NCBI RefSeq assembly: GCF_037055355.1
Contig: NZ_CP146350.1
Span: 2,689,001 to 2,753,000 of the forward strand
From: Streptomyces sp. DG1A-41
Lineage (GTDB): Bacteria > Actinomycetota > Actinomycetes > Streptomycetales > Streptomycetaceae
Direction: 5' to 3'
DNA: 64,000 bases
The notes under the pieces were generated by a model. It did not search any database and was not told where the DNA came from. It saw nothing but the letters and a program-made list of their open reading frames with translations. The translations under genes and the position numbers were made by a program. Of the stretch, positions 1-64,000 are shown piece by piece (within the stretch, counting starts at the first letter, position 1; each line of letters begins with the position of its first letter).

Positions 1-258
1 CCCACCTCGATCCAAATGGGCTTCCGCATGGGCTGGAACGCGGCGGCACGCGCGCTCGGCCGCTGCCTCGCCCGGCACGGACGCCTTCCCCGGCCGCCGA
101 TCGACTGGCGCAAGACGGGCGGTCCGTGGTTCGGCAACCAGCTCATGACCCTGACCCTGCGCGGCCGCTCGGCACGGCTGCGACTGGAGCAGGCACGGGC
201 GCGGGAGGGAAAGGGCCCACGTCTGACGACGCTCCTGGACTCCGAGCTTGCCCCCTAA
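1..258 (+). CDS. C-terminal fragment of an unrecognised protein (5' end outside window)
   Basis: The frame is open from the left edge and closes with TAA at 256-258, so only the last 85 codons are visible. The fragment is basic and Arg-rich, with a Trp-containing segment (RKTGGPWFGNQLMTLTL) and a helical tail rich in Arg and Glu. I do not recognise the family. It is followed by 182 bp without a gene before the next start at 441, so it probably ends its own transcription unit. Codon bias is typical of the window, which supports a real gene. Confidence 0.55.
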   Translation, partial: PTSIQMGFRMGWNAAARALGRCLARHGRLPRPPIDWRKTGGPWFGNQLMTLTLRGRSARLRLEQARAREGKGPRLTTLLDSELAP

Positions 259-440
259 CGGGCCCGTTCCGCCCGTTTACCGCTGCTGTGACCGTGATGC
301 TCGTGACGCATCCCACAGCGAGCGTCAATCCTTGGCCACGACCTCGGTTCCCGCTCCCGGCGACGGCATGATGAGGCGGACCGTCCGCTTCCCCATCGAC
401 GGACCGCCGAACGCGCCCCACACGCCCGGGAGTCCCACCC

Positions 441-2402
441 TTGCCTGCGTCGACCGAGGAATCCGTACCGGAGGAGTCCCTGCCGGAGGGATCCGTACCC
501 TCCGAGGAACCCGCGCTGCTCTCCGTCGCCCTGGTCGGCGCCGGACCGCGCGGTACCAGCGTCCTGGAACGCCTCTGCGCCTCCGCCCCGGAACTCCTCC
601 CGCCCGGAGCCCGGCTGGCGGTCCATGTGGTCGACCCGGACCCGCCGGGCCCCGGCCGCGTCTGGCGTACCGACCAGTCGCCCGAGTTGCTGATGAACAC
701 CGTGGCCTGCCAGGTGACCTTGTTCACCGACGACAGCGTGGACTGCTCGGGCCCGATCCGCCCGGGCCCGAGCCTGTACGAGTGGGCGCGCGGCTCGCTC
801 GGCCCGGACGAGTACCCGACCCGGGCCCACTACGGCCGTTACCTGGAGTGGGTGTTCGCGCGGGTCGTACGGGACGCGCCGGCGACCGTGCGCGTCGAGA
901 CGCACCGGGCCCGCGCGGTCCGGCTCGACGACACCCCCGGCGGCCACCAGGCCCTCACCCTCGACGACGGCCGCACCCTGGACGGCCTGTCCGCCGTGGT
1001 CCTGGCCCAGGGGCACCTTCCGACGACCGCCGATCCGGCCCAGCGGCGCCTGGCGGCCCACGCCGCACGCCACGGCCTGCGCCACGTCCCGCCCGCCAAC
1101 CCGGCCGACGTCGACCTGTCCTCCGTACCGCCCGGCGAACCCGTCCTGCTACGCGGCCTCGGCCTCAACTTCTTCGACCACACGGCCCTGTTGACGACCG
1201 GCCGGGGCGGCCGATTCGTACGGGACGCCCAGGGCCTGCGCTATCTCCCCTCCGGCCGCGAACCGCGGCTGTACGCCGGTTCCCGGCGCGGCGTCCCGTA
1301 CCAGGCCCGCGGCGACAACGCGAAGGGGGCGTACGGGCGGCACGTCCCGTTGGTCCTCACACCGGAGGTGATCGCGGGCTTCCGCAAGCGCGCCGACTCC
1401 GGGGAGGCGCCCGACTTCCTGGCGGAGATATGGCCGTTGGTCGCGAAGGAGGTGGAGACGGTGTACTGCACCGCGCTGCTCCGGCGGGCCGGAGCCTGCG
1501 CGCGACGGTGTCAGGAGTTCACCGATCACTTCCTGTCCGTACCGCACGGCGCCCCCCAAGAGGCGGTGGTGCTCAGCGAGTTCGGCGTGACGGACGCCGG
1601 CCGCTGGTCCTGGGAGCGGATCTCCCGGCCGTATGCCGGACGGGACTTCGCGCACCCCGGCGAGTGGCGTGACTGGCTGCTGTCGTACCTGCGCGAGGAC
1701 GCCGCGCAGGCCGCCCTGGGCAATGTGCGCGGCCCGCTGAAGGCGGCCCTGGACGTGCTGCGCGACCTGCGCAACGAGCTCCGGCTGATCGTCGACCACG
1801 GCGGTCTCGCCGGCACCTCCCGCCGTGACCACCTGGACCGCTGGTACACCCCGCTCAACGCCTTCCTGTCCATCGGCCCGCCCCGGCGCCGCATCGAGGA
1901 GCTGGTGGCCCTGGTGGAGGCGGGCGTGGTGCGCGTGCTCGGGCCGCGCCTGAAGGTGACGGAGGTGGACGGAGCCTGGGCGGCGCACTCCCCCGACGTG
2001 CCGGGTTCGGCCGTCCGTGTGAGAACCCTCATAGAGGCCCGGCTACCGGAAACCGACCTGCGCAAAACAGCCGACGGGCTCCTCGCTGGACTGCTGCGGG
2101 CCGGGCAGTGCCGTCCGCACACCGTCGACGGTTATGAGACAGGCGGGTTGGATGTGACACCACGCCCTTATCACCTGATAGACCGTCAAGGTGTCCCGCA
2201 CACCAGGCGGTTCGCCTTCGGCGTGCCGACGGAGGGTGTGCACTGGGTGACGGCTGCGGGGGCTCGGCCTGGTGTGGATTCAGTCACGCTTTCGGACGCG
2301 GACGCGGTGGCGAGAGCGGCTCTGCGTGCGGTTGCGGCGGAAAGCGAGCCCCAACCGGAGGTAAACAGGTGGCCAAATGTTGAACTTGCAAGCATCTATT
2401 AG
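441..2402 (+). CDS. FAD/NAD(P)-binding protein
   Basis: A 653-residue protein beginning at TTG 441, with GGGAG about 8 nt upstream; no in-frame ATG or GTG lies before the conserved fold. Residues 1-25 are an acidic, low-complexity leader. A dinucleotide-binding motif GAGPRG sits at residues 33-38 in a beta-alpha-beta context (LLSVALVGAGPRGTSVLERL), the pattern of the FAD/NAD(P)-binding (NAD_binding_9-like) family. Length fits that family. Members of this fold include flavin oxidases and hydroxylases, but the substrate cannot be told from sequence. The stop codon overlaps an iron-box-like palindrome (2394-2412), so this gene ends where the DoxX promoter begins. A redox role in the cytoplasm is inferred. 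Confidence 0.8.
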   Translation: MPASTEESVPEESLPEGSVPSEEPALLSVALVGAGPRGTSVLERLCASAPELLPPGARLAVHVVDPDPPGPGRVWRTDQSPELLMNTVACQVTLFTDDSVDCSGPIRPGPSLYEWARGSLGPDEYPTRAHYGRYLEWVFARVVRDAPATVRVETHRARAVRLDDTPGGHQALTLDDGRTLDGLSAVVLAQGHLPTTADPAQRRLAAHAARHGLRHVPPANPADVDLSSVPPGEPVLLRGLGLNFFDHTALLTTGRGGRFVRDAQGLRYLPSGREPRLYAGSRRGVPYQARGDNAKGAYGRHVPLVLTPEVIAGFRKRADSGEAPDFLAEIWPLVAKEVETVYCTALLRRAGACARRCQEFTDHFLSVPHGAPQEAVVLSEFGVTDAGRWSWERISRPYAGRDFAHPGEWRDWLLSYLREDAAQAALGNVRGPLKAALDVLRDLRNELRLIVDHGGLAGTSRRDHLDRWYTPLNAFLSIGPPRRRIEELVALVEAGVVRVLGPRLKVTEVDGAWAAHSPDVPGSAVRVRTLIEARLPETDLRKTADGLLAGLLRAGQCRPHTVDGYETGGLDVTPRPYHLIDRQGVPHTRRFAFGVPTEGVHWVTAAGARPGVDSVTLSDADAVARAALRAVAAESEPQPEVNRWPNVELASIY

Positions 2403-2412
2403 GCACACCTAA
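2394..2412 (+). promoter_or_regulatory. Candidate iron box (DmdR/IdeR-type operator)
   Basis: The 19-bp site ends in TTAGGCACACCTAA. Against the actinobacterial iron-box consensus (TTAGG, TTAGGCTCA, CCTAA arms) I count 14 of 19 matches: the right three quarters fit well and the outer left arm is poor. A TATTAG -10-like hexamer (2397-2402) overlaps it. It lies about 70 bp upstream of the DoxX start. Iron-dependent repression of the DoxX gene is inferred. Confidence 0.5.
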
Positions 2413-2482
2413 CGTGGGTTACTCATCGGTCCTGTTCCCCGACCGGCCCTCACCTGGCCGGCCGACCGAAGGAGACCCCCAC

Positions 2483-2935
2483 ATGACCGCACGCCTCAAT
2501 GGCGCGCAGCCGTACGCTCTCGGACTGTTCCGGATCGTCATCGGCCTGCTCTTCGCCTGCCACGGCGCCGTCGCGCTCTTCGGTGTCCTCGGAGGTATGG
2601 ACGGCAAGGGCGGCACCGCGGCGACCGGTGCCTGGCCGAACTGGTACGCGGCCGTCATCGAACTCGTCGGCGGCACCCTGGTGCTGCTGGGCCTGGGCAC
2701 CCGCGCAGCGGCGTTCATCTCCTCCGGCGCAATGGCGTACGCGTACTTCAAGGTCCACCAGCCGCAGGGCCTGTGGCCGATCGAGAACAGCGGCGAGGGC
2801 GCGGCGATGTACTGCTGGTCCATGTTCCTGCTGATCTTCACGGGTTCCGGCGCGTTCGGTGTGGACCGGCTGCTGGCCAAGCGCACGTCGGCACAGGGAC
2901 GCCAGGCCACGGACCAGACGCCGGTGGCGGCCTGA
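2483..2935 (+). CDS. DoxX family membrane protein
   Basis: A 150-residue protein with four hydrophobic segments (about residues 10-35, 52-72, 76-94 and 108-127) and the DoxX layout: first helix LGLFRIVIGLLFACHGAVALFG, a loop with the conserved Trp-Tyr, and short cytosolic tails. ATG 2483 is chosen because GGAG lies at 2471-2474, 8 nt upstream; an in-frame GTG at 2414 would add a Pro-rich stretch with no ribosome site. DoxX proteins are small inner-membrane proteins, some linked to redox and thiol stress in actinobacteria. An iron-box-like palindrome upstream suggests metal control. A hairpin follows at 2962-2991. Confidence 0.85.
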   Translation: MTARLNGAQPYALGLFRIVIGLLFACHGAVALFGVLGGMDGKGGTAATGAWPNWYAAVIELVGGTLVLLGLGTRAAAFISSGAMAYAYFKVHQPQGLWPIENSGEGAAMYCWSMFLLIFTGSGAFGVDRLLAKRTSAQGRQATDQTPVAA

Positions 2936-2961
2936 GCCGCCCGGACAGCGCTGGGCAGAGC

Positions 2962-2991
2962 GGCGCCTTCCCTCGCATGAGGGAGGGCGCC
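2962..2991 (+). terminator. Hairpin terminator after DoxX
   Basis: A 13-bp GC-rich stem (GGCGCCTTCCCTC pairing with 2979-2991, one G-T pair) with a 4-nt GCAT loop, 26 bp past the DoxX stop. There is no long T tract, as is usual in Streptomyces. Confidence 0.7.
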
Positions 2992-3170
2992 ACTCTCGTT
3001 CGAGTGACGACTCGGTGCGAGGTGAACAGTCCGTACCGAACACACGAGCCCCCCATGAACCACCCGTCACACCCCAGGCGTACGCTGTATGGCTGTCATC
3101 GGCCACTCCTGCCGCTCCGCCGCGCCACCGCGGCACGGTCTGGCCCACGGGGGACAGACGGGGAGTTGCG

Positions 3171-3767
3171 GTGCTGGAGCACTTGGGGTCGCTGTTCGGC
3201 AGCCCATGGATCTACGCGGTGGTGGCCCTGTCGGTCCTGCTCGATGTGTTCCTGCCGGTGCTGCCCAGCGGTGTCCTGGTGATCACGGCGGCGACGGCGG
3301 CGGCCGCGGGTTCGGCGGCCGACGTGCCCGACATCCTGGCGCTGACCCTCTGCGCGGCCACCGCTTCCGTCCTGGGCGACCTGGCCGCCTACCGCCTCGC
3401 CTGGCGCGGCGGCGACCGTCTGGACCGGGCGATCTCCCGCTCCCGGCGCCTGACCACCGCGCAGGAACGTCTCGGCGCGGCCCTCGCGCGGGGCGGCGGC
3501 GCCCTCGTCGTCCTCGCCCGCTTCGCGCCCGCCGGCCGCTCGGTCGTCTCCCTCGGCGCGGGCGCCGCCCACCGCCGCGCCCGCGACTTCCTCCCCTGGT
3601 CGGCCCTGGCGGGTCTGACCTGGGCCGCGTACAGCGTCGCCCTCGGCTACTTCGGCGCCCACTGGCTGGGCGCGAGCTGGCTGGGGACGGCGGTGTCGGT
3701 GGGGGCGCTGTTCGGGGCGGGGGCGGGGGCGGCGTACCTCATGCGCAGGGAGCCGCAGGCGTCGTAA
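3171..3767 (+). CDS. DedA family membrane protein
   Basis: A 198-residue protein with about five hydrophobic segments. It shows the DedA signature near residue 115 (ARFAPAGRSVVSLGAG, corresponding to the usual F-x-R-F-x-P-x-x-R motif) and an early re-entrant segment (LLDVFLPVLPSG, residues 22-33). GTG 3171 is preceded by GGGGAG at 3160-3165. The family comprises polytopic membrane proteins, some of which flip undecaprenyl phosphate or phospholipids and support envelope homeostasis. A second DedA gene lies at 9363, so the window holds two paralogues. The upstream 234 bp carry the DoxX terminator and little else recognisable. Confidence 0.85.
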   Translation: MLEHLGSLFGSPWIYAVVALSVLLDVFLPVLPSGVLVITAATAAAAGSAADVPDILALTLCAATASVLGDLAAYRLAWRGGDRLDRAISRSRRLTTAQERLGAALARGGGALVVLARFAPAGRSVVSLGAGAAHRRARDFLPWSALAGLTWAAYSVALGYFGAHWLGASWLGTAVSVGALFGAGAGAAYLMRREPQAS

Positions 3768-3783
3768 GACCAGGGGTCCGAGG

Positions 3784-4023
3784 TCAGCCGGCCCTGGCTT
3801 CCCGCCGAGCCCCGGCGCCACGGATCTCGAGCCCGTCCAGCAACTCGGCCGTGGCCTGCGCGATGGTCTCCACGGCGCGGTCGAACACCTCCTGGTTGTG
3901 AGCGGCGGGGGCACGGAAACCCGAAACCTTCCGCACGTACTGCAACGCGGCAGCCCGAATGTCCGCCTCCGTGGCCTCTTCGGGCATCGCGGGCGGACGA
4001 AGGGTCTTGATACTCCGGCACAT
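3784..4023 (-). CDS. DUF2277 family protein
   Basis: A 79-residue protein starting MCRSIKTLRPP and containing RAAALQYVRKVSGFRAP, the hallmark of the DUF2277 family (Met-Cys-Arg start, then a conserved helix with QYVRKVSG). Length matches the family. The longer in-frame extension to 4455 is rejected because the family begins at this Met and the extension crosses another gene. The protein is small, soluble and helical; its function is unknown. It runs convergently to the DedA gene, with 16 bp between stops. Confidence 0.85.
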   Translation of the reverse strand: MCRSIKTLRPPAMPEEATEADIRAAALQYVRKVSGFRAPAAHNQEVFDRAVETIAQATAELLDGLEIRGAGARREARAG

Positions 4024-4125
4024 GCCCCCAGTCTCGCCCCTGCGGCCCCTCCACGGGGAACAAACCAGGAACACTCGTTCGCATGAACCACGGGAACGAA
4101 CTCGCCCGCCCAATTCGAACAGGCG

Positions 4126-4131
4126 TATCAT
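4126..4131 (+). promoter_or_regulatory. -10 box of a probable leaderless gene
   Basis: TATCAT ends 6 nt before the GTG at 4138, and no ribosome-binding site is present. Leaderless transcription of the 4138 gene is inferred. Confidence 0.55.
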
Positions 4132-4137
4132 TGGGTC

Positions 4138-4491
4138 GTGGCAACGACCTATGACTTTCCGAGTGACCTCCTCGCCGGTCAGGAGGAACTCCATCAGGTC
4201 CGGGCCGAATTGTCGGCCCTGCTGAAGCGGCTCCCCTGGTCGGTGGAACCGCTGGACGGCTTCAGCGACGACAAAGGCTGGCGCAAGGTGGAGCGCCCCG
4301 CCTCCCCCGGCTGGACAGCCGACGAACAGGCCGAAGTGGAGAAGCTCCGGCGGCGTGAACACGAGCTCGCGGTGTTCGTCAGCACGCACCGCTACTGGTC
4401 CGAACTCTCCGGCACCGAGCGGGTGTCGGCCCGCTCGGCGCTGAAACACGCGCACGAGGCTCCGCCGGAGGAGACCGGCGGAGCCTCATAG
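4138..4491 (+). CDS. Hypothetical helical protein
   Basis: A 117-residue protein, unrecognised. It is charged and mostly helical: residues 12-30 (AGQEELHQVRAELSALLKR) and 61-80 (DEQAEVEKLRRREHELAV) look like two amphipathic, possibly coiled-coil helices around a Pro/Trp loop. It has no signal or membrane segment. GTG 4138 has no Shine-Dalgarno but sits behind a TATCAT box, fitting a leaderless mRNA. A perfect 13-bp hairpin (4456-4487) lies inside the last codons, so terminator and C-terminus share the same bases. It is convergent with the DUF305 gene, 18 bp between stops. Confidence 0.7.
   Translation: MATTYDFPSDLLAGQEELHQVRAELSALLKRLPWSVEPLDGFSDDKGWRKVERPASPGWTADEQAEVEKLRRREHELAVFVSTHRYWSELSGTERVSARSALKHAHEAPPEETGGAS
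4456..4487 (+). terminator. Hairpin embedded in the 3' end of the 4138 gene
   Basis: Left arm GAGGCTCCGCCGG (4456-4468), 6-nt loop, perfect right arm 4475-4487, two bases before the TAG stop. It lies between convergent genes and could serve both strands. Confidence 0.6.
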
Positions 4492-4509
4492 CGGCTGTGC
4501 GACTGAACG

Positions 4510-5169
4510 TCAGCCGCTCTTGCCGAGCAGCTTGTTCATCTCGCCGATCTCGGCGTTCTGAGCGGTGACGATGTCGTCGGCCATGGCCTTGGCGGGGCCG
4601 TGGCGACCCTTGCTCTTCTCGGTGGTGGCCATCTCCACCGCACCCTCGTGGTGCTCGACCATCAGGGTCAGGAACTTGGTGTCGAAGGCCTTGCCCGAGG
4701 ACTTCTCCAGTGCGGCCATGTCCGCGTCGTCCATCATCCCGGGCATCCCGGAGTGACCCGAGGCCGAGTGGTCCATGCCGCCCCCGGCCTCGGGAACGTC
4801 CTCGCCCCAGGCCTTCAGCCAGCCGGTCATGACCCTGATCTCCGGGTCCTGCGCCTTCTCGATCCGCGCCGCGAGGTCCTTGACAGCACCGGAGGCGGCC
4901 CGGCCGTCGGCCAGCCGTGCCATCTCCAGCGCCTGCCGGTGGTGCGGGATCATGCCCTGCGCGAAGGAGACGTCCTGGGCGTTGTGGGCACCGGCGGTGG
5001 CACCGGCCCCATCACCGGCGGACGGGGAGGCGGATGCGGAGGCGTGCGCGTCGTGCCCGCTGCCGCTGCTGTCACCACCGTCCCCGCCACAGGCGGCGAG
5101 GACGACCGCGGCGCCGGCCGTCGCCGCGACGAGGACGGCCCGACGAGTGAGGGTACGAACACTGCTCAT
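4510..5169 (-). CDS. DUF305 lipoprotein, possible copper-binding
   Basis: A 219-residue lipoprotein. The signal peptide has the lipobox LAAC with Cys27. The DUF305 domain fills residues about 62-219 and is built from two similar halves, each with a His-His pair in a helix: MIPHHRQALEMA (His76-77) and MVEHHEGAVEMA (His173-174). The linker at residues 129-150 is rich in Met and His (GMDHSASGHSGMPGMM), resembling copper-binding stretches. ATG 5169 has AGGAG 9 nt upstream; longer in-frame extensions are rejected. The DUF6153 gene lies 101 bp upstream on the same strand. Family members bind or handle metals in the envelope; the metal here is inferred. Confidence 0.85.
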   Translation of the reverse strand: MSSVRTLTRRAVLVAATAGAAVVLAACGGDGGDSSGSGHDAHASASASPSAGDGAGATAGAHNAQDVSFAQGMIPHHRQALEMARLADGRAASGAVKDLAARIEKAQDPEIRVMTGWLKAWGEDVPEAGGGMDHSASGHSGMPGMMDDADMAALEKSSGKAFDTKFLTLMVEHHEGAVEMATTEKSKGRHGPAKAMADDIVTAQNAEIGEMNKLLGKSG

Positions 5170-5270
5170 ACGTGAACTCCTGCTTCTGCTGCTGCTTTTA
5201 CTCCTGACGGATTCCGGACACGGCGACGCACCGCACCGGCGCTGACGCCGACACGGCACGTGCGAGGTGT

Positions 5271-5702
5271 CTAAATCCGCAGAAGCTGGAGTTCGGCGAG
5301 GGAGGGCGGGGCACGCGCACTTTCCGGCTCCACAACCACGCCCGCCCGTACGGCGCCCTCCGGCCCGCACCCGGAAACCGGGTCGGCGACAAGCGAGGGC
5401 AACACCGGCCCGCCCCCGACGGCACCGGAGGCACAGGTCGCGTCGGCATGCTGGACATGCCCACCACCACAGTGCCCGTCCTGCACCTCGGAACCGAGCG
5501 GGCCGACCTGCCCGTGCCCACACGCCATGGCCTGGACATGCGTCTGCTGCGTACCCATGGGGAGCACGTGCTCCTGCTGCGGAACACCACCCCCGGGCGC
5601 CAGCCCGTGCATCCCCAGCAGCCCCACGAACAGCCCCAGCACAGCCAGCACACGCCACGACGGGGCGGCTGCTCGCAAGGCGCGCTGTAGGGAGCTGTTC
5701 AC
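5271..5702 (-). CDS. DUF6153-like secreted/membrane His-Cys-rich protein
   Basis: A 143-residue protein with one N-terminal hydrophobic segment (WRVLAVLGLFVGLLGMHGL) followed by a His/Cys-rich domain containing MACGHGQ, HCGGGHVQH and ATCASG. This is the layout of the DUF6153 family, which is often next to DUF305 genes. GTG 5702 is chosen because a TACGAT box (5710-5715) lies exactly 7 nt upstream and no ribosome site exists; ATG 5711 in the same frame overlaps that box. The cluster of His and Cys residues outside the membrane suggests metal binding (inference). It probably forms a transcription unit with the DUF305 gene. Confidence 0.65.
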   Translation of the reverse strand: MNSSLQRALRAAAPSWRVLAVLGLFVGLLGMHGLAPGGGVPQQEHVLPMGTQQTHVQAMACGHGQVGPLGSEVQDGHCGGGHVQHADATCASGAVGGGPVLPSLVADPVSGCGPEGAVRAGVVVEPESARAPPSLAELQLLRI

Positions 5703-5709
5703 GACGCCC

Positions 5710-5715
5710 ATCGTA
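5710..5715 (-). promoter_or_regulatory. -10 box of a probable leaderless gene
   Basis: TACGAT on the minus strand ends 7 nt before GTG 5702. Leaderless transcription of the DUF6153-like gene is inferred. Confidence 0.5.
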
Positions 5716-5862
5716 GAGGGCACCCCGGACGGACACGCGGGCCCCCGCCAGACGTGCGGCCATCCGTACCCCGATCGAGTGAACCAGTTCGGCCTTCTAC
5801 AACTGCACTTCACCTCCACAGGTCGTACACCCGCACGTCACGAATGATCCCGAGGGGAACCC

Positions 5863-6402
5863 ATGAGTCAGCAGCACCCGCAGCAGCCGAACCAGCCCTA
5901 CCCGCCGCAGCAGCCGGGGTACGGCGCACCGGCGCCCCAGCCGCCGAAGAAGCGCAGCGTCGGCAAGATCGCAGGCCTCGGCTGCGCGGGCATCATCGCC
6001 CTCTTCGTCATCGCCGGCATCGCCACGAGCGGAGGAAGCGACGACAGCGGTGACACCTCGAACAAGGACAAGGCAGTCGCCGCCGACAGCAAGCCCAAGA
6101 AGGCCGAGCCGGCCGACGAGAAGCCCCAGGCCGAGCAGTTCCGGGCCTGCGTCGCCGAGAACGGCACGGACACCGAGAAGGCCGCGGTCAAGCACGTCAC
6201 CAAGGTGACCGGCGCGGACAAGCGCAACGACATCCTCGACTCCGCGGAAGTCTTCACCGACTTCACCGGCGGCCTGATGGGCCCGCACCAGGGCGAGGGC
6301 AAGCTCATCGCTTCGGCGTTCACGTCGTGCTACGAGTCCAAGAACGGCCTGGTGACGGTGTACGACAAGGACGGCGAGCTGCTCGCCACCGCGAACTACT
6401 GA
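5863..6402 (+). CDS. Single-pass membrane protein with Pro/Gln-rich N-terminus
   Basis: A 179-residue protein. Residues 1-33 are a cytosolic Pro/Gln-rich segment (QQPNQPYPPQQPGYGAPAPQPP), residues about 40-56 form one transmembrane helix (GLGCAGIIALFVIAGIA), and the rest is a charged extracellular domain with two Cys (residues about 99 and 157) that could form a disulfide. ATG 5863 has GAGGGGA 6-12 nt upstream. This architecture is common in Streptomyces proteins of unknown role. A strong terminator follows at 6413-6446. Confidence 0.75.
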   Translation: MSQQHPQQPNQPYPPQQPGYGAPAPQPPKKRSVGKIAGLGCAGIIALFVIAGIATSGGSDDSGDTSNKDKAVAADSKPKKAEPADEKPQAEQFRACVAENGTDTEKAAVKHVTKVTGADKRNDILDSAEVFTDFTGGLMGPHQGEGKLIASAFTSCYESKNGLVTVYDKDGELLATANY

Positions 6403-6412
6403 TCCCACGCCG

Positions 6413-6446
6413 AGAGGCCTTCCGGGAAACTCCCCGGAAGGCCTCT
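6413..6446 (+). terminator. Perfect 14-bp hairpin terminator
   Basis: Arms 6413-6426 (AGAGGCCTTCCGGG) and 6433-6446 are perfect complements around a 6-nt loop, 11 bp past the stop of the 5863 gene. It also lies just 3' of the minus-strand tRNA, so it may serve both. Confidence 0.8.
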
Positions 6447-6454
6447 GAACCATG

Positions 6455-6526
<72 letters not shown>

Positions 6527-6726
6527 GGCTCCCGGGCCATGCGCCCAGAACGAGTCGACAGCCTACATTGCCCGGGGCACGGTCCCGCAAACCCGTATCC
6601 GTGGGCTGGTCCGGGGGATAACCCCACCTGTGATCCGGGAGTGGCCCGGATCCCCCGGCGGGTCCTGGATCCATACGGTCGTGGAGCGCCCGAGAGCGCT
6701 CGTCGTCCGTACAGGGGGAGATCGTC

Positions 6727-7578
6727 ATGACCCGCAGCACCCGCACCACCGGCACCACCCGCAAAGTCCCTGCCCGCGCGGTCGCCGTCGCCGGTGCCGT
6801 AGTGGTGCTCGTCGGCGGTCTCAGCGCCTGCGGCGCGTCCGCCGGGGACGACAAGGACCCCGATCGCCGGTCCTTCGGCCTCCAGAGCCGCACGCTCACC
6901 GTCGACTCCGACGACTCGGCCCTCGAGATCGTCGCCGCCGACAAGAACCCGGCAGGCAAGATCGAGGTCACCCGGTGGTTCCAGGGCTCGGTCGTCGTCG
7001 GCAAGGAGCCCAAGGTCACCTGGACCATGCGGGACGACCGGCTGGTGCTGCGGCTGAGGTGCTCCGGCGTCGTCGTCGACTGCTCGGCCAAGCACCGCAT
7101 CGAGGTACCCCGAGGCGTCACCGTGCAGGTCCAGGACGGCGACGGCAGCGTGCGCGCCCGCGGTTTCCGGGACCCGCTGAGCATCCGCACGGGCGACGGT
7201 TCGGTCCGTGTCACCGGCTCCACCGGCCCCCTGCACATCCGCACGGGCGACGGCTCCGTCCGCGTCACCGACGCCACCGGCCCGCTGCGGATGCGCACCG
7301 GCGACGGATCCATCCGGGCGAACGTCTCCTCCCGTGACGTCCGTACCCACACCGCAGACGGCTCGGTCCGCCTGGAGTTCGGCGCCGTACCGGACCGCGT
7401 GGAGTCCCGCAGCGGCGACGGTTCCGTGAGCATCGCGCTGCCCAGGGCCGCCTACCGCGTGACGACCGAGACCGGTGACGGCGGCGTGGATGTGTCCGTC
7501 CCCCGCGACGAGAGCAGCTCCCATGTGGTGTCCGCCCACACCGGCGACGGCAAAGTGACTGTCCGAACGGCGAACTAA
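6727..7578 (+). CDS. DUF4097 lipoprotein with GDGS repeats
   Basis: A 283-residue lipoprotein with lipobox LSAC (Cys35). From residue about 130 the protein is a run of short beta repeats spaced about 18-20 residues, each with GDGS or GDG: DGDGSVRARG, TGDGSVRVTG, TGDGSVRVTD, TGDGSIRAN, ADGSVRLEF, SGDGSVSIA, TGDGGVDVS, TGDGKVTVRT. Such a pattern fits the DUF4097 right-handed beta-solenoid-like domain found in putative adhesins. ATG 6727 has GGGGGAGA upstream. It is probably anchored outside the cytoplasmic membrane; its partner is unknown. Confidence 0.85.
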   Translation: MTRSTRTTGTTRKVPARAVAVAGAVVVLVGGLSACGASAGDDKDPDRRSFGLQSRTLTVDSDDSALEIVAADKNPAGKIEVTRWFQGSVVVGKEPKVTWTMRDDRLVLRLRCSGVVVDCSAKHRIEVPRGVTVQVQDGDGSVRARGFRDPLSIRTGDGSVRVTGSTGPLHIRTGDGSVRVTDATGPLRMRTGDGSIRANVSSRDVRTHTADGSVRLEFGAVPDRVESRSGDGSVSIALPRAAYRVTTETGDGGVDVSVPRDESSSHVVSAHTGDGKVTVRTAN

Positions 7579-7652
7579 CCGGCCCGTGTGTTCGTCCTTA
7601 ACCGGTGGGAGAATGACACCGGGCAGGGTGGACAACAGCACGGGAGAGGGAT

Positions 7653-9056
7653 GTGACGGCGACTCCAGAGCAGCCGTACTCGCCGTCGGTGCCGCGCGCA
7701 CACCGTCCGCGCCGGCGCCTCCCCCGAACCCCCGGCCCGCTCCGCGACGTGCTCGCCCTGACGGGACTGGCCCTGCTGGCCGCGCTGGCGCTGCCCGCCG
7801 CCTTCGCGGGCGGGGGGACCCGGCGCTGGTTCGGCGGTCGTGCCGAGAGCCAGCGGGCCGAGGCACAGGCCGCGAAGGACGCCGCCGCGGCCGCCTTCTA
7901 CGAGCTCGACACCGCGCAGCGCGACCTGCGCATCTCGATCGAGACGATCACCGCGGTCGACGACTCCCCCGCCGCCCGGCGCGCCGTCGCCGACTTCGAC
8001 ACGCTCGGCCGGCGCATCGACGAGGCCAGCCACCAGTACATCAGCGCGGTCGACGCCCACGACCTCGACCGCGACGACCTGGAGGCCTCGGCCGCCGCCC
8101 GCGCCCGCACCGAGCTGACCGCCGCCAGAGAGGAACTCGGCCGGGTCAAGCAGGAGCTGGACCGGTTCACCGACGGCCTCGGCCCGCTGCTCGGCAAGGC
8201 CGAGACCCAGCTGGCCCGCCTCGCCCCCGCGGTGGAGCGCGCCCGCCAGGCCCTGCTCGCCGCCTCCAACGCCCTCGACTCCGTACGGGCCACAGGGCTG
8301 AAGGCGGACGACCTCGCCGCCCGTCTCGCCGCCCTGTCTCCCGAGCTCACCAAGCTGAACCAGGGCGCCGGGCAGCACGGAGTACCGCAGACCCTGGAGC
8401 GGGCCGAGCAGGTCACGCGTGAGGCCGAGGCGGTCCGCGTGGAGGCCGAGCGACTGCCGGAGCGCGCCGCCGAGATCGATCACCGGCTCGTCTCCCTGCG
8501 CACCCGCGCCCAGGCCCTCACCACCCGCTCCGAGCAGGTCGACCCGATCCTGAGCGAACTGCGCCGCCGTTTCACCGCGGCCTGCTGGCAGGACCTGCAA
8601 CGCGTCCCGGACGTCGCCGCCGAGAACGTACGCCGGGCCGAGACGAAACTGGCCGAAGCCCGCACCGCCCGCGACGAACAGCGCTGGGCCGACGCCACGG
8701 CCCTGCTGTCGACCGTACGAGCCCTGCTGAACACCACCGACGAGGCCGTCTCGGCCGCCGGCGACCGCCTGCGCCGCCTGAACGCCGTGCAGAAGGACCC
8801 CCAGCAGGAGATCGACCGCACCCGCTTCGCCATCCGCGACGCCCAGCGCCTCGCCATGGCCGGCCGCAACACCCCCGACCCGCGCCACGCCCGCCCCCTG
8901 GACGACGCGGTGTCCCGCCTGGAACGCGCCATCGCCACCCTCGACGGCCGCCACCCCGACTACTGGCACTTCCTCACGGAAACGGAAGCCGTACGCCGGG
9001 CCGTGTCCCGCGTGGTGTCCCACATCCGCGAGGAACGCGGGGCCACCGGCCAGTGA
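7653..9056 (+). CDS. Membrane-anchored coiled-coil protein
   Basis: A 467-residue protein. A Pro/Arg-rich start is followed by one transmembrane helix at residues about 32-50 (VLALTGLALLAALALPAAF), then almost uninterrupted Ala/Glu/Arg-rich heptad sequence up to about residue 440, predicted as long coiled coils. No catalytic motif is visible. GTG 7653 has GGGAGAGGG immediately upstream. Conserved proteins of this form occur widely in Streptomyces; a scaffold role at the membrane is only a guess. A very small zinc-ribbon gene follows 21 bp downstream but has its own promoter. Confidence 0.7.
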   Translation: MTATPEQPYSPSVPRAHRPRRRLPRTPGPLRDVLALTGLALLAALALPAAFAGGGTRRWFGGRAESQRAEAQAAKDAAAAAFYELDTAQRDLRISIETITAVDDSPAARRAVADFDTLGRRIDEASHQYISAVDAHDLDRDDLEASAAARARTELTAAREELGRVKQELDRFTDGLGPLLGKAETQLARLAPAVERARQALLAASNALDSVRATGLKADDLAARLAALSPELTKLNQGAGQHGVPQTLERAEQVTREAEAVRVEAERLPERAAEIDHRLVSLRTRAQALTTRSEQVDPILSELRRRFTAACWQDLQRVPDVAAENVRRAETKLAEARTARDEQRWADATALLSTVRALLNTTDEAVSAAGDRLRRLNAVQKDPQQEIDRTRFAIRDAQRLAMAGRNTPDPRHARPLDDAVSRLERAIATLDGRHPDYWHFLTETEAVRRAVSRVVSHIREERGATGQ

Positions 9057-9065
9057 CGTGCCGGT

Positions 9066-9071
9066 TAATCT
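9066..9071 (+). promoter_or_regulatory. -10 box of a probable leaderless gene
   Basis: TAATCT ends 6 nt before ATG 9078, and no ribosome-binding site is present. Confidence 0.5.
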
Positions 9072-9077
9072 GTGCGC

Positions 9078-9305
9078 ATGCCTCGCTACGAGTACCGCTG
9101 CCGGACCTGCGGCGACACCTTCGAACTCAGTCGTCCCATGGCCGAGTCCTCCGATCCCGCGGCATGCCCCTCGGGTCACGACGACACGGTGAAGCTCCTG
9201 TCCACCGTCGCGGTGGGCGGCTCCACCTCCGCCCCGGCCCCGGCACCCCGCGCGGGCGGCGGAGGCGGTGGGGGCGGCTGCTGCGGTGGCGGCTGCTGCG
9301 GCTGA
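9078..9305 (+). CDS. FmdB-type zinc ribbon protein
   Basis: A 75-residue protein beginning MPRYEYRCRTCG, the standard start of the FmdB/CxxC regulatory-protein family. The Zn ligands are Cys8, Cys11 and probably Cys30 with His34 (AACPSGH), so the second knuckle is incomplete compared with a classical CxxC pair. The C-terminus is an unusual low-complexity tail of about eight glycines followed by CCGGGCCG. ATG 9078 is preceded by TAATCT rather than a ribosome site, so the mRNA is probably leaderless. Role unknown; the family is thought to bind zinc. Confidence 0.85.
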   Translation: MPRYEYRCRTCGDTFELSRPMAESSDPAACPSGHDDTVKLLSTVAVGGSTSAPAPAPRAGGGGGGGGCCGGGCCG

Positions 9306-9349
9306 CACCGGCGCCGGTTTTCCTCAGGGAACCTTCAGCTCCCGTTTTC

Positions 9350-9355
9350 TAGCGT
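9350..9355 (+). promoter_or_regulatory. -10 box of a probable leaderless gene
   Basis: TAGCGT ends 7 nt before ATG 9363, and no ribosome-binding site is present. Confidence 0.55.
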
Positions 9356-9362
9356 TGGCGGC

Positions 9363-10184
9363 ATGACAGCCATCGCAGCGCAGACGATCACAGCTGCCGC
9401 GGACACCGGTCCGCAGTGGGTCAACGACCTCATGGACGCGCTGGGCGCGCCGGGTGCCGGTCTCGCCATCGCCCTGGAGAACCTGTTCCCGCCGCTGCCC
9501 AGCGAGGTGATCCTGCCGCTCGCCGGGTTCGCCGCGTCCAGCGGGCGGATGAGCCTGCTCGCTGTCCTGCTGTGGACGACGGCCGGCTCGGTGCTGGGCG
9601 CGCTCGCGCTGTACGGCGTCGGTGCGCTGCTCGGTCGTGACCGGACGGTGGCGATGGCCGCCCGGCTGCCGTTGGTGAAGGTCTCCGACATCGAGCGGAC
9701 GGAAGCGTGGTTCCTGCGGCACGGCACCAAGGCGGTGTTCTTCGGCCGGATGATCCCGATCTTCCGCAGCCTGATCTCCGTACCGGCGGGCGTGGAACGC
9801 ATGCGCCTGCCGGTGTTCCTGGGGCTGACCACCCTGGGCAGCGCGATCTGGAACACGGTGTTCGTACTCGCGGGCTACCTGCTGGGCGCGAACTGGCACC
9901 AGGTGACGACCGTCGTCTCGACGTACTCGAAGGTGGTCCTTGCTCTAGCCGGGCTGGCAGCGCTGGCACTCGTCGGGCTGCGGTTGCTGAGGCGCCCCGA
10001 CAGGGGGCGCGGGGCTGTGACGATGTGCGGCACCGCCGCGAGGCGCGGCCAGCCACGGCGCCGCCGCACCCGCGCGATCACCGCACCCCCAGCTCCTGGG
10101 CGAACCGGCCAAGCCCAGCGGCAGCGAGAAGCTCCCGCAGAATCCGCTCCCCCGCAAGCACGCCCCGTTCGGGAAGCGCCCTGA
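9363..10184 (+). CDS. DedA family protein with repeat-derived C-terminal tail
   Basis: A 273-residue protein. Residues 1-215 are a normal DedA membrane domain: the motif ENLFPPLPSEVILPLAGF (residues 39-56), a G-x-x-x-G helix, and FFGRMIPIFRSLISVPAGVERM near residue 125, the conserved R-x-I-P-x-x-R signature. After LRLLRRP the frame runs on into a dispersed repeat (10001-10075) and then into the convergent HAD gene, adding about 55 basic residues unrelated to the family. The stop codon therefore lies 107 bp inside the 3' end of the neighbouring gene. It is probably leaderless from TAGCGT. The first 215 residues are likely to carry the membrane function. Confidence 0.8.
   Translation: MTAIAAQTITAAADTGPQWVNDLMDALGAPGAGLAIALENLFPPLPSEVILPLAGFAASSGRMSLLAVLLWTTAGSVLGALALYGVGALLGRDRTVAMAARLPLVKVSDIERTEAWFLRHGTKAVFFGRMIPIFRSLISVPAGVERMRLPVFLGLTTLGSAIWNTVFVLAGYLLGANWHQVTTVVSTYSKVVLALAGLAALALVGLRLLRRPDRGRGAVTMCGTAARRGQPRRRRTRAITAPPAPGRTGQAQRQREAPAESAPPQARPVREAP
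10001..10075 (-). repeat. Dispersed repeat family A, copy 1
   Basis: Read on the minus strand this matches the copies at 30061-30134 and 61934-62006: a GGGTGCGG start, then GTGGC, CGCGCC, CGGCGG, GCCGCACATCG and a terminal CAGCCCCGCGCCCCCTG. It is translated on the plus strand as the tail of the DedA protein. Confidence 0.7.
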
Positions 10185-10914
10185 TCGCGGGGGCCGTCCA
10201 GTCGGTGTCGGCCAGTTCCCCGTGGCCGGGGCGCCAGCCCTGGTCGGCCGCGAGGAGCAGGTCGGCGTCGAGCAGGGAGTCCCCGGCGGCGAGGGTGAGG
10301 TCGGCGCCGGTCCGGCGGGCGATTTCGCGCATCGCCGCGCTCTTGGTCAGCGGCTTGGGCACGGCGTAGATCTTGCGGCCCTGGAGGGACACGGTCCAGC
10401 CGCGGTTCTCCGCCCAGACCGCGAGTTCCTTCACCCAGTCCTCGTTGAGCAGTTCACGCTCGACGACGAGGTAGGCGAAGAGGTCGTCGGCAACGCGGTG
10501 CTTGCGCACCCAGACCGGGTCGGCGGACCTCAGCAGGTGTTCCTGCACCTCGGCCAGGGGCGCGCACTGGTCGGCCAGCCGCGCAGTCACCTGTGCGTGC
10601 CAGTCGGGGTCGGACACGCCGTCCACCAGGATGTGGCCGCCGTTCGCGCAGATCGCGTAGGTGGGCGCGGGGCCCGGCAGGTTGATGCGCAGGTACTGCT
10701 TGCGCGTACGGGTCGTCGTCGGCACGAACACGGCGGCGTCGCCGAGGTCGGTCAGGAGCTGGGCCGCGGTCTCCGTCATGTACGACAGCGGCTTGCTCTC
10801 GTGCACCTCCACACACAGCAGCCGGGGCGCCCGTGCGTCCGGCATGGTCAGCGCCAGAGCCGCGGCGGAGTAGATCAGTGTGCGATCGAGGTCGCTCGCG
10901 ACGAGGACGGGCAT
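10078..10914 (-). CDS. HAD family phosphatase of the Ter-associated operon
   Basis: A 278-residue Cof-like HAD hydrolase. Motif I is SDLDRTLIY with nucleophile Asp8 and Asp10; the motif II Thr lies in PTTTRT (66-71), the motif III Lys in LTKSAA (Lys191), and motif IV is GDSLLDADLL (211-220). ATG 10914 overlaps the stop of the upstream 902-aa gene as TGATG, so translation is coupled. HAD enzymes of this type occur with PRTase, TRSP and CitE-like genes in tellurium-resistance (Ter) neighbourhoods, where a nucleoside-like metabolite pathway has been proposed; the substrate is unknown. Its 3' end overlaps the DedA gene by 107 bp. Confidence 0.85.
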   Translation of the reverse strand: MPVLVASDLDRTLIYSAAALALTMPDARAPRLLCVEVHESKPLSYMTETAAQLLTDLGDAAVFVPTTTRTRKQYLRINLPGPAPTYAICANGGHILVDGVSDPDWHAQVTARLADQCAPLAEVQEHLLRSADPVWVRKHRVADDLFAYLVVERELLNEDWVKELAVWAENRGWTVSLQGRKIYAVPKPLTKSAAMREIARRTGADLTLAAGDSLLDADLLLAADQGWRPGHGELADTDWTAPAIRALPERGVLAGERILRELLAAAGLGRFAQELGVR

Positions 10915-13622
10915 CAGACCGTCACCGCCTTGCCGTCGGCGCCGGTCGCGCCCCGGGTGTACTTGGGATGGATCAGGCCGACGCAGGTGTAGGGCAGTTC
11001 GGCCACCTCCTCCACGGGGACGCCGCGATGCCCGGCCAGCAGGCGTACGTGGTCGAGGTCGCTGCCCGCCCCGGCGCGTGCCAGGACCTTCCAGGGCACG
11101 CGGCGCAGCATCACCCGGGTGGTCTCGCCGACGCCGGGCTTGACGAGGTTCACGTCGTGGATGCCGTACTCCTCGCTGATGCGCTCGACGGCGGCCCAGC
11201 CCTCCCAGGTGGGCGAGCGGTCGGCGGCGAGCAGTTCCTTGGCCTGGGCGCAGGCCGCGTCCGCGACCTCGGGGAAGCGGGCGGACACGGCGTCCAGGAA
11301 GGTCACCGAGACGTCGGTGCCGGCGAGTTCGCGGTAGAACTTGGCGCCGTGGAAGTCGTGCGGTCCGACCAGGTCCGCCCGCAGGACGGTCCGCGAGATC
11401 AGGCCGGACACGGTCGAGTTGAGGCAGGCGGAGGGAATGAGGAAGTCCTCGCGGGTGCCGTAGGTCCGTACGCAGGAGCCCGGGTCGGCCAGGACCGCGA
11501 TCTCGGGGCTGAAGCCGGTGATGCCGTCGGACTTCTCGAAGTCCTCCAGGGCCTGGGCGAGTTCGCGGGTGATGGCGCCCTTGCCGGTCCAGCCGTCGAT
11601 GAAGACGACGTCCCGGGGGTCGTGGTGCCCGGCGAGCCAGCGAAGGGCGTTGGCGTCGATGCCGCGGCCGCGGACGATCGACACGGCGTAGTGCGGCAGG
11701 TCGAGGCCGTGCCGGTGCTGGGCCCAGCGGCGCATCAGGATGCCGACGGGTGTCCCCGCGCGGGCGAGGGAGACCAGGACGGGGCGCGGGGACCGCTCCG
11801 CGAGGACCGTCTCGGTGACGACGCCGACGGCCTTGGCGATGCGGGACGCCGAGGTCTCCAGCGCGGCGTGGAACAGCTCCTGGTACTGCTCGCTCGGCTG
11901 GTACTCCACGGGCAGCGACTCGGCGTAGTGCGCGCCGCCGCTCTGGATCGCCTCCTCGCGCTCCTCGGTCGGCGCCTCCAGCGTCACGTCCGAGAGGTCC
12001 TGGAGCAGCCAGCCGACCTCCTCGGGCGCGTACGAGGAGAAGGCGGGGCCGCGGAGGGGCTCGGGCAGCATGGAGGGCCTTTCGGGGGCGTGCGGGGACT
12101 CGGGGGCGTACGACGGCACAACGGCGAGGAGGACCTGCGGCGTGTGCGCGGCGAGCTGGGCCAGCAGGCCGTCGGGAGCGTGCAGCACGGGCGTGTCCGC
12201 GGCCGAGTCGACGACGGCGATCACCGCGTCGAAGCCGGCGCCCGCCACGTTGTAGGCGTACCGCTCGCCCGGGCCGTCGGCGGGGTCGTCGTGGGCGGGG
12301 AAGACCAGGCGGGTGCGTATCGCGTAGCCGGGGTCGTCGACGGCGAGGACGGGTGAGCGGGTGGTGGTGGAGTAGCGCACTTCGGCGCGGACGGTCCCCT
12401 CCAGCTCGCGGGCGAGCCTGAGCGGGGCGTACATCAGCTCCTCGAAGCCGAGGACGAGCACGCGGCGGGCGTCGGCAGGCAGCGCCTCGGCGATCCGGGC
12501 CGTCATGGCGGGCAGGGCCGTCTCCAGGCGCTCCCGGTGCGCGGGGGTGAACCCGTGCCGGCCGCCGTCGGGCAGGCCCTCGGACCAGCGCAGGTCTATG
12601 CGGCTGATGTGGGGACGGGTGCGGTTGTCCTCCGGGTGCGGGCCGGTGGGGGTTGGCCGCGCAGTTCCCCGCGCCCCTGCAGTTCCCCGCGCCCCCAGGG
12701 GGGTGGCCCGACCGTCGCTTTCAAGGCCCGCGGCGCCTGTTTCGCCCTCGAGGGGCGCGGGACCGTGTCGATGTGCGGCTCCGCCGCGGAGCGCGACCGG
12801 CCCAGACGATGCCGCAGACGACGAACCACCCTCCGCGGCACTCTCGGCCTCGTACCGCGCCACCAACTCCCGCCCCTTCTCCAGCACCCCCTCGGGCAGC
12901 CGCACGGTCCCCGAAGCCGCTGCCACGAGATCCACCCGCGCGCCGATCTCGCGGGCGAACTCCTCCAGCCGGCCGGCGTCGGCAACCGACCGCATGTCCA
13001 CCAGCGCCACCACGACATACCGCCGCCGCGGATACCGCTCATGCAGATCCCGGACGGTGTTCAGCACCGTGTTCCCCGTGGAGAACTCGTCGTCGACCAG
13101 GACCAGCGGCCCGTCCCCGCTGAGCAGCGCGGGGTCCTCCGGCAGCAGCAGGTGCGAGGTCGCGTGCGAGTGGGACTCCTCGAAGCCGCCGGCCGGGGCG
13201 AGACCGGCGACGGGGCGGCGCGTGGAGTGCAGGTAGGGGGCGAGGCCCAGGCCGTCGGCGACACAGTGGCCGAGGCCGGTCGCGGTCTCCGCGTAGCCGA
13301 GGACGACCGCGCGGCGCGCCTCGTCGGCGCCCAGCAGTTCACGCACGCGGCGGCCCAGCTCGAAGCCGTGGCCGTAGACCACGGACGGGGACTGCGGGAC
13401 GTGCTTGCCGAGCACGTTCGACACCAGCAGGTGGGCCCGCTTGGGGTTGCGGCGCAGGGCCAGCCCGAGCAGGTCCGTCAGCCGGTCGTCGCCGACGAGC
13501 TCGACGCCGAGCCGCTCGGCGACCCAGCTGCCCGACCATATGCCGTCGGCACCGCCGGCCGCCCCGGCCGGCACCCCGTCGCGCACCTGGTGGTGCGCCC
13601 CCTCGTTCACTGCCTTCTCCAT
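10914..13622 (-). CDS. PRTase-TRSP-StiP-PELOTA fusion protein (Ter-associated)
   Basis: A 902-residue multidomain protein in one continuous frame. Residues 30-250 form a phosphoribosyltransferase domain with the PRPP loop VLVDDEFSTGNT (174-185). Residues about 270-325 are an Arg/Gly/Pro linker encoded by dispersed repeat DNA. Residues about 336-505 match the TRSP domain. Residues about 528-800 match the StiP family: EEREEAIQSGGAHYAESLPVEY is split around 553-574, then VSLARAGTPVGI, IVRGRGID, IDGWTGKGAI (675-684) and FLIPSACLNSTVSG with Cys733. Residues about 812-892 resemble a PELOTA RNA-binding domain. It lies 63 bp after the CitE-like gene and overlaps the HAD gene. Some species encode these parts as separate genes. 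A metabolite-making role is inferred. Confidence 0.8.
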   Translation of the reverse strand: MEKAVNEGAHHQVRDGVPAGAAGGADGIWSGSWVAERLGVELVGDDRLTDLLGLALRRNPKRAHLLVSNVLGKHVPQSPSVVYGHGFELGRRVRELLGADEARRAVVLGYAETATGLGHCVADGLGLAPYLHSTRRPVAGLAPAGGFEESHSHATSHLLLPEDPALLSGDGPLVLVDDEFSTGNTVLNTVRDLHERYPRRRYVVVALVDMRSVADAGRLEEFAREIGARVDLVAAASGTVRLPEGVLEKGRELVARYEAESAAEGGSSSAASSGPVALRGGAAHRHGPAPLEGETGAAGLESDGRATPLGARGTAGARGTARPTPTGPHPEDNRTRPHISRIDLRWSEGLPDGGRHGFTPAHRERLETALPAMTARIAEALPADARRVLVLGFEELMYAPLRLARELEGTVRAEVRYSTTTRSPVLAVDDPGYAIRTRLVFPAHDDPADGPGERYAYNVAGAGFDAVIAVVDSAADTPVLHAPDGLLAQLAAHTPQVLLAVVPSYAPESPHAPERPSMLPEPLRGPAFSSYAPEEVGWLLQDLSDVTLEAPTEEREEAIQSGGAHYAESLPVEYQPSEQYQELFHAALETSASRIAKAVGVVTETVLAERSPRPVLVSLARAGTPVGILMRRWAQHRHGLDLPHYAVSIVRGRGIDANALRWLAGHHDPRDVVFIDGWTGKGAITRELAQALEDFEKSDGITGFSPEIAVLADPGSCVRTYGTREDFLIPSACLNSTVSGLISRTVLRADLVGPHDFHGAKFYRELAGTDVSVTFLDAVSARFPEVADAACAQAKELLAADRSPTWEGWAAVERISEEYGIHDVNLVKPGVGETTRVMLRRVPWKVLARAGAGSDLDHVRLLAGHRGVPVEEVAELPYTCVGLIHPKYTRGATGADGKAVTV
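12633..12698 (+). repeat. Dispersed repeat family A, variant inside a coding region
   Basis: GGGTGCGGGCCGGTGGGGG, TTGGCCGCGCAG and two copies of TTCCCCGCGCCCC, the common Streptomyces variant of family A. Here it is read on the minus strand as part of the linker of the 902-aa protein. Confidence 0.65.
12748..12800 (-). repeat. Dispersed repeat family A, second half-copy, inverted to 12633-12698
   Basis: On the minus strand: GGTCGCGCTCCGCGGCGG, AGCCGCACATCGACACGG, TCCCGCGCCCCTCGAG, closely matching 30080-30131. It lies head-to-head with the preceding copy, 49 bp apart, within the PRTase-TRSP linker. Confidence 0.7.
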
Positions 13623-13685
13623 GTATTCCCTGCGTCGATGTCGCCGGTCTCCCCGACGAGAATGCGTTCCTCGGATACCGTGCGG

Positions 13686-14852
13686 TCAGTCGCCCAGGCC
13701 GGCCGCGAGCAGCTCCACGAAGCCGATGTCCTCGTTCGCCACGCCGAAAACCTCGGCACGCAGCAGCGTCCGCTCGGCCCAGGCCCGATGCGGCTTCACC
13801 TCGTTCATCTTGTTCGTGTACGCCGACCTCAGCACGCCCCCGCCGCCGCGCTCGGGGCGCAGGATGTCCTGGGCGTCCGAGAACTCCTCGTGGCTGACGA
13901 CCGACAGGGCGTGCACGGGCAGCACGTGCGAGGGGTGGATGCAGGTCTTGCCCAGCAGTCCGTTGGCCTGGTCCAGGGAGATCTCCCTGAGCAGGCCGTC
14001 CATGGCGTGCTCAATCAGCTTCTCGCGCAGCTCCGCGGCCTGCACCTCCAGGAAGGGGCTCTGCCGCAGCAACGGCTTGAACATGCGCTCCTGGACCCGG
14101 AAGTACTCCCACACCGGCCCGGTCACGGTGAAGCCGGTGCCGTCGGCGCGGCCCAGCATGTTCACCACGTCGGCGATCACGGAGGCGACGACCTGCACGT
14201 CGTAGGCCGTCATGTCGGGGCCTCTGCGCAGCCCGTACGAGGAACAGAAGTCCGTCACGCCGAGGCGCAGGGCGAGCACCCGGTCGCGGTACTTGCCGAC
14301 CGCCCGGGAGATGCCCTCCAGGGTCGCCACGCGCGACTCGCGGTAGAGCAGCTCCGGCGACTCCAGCACCGGCATGGCGAACAGGCGACGGCCGCCTTCG
14401 GCCTCGGCGGTCGCCAGCGCCTCGAGGAAGGGGATGCCGCGTTCCTCGGTGAACTTCGGCAGTACGAATCCGGACAGCAGCCGGGCGGCGGGCCCGAGGC
14501 GTCGTACCAGGTCGGGGATCTGCTCGGGGACGCGCACCCGGATGAAGAGCAGCGGCAGGTCCGCGCCCGGGAGGCCGGCGAGGGCCGTGAGCTGGCGGAC
14601 GAGGTTCTCCTCGCCCGGGCCGACGTCCGCGTCGTCGATCGAGTCCTCCAGGCACAGGACCATGGAGACCACGCCGCGACCGGTCTGCTTGAGGATGTCG
14701 TCGGCCAGGCGTTCCCGGGTGGCCGGGCTGTAGAGGGTGGCGCCCAGGGCGGCCGAGAGCAGCCGGGCCGGCGAATCCGCGGTGAACGTGCACGGCTCGC
14801 GGTAGAAGAGACGCTTCCGCACCTCAGGGGCGATGTGCCCGAAATGACGCAT
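13686..14852 (-). CDS. HpcH/HpaI aldolase / citrate lyase beta-like protein (Ter-associated)
   Basis: A 388-residue CitE-like TIM-barrel protein. It shows LYSPATRERLADDI (residues 40-53), then VVSMVLCLEDSIDD with the Glu-Asp pair used for metal binding, LLFIRVRVPEQ with the substrate-binding Arg, and GFVLPKF. Length is larger than classical CitE (about 290), as in Ter-operon members. It is the first gene of the minus-strand operon CitE-like, PRTase fusion, HAD. The 230 bp upstream separate it from the divergent TerD gene at 15083 and must hold both promoters. In Ter neighbourhoods this enzyme is proposed to act on a small acyl or keto-acid intermediate; the reaction is not established. Confidence 0.85.
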   Translation of the reverse strand: MRHFGHIAPEVRKRLFYREPCTFTADSPARLLSAALGATLYSPATRERLADDILKQTGRGVVSMVLCLEDSIDDADVGPGEENLVRQLTALAGLPGADLPLLFIRVRVPEQIPDLVRRLGPAARLLSGFVLPKFTEERGIPFLEALATAEAEGGRRLFAMPVLESPELLYRESRVATLEGISRAVGKYRDRVLALRLGVTDFCSSYGLRRGPDMTAYDVQVVASVIADVVNMLGRADGTGFTVTGPVWEYFRVQERMFKPLLRQSPFLEVQAAELREKLIEHAMDGLLREISLDQANGLLGKTCIHPSHVLPVHALSVVSHEEFSDAQDILRPERGGGGVLRSAYTNKMNEVKPHRAWAERTLLRAEVFGVANEDIGFVELLAAGLGD

Positions 14853-15082
14853 GGAACTCCCCCGTGGTGGTGGTGCGACCTGCGAATCGTCGAAAGGTGG
14901 CCGGTAATAGTACGTAGAAGTGCATGGCAGAGGTTCCCGTCAGGCATGAATTTCAGGTAACGCGGGCAAGCACAGCCGGGCCCGGTGAGGACGACGGTAG
15001 TCCGCGAGGGCCGCCGGCGCCGCTCGTGACACCGCGGGCCCCCGCGTTGTCGTGAGCAGGACCGAGAAGGCAGGATGACCGC

Positions 15083-16075
15083 ATGACGCACGCGATGCTG
15101 AAGGGGTCGAACGTCCCGCTGGAAGCCACCACGGTGCGCGCCGTGCTGCGCTGGACACCCGGGCAGGGGGTTCCGGACGTCGACGCCTCCGCGCTGCTCC
15201 TCGGCCCCGACGGTCGTGTGCGCTCCGACGAGGACTTCGTCTTCTACAACCAGCCCCGGCACCCTTCCGGGAAGGTGTGGCGGCTCGGCAAGAAGCGGGT
15301 CGCCGAGGGCCTGACCGACACGATCCAGACAGATCTCGCCGGTGTCGAGTCGGGAGTCAGCCGGATTCTGCTGGTCGCTTCGGCGGACGGCGTCACGTTC
15401 GACCGCGTACGGGCCCTGCGCATTTTGCTGTACGACGCGGCGGGCACCGGCGCGGAGCCTCTGGCGTACTTCGACGTCAAGCCGGAGACGGGCGAGGAGA
15501 CCGCGCTGATCTGCGGCGAGCTGTACCGGCGCGGGGAGGGCTGGAAGTTCCGGGCGCTGGGCGAGGGTTATTCGAACGGGCTTCAGGGGCTCGCGACCGA
15601 GTACGGCATCTCGGTGGACGAGTCGGAGGCGATCGAGGAGCCGGCCGGACAACCGACCACGGTCGGCGCGGCCAAGCCCACCACGTCCGGCCCGGCCCAG
15701 CCCACGACCTCCGGCCCCGCACAGCCGCCTGCTGCTGACCCGGCTCAGCCCACGACCTCCGCCCCCACCCAGCAGCCCCCGGCCCCAACCCCGCCCTCCC
15801 CCGAGGTGTCCCGGCCGCTGCCGCCGGAGCAGCCGACCGCGGTGCCCGCGCAGCCCGCGTACGGGTATCCGCCGCAGCAGCCCCCGGCGACCCAGCCGGC
15901 GTACGGCTACCCGCATCCCACCAGCCAGCCCGCCTACGGCTACCCCCAGGCGCCGGCGACGGCGGGCGTCACGGGGGCGCAGTCCGGCTACGGCTACCCG
16001 CAGCCGGTCGCCGCCGCGTCCCCCGACCCGGACTTCCGCCTGCCCCCGCAGGGCCCTCAGTTCATCGGGCGCTAG
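15083..16075 (+). CDS. TerD family protein with YGYP-repeat tail
   Basis: A 330-residue protein. Residues 1-185 form a TerD domain: [20 protein letters not shown] carries the Asp-x-Asp calcium-binding motif, then [34 protein letters not shown] and [15 protein letters not shown]. The rest is a low-complexity tail, first [12 protein letters not shown] repeats and then four YGYP units (residues about 264-315). ATG 15083 has AGGCAGG about 9 nt upstream. TerD proteins bind calcium and act in stress responses on the inner face of the membrane; the Pro/Tyr tail may mediate clustering or membrane contacts (inference). It is divergent from the CitE-PRTase-HAD operon. Confidence 0.85.
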
Positions 16076-16096
16076 TGCCCCGACAGGCAGGACCAG

Positions 16097-16123
16097 GGGC
16101 CGGCCCCCGCAAGGGCCCGGCCC
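16097..16123 (+). terminator. GC-rich hairpin between convergent genes
   Basis: GGGCCGGCCC pairs with GGGCCCGGCCC, one bulged base, 6-nt spacer, 21 bp after the TerD stop and before the end of the TerA-like gene. Confidence 0.5.
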
Positions 16124-16135
16124 GCAGCCCGGCCC

Positions 16136-16873
16136 TCAGCGCTCGACCTTCGTCTTGTAGCCCCGGCCCCACTGGAGCCCCCAGCCGTACAACCGGTCCA
16201 GCTCGGCCTGGAACCCGTAGACGAACTTCGCCTCGCGGCGCACGATGATCTCGTCCTTGACCTTCTCGATCATGACGATGGCGCAGGAGCGGGCCTGCGG
16301 CTGGCGTTCGTCGAGGTGGATCTCGATGCGGGGGCCGTTGCTCGGGTAGAGGGTGACGATGGCGTGGGCCCGGTCGAAGGCGGGTGTCGCGTCGTAGATG
16401 TAGACGAAGACCAGGAGCCGCTTGATGCTGTCGCGGTGGTCGAGGTTGATGTACATCGTCTCGCCGCTCGCGGAGCCGAAGCGGTCGTCGCCGCTGAGTT
16501 TGACGTACGGCGGGGCGTTGACGTCGCCGAAGTAGCCGCCGAGGGGCTGGACGACGCCCTTGCTTCCGTCCTGGAGTTCGTACAGACAGCCCAGGTCGAG
16601 GTCGACGTTGACCACGCTCTGGCTGTGGCCGATGACCTCCGGCGGTTTGAGGGCCCTGAAGGGGTGCCGCAGCAGGCTCTCGCGCTGCGGGCCGCCGATG
16701 TCGGAGGTGCGCATCCGCCAGCTCAGGTTGACCCGGAGATGGCCGGTGGCCGCGCCCTGTTTGGTGAGTGATATCTGCGCGTGCCGCTTGGTCAGTTCGA
16801 TCGCGTTGGTTGCCGCGTGACCCGAGTCGAACTGCACATCGCGCCCACGCCGGAGTCCGTCGAACAGGCCCAT
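16136..16873 (-). CDS. TerA-like TerD-superfamily protein
   Basis: A 245-residue protein whose order of motifs follows TerA: NLSWRMRT, VNVDLDLGCLYELQDGSKGV with Asp-x-Asp-x-Gly, QPLGGYFGDVNAPPYVKLSGDDRFG, GETMYINLDHRDSIKRLLVFVYIYD, and a C-terminal GFQAELDRLYGWGLQW. ATG 16873 (MGLFDGLRRGRDVQFDSG) is chosen over the in-frame start at 16978 because that extension is low complexity and overlaps a terminator, and a GGGGGCGG run precedes this ATG. It probably works with the TerD paralogues and the DUF475 protein nearby in a calcium-linked stress complex, by analogy with Ter systems. Confidence 0.8.
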   Translation of the reverse strand: MGLFDGLRRGRDVQFDSGHAATNAIELTKRHAQISLTKQGAATGHLRVNLSWRMRTSDIGGPQRESLLRHPFRALKPPEVIGHSQSVVNVDLDLGCLYELQDGSKGVVQPLGGYFGDVNAPPYVKLSGDDRFGSASGETMYINLDHRDSIKRLLVFVYIYDATPAFDRAHAIVTLYPSNGPRIEIHLDERQPQARSCAIVMIEKVKDEIIVRREAKFVYGFQAELDRLYGWGLQWGRGYKTKVER

Positions 16874-16937
16874 TCCGCCCCCACGTTCACTTGGTGACCG
16901 CGGGTCCTCGCCGTACCCGCGGCCCTTGACGACCGAC

Positions 16938-16974
16938 GGGGCGGCCGCCGAGGAGTTGCCTCGGTGGCCGCCCC
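16938..16974 (-). terminator. 16-bp hairpin after the DUF475 gene
   Basis: GGGGCGGCCGCCGAGG (16938-16953) pairs with 16959-16974 (one G-T pair) around a 5-nt loop, 30 bp downstream of the minus-strand stop at 17004. Confidence 0.75.
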
Positions 16975-17003
16975 GCACAGAGCGTTCCTCACCCGAAGGG
17001 GCG

Positions 17004-18152
17004 TCACACCCCGGACGAGACCTCAGTCTTGTCGTCCGAGCCCGAGGCTTTTCCCTCGGCCGCCGCCAGCGCGCGGTTGCGGCGGACGGAGGACCAGAAG
17101 GACCAGGCGATCAGGATGACGCCGACGGAGCCGGTGATGAACTCGTTGATCTCGTACCGGATGGTGACGAGCAGGATCGCGGCGAGCGCGCCGATCGCGT
17201 AGTGCGCGCCGTGCTCCAGGTAGACGTATTCGTCGAGGGTGCCCTGGCGGACCAGGTAGACCGTGAGCGACCGGACGTACATGGCGCCGATGCCGAGGCC
17301 GAGGGCCATCAGGACGATGTCGTTGGTGATGGCGAAGGCGCCGATCACGCCGTCGAAGGAGAAGGACGCGTCCAGGACCTCAAGGTAGAGGAACATGAAG
17401 AACGCGGCCTTGCCGGCCACGACGACCGCGGAGCGCGGCTTGCCGGCCCGGACGGCCTCTTCCTCCTGCTCGTGTTCGCGTTCCTCCTCCTCTTCGAGCT
17501 TGTCCTCGAAGTAGCCGGAGAGACCGCCCACGATCATGTACGTGATCAGGCCCCCGATACCGGCGAGAAGGACCGTCTCCGCCTTGTCGACGTGCGTGCC
17601 GCCGTGCTGGTGGGCGTGGGTCGCGAAGGTCATCGCGGAGATCAGCAGGACGATCAGCGCGATGCAGACCGACAGCATGTCGACCTTGCCGAGCTTGGCC
17701 AGGGGCCGCTCCAGCCAGCCCAGCCACTTGATGTCCCGGTCCTCGAAGATGAAGTCCAGGAAAATCATCAGCAGGAACATGCCACCGAACGCGGCGATCG
17801 ACGGGTGGGCGTCGGTGACGAGCTCCTGGTAACGCTCCTTGTCGGTGAGCGCGAGGTCGACGGCCTCGATCGGCCCGAGTTGGGCGCTGAGGGCGACGAT
17901 CACGACGGGGAAGACCAGCCGCATACCGAAAACGGCGATCAGAATGCCGATCGTGAGGAAGATCTTCTGCCAGAAGGCACTCATCTTCTTCAGGATTCCG
18001 GCGTTGACCACCGCGTTGTCGAAGGACAGCGAGATCTCGAGGACGGACAGGATCGCTACGAGCCCGAAAGCGGCCCACCCTCCGTAGAAGACCGCTGCGA
18101 CCAGGCCGAGCGCGGTGACCGCGAACGACCACCCGAAGGTTTTCAGAACCAC
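17004..18152 (-). CDS. DUF475 TerC-like integral membrane protein
   Basis: A 382-residue membrane protein with about nine hydrophobic segments. Signature stretches are LEISLSFDNAVVNAGIL (residues 40-56) and LEVLDASFSFDGVIGAFAIT, two related SFDN/SFDG motifs that mark the TerC/DUF475 superfamily and whose acidic residues are thought to bind metal ions. A Glu-rich cytosolic loop (EDKLEEEEEREHEQEEE) separates the halves. The start is GTG 18152 with GGGTAG upstream. TerC-like proteins are proposed to export metals such as manganese and to contact TerD proteins; the three TerD-type genes around it support that link (inference). Confidence 0.85.
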   Translation of the reverse strand: MVLKTFGWSFAVTALGLVAAVFYGGWAAFGLVAILSVLEISLSFDNAVVNAGILKKMSAFWQKIFLTIGILIAVFGMRLVFPVVIVALSAQLGPIEAVDLALTDKERYQELVTDAHPSIAAFGGMFLLMIFLDFIFEDRDIKWLGWLERPLAKLGKVDMLSVCIALIVLLISAMTFATHAHQHGGTHVDKAETVLLAGIGGLITYMIVGGLSGYFEDKLEEEEEREHEQEEEAVRAGKPRSAVVVAGKAAFFMFLYLEVLDASFSFDGVIGAFAITNDIVLMALGLGIGAMYVRSLTVYLVRQGTLDEYVYLEHGAHYAIGALAAILLVTIRYEINEFITGSVGVILIAWSFWSSVRRNRALAAAEGKASGSDDKTEVSSGV

Positions 18153-18280
18153 TGGCTACCCAATCGTGTGTGTACGGGTCTCTCCCGCGTCGCCGTACCC
18201 GGCTTTACGAACTTTTGAAGCCGAAGTCTAGTCGGCCCCCCTTCGCACCCCACGGGGCCCCGACTTTTGCTCATATCGCG

Positions 18281-18856
18281 TTACGAGACGTTGACTCCGA
18301 AGTCCAGAGCAATGCCCCGCAGCCCCGACGCGTACCCCTGCCCGACGGCCCTGAACTTCCACTCGCTCTGGTAGCGATAGACCTCGCCGAAGATCATCGC
18401 GGTCTCCGTGGAGGCGTCCTCGCTGAGGTCGTAGCGGGCGAGTTCCTGGCCGTCCGCCTGGTTCACCACACGGATGAAGGCATTGCTGACCTGGCCGAAG
18501 GTCTGGCCGCGTTCGTCGGCCATGTGGATGGAGACGGGAAAGACGATCTTGTCGCACTGGGCCGGCACCTTGGAGAGGTCGATCAGGAGCGACTCGTCGT
18601 CGCCGTCGCCCTCGCCGGTGAGGTTGTCACCGGTGTGCTCCACGGAACCGTCCGGACTCTTGAGCTGGTTGTAGAAGACGAACCACTCGTCCCCGAGCAC
18701 GCGCCCGCCGCTGCACATCAGCGCGCTGGCGTCGAGGTCGAAGGGGGCTCCGGTGGTCGAGCGTGCGTCCCAGCCGAGCCCGATCATCACCTGAGTGAGG
18801 TTCGGTGCGGCCTTGGACAGGGAGACGTTGCCTCCCTTGGCGAGCGTGACGCCCAT
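18281..18856 (-). CDS. TerD family protein
   Basis: A 191-residue, standard-length TerD. It begins [15 protein letters not shown] and carries [17 protein letters not shown] (calcium Asp-x-Asp), [34 protein letters not shown] and [16 protein letters not shown]. Its sequence is very close to the downstream-numbered paralogue at 18952-19527, so the pair arose by duplication. A 15-bp terminator (18898-18932) between them shows they are separate transcription units, leaving only a short promoter region for this gene. TerD binds calcium and supports stress tolerance and differentiation in actinobacteria. Confidence 0.95.
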
Positions 18857-18897
18857 GATTCCCTCCCCGGGTGGTGTTTCTCAGGTGGGTCCTGCAC

Positions 18898-18932
18898 GTC
18901 CGGCGCCGCACGTAAACCGTGCGGCGCCGGAC
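18898..18932 (-). terminator. Perfect 15-bp hairpin between the terD paralogues
   Basis: GTCCGGCGCCGCACG (18898-18912) pairs perfectly with 18918-18932 around loop TAAAC, 20 bp past the stop of the 19527 terD gene. Confidence 0.8.
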
Positions 18933-18951
18933 GGAGGGACCTTTGAGTGGG

Positions 18952-19527
18952 TCAGACGTTCACGCCGAAGTCCTGCGCGATGCCGCGCAGGCCCGAGGCG
19001 TAGCCCTGGCCGATGGCGCGGAACTTCCACTCCGCGCCGTGCCGGTAGAGCTCACCGAAGACCATGGCGGTCTCGGTGGAGGCGTCCTCGCTCAGGTCGT
19101 AGCGGGCGATCTCCGCGCCGCCGGCCTGGTTCACGACGCGGATGAACGCGTTGCGCACCTGGCCGAAGGACTGCTGGCGGGTCTCGGCGTCGTAGATCGA
19201 GACCGGGAAGACGATCTTCTCCACGTCGGCCGGGACGCCCGCGAGGTTGACCTTGATCTGCTCGTCGTCGCCCTCGCCCTCACCGGTGAGGTTGTCGCCG
19301 GTGTGCTCGACGGAGCCGTCCGGGCTCTTGAGGTTGTTGAAGAAGATGAAGTGCTGGTCGTTGGCGACCTTGCCGGAGCTGTTCAGCAGCAGCGCGCTGG
19401 CGTCCAGGTCGAAGTCGGTGCCGGTCGTGGTGCGGACGTCCCACCCCAGACCGACGATGACCGCGGTCAGGCCCGGCGCCTCCTTGGTCAGCGATACGTT
19501 GCCGCCCTTGCTGAGGCTGACTCCCAC
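18952..19527 (-). CDS. TerD family protein
   Basis: A 191-residue TerD, the closest relative in the window of the 18281 gene. Motifs: [67 protein letters not shown] and [16 protein letters not shown]. The acidic GEGDD loop and Asp-x-Asp sites match those that bind calcium in studied TerD proteins. It has its own 147-bp upstream region and terminator, so it is monocistronic. Having two near-identical TerDs plus the tailed TerD and a TerA-like protein suggests the parts of a hetero-oligomeric stress complex. Confidence 0.95.
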
Positions 19528-19674
19528 GAGTCCTCCATTGGTGTCCAGGGGCGGGATGCCCCGTTGTGCTCGGATGTCGGATCAACGAATCGATCCTAGT
19601 GACGGGTTCCCGCCCCTCGCAGGCCCTGGAGCCGACAAATCAGCGGGTGTCGAACGCAGGACGCCCGGCCGGCG

Positions 19675-20133
19675 TCACAGGGTGTCGAGCGCCTTCACGT
19701 AGTCGTTCAGGTCGCGCGCGTCCGGCAGGCCGTTGACGACCGTCCAGCGCACGACGCCCTCCTTGTCGATGACGAAGGTGCCGCGCACGGCGCAGCCCTT
19801 GTCCTCGTCGAAGACGCCGTAGGCGCGCGAGACGTTGCCGTGCGGCCAGAAGTCCGACAGCAGCGGGTACTCCAGGCCCTCCTGCTCGGCGAAGACGCGC
19901 AGCGTGTGGATGGAGTCGTTGGAGACGGCGAGCAGCTGGGTGTCACGGTCGGAGAACTGCGGCAGGTTGTCCCGCAGCTCGCACAGCTCGCCCGTGCACA
20001 CGCCGGTGAAGGCGAAGGGGTAGAAGAGCAGCACCACGTTCTTCCGACCGCGGAAGTCGGACAGCTTCACGCTCGCGCCGTGGTTGTCCTTGAGCTCGAA
20101 GTCGGGGGCCTTCTCGCCGACCTGGATCGCCAT
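19675..20133 (-). CDS. AhpE-type peroxiredoxin
   Basis: A 152-residue thioredoxin-fold peroxidase. The peroxidatic Cys is Cys46 in [12 protein letters not shown]; a further Cys at 51 (ELCELRDN) is close by, and Arg in the [11 protein letters not shown] strand completes the active site. Length and the short C-terminus fit the one-Cys AhpE class of actinobacteria. It reduces peroxides in the cytosol, with electrons from mycothiol-linked or thioredoxin-like partners (family knowledge). It sits between the Ter genes and DUF3052 and has its own 135-bp upstream region. Confidence 0.9.
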
Positions 20134-20206
20134 CGTTGTGGGTGTCCCTTCGTGGGGCTTGAACGAACGGGACCCCCACCCTACGCAGGGACCGGCGCAG
20201 ACCGGT

Positions 20207-20233
20207 GGGCGGGCCGACGATGCCGGCCCGCCC
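20207..20233 (-). terminator. 10-bp hairpin after DUF3052
   Basis: GGGCGGGCCG (20207-20216) pairs perfectly with 20224-20233, 7-nt loop, 36 bp past the DUF3052 stop and upstream of the peroxiredoxin gene. Confidence 0.6.
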
Positions 20234-20268
20234 CTTCCGTACCACCGACGCCTGGACGCGCCGTACGG

Positions 20269-20706
20269 CTAACGCTTGGACTTGGCGGCTTTGGGCGTCG
20301 CCAGCCGGCTGCCGCTCCAGTCCTTGCCGACGCTGACGCTCTTCGACGCCGTCAGGCCCGCCGTCGTGGCGGCCTCCGAGATGTCGCTCGGCTCCACATA
20401 GCCCGAACGGCCCGTCTTCGGCGTGAGGAGCAGGATCGCGCCGCCCTCTTCGATGTACGTGGTGGCATCGACCAGCGCATCCGTCAGGTCGCCGTCGTCG
20501 TCACGGAACCACAGCACAACGGCGTCGGCCACGTCGTCGTAGTCCTCGTCCACCAGGTCGCCCTCGACGATGCCCTCGATGGCCTCGCGGAGTTCCTGGT
20601 CCACGTCGTCGTCGTAGCCGATCTCCTGGACCACCTGCCCGGGCTGGAACCCCAGCCTGGCGGCAGGGTTCGTCCGCTCCTCCGCGTGGTCCGCGGTCGC
20701 GCTCAC
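20269..20706 (-). CDS. DUF3052 family protein
   Basis: A 145-residue acidic protein. GTG 20706 (MSATADHAEERTNPAARLGF) is preceded by AGGAGG, so the longer in-frame start at 20811 is rejected. The conserved core is LGFQPGQVVQEIGYDDDVD, then an Asp/Glu-rich region and ILLLTPKTGRSGYVEPSDI. DUF3052 genes are almost always divergent from or next to aceE in Streptomyces and relatives, as here; the function is unknown. No membrane segment is present. Confidence 0.9.
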   Translation of the reverse strand: MSATADHAEERTNPAARLGFQPGQVVQEIGYDDDVDQELREAIEGIVEGDLVDEDYDDVADAVVLWFRDDDGDLTDALVDATTYIEEGGAILLLTPKTGRSGYVEPSDISEAATTAGLTASKSVSVGKDWSGSRLATPKAAKSKR

Positions 20707-21152
20707 GGGGTGCCTCCTGATCATGTCTTGGGATGGGGGTGCCCCCTGCTCCTCTGAGCTTGGGGAATATTCAGCCACGCGCGTGCGCGAAGCATTGGCC
20801 GTAGTCCACACGGGCGGGGCGGATCGCGCAAGTACCCGGCCGTTCAGACCGCCGAAACGGTGACGATCCTGGCGGTGTCACCGCAACACCAGGCACACCG
20901 TCATGATTCAAGGTGACGTACACCACACCTTTCTGCCCTGTTTGGGCGTTTGGAAATCGTCTGTAGGTACGAGACTCGAAGGTATTCACCCCATACGTCA
21001 CGGAGCCGGTCCACCGCCCGGGTTACCGCTGGGTAGAGATGACGTTTACGGCCCCGAGGTGGACCATGGGGAGCGGCGCGGCCAAAGCGACACGCCCAGC
21101 GACCCCAGCGAAACAGCGGCCCTCGCAGGCCCTCTGACAGGTAAGGAACAGC
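20707..21152 (+). other. 446-bp divergent intergenic region between DUF3052 and aceE
   Basis: No gene is seen. The region must hold both promoters. A 13-bp palindrome GCGGTGTCACCGC lies at 20872-20884 and a TAGAGA hexamer at about 21035-21040. Its AT content is higher than its surroundings around 20925-21000. No conserved riboswitch fold is recognised. Confidence 0.5.
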
Positions 21153-23900
21153 GTGGCTTCCGCATCCGATCGCAACCCGATCATCATTGGCGGCCTTCCG
21201 AGTCAGGTTCCTGACTTCGATCCCGAAGAGACGCAGGAGTGGCTCGACTCCCTCGACGCCGCCGTCGACGAGCGCGGCCGCGAGCGCGCCCGCTACCTGA
21301 TGCTGCGGCTGATCGAGCGGGCCCGCGAGAAGCGCGTGGCCGTGCCGGAGATGCGCAGCACGGACTACGTCAACACCATCCCCACCAAGAGCGAGCCGTT
21401 CTTCCCGGGCAACGAGGAGATCGAGCGCAAGATCCTCAACGCGACCCGCTGGAACGCGGCCGTGATGGTCTCGCGCGCCCAGCGGCCCGGTATCGGCGTC
21501 GGCGGCCACATCGCCACGTTCGCGTCCTCCGCCTCGCTCTACGACGTCGGCTTCAACCACTTCTTCCGCGGCAAGGACGAGGGCGACGGCGGCGACCAGG
21601 TCTTCTTCCAGGGGCACGCCTCGCCGGGCATCTACGCCCGCGCCTTCCTGCTGGACCGGCTCAGCGAGCAGCACCTGGACGGCTTCCGCCAGGAGAAGTC
21701 GAAGGCGCCGTACGGCCTGTCGTCGTACCCGCACCCGCGCCTGATGCCGGACTTCTGGGAGTTCCCGACGGTGTCGATGGGCCTCGGCCCGATCGGCGCC
21801 ATCTACCAGGCGCGGATGAACCGCTACATGCACGCGCGCGGGATCGCGGACACGTCCAAGTCGCACGTGTGGGCGTTCCTCGGCGACGGCGAGATGGACG
21901 AGCCGGAGTCGCTGGGCCAGCTGTCCATCGCCGCCCGCGAGGGCCTGGACAACCTCACGTTCGTGGTCAACTGCAACCTCCAGCGCCTCGACGGGCCGGT
22001 ACGCGGCAACGGCAAGATCATCCAGGAGCTGGAGTCGATCTTCCGCGGTGCCGGCTGGAACGTGATCAAGCTGGTCTGGGACCGCACCTGGGACCCGCTG
22101 CTCGCCCAGGACCGCGACGGCGTGCTGGTCAACAAGATGAACACCACGCCGGACGGGCAGTTCCAGACGTACGCCACGGAGACCGGCGCGTACATCCGCG
22201 ACCACTTCTTCGGTGACGACCACCGCCTGCGCGCGATGGTCGAGAACATGACCGACGACCAGATCCTGCACCTGGGCCGCGGCGGTCACGACCACCGGAA
22301 GATCTTCGCGGCGTACAAGGCGGCCGTGGAGCACAAGGGCCAGCCGACGGTGATCCTCGCCAAGACGATCAAGGGCTGGACGCTGGGCCCGAACTTCGAG
22401 GGCCGCAACGCCACGCACCAGATGAAGAAGCTGACGGTCGACGACCTCAAGCGCTTCCGCGACCGCCTGCACCTGCCGATCTCCGACAAGGAGCTGGAGT
22501 CCGGCGCCCCGCCGTACTACCACCCGGGCCGGGAGTCGGAGGAGATCCAGTACATGCACGACCGCCGCAAGGGGCTCGGCGGTTACGTCCCCACGCGTGT
22601 CGTACGGTCCGAGCCGCTGCCGCTGCCCGAGGACAAGACGTACGCGACCGTGAAGAAGGGCTCGGGCCAGCAGTCCATCGCGACGACGATGGCGTTCGTC
22701 CGTCTCCTGAAGGACCTCATGCGGGACAAGGAGATCGGCAAGCGGTTCGTGCTGATCGCGCCGGACGAGTACCGCACGTTCGGCATGGACTCGTTCTTCC
22801 CGAGCGCGAAGATCTACAACCCGCTCGGCCAGCAGTACGAGTCGGTCGACCGTGACCTGCTGCTCGCCTACAAGGAGTCGCCGAACGGCCAGATGCTGCA
22901 CGACGGCATCTCGGAGGCCGGCTGCACGGCCTCCCTGATCGCCGCCGGCTCGGCCTACGCGACCCACGGCGAGCCGCTGATCCCGGTCTACGTCTTCTAC
23001 TCGATGTTCGGTTTCCAGCGCACCGGCGACCAGTTCTGGCAGATGGCCGACCAGCTGGCCCGCGGCTTCGTCCTGGGCGCGACCGCCGGCCGTACCACCC
23101 TGACCGGTGAGGGCCTCCAGCACGCCGACGGGCACTCGCAGCTGCTGGCCTCCACGAACCCCGGCTGCGTGGCGTACGACCCGGCGTTCGGCTTCGAGAT
23201 CGCGCACATCGTGAAGGACGGCCTGCGCCGGATGTACGGCGGCTCCGAGGAGCACCCGCACGGCGAGGACGTCTTCTACTACCTGACCGTCTACAACGAG
23301 CCGATCCAGCACCCGGCCGAGCCCGAGAACGTGGACGTCGAGGGCATCCTCAAGGGCGTCTACCGCTTCAGCGAGGGCACGGGCGGCTCGATCCCGGCGC
23401 AGATCATGGCGTCGGGTGTCGCGGTGCCGTGGGCGGTCGAGGCGCAGAAGATCCTCGCGGAGGAGTGGAACGTCAAGGCCGACGTCTGGTCGGCGACCTC
23501 CTGGAACGAGCTGCGGCGCGAGGCCGTGGCCTGCGAGGAGCACAACCTGCTGCACCCCGAGGAGGAGCAGCGGGTGCCGTACGTGACGCGGAAGCTGGCC
23601 GACGCGCAGGGTCCGGTCGTGGCCGTGTCCGACTGGATGCGGTCGGTTCCGGACCAGATCGCGCGCTGGGTGCCGCAGACGTACCAGTCGCTCGGCGCGG
23701 ACGGCTTCGGCTTCGCCGACACGCGGGGTGCGGCCCGCCGCTTCTTCCACATCGACGCGCAGTCGATCGTGGTGGGGGTGCTGACCGAGCTGGCCCGCGA
23801 GGGCAAGGTCGACCGGTCGGTGCTCAAGCAGGCCATCGACCGGTACCAGCTGCTGGACGTGTCGGCAGCCGACCCGGGGGTCGCGGGCGGCGACGCATAA
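21153..23900 (+). CDS. aceE: Pyruvate dehydrogenase E1 component (homodimeric type)
   Basis: A 915-residue protein of AceE length. It decarboxylates pyruvate with thiamine diphosphate and passes the acetyl group to the lipoyl E2 of the PDH complex. The TPP/Mg site [10 protein letters not shown] is at residues 244-253 and NCNLQ near 273; the active-site stretch [21 protein letters not shown] is split near residues 108-128 and carries the conserved His. [16 protein letters not shown] lies in the transketolase-like middle domain. GTG 21153 has AAGGA 7-11 nt upstream. No E2 or E3 gene is nearby, so the complex is assembled from distant loci. A 446-bp upstream region suggests regulated expression. 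A hairpin follows at 23915-23962. Confidence 0.96.
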
Positions 23901-23914
23901 CGTCAGGTCCTGTC

Positions 23915-23962
23915 AAGGGGTGGTGAGCCTCACGGGTGGACCGTGGGGGCACACCACCCCTT
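23915..23962 (+). terminator. 11-bp hairpin after aceE
   Basis: AAGGGGTGGTG (23915-23925) pairs perfectly with 23952-23962 across a 26-nt loop, 15 bp past the aceE stop. Confidence 0.6.
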
Positions 23963-23971
23963 CACGTTTTC

Positions 23972-23977
23972 TACGAT
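23972..23977 (+). promoter_or_regulatory. -10 box of a probable leaderless gene
   Basis: TACGAT ends 6 nt before ATG 23984, just after the aceE hairpin; no ribosome site is present. Confidence 0.55.
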
Positions 23978-23983
23978 TCGGCC

Positions 23984-24718
23984 ATGCAGCAGCAGTCGGC
24001 CCGACTCCGTTGGGAACAGCACACGCAGCGGCCCCTCTTCGGCCTGGCCCTGACGTTCGCCGTCGCCTATGCCGTGCCGATCGTCCGGCCCGACGCGAGC
24101 CGGGACGTGGTGGCCGTGTGCACGGCCGTCGAGTGGGTGGTGTGGGGCGCGTTCGCACTCGACTACGTCATACGGCTCGTGCTCGCCGAGCAGCGGCTGG
24201 AGTTCGTACGGACGCACTGGCTCGACCTGGGCGCGGTGTTGCTGCCGCTGCTACAGCCCATGCGGTTGCTGCGACTGGTGTCGACGCTGCTGCTGGTCGG
24301 GCAGCGGGCTCGGATGGCCTCGCAGATAAGGCTCACGACGTATGTCGCCGGTGCGGTGGTCGGGCTGCTGATGTTCGGGTCGCTGGCGGTGCTGTCGGCG
24401 GAGCGGGACTCGCCGGACGGGAACATTCGGACGCTGGGTGACGCGGTGTGGTGGTCGTTCACGACGATGACGACCGTGGGGTACGGGGATCACGCGCCGA
24501 CCACCGGGTTGGGGCGGATGCTCGCGGTGGGGTTGATGCTGTCCGGGATCGCTCTGCTGGGTGTGGTGACGGCGAACATCGCGGCGTGGTTCATCGCGCG
24601 GTTCGACAAGGACGATGTGGAGGAGCGGCGGCAGACGGAGGCGATACGGGAGTTGGCGGAGGAGGTTCGGGCGTTGCGGGGGGAGTTGGCGGCGTTGAAG
24701 GGGACGCCCGTCGAGTAG
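23984..24718 (+). CDS. Voltage-gated-like potassium channel
   Basis: A 244-residue membrane protein of the two-pore-domain/Kv-like ion-channel superfamily. It has about six hydrophobic segments, an S4-like helix with spaced Arg (MRLLRLVSTLLLVGQRAR), the K+ selectivity filter TVGYGD at residues 164-169 preceded by a pore helix (AVWWSFTTM), and a C-terminal cytosolic coiled coil (ERRQTEAIRELAEEVRALRGEL). ATG 23984 is chosen because of the TACGAT box 6 nt upstream; the in-frame start at 23936 lies within the aceE terminator. It likely conducts potassium across the cytoplasmic membrane and tetramerises through its coiled coil. Confidence 0.9.
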   Translation: MQQQSARLRWEQHTQRPLFGLALTFAVAYAVPIVRPDASRDVVAVCTAVEWVVWGAFALDYVIRLVLAEQRLEFVRTHWLDLGAVLLPLLQPMRLLRLVSTLLLVGQRARMASQIRLTTYVAGAVVGLLMFGSLAVLSAERDSPDGNIRTLGDAVWWSFTTMTTVGYGDHAPTTGLGRMLAVGLMLSGIALLGVVTANIAAWFIARFDKDDVEERRQTEAIRELAEEVRALRGELAALKGTPVE

Positions 24719-24740
24719 TGCTCGGGGTTCGTGCTGGGGG

Positions 24741-24821
24741 CGGGTGGGTGCACAGCCCGGCGGAGCGGGGTGCCGCTTCTTTGGACGGGTCCCGCCCCAA
24801 GCGGCACGACTGCCCGCAGCT
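24741..24821 (+). repeat. Dispersed repeat family B, copy 1
   Basis: The core is AGCGGGGTGCCGCTTCTTT, then AAGCGGCACGACTGCCCGCAGC; the arms GTGCCGCTT and AAGCGGCAC form a stem. It matches 50273-50355. A further copy of CGACTGCCCGCAGC follows at 24833-24846. Confidence 0.7.
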
Positions 24822-24903
24822 ATGGCGGCTCGCGACTGCCCGCAGCAAGGCATGAGAACGGCCCCCGGCTTGGCCGCCGGAGGCCCTCCCTCGGTTCCCC
24901 GGG

Positions 24904-25212
24904 TCACAACAGCATGCCGTTGCCCGGAGTTGTCGCTCCGGCCAGCCAGATGATGGCCAGGAGCGTGTCGATGGCGCCCAGGATCAGGGCGACCACGGCC
25001 GTGGCCGGGCGGGAGCCCGACCAGGTGCGGCCCATGGCGAGCCAGCCGCAGACGATCGCCGCGGGGCCGAGGATGATCCCCAGCACGAAGAATCCGGCGA
25101 TCGCGCAGATGACTCCGATGATTCCGAGCGTCGCGCGATCCGGCCCGGTCCGTGACCACGTCCGGCCACGTGAGCGGGGGTGCCTGCGCGTACCGTGTCC
25201 GAAGCTCGCCAT
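24904..25212 (-). CDS. DUF4190-like small membrane protein
   Basis: A 102-residue protein with a basic N-terminal segment (HGTRRHPRSRGRTWSRTG) and two transmembrane helices (ATLGIIGVICAIAGFFVLGIILG and ATAVVALILGAIDTLLAIIWLAG are within residues 30-95), the arrangement of the DUF4190 family. ATG 25212 and an adjacent ATG 25215 both follow GGGAG; the second gives better spacing. Function unknown. It lies between two convergent or independent units and ends just after repeat family B. Confidence 0.75.
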   Translation of the reverse strand: MASFGHGTRRHPRSRGRTWSRTGPDRATLGIIGVICAIAGFFVLGIILGPAAIVCGWLAMGRTWSGSRPATAVVALILGAIDTLLAIIWLAGATTPGNGMLL

Positions 25213-25449
25213 CATCAACTCCCGTAAACCCTCAGTCGGTTGGGGTTCGGTTCGGGTACACCATGGCGAGTACCCCCACAACGGGCCTCAATCCCGCTGC
25301 TTGCGCGCTGCCCCCCTCCAGCAGCGCGCCGCAGCGTCCGTCCTCCATGCCCTGCGGAGGACTTGACCCACTGTGACCTGCGATGCCCGCCGGAGGGGAG
25401 GGATCGGCGGCCTTGTTCACCCTGATAGGCGAACACCTCGGAGAGACCG

Positions 25450-27069
25450 TCAGATGTGCGCCGCGCCCGCGCCGGCGCCCGCGTTCTCACCGCGCTTGGT
25501 GAGGAACGCCACCAGCACCGCCACCACGGCAACGCCGGCGGCCACGAGCGACGCCGCGCTCATGCCGGAGATGAACGTGTCGTGCGCGACGCCCGTGATC
25601 TTCGCGGCGATCGCGTCCGGCGTCCCCGGCGCCACCGGCGGGACACCGACCTGGACGGCCTCGGACGCCTGGTGCTCCTGCTCGGACGTCAGCGGCGGGA
25701 GCCCGGCCTTCTCCCAGTTGCCCGCGAGGTCGCTGTCGACCTTGGAGGCCATCACGGCGCCCAGCACGGCCGTGCCGAGGCTGCCGCCGATCTGCATGGC
25801 GGCCTGCTGGAGTCCACCGGCGACACCGGACAGCTCCATCGGCGCGTTGCCGACGATGACCTCCGTGGCGCCGACCATGACCGGCGCCAGGCCGAGGCCC
25901 AGCAGGGCGAACCAGAGCGACATCAGGCCGCTGCCCGTGTCGGTCTCCAGCGTGGACATGCCGTACATGGCGATCGCGGTGAGCGTCATGCCGCCCGCGA
26001 GCGGGATCCGCGGGCCGACCTTGGTGATCATCGCGCCGGCGAGCGGGGAGCCGACGATCATCATGCCGGTGAGCGGGAGCAGGTGAAGACCGGCGTCGAT
26101 CGGGCTCATGCCGTGCACGTTCTGGAGGTAGAACGTCACGAAGAACAGCCCGCCCATGAAGGCGATGGCCATCAGGATCATCAGCACGACACCCGCGGAC
26201 AGCGGGACGGAACGGAACAGTGCCAGCGGGATCAGCGGCTCCCTGACCTTCGTCTCCCAGAAGGCGAACAGCGCGAAGCCCACGACCGACGCGATGACGA
26301 ACGCCCACGTCCTACTGTCGCCCCAGCCCCACTCCGGAGCCTTGATCAGGGCCCAGACCAGGCAGAACATCGCGGCGGACAGCAGGGCGATACCCGGGAG
26401 GTCGAAGGAGCGCGGGGCGTTCTCGGCACGATGGTCGAGGAGGATCCAGACACCGAGGACGACCGCGAGGACACCGACCGGCACGTTGATGAAGAACACC
26501 GACTGCCAGTTGACGTGCTCGACGAGCACGCCGCCGAGGATCGGGCCGCCCGCGGTGGACGCGCCGATGACCATGCCCCAGATGCCGATCGCCATGTTGA
26601 GCTTGTCGGCCGGGAAGGTGGCCCGCAGCAGGCCGAGCGCGGCCGGCATCAGCAGCGCGCCGAAGAGGCCCTGGAGGACGCGGAAGGTGACGACCAGCGC
26701 GATGCTGTCGGACAGACCGATGGCCCCCGAGGCGGCGGCGAAGCCGACGACGCCGATGAGGAAGGTCTGCCGGTGACCGAAGCGGTCGCCGAGCTTGCCC
26801 GCGGTGATCAGGGAGACCGCGAGGGCGAGGAAGTATCCGTTGGTGATCCACTGGACCTGGGCGAAGGTCGCGCCGAGGTCCTTTTGTATCGCGGGGTTGG
26901 CTATGGCCACGATGGTGCCGTCGAGGGCCACCATCATGACCCCCACAGCGACGGTGATGAGGGTGAGCCAGGGGTGCCCTCGCAGCCCCTTGCCCGGCGT
27001 CGCGCCCGACGGCGTCGCCGGTACGTTGCCCCCCGACCCCGTCGTGTCGATGGTGGTCTGACTAGTCAT
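25450..27069 (-). CDS. DHA2-type (EmrB/QacA) MFS multidrug efflux transporter
   Basis: A 539-residue membrane protein with 14 predicted helices. The loop 2-3 motif GKLGDRFGHRQTFL (residues about 87-100) and motif C-like GPILGGVLVEHVNWQSVFFINVPVG near residue 168-192 are diagnostic of DHA2 drug:H+ antiporters. The first helix contains VGVMMVALDGTIVAIANPAIQ, the classic D1-type segment. It is divergent from a TetR regulator with 115 bp between starts, so the pair is probably a drug-inducible export system. The exported compound cannot be told from sequence. Confidence 0.92.
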   Translation of the reverse strand: MTSQTTIDTTGSGGNVPATPSGATPGKGLRGHPWLTLITVAVGVMMVALDGTIVAIANPAIQKDLGATFAQVQWITNGYFLALAVSLITAGKLGDRFGHRQTFLIGVVGFAAASGAIGLSDSIALVVTFRVLQGLFGALLMPAALGLLRATFPADKLNMAIGIWGMVIGASTAGGPILGGVLVEHVNWQSVFFINVPVGVLAVVLGVWILLDHRAENAPRSFDLPGIALLSAAMFCLVWALIKAPEWGWGDSRTWAFVIASVVGFALFAFWETKVREPLIPLALFRSVPLSAGVVLMILMAIAFMGGLFFVTFYLQNVHGMSPIDAGLHLLPLTGMMIVGSPLAGAMITKVGPRIPLAGGMTLTAIAMYGMSTLETDTGSGLMSLWFALLGLGLAPVMVGATEVIVGNAPMELSGVAGGLQQAAMQIGGSLGTAVLGAVMASKVDSDLAGNWEKAGLPPLTSEQEHQASEAVQVGVPPVAPGTPDAIAAKITGVAHDTFISGMSAASLVAAGVAVVAVLVAFLTKRGENAGAGAGAAHI

Positions 27070-27096
27070 GCGTCGAGGCTAATGACAGCCACTGAC

Positions 27097-27112
27097 AATT
27101 GACAAACCAATT
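27097..27112. promoter_or_regulatory. Candidate TetR operator between MFS and TetR genes
   Basis: AATTG and CATT-type arms: AATTG (27097-27101) and CAATT (27108-27112) are inverted around 6 nt in the AT-rich divergent region. Short, so only a candidate. Confidence 0.35.
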
Positions 27113-27184
27113 CACAAGTCGGTAACTGACACGACACCCCCCTATTAGTCTGAGCTGGGCAGACACTTCAGAGAGAGGCACGTT

Positions 27185-27817
27185 TTGAACCTGCGCGAAC
27201 GCAAGAAGCAGCGCACCCGGGACGCGCTGCTGCGGGCCGCCCTGGAACTGTTCGCCACGCGCGGGTACGAGGAGACGACCGTCGACGACATCGCCGCCGC
27301 CGTCGACGTCTCCCAGCGCACGTTCTTCCGCTACTTCGCCGGCAAGGAGGAGACGGCGTTCTACGTGACGCGCCTCGCGGAGTCGCAGGTCGTCGAGGCC
27401 GTACGGGCCCGCCCGCCGGGCGAGGCCCCGCTGGAGGCGCTGCGCCGGGCCCTGCTGGAGAGCTGGGACGCGATCAACGAGACGATCGAGGAGATCGTGC
27501 CGGTCGACCTCCATATGCGCGTGTACCGGGTGATCGAGTCGACGCCCGCGCTGCTCGCCGCCCATCTGCGGCGGGCGGCGGAAGTGGAGGAGGAGCTCGC
27601 GCGCATCATCGCCGAGCGCGAGGGGCTCGACGTGAACGAGGATCCGCGGCCCAGAATCGTCGTGGCCCTCTTCGGCGGGGTGATTCGCGTCACCGAGCGG
27701 CTGTGGTCCGCGGGGGACGACCTCAGCCTCGAGGGAATGCGCCAACTGACCGCCACCTACCTCGATCAGGTGGGTCCCGCCCTGGCCGGGAACTGGCGTA
27801 CGACTCAAACCCTTTAG
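27185..27817 (+). CDS. TetR family transcriptional regulator
   Basis: A 210-residue repressor. The N-terminal helix-turn-helix is typical: KKQRTRDALLRAALELFATRGYEETTV (split here around residues 6-32), then DIAAAVDVSQRTFFRYFAGKEE at residues 34-55. The C-terminal ligand domain is helical and specific to this protein. TTG 27185 is preceded by AGAGAGG, and a TATTAG -10-like box lies near 27143. It is divergent from the DHA2 exporter and very likely represses it until a ligand binds. Confidence 0.92.
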   Translation: MNLRERKKQRTRDALLRAALELFATRGYEETTVDDIAAAVDVSQRTFFRYFAGKEETAFYVTRLAESQVVEAVRARPPGEAPLEALRRALLESWDAINETIEEIVPVDLHMRVYRVIESTPALLAAHLRRAAEVEEELARIIAEREGLDVNEDPRPRIVVALFGGVIRVTERLWSAGDDLSLEGMRQLTATYLDQVGPALAGNWRTTQTL

Positions 27818-27890
27818 CGCATACACCGAAACGTGATCCCGGTCACTTGGTTAACGCGAGACCCTCTCGTTCTCCTAGTGTGTCCTTTCA

Positions 27891-29099
27891 GTGACTTCCT
27901 TCGACACCACCCCGCAACTGAACGTCTGGCGCGCACTGCTCGCTCTGGCCGTCGTGTTCGTGATGCTGGCGACCACCGGCTGGACGGCCCTGCGCAACCA
28001 GCGGGGCGACACACCGCTCCAGGCCTCGCTGTCCGCCTGGGAGGACGGCCGGATCGGCGGTCACCGGCTGCCGGACCCGCAGTCCCAGCCGACGAAGCTG
28101 GCCCGTTTCTTCGCCTCGCTCACCGAGCGGGACCGCGCGAGCCTGGTCCGCAAGTACCCGCTAGCGGTCGGCAACATGAACGGCGCCCCGTTGGAACTGC
28201 GCTACCGCGCCAATCGCATCGCGCTCGACCAGGCACGCGACGTCGAGCGGGAACGCATGCACGACGGCCGTCTCACCCCGGCCGGGAAGCACGAGGCCGG
28301 CCGCCGGATGCACCGCTTCGAAGACCTCATGGAGAAGGGCCGCCACATCCTCGCCTTCGATCCCGAGGGCTCCGGGCGGGTGGCGGAGGTCTTCGGCGAC
28401 CTGCGCGAGGCGGAACGGGTCTCGGTCGTCGTGCCCGGCGTGGACACCGACCTGCTCACCTTCCAGCGCACCCAGCGCAAGTACGCGGCGCCCGTCGGCA
28501 TGGCCGAGTCCCTGTACGCGGCCGAGCGGGCGGCGAGCCCCTCGACCCGTACGGCCGTGATCGCCTGGGCCGACTACACGGCACCCAGCGGACTCGGTAT
28601 CGACTCGGCCACGGCGATGCGCGCCGAGGAGGGGGCCGTACGGCTGAACGCGCTGGTGCGGGCGCTGCCGGGCAGCTCGCCGGTCTCGCTGTTCTGCCAC
28701 AGCTACGGCTCCGTGGTGTGCGGGGTCGCCGCGCACTCGCTGCCGGGCCGGGTGTCCGACATCGCGGTGGCCGGCAGCCCCGGCATGCGCGTCGAGAAGG
28801 CCGCCCAGCTGCACACCACCGCCCGGGTGTGGGCGATGCGGGACGCCGACGACTGGATCCAGGACGTGCCGTATCTGGAGGTCGGGGGGCTGGGCCACGG
28901 GGCCGACCCGGTGTCCGCCGGGTTCGGTGCGCGGGTGCTGTCGGCGCAGGGTGCGAAGGGTCACGCCGGCTACTTCGAGCCGGGCACGGCAAGTTTGATG
29001 AATTTCGCAGAGATCGGCGTTGGCGCATACCGCTCGGTGCACTGCGCGCACGAATTCGGCGTCTGCCGGACCGGTTTGTCCGGCACGGCGGCGGCCTGA
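27891..29099 (+). CDS. Membrane-anchored alpha/beta hydrolase (DUF1023 type)
   Basis: A 402-residue protein with one N-terminal transmembrane helix (residues 13-31, VWRALLALAVVFVMLATTG region) and an extracytoplasmic hydrolase domain. The nucleophile elbow is CHSYGS at residues 269-274 (Ser271) in the order expected of DUF1023; the family usually has Gly in the first position of GHSYGS, here Cys. The catalytic Asp is likely in ARVWAMRDADDWI and the His in AKGHAGYFEPG. GTG 27891 lies 9 nt behind TAGTGT, so the leader is absent or very short. The substrate is unknown. Confidence 0.85.
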   Translation: MTSFDTTPQLNVWRALLALAVVFVMLATTGWTALRNQRGDTPLQASLSAWEDGRIGGHRLPDPQSQPTKLARFFASLTERDRASLVRKYPLAVGNMNGAPLELRYRANRIALDQARDVERERMHDGRLTPAGKHEAGRRMHRFEDLMEKGRHILAFDPEGSGRVAEVFGDLREAERVSVVVPGVDTDLLTFQRTQRKYAAPVGMAESLYAAERAASPSTRTAVIAWADYTAPSGLGIDSATAMRAEEGAVRLNALVRALPGSSPVSLFCHSYGSVVCGVAAHSLPGRVSDIAVAGSPGMRVEKAAQLHTTARVWAMRDADDWIQDVPYLEVGGLGHGADPVSAGFGARVLSAQGAKGHAGYFEPGTASLMNFAEIGVGAYRSVHCAHEFGVCRTGLSGTAAA

Positions 29100-29162
29100 C
29101 GCGCGTAGAGGCGAAAGAAACCGCGGTCTGCTCGGGAGGGGGACGGAGGAGCGCGTGCCGCA

Positions 29163-29168
29163 TACGAT
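29163..29168 (+). promoter_or_regulatory. -10 box of a probable leaderless gene
   Basis: TACGAT ends 7 nt before ATG 29176; it overlaps an in-frame ATG at 29167, which argues that 29176 is the real start. Confidence 0.55.
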
Positions 29169-29175
29169 GAGCCGC

Positions 29176-30036
29176 ATGGGTGACGTACTGGCCGGATTTC
29201 ATGCCGCCTGGGAGTTCGAGTCCGACTCCGTACTCATCCGTTACGAGCGGGGGATTCGAACACCTAAGCTCTTCCAGGCGCTGGGGGAACGTCGTGTGCC
29301 CCTGGAGGCGATCGCCGGAGTGACGCTGACGCGCGGGAAACGCGGCACGGTGGTGCTGCGCGTCGAGCCGCGGCCCGGTGCGGATCCGTTGATGGAGGCG
29401 GCCGCCGGGCAACTCAAGGACAGCGGCGATCCCTACCGGCTGGTGCTGCCCGCCGAGCGGGAAGTCCTCGCGGAGTACTACGCCGAGGAACTGCAAGGGC
29501 TGCTGACGGAGACCGGGCCGGCGGAGCGGTTCCTCGTGGAGCCGCCCAAGGGGCCGTTGTCGTTCAAGGCGTACGACGGGAAGGCCTCGTTCGACGGGCG
29601 GACCGTGAACTTCCGGTGGTTCTGGACGGGGGCGTCGTCGGCGAAGTGGAAGGCCGGGGACCAGAGCTTCTCCGTCGGGGAGCTGAACGGGGTGGAGTGG
29701 CGGTCACCGGAGGTCTTCGAGGGGCATCTGCGGTTGCTGCGGCGCGACGAGGCGGGGGCGGCCGCGGCTGCTGCTGCGCAGGCTGACCAGGATCCTGCGG
29801 CGGTGGTGTTCGGGCTGGGGTACGGGCCTGTGCATGAGTCACTGCCGTTCGCCGCGGCGGTGTTGGCGGCGGTGCGGGCGTCCAGTCCGGTGGCGGCTGT
29901 GTCCGCGGCCCGGCCGCGGCGTGATCCTGCGGATATCGCCGAGCGGATCCGGCATCTCGGGGAGTTGCATCAGGCCGGGTTGGTGACCGATGAGGAGTTC
30001 TCGGTCAAGAAGGCGGAGTTGTTGGCGGAGCTGTAG
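29176..30036 (+). CDS. DUF4429 protein with C-terminal SHOCT domain
   Basis: A 286-residue soluble protein. The first half carries two DUF4429-like beta units (YERGIRTPKLFQALGERRVPLEAIAGV and FDGRTVNFRWFWTG are typical elements), each ending in a basic strand. A linker rich in Ala follows. The C-terminus is a short SHOCT domain: IAERIRHLGELHQAGLVTDEEF then KKAELL. ATG 29176 is chosen over longer in-frame starts because of the TACGAT box exactly 7 nt upstream. Proteins of this form are common in Streptomyces; the function is unknown, and SHOCT domains are thought to mediate oligomerisation. Confidence 0.8.
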   Translation: MGDVLAGFHAAWEFESDSVLIRYERGIRTPKLFQALGERRVPLEAIAGVTLTRGKRGTVVLRVEPRPGADPLMEAAAGQLKDSGDPYRLVLPAEREVLAEYYAEELQGLLTETGPAERFLVEPPKGPLSFKAYDGKASFDGRTVNFRWFWTGASSAKWKAGDQSFSVGELNGVEWRSPEVFEGHLRLLRRDEAGAAAAAAAQADQDPAAVVFGLGYGPVHESLPFAAAVLAAVRASSPVAAVSAARPRRDPADIAERIRHLGELHQAGLVTDEEFSVKKAELLAEL

Positions 30037-30060
30037 CGTCTGCGGGGTGCTGCGCGCCGG

Positions 30061-30134
30061 CGGGTGCAGGTGCTCCGTGGCCGGTCGCGCCCACGCGGCG
30101 GAGCCGCAGATCGATACGGCCCCGCGCCCCTGAA
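30061..30134 (+). repeat. Dispersed repeat family A, copy 3
   Basis: CGGGTGCAGGTGCTCCGTGG, then CCGGTCGCGCCCACGCGGCG, GAGCCGCAGATCGATACGG and CCCCGCGCCCCTGAAG. It matches 61934-62006 over its whole length and lies in the intergenic space after the DUF4429 gene. Confidence 0.75.
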
Positions 30135-30143
30135 GCCCTCCCC

Positions 30144-31157
30144 CTACTCCCTGCCTGCTGAAGTGAACGCCATGTCCGCGTACCTGTTGCCTGCCACCTG
30201 GGCTGCGATCGGGTCCAGCAGGGACAGTTCTTCTTCCGTCAGGACGATCCTGGTCGCCGCCGTGTTCTCCTCCACCCTCGTCGGCTTGCGGGTGCCCGGG
30301 ATCGGGATGACCGGGAGCTTGTGGAGCGTCGCCTGCTGGTGGGCCCAGGCCAGGGCGATCTGGCCGAGGGAGGCGTCGTGGGCCTTGGCCACCGAGCGGA
30401 TCGGCTCCAGCAGGGCCGCGTTCCTCGCCGCGTTGTCCCCCGTGAAACGGGGCTGCTGGCGGCGGAAGTCGTCGGAGGACAGGTCCTCGGCCTTGGCGAA
30501 GGAGCCCGTGAGGAAGCCGCGGCCGAGCGGGGAGTAGGGGACCAGGGCCACGCCCAGGTCGCGGGCCGCGGGGACGACCTTCGGCTCGATGTCACGGCTG
30601 AACAGCGACCACTCCGACTGCACGGCCGCGATCGGGTGTACCGCGTGGGCGGCGCGGAGTTCGTCCGCCGTGACCTCGCTCAGGCCCAGGTGCTTGATCT
30701 TGCCCTCACGGACCAGGTGGGCCATGGTGCCGACGCTCTCCTCGATCGGCACGTTCACATCGCGCCGGTGCATGTAGTAGAGGTCGATGACGTCGACGTC
30801 GAGGCGCTTCAGGCTCGCCTCGACGGCCTGTCGGATGTAGGGCGGGTCGTTGCGGATGACGCGTCGCGTCGGGTCGTCCGGGGGGATCGACAGGGCGAAC
30901 TTGGTCGCGATGACGACCTCGTCGCGGTGTGCCTTGAGGAACGGCGAAAGGAACCGCTCGTTCTCGCCGGCGCCGTACGCGTCGGCCGTGTCGTAGAAGG
31001 TGACGCCCAGTTCGAGCGCCCGTTCGAGGGTGGCCCGGGACGCGTCCGCGTCCGAGGGGCCGTAGGCGAAGCTCATGCCCATGCAGCCGAGACCCTGGAC
31101 ACCCACCTCGGGGCCGTGGTCGCCGAGCTTCGCCGTCGTGATCCTGCCGTCCGTCAT
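30144..31157 (-). CDS. Aldo/keto reductase
   Basis: A 337-residue AKR of the Tas/YajO-type. The catalytic tetrad is visible: Asp56 and Tyr61 in FYDTADAYGAGENE, Lys86 in IATKFAL, His130 in DLYYMHRRD. IPIPGTRKPTRVEEN near residue 290 is the NADPH-binding loop. The start ATG overlaps the stop of the MerR gene as ATGA, so the two are translationally coupled and co-regulated. It reduces an aldehyde or ketone with NADPH; the MerR partner suggests it answers an electrophile or toxic carbonyl (inference). Confidence 0.93.
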   Translation of the reverse strand: MTDGRITTAKLGDHGPEVGVQGLGCMGMSFAYGPSDADASRATLERALELGVTFYDTADAYGAGENERFLSPFLKAHRDEVVIATKFALSIPPDDPTRRVIRNDPPYIRQAVEASLKRLDVDVIDLYYMHRRDVNVPIEESVGTMAHLVREGKIKHLGLSEVTADELRAAHAVHPIAAVQSEWSLFSRDIEPKVVPAARDLGVALVPYSPLGRGFLTGSFAKAEDLSSDDFRRQQPRFTGDNAARNAALLEPIRSVAKAHDASLGQIALAWAHQQATLHKLPVIPIPGTRKPTRVEENTAATRIVLTEEELSLLDPIAAQVAGNRYADMAFTSAGRE

Positions 31158-31618
31158 CGGGACCTCTCCGACGCCAGGGCACGCCCGGCGTCCGCGTAGA
31201 AACTGATCTTCCGGTCGAGCACGGCGAGCGTGCCCCGGAGTTCGTCGATCCTGGCCAGCACGTCCTCGCGGGTCGTCTTCAGCAGTTCGAAGCGCTCGGC
31301 GTAGGTGTGGTCGCCCTCACGCACGAGTTCCGCGTACCGGACCATGTCGGCGACCGGCATGCCGGTCAGGCGGAGCTTGCCCACGAGGTCGAGCCAGTCG
31401 AGGTCGCGGTTGGTGTAGCGGCGCTGGCCGGTGTGGGACCGGTCGATGTGCGGCATCAGGCCGATGCGCTCGTACCAGCGCAGGGTGTGCGCCGTCAGGC
31501 CGGTCAGGGCGACGACCTCGCTGATCGTGTACTTGTCCTGGCCGTCCGGGCGCCGGTTCTGCCGCGGCGGGCCGGCGCAGGTGTCGGTACTGGTCCCCGG
31601 GGTCTCCATCACCGTCAT
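31154..31618 (-). CDS. MerR family transcriptional regulator
   Basis: A 154-residue regulator. The winged helix is at residues 30-98: YTISEVVALTGLTAHTLRWYERIGL, with key residues SEVAxxTG and LRYYE-type core, followed by SHTGQRRYTNRDLDWL. The dimerisation coiled coil follows (residues 105-145). The effector region is short, without conserved metal-binding Cys, so it is not a metal sensor of the MerR/CueR type. It is autoregulated through a classic 19-bp-spacer promoter (31626-31656). The mRNA is probably leaderless (TAGCGT 7 nt before ATG). It forms an operon with the aldo/keto reductase. Confidence 0.92.
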   Translation of the reverse strand: MTVMETPGTSTDTCAGPPRQNRRPDGQDKYTISEVVALTGLTAHTLRWYERIGLMPHIDRSHTGQRRYTNRDLDWLDLVGKLRLTGMPVADMVRYAELVREGDHTYAERFELLKTTREDVLARIDELRGTLAVLDRKISFYADAGRALASERSR

Positions 31619-31625
31619 GGCCCCA

Positions 31626-31656
31626 ACGCTAGGACCTTGGAGTGCACTCCAAGCAA
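31626..31656 (-). promoter_or_regulatory. MerR-type promoter with 19-bp spacer and perfect operator palindrome
   Basis: On the minus strand TTGCTT (-35, 31651-31656) and TAGCGT (-10, 31626-31631) are separated by exactly 19 bp. The perfect 18-bp palindrome CTTGGAGTGCACTCCAAG (31636-31653) lies in the spacer. This is the standard layout activated by MerR proteins through DNA untwisting. Confidence 0.8.
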
Positions 31657-31702
31657 GCTCCGACGGTAAGAAATCGGCAGGACACCTCTTGATCCGGCTG
31701 GT

Positions 31703-31708
31703 TAGCGT
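31703..31708 (+). promoter_or_regulatory. -10 box of a probable leaderless gene
   Basis: TAGCGT ends 8 nt before ATG 31717; no ribosome site is present. Confidence 0.5.
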
Positions 31709-31716
31709 GGGGCGTC

Positions 31717-32184
31717 ATGAGTGTCGTACGCCGCGCCCTGCCCGAGGACGCCGAGGAAGTCCTCCGCCTGCGCCAGATCATGATCGACTCGTTGTTCGGC
31801 GACCCCGCGGCCGCCTGGCACGGGGAGTCCCTCCCCACACTGAAAACCAAACTGGGCGAGCCGGACGGGGACTTCACGGCGTTCGTGGTGGACCACCCGG
31901 AGCGGCCGGGGACGCTGGCGTCGCTGGTGGCCGGGACGATCGACTACCGCATCGGGAAGTCGGGCGACCCGCAGGGCATGGTGGGCTTCGTCTTCAGCGT
32001 CGCCACCGACCCGTCCGCCCGACGCCGTGGCTACGCGCGCGCGTGCATGACCACGCTGCTGGAGTGGTTCCGCGAGCGCGGCGCCAGGCGCGTGCAGCTC
32101 ACGGCCTCGCCGGAGGCCCAGCCGCTGTACGTCTCCCTCGGTTTCCGGCCCAAGCCCGACCCCTTGCTGGAGCTGACGCTGTGA
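31717..32184 (+). CDS. GNAT family acetyltransferase
   Basis: A 155-residue N-acetyltransferase. It shows the GNAT core: MVGFVFSVATDPSARRRGYARACM includes the acetyl-CoA loop R-R-R-G-Y-A (residues about 103-108), followed by the beta5 strand region VQLTASPEAQPLYVSLGF. The start MSVVRRALPEDAEEVLRLR is typical of the fold. It acetylates an amino group of an unknown substrate with acetyl-CoA. It is divergent from the MerR-AKR operon, 98 bp between starts, and is followed 18 bp later by a serine hydrolase gene with its own -10 box. Confidence 0.9.
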   Translation: MSVVRRALPEDAEEVLRLRQIMIDSLFGDPAAAWHGESLPTLKTKLGEPDGDFTAFVVDHPERPGTLASLVAGTIDYRIGKSGDPQGMVGFVFSVATDPSARRRGYARACMTTLLEWFRERGARRVQLTASPEAQPLYVSLGFRPKPDPLLELTL

Positions 32185-32189
32185 GCGCA

Positions 32190-32195
32190 TAGGCT
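32190..32195 (+). promoter_or_regulatory. -10 box of a probable leaderless gene
   Basis: TAGGCT ends 7 nt before ATG 32203, within the 18-bp gap after the GNAT gene. Confidence 0.5.
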
Positions 32196-32202
32196 CGAAC
32201 GC

Positions 32203-33018
32203 ATGTCGCTGAAGAGCCTCGCGTTGATCGAGAACTGGCCGGTTCCCACCGCCGCGGCGGGTGTCGTACGAGCGGACGGCACCGTCCTCGGCACCCACGG
32301 ACCGGCCGGACAGCGGTTCCCGCTCGCGTCGGTGACCAAGCCCCTCGCCGCCTACGCGGTGCTCGTCGCGTACGAGGAGGGCGCCATCGAGCTCGACGAG
32401 CCCGCCGGCCCGCCCGGGTCGACGGTCCGGCACCTGCTCGCGCACACCTCGGGCCTCGCCTTCGACGAACACAAGGTCACGGCGCCGCCCGGGGAACGGC
32501 GGCTCTACTCGAACGCCGGCTTCGAGCAGCTCGGCGACCACGTCGCGAAGGCGACCGACATCCCGTTCGGGGAGTACCTGCGCCAGGGCGTGCTGGAGCC
32601 GCTGGGCATGACCTCGACCAGCCTGGAGGGGTCTCCGGCCAAGGACGGGGTGTCGACGGTCGAGGACCTGCTGCGGTTCGCCGCCGAGGTGCAGGCCCCG
32701 CGGCTCCTGGACCCCCGTACGGTCGCCGAGGCGATGACCGTGCACTACCCGGGCACGAAGGGCGTCCTGCCGGGGTACGGCCACCAGAACCCCAACGACT
32801 GGGGGCTCGGCTTCGAGATCCGCGACTCCAAGTCGCCGCACTGGACGGGCTCGTCGTCCTCACCGCGCACCTTCGGGCACTTCGGGCAGTCCGGGACGTT
32901 CCTGTGGATCGACCCCGACGCGCGGGCCGCGTGCGTCGCGCTGACGGGCCGGGCGTTCGGGCCGTGGGCGATCGAGGCGTGGCCGGCGTTCACGGACGCG
33001 GTACTGGCCGACCTCTAG
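32203..33018 (+). CDS. Beta-lactamase-like serine hydrolase
   Basis: A 271-residue class C/penicillin-binding-like protein. The SxxK nucleophile is SVTK at residues 43-46, the YSN triad motif is at 102-104 (LYSNAGFEQLG), and GHFGQSGTF near residue 228 takes the place of the third (KTG-like) motif, written HxG in many such esterases. No signal peptide is seen, so it is probably a cytosolic esterase or amidase rather than a true beta-lactamase. Its TAG stop shares the palindrome CTAG with the stop of the convergent pirin gene. Confidence 0.88.
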   Translation: MSLKSLALIENWPVPTAAAGVVRADGTVLGTHGPAGQRFPLASVTKPLAAYAVLVAYEEGAIELDEPAGPPGSTVRHLLAHTSGLAFDEHKVTAPPGERRLYSNAGFEQLGDHVAKATDIPFGEYLRQGVLEPLGMTSTSLEGSPAKDGVSTVEDLLRFAAEVQAPRLLDPRTVAEAMTVHYPGTKGVLPGYGHQNPNDWGLGFEIRDSKSPHWTGSSSSPRTFGHFGQSGTFLWIDPDARAACVALTGRAFGPWAIEAWPAFTDAVLADL

Positions 33019-33674
33019 CTGGTGGTCATCTCCCAGACCAGCAGCTCCGCCTCTGTCACGCCCTCGGCCTCCAGGCCCTTGGCATCGGTGATCCGGGCCG
33101 CGTCGCCCGCGCCCAGCGCCTCGCCGTCCAGGCGTACGTCACCGCGTACGACGTGCACGTACGCGTACGCCGCGTCCGGTACCGCCGTCCGCTCCCCCGC
33201 CCCCAGGCGCCGTACGTGCAGCATCGCGCCGGCCTCCGGGACGGCGTAGGGCGTCGAGTCGGCGATGCCGTGGACGACCTCGTAGTACGGGTCGCCGCCG
33301 GGCCGGAGCGGGGCCAGCCACATCTGGACGAAGGTGAGGGGGCCGGGGCCGTCGTTGCGCTCCACGTGGCGCACCCCGCCCGCCGAGCTCAGCCGCTGCA
33401 CGTCTCCGTGGCGCACCACCGACTCGTGCCCGGTGGAGTCCCGGTGCGTCAGCTCGCCCTCGACCACCCACGTCACGATCTCGGTGTGGCTGTGCGGGTG
33501 CTCGTCGAAGCCGGCGCCGGACGCCAAGCGCTCCTCGTTGCAGGCGATCACCGCGCCGAAACGGAGGTTGTCCGGGTCGTAGTGGGGGCCGAAGGAGAAA
33601 GCGTGCCGGCTCTCGATTCCGGCCGCCGGGTCACCGCCCTGGTAGCGCTGATCAGCGCGCCGAATGTCCATCAC
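33015..33674 (-). CDS. Pirin family protein
   Basis: A bicupin of about 220 residues. The N-terminal cupin carries the metal ligands in HPHSHTEIVTWVVEGELTHRDSTG (split around residues 63-85: His-x-His-x-x, then Glu) and a GDVQRLSSAGGVRHVE segment; the second cupin is less conserved. Pirins bind iron, and some are quercetin dioxygenases or redox sensors. Start: GTG 33674 is 7 nt from a TACGGT box, while ATG 33671 one codon later is also possible. It is convergent with the serine hydrolase and divergent from FasR. Confidence 0.9.
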   Translation of the reverse strand: MMDIRRADQRYQGGDPAAGIESRHAFSFGPHYDPDNLRFGAVIACNEERLASGAGFDEHPHSHTEIVTWVVEGELTHRDSTGHESVVRHGDVQRLSSAGGVRHVERNDGPGPLTFVQMWLAPLRPGGDPYYEVVHGIADSTPYAVPEAGAMLHVRRLGAGERTAVPDAAYAYVHVVRGDVRLDGEALGAGDAARITDAKGLEAEGVTEAELLVWEMTTS

Positions 33675-33681
33675 GGAGTCC

Positions 33682-33687
33682 ACCGTA
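33682..33687 (-). promoter_or_regulatory. -10 box of a probable leaderless gene
   Basis: TACGGT on the minus strand ends 7 nt before GTG 33674 of the pirin gene. Confidence 0.45.
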
Positions 33688-33720
33688 GACCCGGCGGCGC
33701 ACCTTCCCGTCCGGATAAGG

Positions 33721-33726
33721 CAGGCT
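33721..33726 (+). promoter_or_regulatory. -10 box of fasR (probable leaderless)
   Basis: CAGGCT, one mismatch to TANNNT, ends 7 nt before GTG 33734; no ribosome site is present. Confidence 0.45.
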
Positions 33727-33733
33727 TGTCCCC

Positions 33734-34939
33734 GTGCCCCAACCCGAAACCAGCAAGAACGAAGCCGCAGCGCACGTCGTCCACCCGCATGCCGCGACGC
33801 TGAAGCGGCTGGAGAAGTCCTCCGGCTCGCTCGCCGCGCAGGCCATCGCGCGGATGGACGAGACGCTGCCCTGGTACCGGGCCATGCCCCCGGAGAACCG
33901 TTCCTGGATCGGTCTGGTCGCGCAGGCGGGTATCGCCGCCTTCACCGAGTGGTTCCGGCATCCGGACGCCCCGCAGGCCATCTCCACCGACGTGTTCGGC
34001 ACCGCGCCGCGCGAGCTGACCCGGGCGATCACGCTGCGGCAGACCGTGGAGATGGTGCGCACCACCATCGAGGTCATGGAGAGCGCGATCGACGAGGTCG
34101 CGGCCCCGGGCGACGAGAGCGTGCTGCGCGAGGCCCTGCTCGTGTACGCCCGGGAGATCGCCTTCGCGACCGCCCAGGTGTATGCGCAGGCCGCCGAGGC
34201 CCGCGGTGCCTGGGACGCCCGCCTGGAGTCCCTGGTCGTGAACGCCGTGCTCAGCGGCGAGGCCGACGAGGGCGCCGTGTCACGGGCCGCCGCCCTCGGG
34301 TGGAACTCGCCCGAGCATGTGTGTGTCGTGCTCGGTACGGCGCCCGACGGAGACAGCGAACTGACCGTCGAGGCCATACGGCGCGCCGCCCGGCACGCCA
34401 AGCTCCAGGTGCTGACCGGGGTGCTCGGGGACCGGCTGGTCGTCATCGCGGGCGGCAGCGACAACCCGCTGGCCGTCGCCAAGTCGCTCATCGGCCCGTT
34501 CGCGGCCGGGCCGGTCGTGGCGGGCCCGGTGGTGCCGGACCTGCTGGCCGCGACCCGGTCCGCGCAGGCCGCCGCGGCGGGGCTGAAGGCCTGTTCCGCC
34601 TGGCAGGACGCCCCGCGCCCGGTGCTGGCGGACGACCTGCTTCCGGAGCGGGCGATGGCCGGTGACCCCTCGGCCCGTGAGCAGCTGGTGGAGGAGATCT
34701 ACAGACCGCTGGAGGAGGCCGGGGCCGCGCTCCTGGAGACCCTCAGCGTCTATCTCGAACAGGCGAGCAGTCTCGAAGGGGCCGCCCGGATGCTGTTCGT
34801 CCATCCCAACACCGTCCGCTACCGGCTTCGACGTGTGACTGACGTCACCGGTTGGTCACCCTCCGATGTACGCTCTGCGTTCACACTGCGGATCGCGCTG
34901 ATCCTGGGGCGTCTGGCCGATGGAGATCTCCAGTCCTAA
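33734..34939 (+). CDS. fasR: PucR-type regulator of fatty-acid synthesis, FasR
   Basis: A 401-residue regulator directly upstream of fabD, the position and size of FasR, which in S. coelicolor binds and activates the fabD-fabH-acpP-fabF promoter. The C-terminal PucR helix-turn-helix is at residues about 345-395: EGAARMLFVHPNTVRYRLRRV is its core, followed by DVRSAFTLRIALILGRL. The middle part is the GGDEF-like PucR regulatory region. GTG 33734 follows a CAGGCT box at 7 nt. The stop is followed at once by an inverted repeat (34940-34964) that may be its binding site on the fab promoter. Confidence 0.92.
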   Translation: MPQPETSKNEAAAHVVHPHAATLKRLEKSSGSLAAQAIARMDETLPWYRAMPPENRSWIGLVAQAGIAAFTEWFRHPDAPQAISTDVFGTAPRELTRAITLRQTVEMVRTTIEVMESAIDEVAAPGDESVLREALLVYAREIAFATAQVYAQAAEARGAWDARLESLVVNAVLSGEADEGAVSRAAALGWNSPEHVCVVLGTAPDGDSELTVEAIRRAARHAKLQVLTGVLGDRLVVIAGGSDNPLAVAKSLIGPFAAGPVVAGPVVPDLLAATRSAQAAAAGLKACSAWQDAPRPVLADDLLPERAMAGDPSAREQLVEEIYRPLEEAGAALLETLSVYLEQASSLEGAARMLFVHPNTVRYRLRRVTDVTGWSPSDVRSAFTLRIALILGRLADGDLQS

Positions 34940-34964
34940 GGTTTTGTCGGGGCTCGACAAAACC
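34940..34964 (+). promoter_or_regulatory. Perfect inverted repeat between fasR and fabD
   Basis: GGTTTTGTCG and CGACAAAACC, perfect 10-bp arms around GGGCT, begin one base after the fasR stop and end 64 bp before the fabD start. It could be the FasR operator or a hairpin that attenuates read-through into fabD. Confidence 0.6.
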
Positions 34965-35028
34965 CCCTCGTGTTCTTCGTCCTTGTCCCCACGGGCGGCC
35001 GCGCCCGTCCCCAAGAGAGAGTGTGAGA

Positions 35029-35985
35029 GTGCTCGTACTCGTCGCTCCCGGCCAGGGCGCCCAGACGCCCGGCTTCCTGTCCTCATGGCTCGACTTCCCC
35101 GGTGTCCGCGGTGCCCTCGAGGCCTGGTCCGACGCCGCGGGACTCGACTTGATCCGTTACGGCACCGAGGCCGACGCGGAGGAGATCCGCGACACCGCGG
35201 TGGCCCAGCCGCTGCTCGTCGCGGCCGGACTGGCGTCCGCGTACATGCTGTTCGACGACCCGGCCGAGCTGCCGCGGAAGGTCGGCGCCATCGCCGGTCA
35301 CAGCGTCGGCGAGATCACCGCGGCCTCGCTCGCCGGAGTACTCCCCCACGAGGAGGCGCTCCGCCTCGTCCGTACGCGTGGACTCGCCATGGCCGAGGCC
35401 GCCGCCGTCACCGAGACCGGCATGGCCGCCCTCCTCGGCGGCGACCCCGAAGTGACGGTTCCGCACCTGGAGAAGCTCGGCCTGACCCCGGCGAACATCA
35501 ACGGCGCGGGCCAGATCGTCGCGGCCGGCACCAAGGAGCAGCTCGCCGCGCTGGAGGCGGACAAGCCCGAGGGCGTGCGCAAGGTCGTCGCGCTGAAGGT
35601 GGCCGGCGCCTTCCACACCCACCACATGGCCCCCGCGGTCGACACGCTGGCGAAGGCCGCCGAGGCCCTGACGCCCGGCGACCCGGAGGTCACCTACGTC
35701 TCGAACAAGGACGGGCGGGCGGTCTCCGCCGGCACCGAGGTGCTGGACCGTCTGGTCGGCCAGGTCGCCAACCCGGTCCGCTGGGACCTGTGCATGGAGA
35801 CCTTCAAGGAGCTCGGTGTCACCGCCCTGATCGAGGTGTGCCCCGGTGGGACCCTCACCGGGCTGGCCAAGCGTGCCCTGCCCGGTGTGAAGACGCTGGC
35901 CCTGAAGTCCCCCGCCGACCTCGACGCGGCTCGCGAGCTCATCGCCGAGACGCCAACACCCGCCGCTGACGCGGCGGGTGCCTGA
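35029..35985 (+). CDS. fabD: Malonyl-CoA:ACP transacylase
   Basis: A 318-residue enzyme that loads malonyl groups from CoA onto ACP, the committed donor of type II fatty-acid synthesis in the cytosol. VAPGQGAQTPGF forms the start of the oxyanion region, the nucleophile is Ser92 in GHSVGE, and AGAFHTHHM carries the catalytic His. GTG 35029 (MLVLVAPGQG) is chosen on the family start; GTG 35023 is an alternative, and the upstream AAGAGAGAG is a weak ribosome site. It is the first gene of fabD-fabH-acpP-fabF. In Streptomyces the same enzyme can also supply polyketide pathways. Confidence 0.96.
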   Translation: MLVLVAPGQGAQTPGFLSSWLDFPGVRGALEAWSDAAGLDLIRYGTEADAEEIRDTAVAQPLLVAAGLASAYMLFDDPAELPRKVGAIAGHSVGEITAASLAGVLPHEEALRLVRTRGLAMAEAAAVTETGMAALLGGDPEVTVPHLEKLGLTPANINGAGQIVAAGTKEQLAALEADKPEGVRKVVALKVAGAFHTHHMAPAVDTLAKAAEALTPGDPEVTYVSNKDGRAVSAGTEVLDRLVGQVANPVRWDLCMETFKELGVTALIEVCPGGTLTGLAKRALPGVKTLALKSPADLDAARELIAETPTPAADAAGA

Positions 35986-36001
35986 CAAGGAGCCGGAGAG
36001 C

Positions 36002-37003
36002 ATGGCGAAGATCAAGCCCAGCAAGGGCGCCCCGTACGCGCGCATCCTCGGTGTCGGCGGCTACCGCCCGACCCGGGTCGTGCCGAACGAGGTGATCCTG
36101 GAGACGATCGAGTCGTCCGACGAGTGGATCCGCTCGCGCTCCGGCATCGAGACGCGGCACTGGGCCTCCGACGAGGAGACCGTCGCCGCGATGTCGCTGG
36201 AGGCCTCCGGGAAGGCCATCGCGGACGCGGGCATCTCCGCCGAGCAGATCGACGGCGTGATCGTCTCGACCGTCTCGCACTTCAAGCAGACTCCGGCCGT
36301 CGCCACCGAGATCGCGGACAAGCTGGGCACCGACAAGGCCGCCGCCTTCGACATCTCGGCGGGCTGCGCGGGCTTCGGCTACGGCCTCACGCTCGCCAAG
36401 GGCATGATCGTCGAAGGTTCGGCCGAGTACGTCCTGGTGATCGGCGTCGAGCGGCTGAGCGACCTGACCGACCTGGAGGACCGGGCCACGGCCTTCCTGT
36501 TCGGCGACGGTGCCGGCGCGGTGGTGGTCGGCCCGTCCCAGGAGCCCGAGATCGGCCCGACCGTGTGGGGCTCCGAGGGCGACAAGTCGGACACCATCAA
36601 GCAGACCGTGCCGTGGACGGACTACCGCGACGGGACGGTCGAGAAGTTCCCCGCGATCACCCAGGAAGGCCAGGCGGTGTTCCGCTGGGCCGTGTTCGAG
36701 ATGGCGAAGGTCGCCCAGCAGGCGCTGGACGCGGCCGGGATCACCGTGGACGACCTGGATGTCTTCATCCCGCACCAGGCCAACGTGCGGATCATCGACT
36801 CGATGGTGAAGACGCTGAAGCTGCCAGAGCATGTCACGGTCGCCCGTGACATCCGCACCACCGGCAACACCTCGGCCGCCTCGATCCCGCTCGCGATGGA
36901 GCGGCTCCTGGCGACCGGCGAGGCGAAGAGCGGCGACACCGCGCTCGTCATCGGCTTCGGGGCGGGTCTCGTCTACGCCGCGACTGTCGTTACCCTCCCC
37001 TAG
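36002..37003 (+). CDS. fabH: 3-oxoacyl-ACP synthase III
   Basis: A 333-residue KAS III. It condenses a short acyl-CoA starter with malonyl-ACP and so sets straight- or branched-chain fatty acids. The catalytic triad is complete: Cys122 in ISAGCAGFGYG, His258 in PHQANVRI, Asn289 in TTGNTSAA. ATG 36002 has AAGGAG 10-15 nt upstream. It lies 16 bp after fabD in the operon. The primer pocket cannot be read from sequence, but Streptomyces FabH prefers branched starters. Confidence 0.97.
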   Translation: MAKIKPSKGAPYARILGVGGYRPTRVVPNEVILETIESSDEWIRSRSGIETRHWASDEETVAAMSLEASGKAIADAGISAEQIDGVIVSTVSHFKQTPAVATEIADKLGTDKAAAFDISAGCAGFGYGLTLAKGMIVEGSAEYVLVIGVERLSDLTDLEDRATAFLFGDGAGAVVVGPSQEPEIGPTVWGSEGDKSDTIKQTVPWTDYRDGTVEKFPAITQEGQAVFRWAVFEMAKVAQQALDAAGITVDDLDVFIPHQANVRIIDSMVKTLKLPEHVTVARDIRTTGNTSAASIPLAMERLLATGEAKSGDTALVIGFGAGLVYAATVVTLP

Positions 37004-37084
37004 GCACTCCGTGCTGGATCATGCGGTCCGGCACGGGAGCAACACCTGCCACACCCTCTGGAACATCTACGAAGGAGCGCCGAC

Positions 37085-37333
37085 ATGGCCGCCACTCAGG
37101 AAGAGATCGTCGCCGGTCTCGCCGAGATCGTGAACGAGATCGCCGGCATCCCGGTTGAGGACGTCCAGCTGGACAAGTCCTTCACCGACGACCTGGACGT
37201 CGACTCGCTGTCCATGGTCGAGGTCGTCGTCGCCGCCGAAGAGCGCTTCGACGTCAAGATCCCGGACGAGGACGTCAAGAACCTCAAGACCGTCGGCGAC
37301 GCGACGAACTACATCCTCAAGCACCAGGGCTGA
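37085..37333 (+). CDS. acpP: Acyl carrier protein
   Basis: An 82-residue acidic four-helix protein. The phosphopantetheine Ser is Ser41 in DVDSLSMVEVV. It carries growing acyl chains as thioesters between FabD, FabH and FabF. A strong GGAG site lies 6-10 nt before ATG 37085. It sits between fabH and fabF; a small hairpin downstream (37365-37382) could raise its level over fabF, since ACP is needed in excess. Confidence 0.97.
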   Translation: MAATQEEIVAGLAEIVNEIAGIPVEDVQLDKSFTDDLDVDSLSMVEVVVAAEERFDVKIPDEDVKNLKTVGDATNYILKHQG

Positions 37334-37364
37334 TCAACCGATCAGGCCTTCGGGCTGACTGCCC

Positions 37365-37382
37365 CGCCACCCGGCGGTGGCG
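37365..37382 (+). terminator. Small intercistronic hairpin between acpP and fabF
   Basis: CGCCACC (37365-37371) pairs perfectly with 37376-37382 around CGGC. It is too short for a strong terminator; a processing or attenuation site is possible. Confidence 0.35.
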
Positions 37383-37419
37383 CCGCTTAATCCTCGGATC
37401 CGTTGGAGAAAGAATTCCC

Positions 37420-38691
37420 GTGAGCTCGACCAATCGCACCGTGGTCGTCACCGGTATCGGCGCAACCACACCGCTGGGTGGCGACGTAGCCTCTACCTGG
37501 GAGGGCTTGATCGCCGGACGTTCCGGCGTGAAGCCCCTGGAGCAGGAGTGGGCGGCCGACCAGGCCGTCAAGATCGCGGCCCCGGTCGCCGTGGAGCCGA
37601 CCGAGGTCATCCCCCGGCCGCAGGCCCGCCGACTGGACCGCTCGGCGCAGTTCGCGCTGGTCGCGGCCAAGGAGGCCTGGGCGGACGCCGGTTTCGAGGC
37701 GAAGGCCGGCGAGGACCCGGCCGTCGACCCGGACCGGCTCGGCGCGGTCATCGCCTCCGGCATCGGCGGCGTGACGACGCTGCTGGACCAGTACGACGTG
37801 CTCAAGGAGAAGGGCGTCCGCCGCGTCTCCCCGCACACCGTGCCCATGCTGATGCCCAACGGCCCGTCGGCCAACGTGGGGTTGGCCGTGGGTGCCCGGG
37901 CGGGCGTGCACACGCCGGTCTCCGCCTGCGCCTCGGGCGCCGAGGCCATCGGCTACGCCATCGAGATGATCCGCACCGGCCGCGCCGACGTCGTCGTCGC
38001 GGGTGGTACGGAGGCGGCGATCCACCCGCTGCCCATCGCCGCGTTCGGCAACATGATGGCGATGTCCAAGAACAACGACGACCCGCAGGGCGCGTCGCGT
38101 CCCTACGACGTGGCCCGCGACGGCTTCGTCCTCGGCGAGGGCGCCGGTGTCGTCGTCCTGGAGTCCGCCGAGCACGCCGCCAAGCGCGGCGCCCGGGTGT
38201 ACGCCGAGGCCGTCGGGCAGGGCATCTCCGCCGACAGCCACGACATCGTGCAGCCGGAGCCGGAGGGGCGGGGCATCTCGCACGCCCTGCAGAACCTGCT
38301 GGAGCGGACCGACCTGGACCCGGCGGAGATCGTGCACGTCAACGCGCACGCGACATCGACGCCGGCCGGTGACATCGCCGAGTTGAAGGCACTGCGGAAG
38401 GTGTTCGGTGACGACACCGACCACATCGCGGTGTCCGCGACGAAGTCGATGACCGGGCATCTGCTGGGTGGTGCGGGTGGCGTCGAGACGGTGGCGACCG
38501 TGCTCGCGCTTTACCACCGGGTGGCTCCGCCGACCATCAACGTGGAGAACCTCGACCCCGAGGCCGAGGCGAACGCGGATGTGGTGCGTGGGGAGGCTCG
38601 GAAGCTGCCGGTCGAGGGCCGTATCGCCGCGCTGAACGACTCGTTCGGGTTCGGTGGGCACAACGTGGTGCTGGCGTTCCGGACGGTTTGA
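37420..38691 (+). CDS. fabF: 3-oxoacyl-ACP synthase II
   Basis: A 423-residue KAS II that elongates acyl-ACP with malonyl-ACP. The Cys-His-His triad is intact: Cys170 in VSACASG, His310 in VNAHATSTPAGD, His347 in SMTGHLLG. GTG 37420 has GGAGAAAG upstream. It is the last gene of the fab operon, closed by a 23-bp perfect hairpin (38698-38750). The enzyme fold is the same as polyketide ketosynthase alpha, but the Cys context and operon show it belongs to primary metabolism. Confidence 0.97.
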   Translation: MSSTNRTVVVTGIGATTPLGGDVASTWEGLIAGRSGVKPLEQEWAADQAVKIAAPVAVEPTEVIPRPQARRLDRSAQFALVAAKEAWADAGFEAKAGEDPAVDPDRLGAVIASGIGGVTTLLDQYDVLKEKGVRRVSPHTVPMLMPNGPSANVGLAVGARAGVHTPVSACASGAEAIGYAIEMIRTGRADVVVAGGTEAAIHPLPIAAFGNMMAMSKNNDDPQGASRPYDVARDGFVLGEGAGVVVLESAEHAAKRGARVYAEAVGQGISADSHDIVQPEPEGRGISHALQNLLERTDLDPAEIVHVNAHATSTPAGDIAELKALRKVFGDDTDHIAVSATKSMTGHLLGGAGGVETVATVLALYHRVAPPTINVENLDPEAEANADVVRGEARKLPVEGRIAALNDSFGFGGHNVVLAFRTV

Positions 38692-38697
38692 TTTCGC

Positions 38698-38750
38698 CTG
38701 AACGGCGAGTGGCCCGGACTCTTCGTGAGTCCGGGCCACTCGCCGTTCAG
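38698..38750 (+). terminator. 23-bp perfect hairpin terminator of the fab operon
   Basis: Arms 38698-38720 and 38728-38750 are exact reverse complements over 23 bp around CTTCGTG, starting 7 bp past the fabF stop and ending 28 bp before the convergent DUF3145 stop. It is the strongest hairpin of the window and probably works on both strands. Confidence 0.9.
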
Positions 38751-38778
38751 CGTCGTAGCTCCCGCGCCCCTGAGAGCC

Positions 38779-39273
38779 TCACACCACCTGGTGGAGCCAG
38801 CGGACCGGGGCGCCTTCGCCTGCGTAGCGGAAGGGTTCCAGCTCGTCGTCCCAGGGCTTGCCCAGGAGTTTGTTGAGCTCGGCCTCCAGGTCCGTTTCGC
38901 CGCGCTGGCTGCGTTGCAGCGCGGCGCGCAGGCGGTCCTCGGGGATGAGGATGTCGCCGTGGATGCCGGTGACGGCGTGGAAGATGCCCAGGTCGGGAGT
39001 GCAGCTGTAGCGTTCGCCCTCGGCGGTGGGGCAGGGTTCCGCGGTGACCTCGAAGCGGAGGAGGTGCCAGCCGCGCAGCGCCGACGCCAGCTTGGACGCC
39101 GTGCCCGCCTGGCCCTGCCAGGAGAACTCCGAGCGCCAGGTGCCCGGGGCGGCGGGCTGACGGATCCAGTCCAGGCTGACGCGCGTACCGAGCACCCCGG
39201 CGACGGCCCACTCGACGTGCGGGCACAGCGCGCGCGGCGCCGAGTGCACGTACAGAACTCCACGTGTCGTCAC
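38779..39273 (-). CDS. DUF3145 family protein
   Basis: A 164-residue protein conserved next to fabF across actinobacteria. It begins GVLYVHSAPRALCPHVEWAVAGVLG and shows SEFSWQGQAGTASKLASAL and CTPDLGIFHAVTGIHGDI, typical of DUF3145. It contains several Cys and His but no known active site. GTG 39273 has GGAGG upstream. Function unknown; the constant neighbourhood suggests a tie to fatty-acid synthesis or envelope lipids (inference). Confidence 0.92.
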   Translation of the reverse strand: MTTRGVLYVHSAPRALCPHVEWAVAGVLGTRVSLDWIRQPAAPGTWRSEFSWQGQAGTASKLASALRGWHLLRFEVTAEPCPTAEGERYSCTPDLGIFHAVTGIHGDILIPEDRLRAALQRSQRGETDLEAELNKLLGKPWDDELEPFRYAGEGAPVRWLHQVV

Positions 39274-39532
39274 CGGAACCTCCGGGCAGAGCGGGACATC
39301 TTGGAAACGGGCGGAACGGCTGTGACCGGGCGGGTCACGTTGATGGCGAGGCTACCGTGCGGTGACGCAAGGAGTGTGACGTACGGTCGCTCCCGGTGCC
39401 GGGAAACGCCCGCCATTCACCCAGGGGGACGCTTGTACGGGTGTGAGCCGTTGCACCTGATCGGCCGGGAACCCTCGTGCGTTGTTATTGGTTGGGGAGA
39501 CATGCACGGCGCGGCGAGGGGATGGACCAGGG

Positions 39533-40420
39533 ATGCGGAAGCGAAGGCACCGCTCACGGGTCGTGCTTGCCGTGGCCGTGGCGGCCGCCCTGGGTGTCGC
39601 CGGGTGTGATGCCGTCGGGGGCGACTCCCCCGCCCCGTCCCGTGAGGCCAAGCCGTCCCCCAGGCCCACGCCCCTGTGGGACCGCAGTCCGAGTTCCGTC
39701 GCGGCCGTGGGCGATTCCATCACGCGCGGTTTCGACGCCTGTGACGTGCTGTCGGACTGTCCGGAGGCGTCCTGGGCGACCGGGGCGAGCCCCGAGGTCG
39801 ACTCCCTCGCCGTACGGCTGCTGGGGCGGGCCGGGGCCGCGGAGCGGAGCTGGAACTACGCCGTGACCGGGGCGCGGATGGCGGATCTGCCCGGGCAGAT
39901 CGCCCAGGCGGTACGGCGCAAGCCCCAGCTGGTGACGGTGATGGTGGGGGCGAACGACGCCTGCCGGGCCACGCCCTCGGCGATGACGCCGGTCACCGAG
40001 TTCCGCGCCGACTTCGAGGACTCCCTGCGCAGCCTGCGCAAGGCTCTGCCCAAGGCCCAGGTGTTCGTGGCGAGCGTGCCGAACCTGAAGCGGCTGTGGT
40101 CCGAGGGCCGCACCAGCCCGATGGGCAAGCAGATCTGGCAGCTGGGCATCTGCCCGTCGATGCTGGGGGACGCGGACGCCCTGGACTCGGCGGCGAACCT
40201 GCGGCGGAACACGGTGCAGAAGCGGGTGGAGGACTACAACAAGGTCCTTAAGGAGGTCTGCGCCAAGGACGAGCGGTGCCGCTACGACGGGGGCGCGGTG
40301 TACGACTACCGCTTCGGCACCGCCCAGTTGAGCCGCTGGGACTACTTCCACCCGAGCGTGAACGGACAGGCCCGGTTGGCGGAGATCGCGTACCGGACCG
40401 TCACGGCGGAGCGACCCTGA
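39533..40420 (+). CDS. SGNH/GDSL hydrolase lipoprotein
   Basis: A 295-residue exported esterase. The lipobox is VAGC (Cys25), followed by a Pro/Ser linker. SGNH blocks: GDSI with Ser62 (VAAVGDSITRGFD), Gly/Asn in GANDACR, and Asp-His in DYFHPSVNGQ. An even number of Cys in the mature part suggests disulfides. ATG 39533 is chosen over the in-frame 39482 because it gives the classical basic signal start MRKRRHR. It is anchored to the outer face of the membrane; the ester substrate is unknown. Confidence 0.9.
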   Translation: MRKRRHRSRVVLAVAVAAALGVAGCDAVGGDSPAPSREAKPSPRPTPLWDRSPSSVAAVGDSITRGFDACDVLSDCPEASWATGASPEVDSLAVRLLGRAGAAERSWNYAVTGARMADLPGQIAQAVRRKPQLVTVMVGANDACRATPSAMTPVTEFRADFEDSLRSLRKALPKAQVFVASVPNLKRLWSEGRTSPMGKQIWQLGICPSMLGDADALDSAANLRRNTVQKRVEDYNKVLKEVCAKDERCRYDGGAVYDYRFGTAQLSRWDYFHPSVNGQARLAEIAYRTVTAERP

Positions 40421-40434
40421 CCCAGGGCCTGACT

Positions 40435-40440
40435 TAGAGT
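40435..40440 (+). promoter_or_regulatory. -10 box of a probable leaderless gene
   Basis: TAGAGT ends 7 nt before ATG 40448; no ribosome site is present. Confidence 0.55.
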
Positions 40441-40447
40441 TCCGCAC

Positions 40448-41419
40448 ATGAACGAACTCTTCGGCACACTTTCCGACGGCACGCCAGTGCACCGCTGGAC
40501 CCTGGAGCGTGCGGGCGTCCGGGTGCGGATCCTGTCGTACGGCGGGATCGTGCAGTCCGTCGAGGTACCGGACCGGGAGATGCGGGCCGGGAACGTGGTG
40601 CTGGGGTTCCCCGACCTCGACGGCTATCTCGCTCACCCGGACCCGTACCTCGGAGCCCTGGTCGGGCGGTACGCCAACCGGATCGCCCGTGCCCGGTTCC
40701 CGCTGGACGGGCGGACGTACGCGCTCGAACCGAACAACGGGCCGAACGCGCTCCACGGTGGAGTGCGTGGCTTCGACAAGCGAGTGTGGGAGGGGACGCC
40801 CATCGAGCACGGTGTGCGGCTCGCTCGGGTCAGTCCGCACGGCGAGGAGGGCTTCCCGGGGCGGCTGGAGGTCTCGGCGACGTACACGCTCCAGGGGAGC
40901 GGTGCGCTGCGGATCGTGTACGAGGCGGTGACGGACGCGCCGACCGTGGTGAACCTGACGAACCACAGCTACTTCAACCTGGCCGGTTCCGGTGACGCGG
41001 GCGGCCACGAGCTGCGGCTGGCCGCCTCCCGGTACACGCCGGTGGACGCGGACCTGATCCCGACCGGCAGCCTGGACGACGTGACGGGCACGCGCTTCGA
41101 CTTCCGCGAGGCCCGCAAGGCCGGCGCCGGCTACGACCACAACTTCGTGCTCGACAAGGGTGTGACGGATGTTCCGGCGGAGGTCGCGGAGCTGCACGAC
41201 CCGGCGTCCGGGCGGGTGCTGACGGTGGCGACCACCGAGCCCGGACTGCAGCTGTACACCGCCGACCATCTGGGCGAGCCCTTCGCGCCCGGCGACGGCA
41301 TCGCGCTGGAGACCCAGCACTTCCCCGACTCCCCGAACCGGCCGCAGTTCCCGAGCACGGTGCTGCGGCCGGGCGAGGTGTACCGCTCGGAGACGGTGTA
41401 CGGGTTCGGCACGCGCTGA
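40448..41419 (+). CDS. Aldose 1-epimerase (cytosolic mutarotase)
   Basis: A 323-residue galactose-mutarotase-fold enzyme interconverting alpha and beta anomers of aldoses. Conserved stretches: GGIVQSVEVPDR, RYANRIARARF with the substrate Arg, NNGPNALHGGVRGFDKRVWE with catalytic His, LTNHSYFNLAG with the second His, and ETQHFPDSPN with the catalytic Glu. No signal peptide is present, unlike the exported paralogue at 58843. It is probably leaderless. It is followed by a decayed GH3 gene, perhaps a former partner in sugar use. Confidence 0.93.
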   Translation: MNELFGTLSDGTPVHRWTLERAGVRVRILSYGGIVQSVEVPDREMRAGNVVLGFPDLDGYLAHPDPYLGALVGRYANRIARARFPLDGRTYALEPNNGPNALHGGVRGFDKRVWEGTPIEHGVRLARVSPHGEEGFPGRLEVSATYTLQGSGALRIVYEAVTDAPTVVNLTNHSYFNLAGSGDAGGHELRLAASRYTPVDADLIPTGSLDDVTGTRFDFREARKAGAGYDHNFVLDKGVTDVPAEVAELHDPASGRVLTVATTEPGLQLYTADHLGEPFAPGDGIALETQHFPDSPNRPQFPSTVLRPGEVYRSETVYGFGTR

Positions 41420-41506
41420 ACGCTGTCCAGGTCCGGTGAGACCATGAGCCCCGGTCCAGGGGTCAGGTCCCGGACCGGGGCTGCTCGGTGGGGAACTCGT
41501 CCCGGA

Positions 41507-42050
41507 TCAGACGTTAATCGTCGCGGTGATCCTGCGGTCCGTGATCGAGCGCCCCACCTGGATCCCGTACGAACCCTTCACAAACGACCACGACATGGTC
41601 GTCTCGTCCCGAAAGCCCGGCGTGGCAGTTCGACGCTCTCGCCGGGTCCGGCATCCACGCCCGCGAGGCCGGCCGGGTGGGGTCCGGCTCGCTCGGGGCG
41701 AGGTAGAGCTGGACGACCTCGCGGCCGGGGCGGTCGCCGGTGTTGCCGAGGCGGACCTTCGCGGTGGCCCCGTCGGCGGCCCCTTCGACCTCGACCGACT
41801 CGTAGGTCCAGTCGGTGTAGCCGAGGCCGTGACCGAATTGGCGGCGGCGGCCTCGGCGATCAGTTCGTCGGGGTCGCGCTGCGGGTCCTGGTGGCGAGGG
41901 TGAAGCCGATGACCCGCATGGGGTGGTCGCCGAGCGGCGGGACGGTGCGGGTCAGGGAGACCTCGACCGGTTCGCCCGTGGTCAGGTCGACCCGGGCGTG
42001 GGGCACGGGGCCGGTCCAGGGCCGCCATGATGAGGGGGCGGTGCGCGGCA
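41507..42050 (-). pseudogene. Remnant of a GH3 beta-glucosidase
   Basis: The minus strand holds pieces of a GH3 enzyme in different frames. From about 42050 to 41900 a frame reads VDLTTGEPVEVSLTRTVPPLG; a second frame continues DPQRDPDELIAEAAAA; at about 41850 this joins FGHGLGYTDWTYESVEVEG, the start of the fibronectin-III-like C-terminal domain, followed by TGDRPGREVVQLYLAPSEPD; a last frame ends SYGIQVGRSITDRRITATI. So the central catalytic part is deleted and at least two frameshifts are present. No start or complete domain remains. It lies beside an intact mutarotase gene. Confidence 0.75.
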
Positions 42051-42162
42051 CCGGCTGAGCGCCACGCGGGTCCCGCCCCATGGCGTGGCTCTCATCCGTC
42101 ACGCGATACTGCGGCCGTCCGGCACCACGCCACCCCCACCGTGACGGAAGGCCCCAACCCCC

Positions 42163-43398
42163 TTGCACTCCATACGCGTTCGCCTCGGCGTCCTCGGCCT
42201 CGCCCTGCTGACCGGCCTCACCACCCCGACGGCCGCGAGCGCCGCCGAGGCGGCCCCCTCGCCAACCGTCGAGGAGCAGCGGCTCGACAGAGCCGCTCCC
42301 CAGGAGATCCTGCGCTGTTCCGGATTCGACACCGTGGCCCCGCGGTTGGCACGGGCGCTCGACGAGGCCCGTTCCTACGCGCAGGCCCGCCGGGTCGTCG
42401 CGCATGAGGGGTCGCAGTTGTGGCGGCGGGCCGTGGGCCGGGCGCAGGGGCGTGGGCCGGCGGGCGGGGACCTGAGCCGGGACGACGACCGGCCGCTGTA
42501 CTGGGCGCGGCTCGGTATGACGCGTGAAGTGCGCGCCTGGGAACCGGCGTTCGGTCTGACGGAACGGCAGCGGGCCGCGCTGCTGGACGAACTGGAGCGC
42601 ACCTCGCGCGGCCAGACGGCCCTCCGCTATCCGCAGCACGGCAAGGGCCTGAAGCGGATCCTGGTCACCGGCTTCGACCCGTTCACCCTGGACCGGGACA
42701 TCCGTATCTCCAACCCGTCCGGCGCCACCGCGCTCGCCCTCGACGGCACGGTGATCGAGACCGCGGACGGCCCGGCCCGGGTCGAGACGGCCGTGTTCCC
42801 GGTGCGCTGGCAGGACTTCACGGAGGGGACGGTGGAGCGCACGCTGCGGCCGTACCTGCCGAGGGTCGACCTGTTCACGACCGTGAGCCAGGGCCGGATC
42901 GGGCGGTTCGACGTGGAGCGGACCAACGGGGCCTGGCGGGGCGGCTTCGCGGACAACGACAACATCGGCCGTACGGAGACCGTCCCCGTCACCGACCCGG
43001 CCTCGCAGCCGCAGTGGACGACGACCACGCTGCCGTACCGGGCGATCGTGGCCGCGGACACCGGCCGTTTCCCCGTGTACGACAACACCGGCGTCACGGA
43101 GATCCCGGCGGGCGGTACCGAGCCCGTGGTCCGGCCGGAGGGCCCGACTCCCGGCTCGACCGCTCGCGCGGGCGGCGGCGGTGACTACCTGTCCAACGAG
43201 ATCGCCTACCGGGCGACGCTGCTGCGGGACCGGTCGGGGCTGCACGACGTCCTGCCGGGCGGGCATGTGCACACGCCCGTGCTCCAGTTCGGCGCCGGGA
43301 ACACCACGGAGGTCACCGACCCGGAGTTCGTGCGGAACCGGCGGGACATCATCGCGCAGGTGAGGACGATCCTGAGGGTGGCTGCGGAAGAGTCGTGA
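42163..43398 (+). CDS. Secreted pyroglutamyl-peptidase I (C15)-like protein
   Basis: A 411-residue exported protein: signal peptide residues 1-28 (LGVLGLALLTGLTTPTAASAA), a helical N-terminal region, then a C15-like domain from about residue 165 (ILVTGFDPFTLDRDIRISNPSG). The family's catalytic Glu and His are plausible (DVERTN and GGHVHTPVL), but the position of the catalytic Cys reads GDYLSNEIAYR, with Ser for Cys. It may be a non-peptidase or use Ser. TTG 42163 has GGAAGG 12 nt upstream. Its 3' end overlaps the convergent EI24 gene by 50 bp. Confidence 0.75.
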   Translation: MHSIRVRLGVLGLALLTGLTTPTAASAAEAAPSPTVEEQRLDRAAPQEILRCSGFDTVAPRLARALDEARSYAQARRVVAHEGSQLWRRAVGRAQGRGPAGGDLSRDDDRPLYWARLGMTREVRAWEPAFGLTERQRAALLDELERTSRGQTALRYPQHGKGLKRILVTGFDPFTLDRDIRISNPSGATALALDGTVIETADGPARVETAVFPVRWQDFTEGTVERTLRPYLPRVDLFTTVSQGRIGRFDVERTNGAWRGGFADNDNIGRTETVPVTDPASQPQWTTTTLPYRAIVAADTGRFPVYDNTGVTEIPAGGTEPVVRPEGPTPGSTARAGGGGDYLSNEIAYRATLLRDRSGLHDVLPGGHVHTPVLQFGAGNTTEVTDPEFVRNRRDIIAQVRTILRVAAEES

Positions 43399-44176
43399 CG
43401 GCCCCGTCGCCCTCCTCGCCACCTCCCTGGATCTCCTCACCCAGCAGTTCCCGCGCCATGAGGGTGGCGCCGGCGACCGCGCCCGGCATCAGGAACACCG
43501 CGACGAACGGGACCAGGAAGGCCACGGCCAGCGGCGTGCCGAAGCCCCAGACCAGGGTCTTGCGGGAGCGGAGCAGGCCGAGGCGGGTGCGCAGTTCGAC
43601 GCCTCGGCGCTGGAGGGCGACGGCGGTCAGTTCCTCGGTGAGGAAGAACCCGGTGACGAAGAACCCGATCACCGGTACGGCCGTCTGGCCGACGACGGGG
43701 ATGAAACCGCACGCGAACAGCAGCACGCCCCACAGCGCGGCCCGTGCGACGATCCGGAGGCTGTCCCGGGCGGAGATCCACAACTCGCGCCAGAGCGGCA
43801 GGCCCGACTCGGGGGCGTGGCCGTCCGGGGACACGTCCCGGTCGACCCTTTCGGAGAGGTTCTCGTAGAAGGGCTGCCCGATCAGCAGCGTCACCGCGGT
43901 GAACGTCACGACGGCGAGGAGCAGGGAGAGGGCGAACAGCACGGCGGTCAGGAAGCCCCGGAAGAGCCCGAGCCACGGGCTCGACCAGTCGTCGGCGAAC
44001 GGGGTCGCCCAGGTGACGGCGTCCTCGCCCCACAGCGCCAGCGCGACGAGCGCCGCCGCGTACAGGACGAGGGTGATCAGGCCCGGGAGCAGCCCGAAGC
44101 CGTATTGCCTGCCGTGCCGGGCCACCCATCGCTGGCCCTTCAGCAGGTACCGGAAACCCACCCCGAGATCGCGCAT
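43349..44176 (-). CDS. EI24 domain membrane protein
   Basis: A 275-residue membrane protein with about six hydrophobic segments. VTLLIGQPFYENLSERVD and LWGVLLFACGFIPVVGQTAVP are typical of the EI24/CysZ-like family. ATG 44176 follows a TAGGGT box (44183-44188) at 6 nt, so the mRNA is probably leaderless. Some members carry sulfate, but many in actinobacteria are of unknown function. The last 50 bp overlap the C15-like gene. Confidence 0.88.
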   Translation of the reverse strand: MRDLGVGFRYLLKGQRWVARHGRQYGFGLLPGLITLVLYAAALVALALWGEDAVTWATPFADDWSSPWLGLFRGFLTAVLFALSLLLAVVTFTAVTLLIGQPFYENLSERVDRDVSPDGHAPESGLPLWRELWISARDSLRIVARAALWGVLLFACGFIPVVGQTAVPVIGFFVTGFFLTEELTAVALQRRGVELRTRLGLLRSRKTLVWGFGTPLAVAFLVPFVAVFLMPGAVAGATLMARELLGEEIQGGGEEGDGAVTTLPQPPSGSSSPAR

Positions 44177-44182
44177 GGGAAA

Positions 44183-44188
44183 ACCCTA
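44183..44188 (-). promoter_or_regulatory. -10 box of a probable leaderless gene
   Basis: TAGGGT on the minus strand ends 6 nt before ATG 44176 of the EI24 gene; no ribosome site is present. Confidence 0.5.
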
Positions 44189-44354
44189 TCGGTGCCGGTG
44201 TCGCGCCCTTGACGCGCTCCGGTCACATGGATGTCACAGGCCTCCGGGGGAGAGCCATCCGGGTCACGTGTGACACCAACGCGGCCTTGTTGCCGTTGAG
44301 TCGAACCGGTACACCTCGCCGTACCGATCTCAGGAAGCCCCGGAGGAGGTACGC

Positions 44355-46934
44355 GTGCGCACCACGAGAACCGTTCCTGCGAGACCTGTACTGATCGTCG
44401 CCCTCACCCTCGCCACGGCGGGTTCACTTCTGCTCGGCCCCGACATCGCCGGCGCGGACCCGAAGCCCGTCACCCGCGAGGGCCCGGCTGTGGACGACCG
44501 CGCCGCGCAGGCTCCCGCGATCGCGGCCCGGCGCGCACTGGCCGCGGACACACCCGCCGGGACCTCCACCGCAGCGCCCGCCCGCGGCTACCCGCGCCGC
44601 CAGATCCTCTCCCCCGACCGGCAGAACCCCGGCGACAAGTCCCTGAAGCTGGGTTTGATTCCGTACCACGCGATCGCCCCGAAGCTGAACGCGCTGCAAC
44701 GCCTCGGCGACCGGGTGAGCGTGGAGGTGACCGGCCGCTCGGCCGGCGGCCACCGCCTCTACCTCGTCACCGTCACCGCCCCGGAGACCACCCGCCAGGC
44801 CCGCGCTCAGGAGCGCATGCGCGAACTGATCGAGAACGCGCCCGCGGCGGCCGCGAAGTCTCTCGAGATCAAGCGCAGTTACAAGACCCCGGTCTTCGTC
44901 AACAGCAACATCCACGGCAACGAGTGGGAGGGCACGGACGCCTCCCTGAAGCTCGTCGAGCAGCTCGCGACGGCGAAGGACGCCAGGACCCGCGACCTGC
45001 TCGCGCACAGCCGCCTGTACTTCAACATCACGGCCAATCCGGACGGCCGTATCGCCGGGACCCGCGCCAACTCCAACGGCTTCGACCTGAACCGCGACTT
45101 CGTCACCGCCTCCCAGCCCGAGACCCGCGCGATGCGGCAGATCGAGCTGGACAAGCAGCCGGCCGTCCTGCTCGACCTGCACGGCTATGTGAACGGCACG
45201 CTCATCGAGCCCACCACTCCCCCGCACGGCGAGAACTACGAGTACGACCTGTTCCTGAAGAACAGCTACGCGGGCGCTCTCAACATGGAGTCCGCGGTCA
45301 ACGCCCTCGGCTACACGCCCGCGAAGGACGGCGTGGAACCGGTCCAGATCCCGTTCCGCGACCAGGAGGAGGGCTGGGACGACTGGCCGCCGATCTTCAC
45401 CCCGCAGTACGCGGCCTTCCACGGCACGGTCGCAGCGCACACCGTGGAGATCCCGCTGGCGGTGAACAACGAGGAGTACGACGAACTCCCCGTCCCGGAG
45501 CTGCGCCGCCGCTCGGCGGTCAACACGGCCGTGGCGGGCGCGGCGATCCGCGCGACCCTGCACCACGTCCGGGAGCACCGCACGTCGCTCGTCTCCGATC
45601 AGATCGAGGTCTTCCGCCGCGGCGCGGCCGGCGCCCCGCAGGTACCGGTGTCACCCGAGACGGTCCCCGGCGTCCCCGGCATCGGCCCGGAGGACGTCTA
45701 CACGACCACCTTCCCGCGCGCCTACGTCATCCCGCCCGGCGACTCCCGCGCCCAGCGCTCGGCCCCGGCGGCGGCCCGCCTCGTCGACCACCTCCTCGCC
45801 AACGACGTCCGCGTCACCCGGGCCGCCCGCCCCTTCCGGCTCGCCGGACGGACGTATCCCCGGGGCTCGTACGTCGTCGACATGCACCAGCCCAAGCGCG
45901 GCATGGCGAACGTGCTGCTGGCCGACGGCCGGGACATCAGCGGCAAGGTGTCCGTGATGTACGACATCTCGGGCTGGAGCCTGGGCCGCCTGTGGGGCGC
46001 CACGGTCGAGCGGGTGCCGTCGGGCAGCCTGCGGGGCACGCCCCTGCGCCCGGTCACCGAGGCCGCACCGGTCGCCCAGGTGCCCGCTCACGGCAACCTC
46101 CGTCTGCGCCTGACCGACCCGCGCGAGATCGCGGCCCTCAACTCCCTTCTCCAGCAGGGCGTTCCGGTGCGCCAGGGGCCGGACGGCAGCGCGATCGTCC
46201 CGGCGTCGGCCCGCCGCACGGCGCTCGCGTCCGCCCGCGCGCACGACGTCTCCTTCACGGCCACGCGGCTCACCGGCGGCACGCCCCTGCACCGCCTCCG
46301 GGTCGCCGCCGCCGTCACGCCGGGTGAGCTGTTCGCGCTGCGGGAGATGAACTTCGACGTCACGCCGGTCTCGACGGCCGTCCTGAACACGGGCTTCGAC
46401 TGGTCCGGCACGGATGTGCTGTTCGTGTCCGCCGGCCTGGACCACGCGGCCCTGACCGCACCGGCGCGCAGGGCCCTGGACGCCTTCCTCGGCGACCACG
46501 GCCTGGTCGGCCGGGGCACGAGGGGAGCGGCCCTGAACGCGGCGGCGGACCGGCTGGCCGTCGAGCCGGTCGAGGGCAACACGGACGCGAACGGCGTCGT
46601 ACGAACGGAGAACACGGGCCGCGTCACGCGCGACGCGCCCGCGCACGCCTTCGTCTACGCCCCGCTGTGGTTCACCGACCTCGGCCCGGGCGTGCGGGTG
46701 GAGCAGTCGTACGCGACCGGGAATCCGCTCGTCTCCGGACACTGGCGCCCGCTCCCGGACGGCACCGGCGGTCCCGCGGCGGCAGCGGGACAGGCCTCGG
46801 TGGTCAGCGGCGGCCGGACGGTCCTGTTCGGCACCGAACCACTCTTCCGAAACCATCCCAAGGGGGAATTCCCGCAGGTGGCGAGGGCATTGTTCACAGT
46901 GGCACACAGCGGTTCAGTTGAGGAGAGCGGATGA
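44355..46934 (+). CDS. Secreted M14 zinc carboxypeptidase
   Basis: An 859-residue exported peptidase: signal peptide to about residue 35, then an M14 domain. Zinc ligands are His187 and Glu190 in NIHGNEWEG and His276 in LDLHGYVNG; the N-terminal pro-region-like part resembles those of carboxypeptidase T. The C-terminal 400 residues have no clear catalytic motif and may be beta-sandwich domains. GTG 44355 has GGAGGAGG upstream. The stop overlaps the next start as ATGA, so a beta-lactamase-like enzyme is co-translated. Confidence 0.88.
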   Translation: MRTTRTVPARPVLIVALTLATAGSLLLGPDIAGADPKPVTREGPAVDDRAAQAPAIAARRALAADTPAGTSTAAPARGYPRRQILSPDRQNPGDKSLKLGLIPYHAIAPKLNALQRLGDRVSVEVTGRSAGGHRLYLVTVTAPETTRQARAQERMRELIENAPAAAAKSLEIKRSYKTPVFVNSNIHGNEWEGTDASLKLVEQLATAKDARTRDLLAHSRLYFNITANPDGRIAGTRANSNGFDLNRDFVTASQPETRAMRQIELDKQPAVLLDLHGYVNGTLIEPTTPPHGENYEYDLFLKNSYAGALNMESAVNALGYTPAKDGVEPVQIPFRDQEEGWDDWPPIFTPQYAAFHGTVAAHTVEIPLAVNNEEYDELPVPELRRRSAVNTAVAGAAIRATLHHVREHRTSLVSDQIEVFRRGAAGAPQVPVSPETVPGVPGIGPEDVYTTTFPRAYVIPPGDSRAQRSAPAAARLVDHLLANDVRVTRAARPFRLAGRTYPRGSYVVDMHQPKRGMANVLLADGRDISGKVSVMYDISGWSLGRLWGATVERVPSGSLRGTPLRPVTEAAPVAQVPAHGNLRLRLTDPREIAALNSLLQQGVPVRQGPDGSAIVPASARRTALASARAHDVSFTATRLTGGTPLHRLRVAAAVTPGELFALREMNFDVTPVSTAVLNTGFDWSGTDVLFVSAGLDHAALTAPARRALDAFLGDHGLVGRGTRGAALNAAADRLAVEPVEGNTDANGVVRTENTGRVTRDAPAHAFVYAPLWFTDLGPGVRVEQSYATGNPLVSGHWRPLPDGTGGPAAAAGQASVVSGGRTVLFGTEPLFRNHPKGEFPQVARALFTVAHSGSVEESG

Positions 46935-48076
46935 CGCAGGAGATCCACGGCACCGTGGCCGACGGCTTCCAGGGGGTGCGCGAGGAGTTCGCCGCGTTCG
47001 TGGCCGGGGAGCGCCCCGACTACGAGGGTCAGCTGTGCGCCTACGTCCACGGCCGCAAAGTCGTCGACCTGTGGGCGGGGACCGAAGCGGACGCCCTCTA
47101 CGGCGTGTTCTCGTCCACCAAGGGCGCCGCCTACCTGGTCGTCGCCCTCCTCGTCCAGGACGGCACGCTCGAACTGGACCGCAAGGTGACGTACTACTGG
47201 CCGGAGTTCGCTGCCGAGGGCAAGGGCGCCCTGACCCTGCGCGATCTGCTCGCGCACCGGGCGGGCGTGGTCGGCACGGACACCGGCTTCACCCTGGCGG
47301 AGCTGGCCGACGACCGCCAGCTCGCCGAACGCCTCGCCGACCAGCGGCCGTTCTGGCGTCCCGGCACGGCGTTCGGCTATCACGCGCTGGTCAGCGGGGC
47401 CCTGGTGGGCGAGGTCGTACGCCGCGCCACGGGCCGCACGCTCCAGGAGGTCTACGAGGAGCGGATCAGGGCCCCGTACGCCCTGGACTTCCACCTCGGC
47501 CTTCCCGCACCCCACGAGCCCCGCTTCCGCACCACCCAGCCGATGGCCCCGACCCCGGACCAGCAGGCCGTCCTCGACGCCACGCCCACGGGTCCGCACA
47601 CGCTCACCTCGATCGCCTTCAACCGCCACGCCACGGAACCCACCGACCTCGCCTCGCTGCCCAACATGCCGCTGGTCCGCGCCAAGGGCCCGGCCTCGGT
47701 GGGCGGAGTGGCGTCCGCGCGGGGCCTGGCCGGGATGTACGCGGCGGCGATCAGCGAGGTGGGCGAGCAGGCGCCGCTGCTGAAGCCGGACGCGGTGGCG
47801 GAGTTCGGCCAGTTCCACTCGGTCGGCTACGACCTGGTGGCACGTGCCCACAAGGCGTTCGGCCTCGGCTTCCAGGCCACGGCTGACGCGTGGCACCCGT
47901 TCCTCGGCGCCGGGACGATCGGGCACAGCGGCGCGAGCGGCTCGCAGGCCTTCGCGGACCCGTGGAGCGGCCTGGCGTACGGCTACACGCGCCGCCGCTT
48001 CGCCTTCCCGGGCGGCGCGGCCCCGGAGAACGACCGCTTGGCGCGGGCGGTCCACACGGCGGCGCTCGCCCTCTGA
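46931..48076 (+). CDS. Beta-lactamase-family serine hydrolase (EstB-like)
   Basis: A 381-residue serine hydrolase of the EstB/class C type. The SxxK motif is SSTK at residues 61-64 (GVFSSTKGAAYL), the Tyr motif is FGYHALVSGAL near residue 147, and GHSGASGSQAFAD near 333 replaces KTG. It lacks a signal peptide. It is coupled to the M14 carboxypeptidase gene by a 4-bp overlap, an unusual pair of an exported peptidase and a cytosolic hydrolase. A perfect 15-bp hairpin follows at 48090-48128. Confidence 0.88.
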   Translation: MTQEIHGTVADGFQGVREEFAAFVAGERPDYEGQLCAYVHGRKVVDLWAGTEADALYGVFSSTKGAAYLVVALLVQDGTLELDRKVTYYWPEFAAEGKGALTLRDLLAHRAGVVGTDTGFTLAELADDRQLAERLADQRPFWRPGTAFGYHALVSGALVGEVVRRATGRTLQEVYEERIRAPYALDFHLGLPAPHEPRFRTTQPMAPTPDQQAVLDATPTGPHTLTSIAFNRHATEPTDLASLPNMPLVRAKGPASVGGVASARGLAGMYAAAISEVGEQAPLLKPDAVAEFGQFHSVGYDLVARAHKAFGLGFQATADAWHPFLGAGTIGHSGASGSQAFADPWSGLAYGYTRRRFAFPGGAAPENDRLARAVHTAALAL

Positions 48077-48089
48077 GCGCCGGGCATGG

Positions 48090-48128
48090 GCGGAGGCCGC
48101 ACCCCACGTCCAAGGGTGCGGCCTCCGC
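48090..48128. terminator. Bidirectional 15-bp hairpin between convergent genes
   Basis: GCGGAGGCCGCACCC (48090-48104) pairs perfectly with 48114-48128, 9-nt loop, placed 14 bp after the serine hydrolase stop and 18 bp from the ohr stop. Confidence 0.85.
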
Positions 48129-48145
48129 GTATGCAACGACTGCCG

Positions 48146-48565
48146 TCAGACGAGCGTCACGGTGATGTTCCCGCGGGTCGCCTTCGAGTAGGGGCACACG
48201 TCGTGGGCCTTCTCGACGAGCGACCGCGCGGTGCCCCGGTCCACCTTGGGAATGTCGGCGGAGATCTCCACGATGATCCCGAACCCGTCCCTGTTCTTCC
48301 CGAGGCCGACCTTCGCGGTGACGGTCGACCCGGTGAGGTCGGCCCCCTCCTGGCGGGCGACGACACCGAGAGCGCCCTGGAAACAGGCGCTGTAGCCGGC
48401 GGCGAAAAGCTGCTCCGGGTTGGTCCCGGCGCCGCTGCCGCCCATCTCCTTCGGCGGGTTGACGACGACGTCGAGCTTGCCGTCGTCGGTGGCGACCCGC
48501 CCGTCGCGTCCGCCCGCGGCGGTGGCGACGGCGGTGTACAGGACGTCGGACTGCTGGATGGCCAT
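48146..48565 (-). CDS. ohr: Organic hydroperoxide resistance protein
   Basis: A 139-residue OsmC/Ohr thiol peroxidase. Both redox Cys are present: Cys61 in AAGYSACFQGAL and Cys124 in HDVCPYSKAT; the substrate Arg is in GGRDGRV. It reduces organic and lipid hydroperoxides using lipoylated proteins as reductant (family knowledge). Family length and start MAIQQSDVLYTAVAT agree with Ohr rather than OsmC. It is followed by a bidirectional terminator. Confidence 0.94.
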   Translation of the reverse strand: MAIQQSDVLYTAVATAAGGRDGRVATDDGKLDVVVNPPKEMGGSGAGTNPEQLFAAGYSACFQGALGVVARQEGADLTGSTVTAKVGLGKNRDGFGIIVEISADIPKVDRGTARSLVEKAHDVCPYSKATRGNITVTLV

Positions 48566-48659
48566 GCGGTTGTGTTCCTTCTGTCGTCCGCCGCGGCTCG
48601 CGCCCGGGCCGAGCGGATTCGGAAAAAACTTACCGCATACCGGAAAGCAGCAGAAGGCG

Positions 48660-49682
48660 TCAGAGCTTGACGATCATCTTCCCGGTGTTGTCGCCGCGCA
48701 GCACACCCAGGAAGGCCTCGAGGTTGTTCTCGATGCCCTCGACGACGGTCTCCCGGTACTTCAGCTCACCGGAGGCGACCCAGGGGGCGACCTCCTGCAC
48801 GAACTGCGGCTGGAGGTCGTAGTGGTCGCTCACGAGGAAGCCCTCCATACGACCACGGGTCGCGATCAGCCGGGGAAGGTTCTTCGGGCCGGGAACGGGC
48901 TCGGTGTTGTTGTAGACGGAGATCATCCCGCAGATGGCGATCCGCCCGCCCTCGTTGAGCGCTCCGAGGGCGGCCTCCAGGTGATCGCCACCCACATTGT
49001 CGAAGTAGACGTCGATCCCATCGGGAGCGGCAGCGCGCAGCTGCTTGCTCACGGGGCCGTCCTTGTAGTTGAAGGCGGCGTCGAAGCCGTACTCGTCGAC
49101 GAGCAGCTTCACCTTCTCCTCCGACCCGGCGGACCCGATGACCCGCGAGGCACCCTTCAGCCGGGCTATCTGCCCCACCTGCCCGCCCACGGCACCGGCG
49201 GCACCGGACACGAACACGGTGTCGCCCTCCTTGAAGGAGGCCACGCGCAGCAGCCCCGCGTAGGCGGTGAGGCCGGTCATGCCCAGCACGCCGAGGTACG
49301 TCGACGGCGGCGCGGCGTCCGGGTCCACCTTGACGGCGTTCTTCGCGGCCACGGCGGCGTACTCGCGCCAGCCGAGGAAGTGCAGGACGTGGTCGCCGAC
49401 GGCGAGCCCCTCGGCGTTGGAGGCGACGACCTCTCCTACGGCGCCGCCCTGCATGACCTTGCCGAGCTCGAACGGGGCGACGTAGGACTTCGCGTCGCTC
49501 ATACGGCCGCGCATGTACGGGTCCACGGAGAGGTACTTGTTCCGCACGAGGACCTGTCCCTCACCCGGCTGCGGAACCTCCGCCTCGACGAAGGCGAAGT
49601 CCTCGGGCTTCGGCCAGCCGACGGGGCGGCTGACCAGGTGCCACTCGCGGTTGACGGCGGGGAGGGCGGGGGTGTCGGTCAT
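48660..49682 (-). CDS. NADP-dependent MDR oxidoreductase
   Basis: A 340-residue zinc-free medium-chain reductase of the leukotriene B4 dehydrogenase/YncB type. The start REWHLVSRPVGWPKPEDF, YLSVDPYMRGRM and GAAGAVGGQVGQIARLKG (NADP-binding, residues about 157-174) are characteristic. ATG 49682 has AAAGG 8 nt upstream; the in-frame start at 49697 is less likely. It reduces an enone or aldehyde with NADPH. It is divergent from the MarR gene across a region with two operator-like palindromes, suggesting MarR control. Confidence 0.92.
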   Translation of the reverse strand: MTDTPALPAVNREWHLVSRPVGWPKPEDFAFVEAEVPQPGEGQVLVRNKYLSVDPYMRGRMSDAKSYVAPFELGKVMQGGAVGEVVASNAEGLAVGDHVLHFLGWREYAAVAAKNAVKVDPDAAPPSTYLGVLGMTGLTAYAGLLRVASFKEGDTVFVSGAAGAVGGQVGQIARLKGASRVIGSAGSEEKVKLLVDEYGFDAAFNYKDGPVSKQLRAAAPDGIDVYFDNVGGDHLEAALGALNEGGRIAICGMISVYNNTEPVPGPKNLPRLIATRGRMEGFLVSDHYDLQPQFVQEVAPWVASGELKYRETVVEGIENNLEAFLGVLRGDNTGKMIVKL

Positions 49683-49705
49683 GGTGTGCCTTTCCACGGC
49701 AAAGC

Positions 49706-49744
49706 TTCAGTACCTGAAACAACCATGCTCCTGAAAATTTCAGG
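49706..49744. promoter_or_regulatory. Two candidate MarR operators in the divergent region
   Basis: TTCAGTACCTGAA (49706-49718, arms TTCAG/CTGAA) and CCTGAAAATTTCAGG (49730-49744, perfect arms CCTGAAA/TTTCAGG) share the half-site CTGAAA and lie between the oxidoreductase and MarR starts. Confidence 0.6.
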
Positions 49745-49760
49745 TTGTCAAATAACCGGG

Positions 49761-49766
49761 TACCCT
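49761..49766 (+). promoter_or_regulatory. -10 box of the marR gene (probable leaderless)
   Basis: TACCCT ends 6 nt before ATG 49773; no ribosome site is present. Confidence 0.45.
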
Positions 49767-49772
49767 CGATTC

Positions 49773-50222
49773 ATGGCCTCCACCACACCCGCCTCCCAGA
49801 ACAGCCACCGTTCCGATCCGCTGACCCTTGAGGTCGTCGAGCTCATCGGGGAGGTCGTGGCGCGGTTCCATGAGGACTACGAGGAGGCGGCGGCGGAGCA
49901 TGCGCTGACCGGGGCGCAGGCGCGGTTGCTGAGTCTGCTGTGCCTGGAGCCGCTGCCGATGCGGAGGCTTGCGCGGCGGTTGAAGTGTGAGCCGTCGAAT
50001 GTCACGGGGATCGTGGATCGGCTGGAGGCGCGGGGGCTGGTGGAGCGACGGCCGGATCCTGCGGATCGGAGGGTGAAGGTGGCGGCGGCGACCAGTGAGG
50101 GGCGGCGGGTGGCTCGGAGCCTGCGGGAGTCGTTGCGGTTCGCTCGGGAGCCGTTGGCTGGGCTTTCCGAGGGGGAGAGGGTGGCTTTGCGGGATGCGTT
50201 GCGGGGGATGTTGGGCGACTGA
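49773..50222 (+). CDS. MarR family transcriptional regulator
   Basis: A 149-residue winged-helix regulator. Its DNA-binding core is MRRLARRLKCEPSNVTGIVDRL at about residues 63-84, followed by the wing ERRPDPADRRVKVAAAT, the standard MarR arrangement. ATG 49773 lies 6 nt behind TACCCT. It probably represses itself and the divergent oxidoreductase through the CTGAAA palindromes, responding to a phenolic or electrophilic ligand (inference). Confidence 0.92.
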   Translation: MASTTPASQNSHRSDPLTLEVVELIGEVVARFHEDYEEAAAEHALTGAQARLLSLLCLEPLPMRRLARRLKCEPSNVTGIVDRLEARGLVERRPDPADRRVKVAAATSEGRRVARSLRESLRFAREPLAGLSEGERVALRDALRGMLGD

Positions 50223-50272
50223 GGTCGGGGTGGTGCGGGGTGTTTCCCGGCGCTGCGGCGGTGGCGCTGGCG

Positions 50273-50355
50273 CGGGTGGGTCCGCAGCCAGGCGTAGCGG
50301 GGTGCCGCTCTTTTGAGACGGTGTGCCGCCCTTAGCGGCACGATTACCCGCAGCT
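50273..50355 (+). repeat. Dispersed repeat family B, copy 2
   Basis: CGGGTGGGTCCGCAGCC, then GCGTAGCGGGGTGCCGCTCT, and TTAGCGGCACGATTACCCGC, matching 24741-24821. The arms GTGCCGCT and AGCGGCAC can pair. Confidence 0.7.
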
Positions 50356-50367
50356 GACCCGCAAGCC

Positions 50368-51159
50368 CTACGTGCACCACCACAGGAAGCGGTTGCAGGT
50401 TTCCGAGGGGGACGGTTCCGGTTTGGGGGGTGCGGGCGTCGGGTCCGGGGTTCGGGTGGGGGCCGGGGCCGGCTGGGGGGCCGCAGGGGCTGCTGTCGGG
50501 CGCGTGGGGGACGTGTCCGCCCGAGTCGGGTCGGAGCCCTTCGACGTCTCGGCGTCCCTCGCGTCCTTGGACTTCTCGGCCTTCGGGGACGTGGAAGGCG
50601 ACGGCGAGTCAGATACCCCCGGCGAGGGGGACGCCGATGCTTCCTCAGCCCCCGCGCCCTCGCCCAGGCCGCCCGTTTCACCCGCCTCCACCGACGCGTC
50701 GCCGTCCGCCGATTCACCCCCGGCCGCCGCCGGCTTCGGCGTCGGCTTCGGTGCGTCCATGCCGAGCTCCGCGAGGCTCAGCCCGCCCGCCGCCAGCACG
50801 AAACCCGCCGCGACGAACAGCGTCCGACGCCGCCGACGACGATGCGCCGCGGCCTTCCGGTCCCGCCGGCTCGTCACACCACTGGGACCATCAGCGACCG
50901 GGCCACGCCCGCGCCCGCGCCGTCGAGCAGCACGCCCCAACGACTCACCGTCATCTTCGTATTCACCGTCGGACCCGTCGGACCCGACCGGCCCGTCCGA
51001 ATCGTCCGTGCCGTTGTGAACGCCCTCCCGGCCCCCGGAAACGGCGTCGCACCCGCCGTACTCCGGCTCACGCCAGCGCGGCGCATCGACTGGGGTGCCA
51101 CACCCCGGGCAGGCGAGCGCGCCGTTGAGGTGCCGTCGGCACGGGTCGCAGTAGTCCAT
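50368..51159 (-). CDS. SCO2400-family-like zinc-ribbon membrane protein
   Basis: A 263-residue protein. The N-terminal MDYCDPCRRHLNGALACPGCGTP gives two C-x-x-C pairs (Cys4/7 and Cys17/20), a zinc ribbon. Then comes an acidic region, a basic segment (RRDRKAAAHRRRRRR), one transmembrane helix (TLFVAAGFVLAAGGLSLAELG) and a long Pro/Thr/Ser-rich outer domain ending in a short Cys-Trp motif (CNRFLWWCT). This layout is what NCBI names the SCO2400 family. Function unknown; zinc binding inside and an extended outside part suggest a signalling or envelope role. It has its own 200-bp upstream region. Confidence 0.7.
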   Translation of the reverse strand: MDYCDPCRRHLNGALACPGCGTPVDAPRWREPEYGGCDAVSGGREGVHNGTDDSDGPVGSDGSDGEYEDDGESLGRAARRRGRGRGPVADGPSGVTSRRDRKAAAHRRRRRRTLFVAAGFVLAAGGLSLAELGMDAPKPTPKPAAAGGESADGDASVEAGETGGLGEGAGAEEASASPSPGVSDSPSPSTSPKAEKSKDARDAETSKGSDPTRADTSPTRPTAAPAAPQPAPAPTRTPDPTPAPPKPEPSPSETCNRFLWWCT

Positions 51160-51239
51160 GACGCGGGAAGATTAAGTTCCGCGCCGGTAACGTTCCTAGA
51201 TCGGGCTGTGAAAGTTCTGTAGGGACTCGCCGCCCCCGT

Positions 51240-51350
51240 GGTTTCGAAACTGTCGAAACCGTTATGCGCGCGACCCATTGACACTCCCACCGTTACGTCC
51301 TTACTGTCACGCCAGCATTTCGAACGTGTGCCGAAATCTCGAACACGTCG
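51240..51350 (+). promoter_or_regulatory. Operator-like TTTCGAA repeats upstream of the sugar operon
   Basis: GGTTTCG (51240-51246) and CGAAACC (51254-51260) form a 7-bp inverted repeat. Further down, TTCGAACGTGT and ACACGTCGAA form a near-perfect inverted repeat around 13 nt (about 51320-51352). The sites precede the galactonate-dehydratase-like gene and probably bind its regulator. Confidence 0.45.
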
Positions 51351-51401
51351 AACTGAATGACTGACAGAACTGAGCCGAAGAAGCTGCGAGGGACAACCGC
51401 C

Positions 51402-52564
51402 GTGCGCATCACCGGAATCAGCACACACGTGGTCGGGACGCCGTGGCGCAACCTGACGTACGTCCAGGTGCACACCGACGAGGGCATCACCGGAGTCGGC
51501 GAGACCCGGATGCTGGGTCACACCGACGCCCTTCTCGGTTACCTGAAGGAAGCTGAGGTCAACCACATTCTCGGCTCCGACCCGTTCGCTGTCGAGGACC
51601 TCGTCAAGCGGATGAAGTACGGCGACTACGGCCGCGCGGGCGAGATCGTGATGTCCGGTATCGCCGTGATCGAGATGGCCTGCTGGGACATCAAGGGCAA
51701 GGCCCTGGGCGTCCCCGTCTGGCAGCTGCTGGGCGGCAAGGTCACCGACAAGGTCAAGGCGTACGCCAACGGCTGGTACACCACCGAGCGCACGCCGGAG
51801 GCGTACCACAAGGCGGCCCAGGGGGTCATGGAGCGCGGTTACCGGGCGCTCAAGATCGACCCCTTCGGCACCGGGCACTTCGAGCTGGATCACCAGCAGA
51901 CCCTGTACGCCGTCTCCCTGATCGAGGCGGTCCGGGACGCCATCGGCCCCGAGGCCGAGCTGATGCTGGAGATGCACGGGCGCTTCTCCCCGCCACGGCC
52001 GTACGCCTGGCCAAGGAGCTGGCGCCGTTCAAGCCGGCGTGGCTGGAGGAGCCGGTCCCGCCGGAGAACCTCAAGGCCCTGGAGAAGGTCGCCGCCAAGG
52101 TCGACATGCCGGTCGCCACGGGTGAGCGCATCCACGACCGGATCGAGTTCCGCGAGCTGTTCGAGAGCCAGGCCGTGGACATCATCCAGCCGGACGTCGG
52201 CCATATCGGTGGAATCTGGGAGACCAGGAAGCTCGCCGCGACCGCCGAGACCCACTACATGCTGGTGGCTCCCCACAACGTGGGCGGCTCGGTCCTGACC
52301 GCCGCCTCCCTCCAGGTCGGGTTCACCTCCCCGAACTTCAAGATCCTTGAGCACTTCAACGACTTCGCGGACGCGGAGATCAAGAAGGTCGTCAAGGGCG
52401 CCCCGCAGGTGAACCCGGAAGACGGCTGCTTCCACCTGTCCGACGCCCCGGGCCTCGGTGTGGAGCTGGACGTCGACGCCGCCGCGGAGTTCCCGCAGCA
52501 GCAGGCCCGCTTCGACCTCTGGGCGGAGGGCTGGGAGCAGCGCAAGCCCAAGGGCACCCAGTGA
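51402..52564 (+). pseudogene. Galactonate-dehydratase-like enolase-superfamily enzyme, frameshifted
   Basis: The N-terminal part (from GTG 51402, MRITGISTHVV) and C-terminal part (KELAPFKPAWLEEPVPPEN onwards, to TGA 52564) are both excellent mandelate-racemase/muconate-lactonizing enzyme sequence, 386 residues if joined, but the frame changes near 51992-51993, where one G appears to be missing (CCCCG then CC instead of CCGGCC). Motifs on both sides are intact: LKIDPFG, EEPVPPEN, GERIHDR, QPDVGHIGG, APHNVGGSV. So the gene is either recently broken or carries a sequence error. It would dehydrate a sugar acid such as galactonate in the cytosol. GTG 51402 has GAGGGA upstream. It heads the sugar operon. 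Confidence 0.8.
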
Positions 52565-52625
52565 CCGTCCGGCCCCCGGAAACCCGGAACCGGCCACCGA
52601 AACCTTCGAAAACCGGAGGAGACAC

Positions 52626-53630
52626 GTGAGCACCGCGGTAGTGATCGACGCGCCGGGCGAGCACCGTCTCGTCCCGCACGAGCCCCGGCGGCCCGGGGCC
52701 GGCGAGGCACTGGTGCGCGTGCACGCCTCCGGCATCTGCGGCAGCGACCGCGAGGTGTACCAGGGCAACCGCCCCGAGGGCTACGTGCGCTACCCGCTCA
52801 CCCCGGGCCACGAGTGGTCCGGGACGGTCGAGGCGGTGGGCGCCGGGGTCCCCGGATCCCTCGTCGGCCGCAAGGTCGTCGGTGAGGGCTTCCGCAACTG
52901 CCAGGTCTGCGACCGCTGCCACGCGGGCGACACGACCCTGTGCTCGGCCGGGTACGAGGAGACCGGGTTCACCCAGCCGGGCGCGATGGCGGCCACGCTG
53001 ACCCTCCCGGCGCGCCTGCTGCACGTCCTTCCGGACGGTTGCGACCTCACGGCCGCGGCGCTGCTGGAGCCCGCCGCGTGCATCGCGGCCGCCGCGCTGA
53101 AGGCGAACGCGCGGCCCGGCGAGAAGGTCGCCGTGGTCGGCACCGGCACGCTCGGCATGTTCGCCGTGCAGTTCCTGAAGGCGAACTCACCGGCGGAGCT
53201 GCTGGTCGTCGGCACCCGCCGGGACCGTGAGGCGCTGTCGCGGCAGTACGGCGCGACGGACTTCCGGACGAAGGACCAGGAACTCCCGGACGACGTCGAC
53301 GTGGTGATCGAGACGGCCGGATCCGCGGACGCCGCCCGGATCTCCGCCGCCCTGCTCCGGCGCGGCGGCCGGCTGGTCCTGACCGGTATCCCGGCGCCGG
53401 GTGCCGACGGTCTCGACCCGACCGATCTGGTCGTACGGCAGCTGGAGGTGCACACCGTCTTCGGTGCTCCGCCGGACGCCTGGGCGCACACGGTGCGCGT
53501 GTTCGCCGCCGGTCTGCTCGACCCGCTGCCGCTGGTGACGCACGAGCTGCCGCTCGCCGAGTTCTCGCAGGCCATCGAGCTGGTGGGAGCCGGCGATCCG
53601 AAGGTGGGCAAGGTGTTGCTCCGCCCCTAG
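52626..53630 (+). CDS. Zinc-dependent alcohol/sugar dehydrogenase
   Basis: A 334-residue MDR enzyme. Catalytic zinc ligands are Cys38 and the His62-Glu63 pair (SGICGSD, PGHEWSG); the structural zinc has Cys92, Cys95, Cys98 and Cys106. GTGTLG at 172-177 binds NAD(P). Such enzymes oxidise sorbitol-, threonine- or galactitol-like substrates. GTG 52626 has GGAGGAG upstream, 62 bp after the dehydratase. In the operon it probably oxidises the sugar or sugar alcohol that enters by the ABC importer (inference). Confidence 0.92.
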   Translation: MSTAVVIDAPGEHRLVPHEPRRPGAGEALVRVHASGICGSDREVYQGNRPEGYVRYPLTPGHEWSGTVEAVGAGVPGSLVGRKVVGEGFRNCQVCDRCHAGDTTLCSAGYEETGFTQPGAMAATLTLPARLLHVLPDGCDLTAAALLEPAACIAAAALKANARPGEKVAVVGTGTLGMFAVQFLKANSPAELLVVGTRRDREALSRQYGATDFRTKDQELPDDVDVVIETAGSADAARISAALLRRGGRLVLTGIPAPGADGLDPTDLVVRQLEVHTVFGAPPDAWAHTVRVFAAGLLDPLPLVTHELPLAEFSQAIELVGAGDPKVGKVLLRP

Positions 53631-53632
53631 AC

Positions 53633-53676
53633 GTACGCCGGTACGGGGCAACCTGACGGCTTCCGTACCGGCGTAC
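53633..53676 (+). terminator. 14-bp hairpin within the sugar operon
   Basis: GTACGCCGGTACGG (53633-53646) pairs perfectly with 53663-53676, 16-nt loop, 2 bp after the dehydrogenase stop. It may be a terminator or an mRNA-processing barrier between the enzymes and the downstream genes. Confidence 0.6.
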
Positions 53677-53740
53677 ACCCAGCCTTGCCCTACCCAGAGC
53701 CGCGAACCTCGTCCGACATATCGAACCGAAGGACATTCCT

Positions 53741-54709
53741 GTGACCGACGCTTCCGCCACGGCAGCCCGCAGGCCCGGTGAGCAGGCGCTCACCGCGCTG
53801 GGCCTGAACGCGCCCGCCCTCGACCCCGCCGACGCCTCGCCGCACTCCTTTCCCGGCGGCGGCCGCTGGCGCACCGAAATTCCCTCGTGCGAGGGTCCCG
53901 AGGCGCTGGCGGTGGTCCTGAAGGAGGCCTCGCGGCTGGACGTGCCGATCCACCGGATCAGCCAGGGCAGCGGCGTGTGGATGCTGACCGATGCCGAGAT
54001 CACCGAGATGGTCGAGGCGACCGGCGAGCGCGACATCGAGCTCTGCCTGTTCACCGGCCCGCGCGGCACGTGGGACATCGGCGGGTCCACGCGCACCGAC
54101 TCACGGGGGGCCGGACTGCGCGCCCGCGGCCACGACGCCGTCGCCGGATGTGTCGAAGACGCCGTCCGGGCGACGGAGTTGGGCGTCAAGTGCCTGCTCG
54201 TCGCCGACGAGGGCGTGCTGTGGACGCTGCACCGGGCGAGAGCCGCCGGCATCATCCCGGCCGACACGACCCTCAAGGTGAGTGCGCTCATCGGGCCGGT
54301 CAACCCGGCGGCGTACGCGGTGTACGAGCGGCTCGGCGCCGACTCCGTCAACGTGCCGAGCGATCTGACGCTCGATCATCTCACCGAGATCCGCCGGGTT
54401 TCCGGCGCTCCGATGGACATGTACATCGAGGCCCCCGACGACCTCGGCGGCTACGTCCGGATGTACGAGGTCGCCGAGCTCATCCGGCGCGGCGCACCGC
54501 TCTACCTGAAGTTCGGCCTGTCGAAGGCGCCCGGAATCTACCCCTACGGGCACCACATGCGGGAGCTGACCCTGGCCACCGCCAAGGAACGCGTGCGGCG
54601 CGGCCGGCTCGCCCTGGATCTTCTGGCCCGCCACGGGGCCGACGGCGACATGGCGCCGCTCGGTTCGCGGCTGCCGGGCGATCTGCAACGGTTCGAAATC
54701 TCGTCATAA
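53741..54709 (+). CDS. U32-peptidase-like TIM-barrel protein, function unknown
   Basis: A 322-residue soluble protein. The order of strands with GTWDIGG, AVAGCVEDAVRATELGVKCLLVADE, LKVSALIGPVNPAAYAVYERLGAD and MDMYIEAPDDLGGYVRMYEVAELIRRG resembles the U32-peptidase-like TIM barrel, with YLKFGLSKAPGIYPYG as another conserved segment. No protease catalytic residues can be named. The position between the sugar dehydrogenase and the ABC importer suggests a role in sugar metabolism, not proteolysis (inference). GTG 53741 has AAGGA upstream. Confidence 0.6.
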   Translation: MTDASATAARRPGEQALTALGLNAPALDPADASPHSFPGGGRWRTEIPSCEGPEALAVVLKEASRLDVPIHRISQGSGVWMLTDAEITEMVEATGERDIELCLFTGPRGTWDIGGSTRTDSRGAGLRARGHDAVAGCVEDAVRATELGVKCLLVADEGVLWTLHRARAAGIIPADTTLKVSALIGPVNPAAYAVYERLGADSVNVPSDLTLDHLTEIRRVSGAPMDMYIEAPDDLGGYVRMYEVAELIRRGAPLYLKFGLSKAPGIYPYGHHMRELTLATAKERVRRGRLALDLLARHGADGDMAPLGSRLPGDLQRFEISS

Positions 54710-54850
54710 CGTTCCGGATACTCGCCTTCACAAAAGAAGACACAGCCGACCACAATCCGACACATCTCTTCTCGGTCTTTCCGGCCCGACCCCCCGGAGC
54801 GACTTCGCGCCTCCAGACCGAGCCCTGCACACACATCAAGGATGATGATC

Positions 54851-55963
54851 ATGCGTAACCGCAGAGCCGCCCTCGCCGCCATAGCCGGAGCCGCGTCCCT
54901 CGCCCTGACCCTGTCCGCCTGCGGGCAGAACAGCGAGGGTGGCAGCGAGGAGAGCGGGGGCAGCGCCAAGGGCGGCACCATCGGCATCGCGATGCCGACC
55001 AAGTCCTCCGAGCGCTGGATCGCCGACGGCAACAACGTCAAGAAGGACCTGGAGTCCAAGGGCTACAAGACCCAGCTGGTCTACGGCGAGGACGACCCGG
55101 ACCAGCAGGTCTCGCAGGTCGAGAACCTGATCACGCAGGGTGTCAAGGCGCTGATCATCGCGGCCATCGACAACAAGTCGATGAACAACGTGCTCCAGCA
55201 GGCCAAGGACGCCAACATCCCGGTCATCTCCTACGACCGCCTGATCCTCGGCACGCAGAACGTCGACTACTACGCGTCGTTCGACAACGAGAAGGTCGGC
55301 GAGCTCCAGGGCGACTACATCGTCGAGAAGCTCGGCCTGAAGGACGGCTCCAAGAAGGGCCCCTTCAACATCGAGCTGTTCGCCGGCTCCAACGACGACA
55401 ACAACACGCGCTACTTCTTCCAGGGCGCGATGAACGTCCTCCAGCCCTACATCGACAAGAAGCAGCTCGTCGTCCGCTCCGGCCAGACCAAGCTCAACCA
55501 GGTCACCACCCTGCGCTGGGACGGCGGCACCGCCCAGAAGCGCATGGACGACATCCTGACCTCGGCCTACAAGCGCGAGCGGGTCGACGCGGTCCTTTCC
55601 CCCTACGACGGCATCTCCATCGGCATCCTCTCGGCGCTGAAGTCGGACGACTACGGCTCCAAGAGCAAGCCGCTGCCCATCGTCACCGGTCAGGACGCCG
55701 AGCTCGCCTCGGTGAAGTCGATCATCGCCAACCAGCAGTCGATGACCGTCTACAAGGACACCCGCCAGCTGGCCAAGGTCGCCTCCAACATGGTCGACGC
55801 GCTGCTGAACGACAAGAAGCCCGAGGTCAACGACACCAAGACCTACGACAACGGGTCGAAGGTCGTCCCGGCCTACCTGCTCGAGCCGGTCGCCGTCGAC
55901 AAGACCAACTACCAGAAGGAAGTCGTCGACTCCGGCTACATCAAGGCGAGCGACCTCAAGTAA
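54851..55963 (+). CDS. Sugar ABC transporter substrate-binding lipoprotein
   Basis: A 370-residue lipoprotein of the XylF/ChvE type (pentose/hexose family). The lipobox is LSAC (Cys24). The periplasmic-binding-protein-like folds are visible as [34 protein letters not shown] and [21 protein letters not shown] 54851 is chosen because AAGGA lies 10-14 nt upstream; ATG 54842 and 54845 are also in frame but too close. Together with the following ATPase and permease it imports a monosaccharide, probably a galactose, xylose or arabinose-type sugar; the exact sugar cannot be read from the sequence. Confidence 0.93.
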
Positions 55964-55995
55964 CCGCCGGCTCACTCTGATTGGAAGGCACGACC

Positions 55996-57546
55996 ATGGC
56001 GGGACCCGTCCTGGAAATGCGCTCGATCGTCAAGACCTTTCCCGGCGTCAAGGCGCTGTCGGACGTCACGCTGACCGTCCAGCAGGGCGAGGTCCACGCC
56101 ATCTGCGGGGAGAACGGCGCCGGTAAGTCGACCCTGATGAAGGTCCTCTCCGGCGTCCACCCGCACGGCACCTACGAGGGGGACATCCTCTTCGAGGGGG
56201 AGGTCTGCGAGTTCAAGGACATCCGGGCGAGCGAGCAGCGCGGCATCGTCATCATCCACCAGGAGCTGGCGCTGTCGCCGTACCTCTCCCTCGCGGAGAA
56301 CATCTTCCTCGGCAACGAGCACGCCAAGGGCGGGTTCATCGACTGGAGGGAGACGCTGCGGCACGCCACCGAGCTGCTGCGGCGGGTCGGGCTCAGCGAC
56401 CACCCCGACACCCGCGTCGCCGACATCGGCGTGGGCAAGCAGCAGCTCGTGGAGATCGCCAAGGCCCTGTCGAAGAAGGTGAAGCTGCTCATCCTGGATG
56501 AGCCGACCGCGGCCCTGAACGACGAGGACAGCGACAAACTCCTCGATCTCATCCTGGAGTTGAAGAAGCAGGGCATCACCTCGATCATCATCTCCCACAA
56601 GCTCAACGAGATCCGCAAGGTCGCCGACTCGGTGACGATCCTCCGCGACGGCCAGACCATCGAGACCCTCGATGTGAAGGCCCCGGAGACCACCGAGGAC
56701 CGGATCATCAGCGGCATGGTCGGCCGCGACCTGGAGAACCGCTTCCCGGAGCGGTCGCCGCACGAGCCCGAGGAGGGCGTGGCGCCCGCCCTGGAGGTAC
56801 GGGGCTGGACCGTGTTCCACCCGATCGACCAGCAGCGCAAGGTCGTCGACGACGTGTCCCTGCATGTCCGGCGCGGCGAGATCGTCGGCATCGCGGGCCT
56901 GATGGGCGCCGGCCGCACCGAGCTCGCGATGAGCGTCTTCGGGCGGACGTACGGCCGGTACGCGGGCGGCACGGTGCTCAAGGACGGCAAGGAGATCCGT
57001 ACGAAGTCCGTGCCCGAGGCGGTCAAGCACGGGATCGCGTACGTCACCGAGGACCGCAAGCACTACGGCCTCAACCTCATCGACACCATCAACCGGAACA
57101 TCTCGCTGACCGCCCTGGGCAAGGTCGCCAAGCGCGGTGTGGTCGACGAGCACGAGGAGCGGCAGGTCGCCGAGGGCTTCCGCAAGTCCATGAACATCAA
57201 GGCGCCGACCGTCTTCGAGCCGGTGGGCAAGCTGTCCGGCGGCAACCAGCAGAAGGTCGTCCTCAGCAAGTGGATCTTCTCGGGTCCGGACGTGCTGGTC
57301 CTGGACGAGCCGACGCGCGGGATCGACGTCGGTGCCAAGTACGAGATCTACACGGTCATCGACCAGCTGGCCGCCCAGGGCAAGGCGGTCGTCTTCATCT
57401 CCTCCGAGCTGCCCGAACTGCTCGGCATGTGCGACCGCATCTACACGATGGCCGCGGGGCGGCTGACCGGTGAGTTCTCGCGGGCCGAGGCCTCACAGGA
57501 ATCGCTGATGCGTCAGATGACGAAGGACAAAGAGGTAACCCGATGA
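55996..57546 (+). CDS. Sugar ABC transporter ATP-binding protein (two-domain)
   Basis: A 516-residue protein with two ABC domains. The first has a full Walker A GENGAGKS (38-45), a Q-loop (HQELALSP) and Walker [10 protein letters not shown]; the second has a degenerate Walker A ([10 protein letters not shown]), as in RbsA/XylG-type importers, but a full signature SGGNQQKV and [14 protein letters not shown] 55996 has GGAAGG 7 nt upstream. It drives sugar uptake with the binding protein and permease on either side. The stop overlaps the permease start as ATGA. Confidence 0.96.
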
Positions 57547-58787
57547 GCACGGACGTGACCGCCAAGACGCCGGCCCCCGCGCCGCCCGGCAAGGGTGGGG
57601 CGGCCACCGGCGACGGACTTCTGCAACTGGTGATGGACGGCATGCGCCGCAACATGCGGCAGTACGGCATGCTGATCGCGCTGGGCCTGATCGTGGCGCT
57701 GTTCGCCGTGTGGACCGACGGCGACCTGCTGCTGCCGCGCAACGTCTCCAACCTGGTCCTCCAGAACAGCTACATCCTGATCCTCGCGATCGGCATGATG
57801 CTGGTCATCATCTCGGGCCACATCGACCTGTCGGTCGGCTCGCTGACGGCGTTCGTCGGCTCGATGGCCGCCGTGTTCATGGTCAAACACGACATACCGT
57901 GGCTGCTCGCCGTGGTGCTCTGCCTGGCCGTGGGCGCGGTCGCGGGTGCCATCCAAGGGTTCTTCATCGCGTACGGCGGCATACCGTCGTTCATCGTGAC
58001 CCTGGCGGGCATGCTGATGTTCCGCGGTCTGACCGAGATCTTCCTGGAGGGCCAGACGCTCGGCCCGTTCCCGCAGGGCCTCCAGAAGGCCGCCAACGGC
58101 TTCCTGCCCGAGGTCGGCCCGAACACCAACTACCACAACCTCACGCTGCTGCTGGGCTTCGCGATGATCGCCCTGGTGATCTTCCAGGAGGTCCGTGACC
58201 GCAGGCGGCAGCAGGAGTTCAACCTGGACGTCCCGCCCGCCAAGCTGTTCCTGCTGAAGCTGGTCGCGATCTCCGCCGCCGTGCTGACGCTGACCATGCT
58301 GCTGGCCAGCTACAAGGGCGCCCCGATCGTGCTGCTCGTCCTGGGCGTGCTGCTCGTCGGCTTCGGCTACGTGATGCGCAACGCGATCATCGGCCGCCAC
58401 ATCTACGCCATCGGCGGCAACCTCCCGGCGGCCAAGCTGTCGGGTGTGAAGGACAAGAAGGTCACCTTCCTGGTCTTCCTGAACATGGGCATGCTCGCGG
58501 CCCTGGCGGGTCTGGTCTTCGCCGCCCGCTTCAACGCGGCCTCTCCCAAGGCCGGCCTCAACTTCGAGCTGGAGGCGATCGCGGCCTCGTTCATCGGCGG
58601 TGCGTCGATGAGCGGCGGTGTCGGCACCGTCCTCGGCGCGATCATCGGTGGCCTGGTCCTGGGCGTGCTGAACAACGGTATGAACCTCGTCGGCATCGGC
58701 ACCGACTGGCAGCAGGTCATCAAGGGCCTGGTGCTCCTGGCGGCGGTCGGGTTCGACGTGTGGAACAAGCGCAAGGTCGGTTCGTAA
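57543..58787 (+). CDS. Sugar ABC transporter permease
   Basis: A 414-residue membrane protein of the XylH/RbsC/MglC class with about ten hydrophobic segments; the conserved stretch [15 protein letters not shown] in the second to third helix is family-typical, as is [19 protein letters not shown]. The ATG overlaps the ATPase stop by 4 bp. It forms the transmembrane path for the imported monosaccharide. A hairpin (58794-58819) follows before the mutarotase gene. Confidence 0.95.
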
Positions 58788-58793
58788 GTCACT

Positions 58794-58819
58794 GAGGCCC
58801 CGCCGGAAGGCGGGGCCTC
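58794..58819 (+). terminator. 11-bp hairpin after the permease gene
   Basis: GAGGCCCCGCC pairs perfectly with GGCGGGGCCTC around a GGAA loop and is followed by CTCCTT. It could end the ABC transcript or reduce read-through into the mutarotase. Confidence 0.75.
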
Positions 58820-58842
58820 CTCCTTATGCGGGAGCCGCACAC

Positions 58843-59991
58843 ATGGAACTGAACAGACGCACGGTCATCGCGGGAGCCGCGGCGGCGGGCATAGCCGCCA
58901 CCACGCTCGGCGGCACGGCGCACGCCACGGGAGGCAGGAAGCCGGTGAAGACGCTCTTCGGCAAGCTCGCCGACGGCACCAAGATCTACAGCTGGTCGCT
59001 GGAGAACGGCGGCACCCGCCTGAAGGTGCTCTCCTACGGCGGCATCGTCCAGTCGCTGGAGATCCCCGACCGCCGAGGCCGCTACGCCAACGTCTCGGCC
59101 GGCTTCGACAACATCGAGGACTACGTCGCCAAGAGCCCGTACTTCGGCGCCCTGATCGGCCGCTACGGCAACCGCATCGGCAAGGGCAAGTTCACCCTCG
59201 ACGGCAAGAACCACCAGCTCTCCGTCAACGACGGCGAGAACAGCCTGCACGGCGGCGCCAAGGGCTTCGACAAGCGCGTCTGGGACATCGAGCCGTTCAC
59301 CAAGGGCTCCGACGTCGGCCTGTACCTGTACTACACGAGCGTCGACGGCGAGATGGGCTACCCGGGCACGCTCAAGACCAAGGTGACGTACACCCTCACC
59401 AAGCACGGCGACTGGCGCATCGACTACGAGGCCACCACGGACAAGGCCACCGTCGTCAACCTCACCAGCCACGTCTACTGGAACCTGGCCGGCGAGGGCA
59501 GCGGCACGATCGAGGACCACGAACTCCAGATCGCGGCCTCCCGCTACACGCCCACCGACTCGGGCCTGATCCCCACGGGCGAGCTGGCCAAGGTCGCGGG
59601 CACCCCCTTCGACTTCCGCAAGGCCAAGCCGATCGGCCGGGACATCCGCGTCTCCCACCCGCAGCTGGTGACCGCCAAGGGCTTCGACCACAACTGGGTC
59701 CTCGACAAGGGCATCACCGCCCGGCCCGAGCACATCGCCACCCTGCGCGACCCGGCCTCCGGCCGCACGATGAAGATCGCCACGAACGAGCCGGGCCTCC
59801 AGTTCTACTCCGGCAACTTCCTCGACGGCACCCTGACCGGCCCGTCCGACCGCACCTACCGGCAGGGCGACGCGCTCTGCCTGGAGACGCAGCACTTCCC
59901 GGACTCGCCGAACAAGCCGTCGTTCCCGTCGACGGTGCTGCGGCCCGGGCAGACGTACCGGACGACGACGGTCCACACGTTCGACTGCTGA
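58843..59991 (+). CDS. Exported aldose 1-epimerase (Tat signal)
   Basis: A 382-residue mutarotase with a twin-Arg signal: NRRTVIAGAAAAGIAATTLGG, with Arg5-Arg6 and an Ala-x-Ala site near residue 28. The enzyme part has GGIVQSLEIPDR, RYGNRIGKGKF, LHGGAKGFDKRVWD with the catalytic His, LTSHVYWNLAG and ETQHFPDSPN with the catalytic Glu. It is the exported counterpart of the cytosolic gene at 40448. It lies behind the ABC importer and could present the right sugar anomer to the binding protein (inference). Confidence 0.94.
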   Translation: MELNRRTVIAGAAAAGIAATTLGGTAHATGGRKPVKTLFGKLADGTKIYSWSLENGGTRLKVLSYGGIVQSLEIPDRRGRYANVSAGFDNIEDYVAKSPYFGALIGRYGNRIGKGKFTLDGKNHQLSVNDGENSLHGGAKGFDKRVWDIEPFTKGSDVGLYLYYTSVDGEMGYPGTLKTKVTYTLTKHGDWRIDYEATTDKATVVNLTSHVYWNLAGEGSGTIEDHELQIAASRYTPTDSGLIPTGELAKVAGTPFDFRKAKPIGRDIRVSHPQLVTAKGFDHNWVLDKGITARPEHIATLRDPASGRTMKIATNEPGLQFYSGNFLDGTLTGPSDRTYRQGDALCLETQHFPDSPNKPSFPSTVLRPGQTYRTTTVHTFDC

Positions 59992-60067
59992 CCGTCTTCA
60001 CAGGTGGCACACAACTTTCTGAGGGGACCCTCAGTGGTTGAACAGCGCCACCGCAGCCTCCGTATGT

Positions 60068-60103
60068 AAGGGCGGCCCGCGCTCCCCCGCGCGGGCCGCC
60101 CTT
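60068..60103 (+). terminator. Perfect 15-bp hairpin terminator
   Basis: AAGGGCGGCCCGCGC (60068-60082) pairs perfectly with 60089-60103 around TCCCCC, after the mutarotase and 50 bp before the aminotransferase start. It ends the sugar operon. Confidence 0.85.
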
Positions 60104-60153
60104 AAACGTCGGGTCCGGCCGTCCCCAACGGACCCGCCCTATACGGAGGTTCC

Positions 60154-61821
60154 ATGGCCGACAACGTCACGTCGCTGTTCCGCAGCACCGCGGCGCACAG
60201 CCCGTCGATGGCGGCGTTGACACGTGAGGGCGGCGACGGCGCCGGGCCGGTGGACTTCTGCATCCCCTGCAACCCGTACTTCCCCACCCCGGCCATGTTC
60301 GACGACATGTCGGCCAGACTGCGCGACATCATCACGTACTACCCGAGCAGCGCCGACACCATCACGGCCGAGCTGTGCAGCCTGCTCCAGCTGCCGCCGC
60401 AGTGCGTGGCGATGGGCAACGGCTCCACCGAGCTCATCACCTGGATCGACCACCTGCTCGTCCGCGAGTCCCTCGCCATCCCCGTCCCCACCTTCGGGCG
60501 CTGGACCGACCAGCCCATGGAGACCGGCAAGCGGGTCGACATGTTCCCGCTCCAGGAGTCCAGCGGCTTCGCCCTCGACCTCGCGCAGTACGCCGAGTTC
60601 ATCCGCGCCCGGGGCACGCGCGTCGCCGTCATCTGCAACCCCAACAACCCCGACGGCGGCTTCCTGCACAAGCACGCCATCGTCCAGTTCATGGACGCGA
60701 TGGCCGACCTCGATCTGATCGTCATCGACGAGTCGTTCCTGGAGTTCGCGGACGCCGAGGCCGAACCGTCCGTCGTCCAGGAGGCGATGCTGCGGCCCAA
60801 CGTCATCGTGCTGCGCAGCCTCGGCAAGAACTTCGGCCTGCACGGCATCCGCTTCGGCTATCTCGTCGCCAACCCGGCGCTCGCCGGGCGGGTGCGGTCG
60901 ATGCTCCCGAAGTGGAACCTCAACTCCTTCGCCGAACATGTCGTCTTCATGCTCAAGGAGCACGGTGCCGAGTACGCGCAGAGCCTTCAGCAGGTGCGGC
61001 GCGACCGCCTCGACATGTCCAGCCAGCTGTCCTCCCTGCCCGGGCTGACGGTCTACCCGTCGCAGGGCAACTTCCTCTTCGTGCGCCTCCCCGTGGGCGC
61101 CGAGGGCACCGTGGTCCGGGACCGGATGCTCACCGAGCACCGGATCCTGGTCCGCGAGTGCGGCAACAAGATCGGTTCGTCCAGCCGCTTCCTGCGTCTC
61201 GTCGTGCGCCCCCAGGTGGACGTGCGTCGCCTGGTGTCCGGCCTGGAACAGGTGCTCTACGGGACGTCCAGGAGGGGAGCCGCCGTACCCGAGCTGGGCA
61301 ACGGGACCAGCTACAGCTCGGGTACGGCGGCGGTGGACCGTCTGGTGAGCGAGACCAACGGATCCGGTATGCGGGGCCTTGCCGCTCAGGCCGTCGGTGC
61401 GGGTGGCCCGGGGCCGTCGGCCCCGGGCAGTACCGGTACCGGTACCGGAATGCCGCTTCCGGCTGCCGCGTCGGCCGGGTCGGCGGGGGCGGGGATGCCG
61501 ATGTCGGCGGCTGCGCAGGTCGGGCACGTTGGGCAGATGGGTCACGTCGGGCAGATGGGGCAGCAGCAGATGCCGCAGGCTGTGCCCCAACCTGTCCCTC
61601 AGCCGGTGCCGCAGGCCGTTCCGCAGCCGGCGCCCCAGCCCGTGCCGCAGCCGACGCCGCAGCCCATGGCCGCGCCGCCGCTGGCGCCGCTGGCGCCTGT
61701 GGCGCAGGCGCCGTTCCCGTCCCCGACCCCAGCACCGGCGCCGGTCCCTGCTCAGGCGCCGGCTCCGTGCCGGCCGCGACCGGGCCCACCCCGCCGGGGG
61801 TCCCCGCGCGGGGTGGGTTGA
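60154..61821 (+). CDS. Class I/II aminotransferase with long Pro/Gln-rich tail (probable 3' frameshift)
   Basis: A 555-residue protein as read, PLP-dependent in residues 1-370: ICNPNNPDGGF carries the conserved Asn-Pro, IVIDESFLEF the Asp, and LRSLGKNFGLHGIRFGY the PLP Lys at 225. It resembles histidinol-phosphate-type or threonine-phosphate decarboxylase-like enzymes. The remainder is low-complexity: GHVGQMG units and many PQPVPQ-type repeats. Near 61770 one base seems to be missing; the other frame goes on with GGLTAAQVRGTNGLSPAPATGW to a TAG at 61926-61928, which looks like the genuine end of this Streptomyces family. ATG 60154 has CGGAGG upstream. Confidence 0.85.
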   Translation: MADNVTSLFRSTAAHSPSMAALTREGGDGAGPVDFCIPCNPYFPTPAMFDDMSARLRDIITYYPSSADTITAELCSLLQLPPQCVAMGNGSTELITWIDHLLVRESLAIPVPTFGRWTDQPMETGKRVDMFPLQESSGFALDLAQYAEFIRARGTRVAVICNPNNPDGGFLHKHAIVQFMDAMADLDLIVIDESFLEFADAEAEPSVVQEAMLRPNVIVLRSLGKNFGLHGIRFGYLVANPALAGRVRSMLPKWNLNSFAEHVVFMLKEHGAEYAQSLQQVRRDRLDMSSQLSSLPGLTVYPSQGNFLFVRLPVGAEGTVVRDRMLTEHRILVRECGNKIGSSSRFLRLVVRPQVDVRRLVSGLEQVLYGTSRRGAAVPELGNGTSYSSGTAAVDRLVSETNGSGMRGLAAQAVGAGGPGPSAPGSTGTGTGMPLPAAASAGSAGAGMPMSAAAQVGHVGQMGHVGQMGQQQMPQAVPQPVPQPVPQAVPQPAPQPVPQPTPQPMAAPPLAPLAPVAQAPFPSPTPAPAPVPAQAPAPCRPRPGPPRRGSPRGVG

Positions 61822-61933
61822 CCGCCGCGCAGGTCCGGGGGACGAACGGGTTGTCGCCTGCGCCGGCGACCGGGTGGCCGGGGGCGCAGGCGTGGCCCAA
61901 CGCGGCGGGGATGGGGCAGGCCGGGTAGTCGTG

Positions 61934-62006
61934 CGGGTGCGGGTGCGTCGTGGTTGATCGCGCCCACGCGGCTGAGCCGCACATCAAACACAGCCCCGCG
62001 CCCCTA
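61934..62006 (+). repeat. Dispersed repeat family A, copy 4
   Basis: GGGTGCGGGTGCGTCGTGG, TTGATCGCGCCCACGCGG, CTGAGCCGCACATCAAACAC and AGCCCCGCGCCCCT, matching 30061-30134. It fills most of the space between the aminotransferase and the GH43 gene. Confidence 0.75.
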
Positions 62007-62011
62007 GGGAG

Positions 62012-63448
62012 CTATACCGCGGTCAGTTTCCACTGCTGGCAATTGTTGTTGAGCCAGGTCCACTGGCGTACGTCCGCGCTGTCCGCCGTCGAACAGTCGG
62101 CCACGTCGGCCACCTTGCCGGTGGCCTTGTTGGCGATGCGGACGTAGCCGCCGTCCGTGGCGACGAACTGGAAGCGCTGGCATGTGTTGTTCAGCCAGGA
62201 CCACTGGCGCAGGTCGGCACCGTCGGCGGACGAGCAGGCGGCGGTGTCGAGCACCTTGCCGGTGGCGACGTTCACCAGACGGTGGGTGTCGTCCCCGAGG
62301 TCCTCCAGCCGCCACCGCTGGTTGGCGCCCCCGTTGCAGGCGTACTGCTGCACGTTGGCCCCGTCGGCGGACGAACTCCCCGCCACCTCCAGGCACTTGT
62401 TGCTGTTGCGGTTGGAGACGGTGTAGGTCGTGGCGGCGGATGCCGGTTCGCCGGACGGGCCGGGCATGCTCGCCCCGAGCCGGACGGGCGTGCCGAAGTT
62501 CGGGGTGCCGTCGGAGTTCCAGGTGAACTTCTGGGCCCGGGTCGTACGGCCGTTGTCGCAGCCCTCGGAGGCGGAGTCGTTGGCGTGGTAGACGATCCAG
62601 TTCTCGCGGCCGTCGGGTGAGGTGAAGAAGCCGTTGTGCCCCGGCCCGTACACGCCGCCTGCGTCACTGCGCTGGAAGACGGGCGTGGACTTCTTCGTCC
62701 AGGAGGAGGCGGACAGCGGGTCGGAGCCGGTGAGCTCCAGTTGCCCGAGTTTGTAGTCGGGCGTCCAGCAGCCGCTCGCCGAGTAGACGAGGAAGGTCCG
62801 GCCGCCGCGCTGGAGCACCTCCGCGCCCTCGTTGACGGTGCCGCCCTGCCGTTCCCAGGCGTGTGTCGGGGTCGAGATCGTCGAGTAGGAGCCGCTGACG
62901 GTGTACGGGTTGGACATCGGTGCGATGACCAGGTTCTGCGTCCCGCCCGTGATCGCGCTGCCCAGCATGTACAGCCGGCCACCCACGTTCATCAGGCTCG
63001 GGTCCAGCATCCAGGCGGAGTTGAGCTGCCCCTTGTAGGTGTAGGGGCCCATGGGGTCGGACCCGGCGCTCTCCAGCACATGGCTGCGCTGCGTGGGGTT
63101 GTAGTCGGACACGTTCTGCCCGGCGACGTAGTACAGGTACCAGCGGCCGTTGACGAAGTGCAGCTCCGGCGCCCAGATGTTGCAGCACCGGGAGGCGGCG
63201 TCGCCCTTCCACACCTGGACGCTGGGCGCGGTGGAGAGCCCGGCGAGGGTGGCGGACTTGCGGATGGTGATGACGTCGGTCCAACTGGTCGTCACCAGGT
63301 AGTAGTTGCCGTCGTGGTACGAGATCCAGGGGTCGGCGCCCTTGACGGACTTGACCGGGTTGGCGAACGAGGCGGCACTCGCGGTGGGCTGGCCGAGGCT
63401 GAGGGCGAGCATCAGCACGGCCAGCAGGGTCAGTAGGCGACGGGCCAT
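62012..63448 (-). CDS. Secreted GH43 arabinofuranosidase with ricin-type (CBM13) domain
   Basis: A 478-residue exported enzyme. Signal peptide to about residue 26 (LLTLLAVLMLALSLGQPTASA), then a five-bladed GH43 propeller: FANPVKSVKGADPWISYHDGNYY contains the general-base Asp, NIWAPELHFVNGRWYLYY the general-acid Glu region, and GVYGPGHNGFF a conserved His. The C-terminal about 130 residues hold ricin-type Q-x-W repeats (QQYACNGGANQRW, RQWSWLNNTCQ, RQWTWLNNNCQQW) that bind sugars. ATG 63448 lies inside the upstream gene's 3' end, so the two are coupled. It probably removes arabinose from arabinan or arabinoxylan; the best match from memory is a GH43 exo-arabinofuranosidase. Confidence 0.88.
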   Translation of the reverse strand: MARRLLTLLAVLMLALSLGQPTASAASFANPVKSVKGADPWISYHDGNYYLVTTSWTDVITIRKSATLAGLSTAPSVQVWKGDAASRCCNIWAPELHFVNGRWYLYYVAGQNVSDYNPTQRSHVLESAGSDPMGPYTYKGQLNSAWMLDPSLMNVGGRLYMLGSAITGGTQNLVIAPMSNPYTVSGSYSTISTPTHAWERQGGTVNEGAEVLQRGGRTFLVYSASGCWTPDYKLGQLELTGSDPLSASSWTKKSTPVFQRSDAGGVYGPGHNGFFTSPDGRENWIVYHANDSASEGCDNGRTTRAQKFTWNSDGTPNFGTPVRLGASMPGPSGEPASAATTYTVSNRNSNKCLEVAGSSSADGANVQQYACNGGANQRWRLEDLGDDTHRLVNVATGKVLDTAACSSADGADLRQWSWLNNTCQRFQFVATDGGYVRIANKATGKVADVADCSTADSADVRQWTWLNNNCQQWKLTAV

Positions 63449-64000
63449 CCGCTGCTCCAGTTCAGGAGGTTGACGCCAAGCTTGGGGGTGCCGTTGGCAT
63501 TGCCGTCGTAGTAGTGGTAGACGATCAGGTCGCCGTCGACGTCGTTCATGATCGACTGGCCGCCCGGTCCGATGATGCTGCCGTGCGACTCCAGGACGGG
63601 CGTGCCGCCGTTGTTCCTCATGTCGACGCCGTTCTTGTCGTGGTACGGCCCGGTGATGCTGGACGCGCGCCCGACCTTGACCTTGTACGTCGAACTGGTG
63701 CCGTTGCAGCAGGTGTCGTACGAGGCGAAGAGGTAGTAGTAACCGTTCCGCTTGACGATGAAGGGCGCTTCGACGGCCTTGGTGCCGGTGGGGCGGGAGG
63801 CGAGCGAGTACCGCGTGGTGTTGCCGGACAACTGCTTCCCGGTGGACGGGTTGATCTGGATCATCTTGATCCCGGTCCACCAGCTGCCGAAGGACAGCCA
63901 CCACTTTCCGTCGTCGTTCACGAAGAGGTTCGGGTCGATGGCGTTGAAGTCGCTGGAGGAGTTCGACGTGTAGACCGTGCCCTGGTCGGTCCAGCTGCCC
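63430..64000 (-). CDS. GH43 arabinan endo-1,5-alpha-arabinosidase (5' end outside window)
   Basis: The frame is open to the right edge, so only the last 189 codons are seen. The stretch SWTDQGTVYTSNSS, FNAIDPNLFVNDDGKWWLSFGSWWTG, ASRPTGTKAVEAPFIVKRNGYYYLF and SHGSIIGPGGQSI is typical of GH43 endo-arabinanases, with the catalytic Glu in VEAPF and a calcium- or His-site in LESHGS. It overlaps the next GH43 gene by 19 bp. The pair would break down arabinan outside the cell: endo-acting here, then side- or end-cleaving. Signal peptide and start lie outside the window. Confidence 0.88.
   Translation of the reverse strand, partial: GSWTDQGTVYTSNSSSDFNAIDPNLFVNDDGKWWLSFGSWWTGIKMIQINPSTGKQLSGNTTRYSLASRPTGTKAVEAPFIVKRNGYYYLFASYDTCCNGTSSTYKVKVGRASSITGPYHDKNGVDMRNNGGTPVLESHGSIIGPGGQSIMNDVDGDLIVYHYYDGNANGTPKLGVNLLNWSSGWPVAY

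Follow-up and report, generated by a model that had tools for sequence, protein, structure and literature searches.

The window analysed here, 64,000 nucleotides of the 8.99-Mb single-contig genome of Streptomyces sp. DG1A-41, carries a Ter locus that belongs to the core of its genus and is a variant of the Ter metabolite module without a linked ATPgrasp_Ter gene. The reading we favour, tentatively and a little short of calling it probable, is a core Streptomyces stress locus switched by an ECF-type sigma factor, in which a Ter group is joined to a PRPP- or ribonucleotide-based enzyme pathway with a double phosphoribosyltransferase (PRTase).

Open reading frames and Pfam searches place a C-C bond lyase gene, a PRTase_2-TRSP-StiP-PELOTA_1 fusion gene (the PRT gene of this locus) and a HAD phosphatase gene in one minus-strand operon (Table 1). 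The HAD start and the fusion stop overlap by one base, at 10914, and 230 bp separate the operon from a divergent, plus-strand TerD gene; all of these genes lie where an earlier, sequence-only reading of the window had put them. That reading had also listed a TerA-like, a DUF475 and two TerD genes after the divergent one. The group is present, with the correction that it shares its strand with the lyase operon. The assignment to a Ter context stands as well: PRTase_2-TRSP, StiP and PELOTA_1 (fused to the PRTase here), C-C_Bond_Lyase and HAD, all parts expected of a Ter metabolite module, are found beside TerD genes, and they also occur in plasmid Ter modules, among them those of E. coli pRHBSTW-00177_2 (L101), P. 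aeruginosa pPA942-IMP45 (L202) and Tsukamurella tyrosinosolvens plasmid 14 (L102). The comparative-genomics proposal on Ter systems to which the reading appealed is in print, to go by its title and by short summaries in citing papers. No Rfam family was found in 9000-21200.

Table 1. Features of the locus, in window coordinates.
Feature	Coordinates	Strand	Evidence
HAD-superfamily phosphatase, 278 aa, last gene of metabolite operon	10078..10914	-	motif residues, solved relatives
Fusion PRTase_2-TRSP-StiP-PELOTA_1, 902 aa	10914..13622	-	Pfam
PELOTA_1 putative RNA-binding domain, residues 806-885	10968..11207	-	Pfam E 7e-34
StiP domain, residues 529-779	11286..12038	-	Pfam E 1e-106
TRSP domain, residues 352-488	12159..12569	-	Pfam E 3e-40
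PRTase_2 domain, residues 51-238, PRPP-loop-like VLVDDEFSTGNT	12909..13472	-	Pfam E 5e-67
CitE-like C-C bond lyase, 388 aa, first gene of metabolite operon	13686..14852	-	Pfam, alignments
ECF-like promoter GGGAAC-N18-CGT of lyase operon, conserved	14912..14938	-	conservation
Divergent TerD gene, 330 aa, Pro/Gln-rich tail	15083..16075	+	ORF, Pfam, gene order
TerA-like gene; 245 aa counted from an internal ATG, ORF open from 16978	16136..16873	-	identity to TerA, gene order
DUF475 (TerC-like) membrane protein	17004..18152	-	Pfam
TerD gene 2, 191 aa	18281..18856	-	Pfam
TerD gene 1, 191 aa; solved close relative 3IBZ	18952..19527	-	Pfam, solved relative
ECF-like promoter GGGAAC-N18-CGT of TerD gene 1, conserved	19585..19611	-	conservation

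The description of the locus as an island did not survive. Its GC content equals that of the window and its gene order is conserved in all 80 of the loci compared, which rules out a horizontal island; the locus is a syntenic part of the genus core. The 80 loci were the best of 568 related ones, with titles that all name Streptomyces except for one Kitasatospora, and each shows, as far as it reaches, a contiguous part of the order AceE, DUF3052, AhpE, TerD, TerD, DUF475, TerA, TerD, lyase, PRT, HAD, with all eleven genes in 64. A VTT gene follows HAD in just 45 of the 80 and is thus outside the conserved block. Of 150 genomes of the genus, 148 have a lyase match, and 146 of these reach E below 1e-115. 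Three of the four genomes that lack a strong lyase have a partial PRT gene (frames of 386-544 aa); their assemblies are split into 780 to 1770 contigs, and we take these cases for assembly gaps; in genome G135 both lyase and PRT are absent. Across the class (394 genomes; StiP at E up to 1e-20, lyase at E up to 1e-30) StiP was detected in 92 genomes and the lyase in 91, with 90 carrying both, two StiP alone and one the lyase alone, while the lyase occurs in 10 of 246 genomes of the phylum sample. A lack of co-conservation across genomes would, by the terms of the sequence-only reading, have spoken against its proposal; the genes are co-conserved, in content as in order. Among plasmid records, 2567 of 72,556 show a match to the fusion or to a part of it.

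Conserved blocks stand out in the 230-bp intergenic region and before TerD gene 1. Searched as GGGAAC-N18-CGT, a pattern that we defined after looking at these blocks, the signal facing the operon was matched 75 times among 80 lyase upstreams (a spacer of 17 adds 2) and was present in 70 of 72 upstreams of TerD gene 1, with the CGT in both sets mostly 57 to 61 bp ahead of the start; the other genes tested gave 0 to 2 matches at a spacer of 18. Within the window the pattern occurs twice (expected 0.97), a count that 24 of 100 shuffles reached and that is not unusual, and a version with a spacer of 16 is also found twice; the evidence for the promoters is their conservation and placement. The motif common to both operons looks like an ECF-type promoter and resembles those of the published sigma-E list, which have a CGTCTT-like -10. 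Further conserved blocks lie upstream of the lyase promoter, at 14940-14960 (GGCaTGAA..GGTAAC, plus strand).

From gene order, the expected ortholog in Streptomyces coelicolor is the SCO2361-SCO2368 region. In published work sco2368 is listed in the sigma-E target table, with another site, and its protein is reported to be up with vancomycin; the title of a further paper connects this TerD protein to calcium homeostasis, and a S. viridochromogenes protein 92% identical to SCO2368 is reported to be up under oxidative stress (1.99-fold, p 0.15) and down in an acnA mutant. In a GlnR study, nitrogen starvation raised Sven_2176/SCO2362, which we infer from gene order to be the PRT gene, more than 5-fold, and a glnR mutant gave no such response. 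Direct control by GlnR was considered and rejected, as inspection by eye against the published consensus revealed no GlnR box. Literature searches showed no functional study of the S. coelicolor enzyme operon among the matches listed, and the one expression datum found is that of the GlnR table. Two papers (PMC8981147 and PMC9739823) name SCO2366 FasR; gene order here would make SCO2366 the DUF475 gene, and that label is probably a locus-tag slip.

The three TerD genes of the locus match Pfam TerD at E 3.5e-44, 1.4e-82 and 3.2e-89, and the DUF475 protein (Pfam E 1e-139) also matches PF03741 TerC at 5.7e-21, which makes it the TerC-type membrane protein of the module. The TerA label comes from an alignment of 217 columns with TerA of an E. 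coli plasmid, at 35% identity, and not from Pfam, where the protein reaches 17.2 bits against TerD, under the cut-off of 25.3; similarity to a 399-aa protein of L102 was not found. Genome-wide we count 13 TerD-domain places, 3 of them in the locus, and TerD proteins may serve several systems. Between TerD genes 1 and 2 lies a hairpin (18890-18945; -42.8 kcal/mol, z -7.0) with stem arms largely conserved in 69 loci, possibly an attenuator or processing site that sets TerD gene 1 apart from the rest.

Among the enzymes, the lyase has a match to Pfam C-C_Bond_Lyase at E 4e-120, residues E69, D70, R105, R107, K133, E164, R196 and D201 identical in 6 of 6 aligned sequences, and a family match to solved citrate-lyase-type enzymes (best E 9e-12). 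The HAD protein gave a chance-level Pfam match alone (E 0.14). Its residues D8, D10, T67, K191, G211, D212 and D216, which we take to play the usual HAD-motif roles, are identical in 4 of 4 aligned sequences, and these residues together with its solved HAD phosphatase relatives identify it as a HAD of the Ter type. The relatives, 6D3V, 6D3W and 6CJ0, are all named trehalose phosphatase, which does not sit easily with a nucleoside-like product.

This opens an alternative, that the substrate of the operon is a phosphorylated sugar or glycoside, with HAD dephosphorylating a sugar phosphate and a ribosylated intermediate passing through the PRTase units. The window HAD matches 6CJ0/6D3V at E 7e-11, and a four-sequence family alignment does so at 1e-85, a value driven by plasmid-type members. 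Between 6D3V and the HAD encoded in the ter operon of P. aeruginosa L202, a count by eye gave 19 differences in 251 positions (about 92% identical), and a published study describes the assay and inhibition of an extrachromosomal P. aeruginosa trehalose-6-phosphate phosphatase (TPP). We infer that this TPP is the L202-type ter HAD, so that an enzyme of the Ter pathway could already have a measured phosphatase activity, for which a nucleoside hypothesis must account; a literature search gave no link between trehalose phosphatase and Ter among the matches listed. However, identity of the HAD in the window to the ter HADs of E. coli and of the IMG/VR contig L172 is no more than 26%, and to that of L102 44%. 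Trehalose-6-phosphate phosphatase activity is for this protein a prediction from homology. Activity on trehalose-6-phosphate in vitro need not be physiological, and trehalose synthase is absent from the conserved neighbours in the 80 loci. We consider a phospho-sugar pathway unlikely, if the best placed of the alternatives.

The sequence-only reading had seen no ATP-grasp partner and had suggested a search for a distant one. There is indeed none adjacent, and a genome profile search located a single unlinked ATPgrasp_Ter protein (385 aa) at 7.98 Mb, 5.3 Mb from the locus. It could in principle complete the pathway in trans, as in plasmid Ter modules: it scores 120.6 bits against PF15632, where the E. 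coli Ter protein scores 132, and shares 38% identity with the ATP-grasp that is linked to Ter genes in L203 (25% with the E. coli protein). In the class, a cut-off of E 1e-20 finds ATPgrasp_Ter in 22 of 92 StiP-positive vs 6 of 302 StiP-negative genomes. But 17 of those 22 belong to the same genus, so that the association is largely one lineage, and 70 of the 92 are without any match at this threshold. Within the genus, matches above 100 bits occur in 64 of 150 genomes, with weaker ones in 5 more, against a strong lyase in 146, and 83 of these 146 have no strong ATPgrasp_Ter. The distant gene has a sulfotransferase and glycosidases as neighbours, and all 13 TerD places of the genome lie away from it. 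In a 53-row tree, which omits 4 loci without a matching ORF of at least 250 aa, 42 same-genus rows fall into a single clade that excludes the E. coli Ter protein, the other branches being long, and one further same-genus row (L190) groups with another genus. An ATP-grasp gene does lie near the PRT gene in L101, L172 and L202, and it is linked in one (L203) of 8 further actinobacterial regions. We read the ATP-grasp step as optional, and as missing from over half of the genomes sampled in the genus, and we rate completion by the unlinked gene as less likely still than a sugar pathway.

The PRTase_2 domain of the fusion protein has a PRTase fold with good model support as well as a PRPP-loop-like motif. 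The StiP model also resembles phosphoribosyltransferases, with weaker support than for PRTase_2, and its DGWTGKG loop is invariant across the sequences aligned; StiP probably shares the fold, which would make the fusion a probable double PRTase. The PELOTA_1 domain is modelled with low confidence. Searches of solved structures by sequence found no relative of StiP-PELOTA at E up to 1 and, for PRTase_2-TRSP, just one irrelevant chain (E 0.079), and hhalign of StiP vs PRTase_2 was not significant (E 0.15). Within 10914-13622, TRSP and PRTase_2 have a common VLGxxE ... STxRxP pattern (VLGxEE...STTRSPV of TRSP aligns with VLGYAE...STRRPV of PRTase_2), a hint of internal duplication. Homology of the two by profile was rejected, since hhalign brings the registers together at E 0.055 and a probability of 1%, not significant next to TRSP vs StiP at 0.058, a TRSP vs HAD control at 0.087 and further controls at 0.23 and 0.85.

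Both Pfam and NCBI names would make StiP a cysteine protease, and the operon one that makes or processes a peptide-type signal. A trypsin-like protein is present in two plasmid-type modules, and C717 is kept in 39 of the 40 rows of alignment A3 and also in L102 and E. coli L101; yet it is Arg in L172, an alignment of 8 StiP sequences, of which Streptomycetaceae supply 4, has no cysteine common to all, and the StiP model points to PRTases. A literature search gave no paper joining StiP, cysteine protease and tellurite, and we regard a protease as improbable. We give as little credence to a reading in which PRTase_2, StiP and perhaps TRSP are PRTase-like units strung together in the fusion, which with its RNA-binding PELOTA acts on RNA, which would mean that a ribosylated base is attached to or exchanged on RNA under ECF-controlled envelope or nitrogen stress, with no free metabolite.

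In the stress-locus reading that we prefer, a presumptive ECF-type sigma factor would switch on both operons, and the TerD, TerC-like and TerA-like proteins would form the sensing or metal side. PRTase_2 and StiP, two PRTase-fold units in one chain, would use or bind PRPP or a ribonucleotide; HAD would take off a phosphate, the CitE-like lyase would make or break a C-C bond in an acyl part, RNA binding is a possible role of the PELOTA domain, and the ATP-grasp step of plasmid Ter modules would be absent or optional. The product, which would feed TerD, is probably ribose-containing, and a nucleoside-like compound may be a fair fit; substrates and reaction order are likewise conjectural.

The type of Ter block was already known; what is added here is the fused probable double PRTase, the lack of an adjacent ATP-grasp gene and the shared promoter signal. 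Ter enzyme genes ride many plasmids, and their chromosomal version is near-universal in a genetically tractable genus, mostly without ATP-grasp, while two look-alike promoters and solved HAD relatives make the question of the module's product directly testable. The classical PRPP loop of type I phosphoribosyltransferases has two acidic residues. These enzymes (APRT, OPRT, PyrR) have the fold of PRTase_2 and probably of StiP, and likewise a PRPP-loop-like motif, whereas StiP has DG in the loop. A full Ter module is also present on L172 (1855-13100), filed as viral, with genes for ATP-grasp, trypsin-TerD, PRTase, HAD, StiP, lyase, a second HAD, TerD, TerA and TerC; it resembles L202 (TerC 87% identical) and may be a plasmid piece. 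The plasmid modules L101 and L202 have the same PRTase_2-TRSP, HAD, StiP-PELOTA and C-C lyase as the window, with the enzyme genes in both beside TerD, TerA and TerC-type genes. In these modules, however, ATP-grasp is linked and PRT and StiP are separate genes with HAD between them, whereas in the window PRT and StiP are fused, the lyase comes first and HAD last, no ATP-grasp is linked and DUF475 replaces TerC. Tsukamurella L102 has the same order of lyase, PRTase_2-TRSP, StiP-PELOTA and HAD next to TerD, TerD and DUF475, and like the window it has no ATP-grasp annotated within its 22-kb stretch; it differs in its split PRT and StiP and in an extra double-TerD gene at the end.
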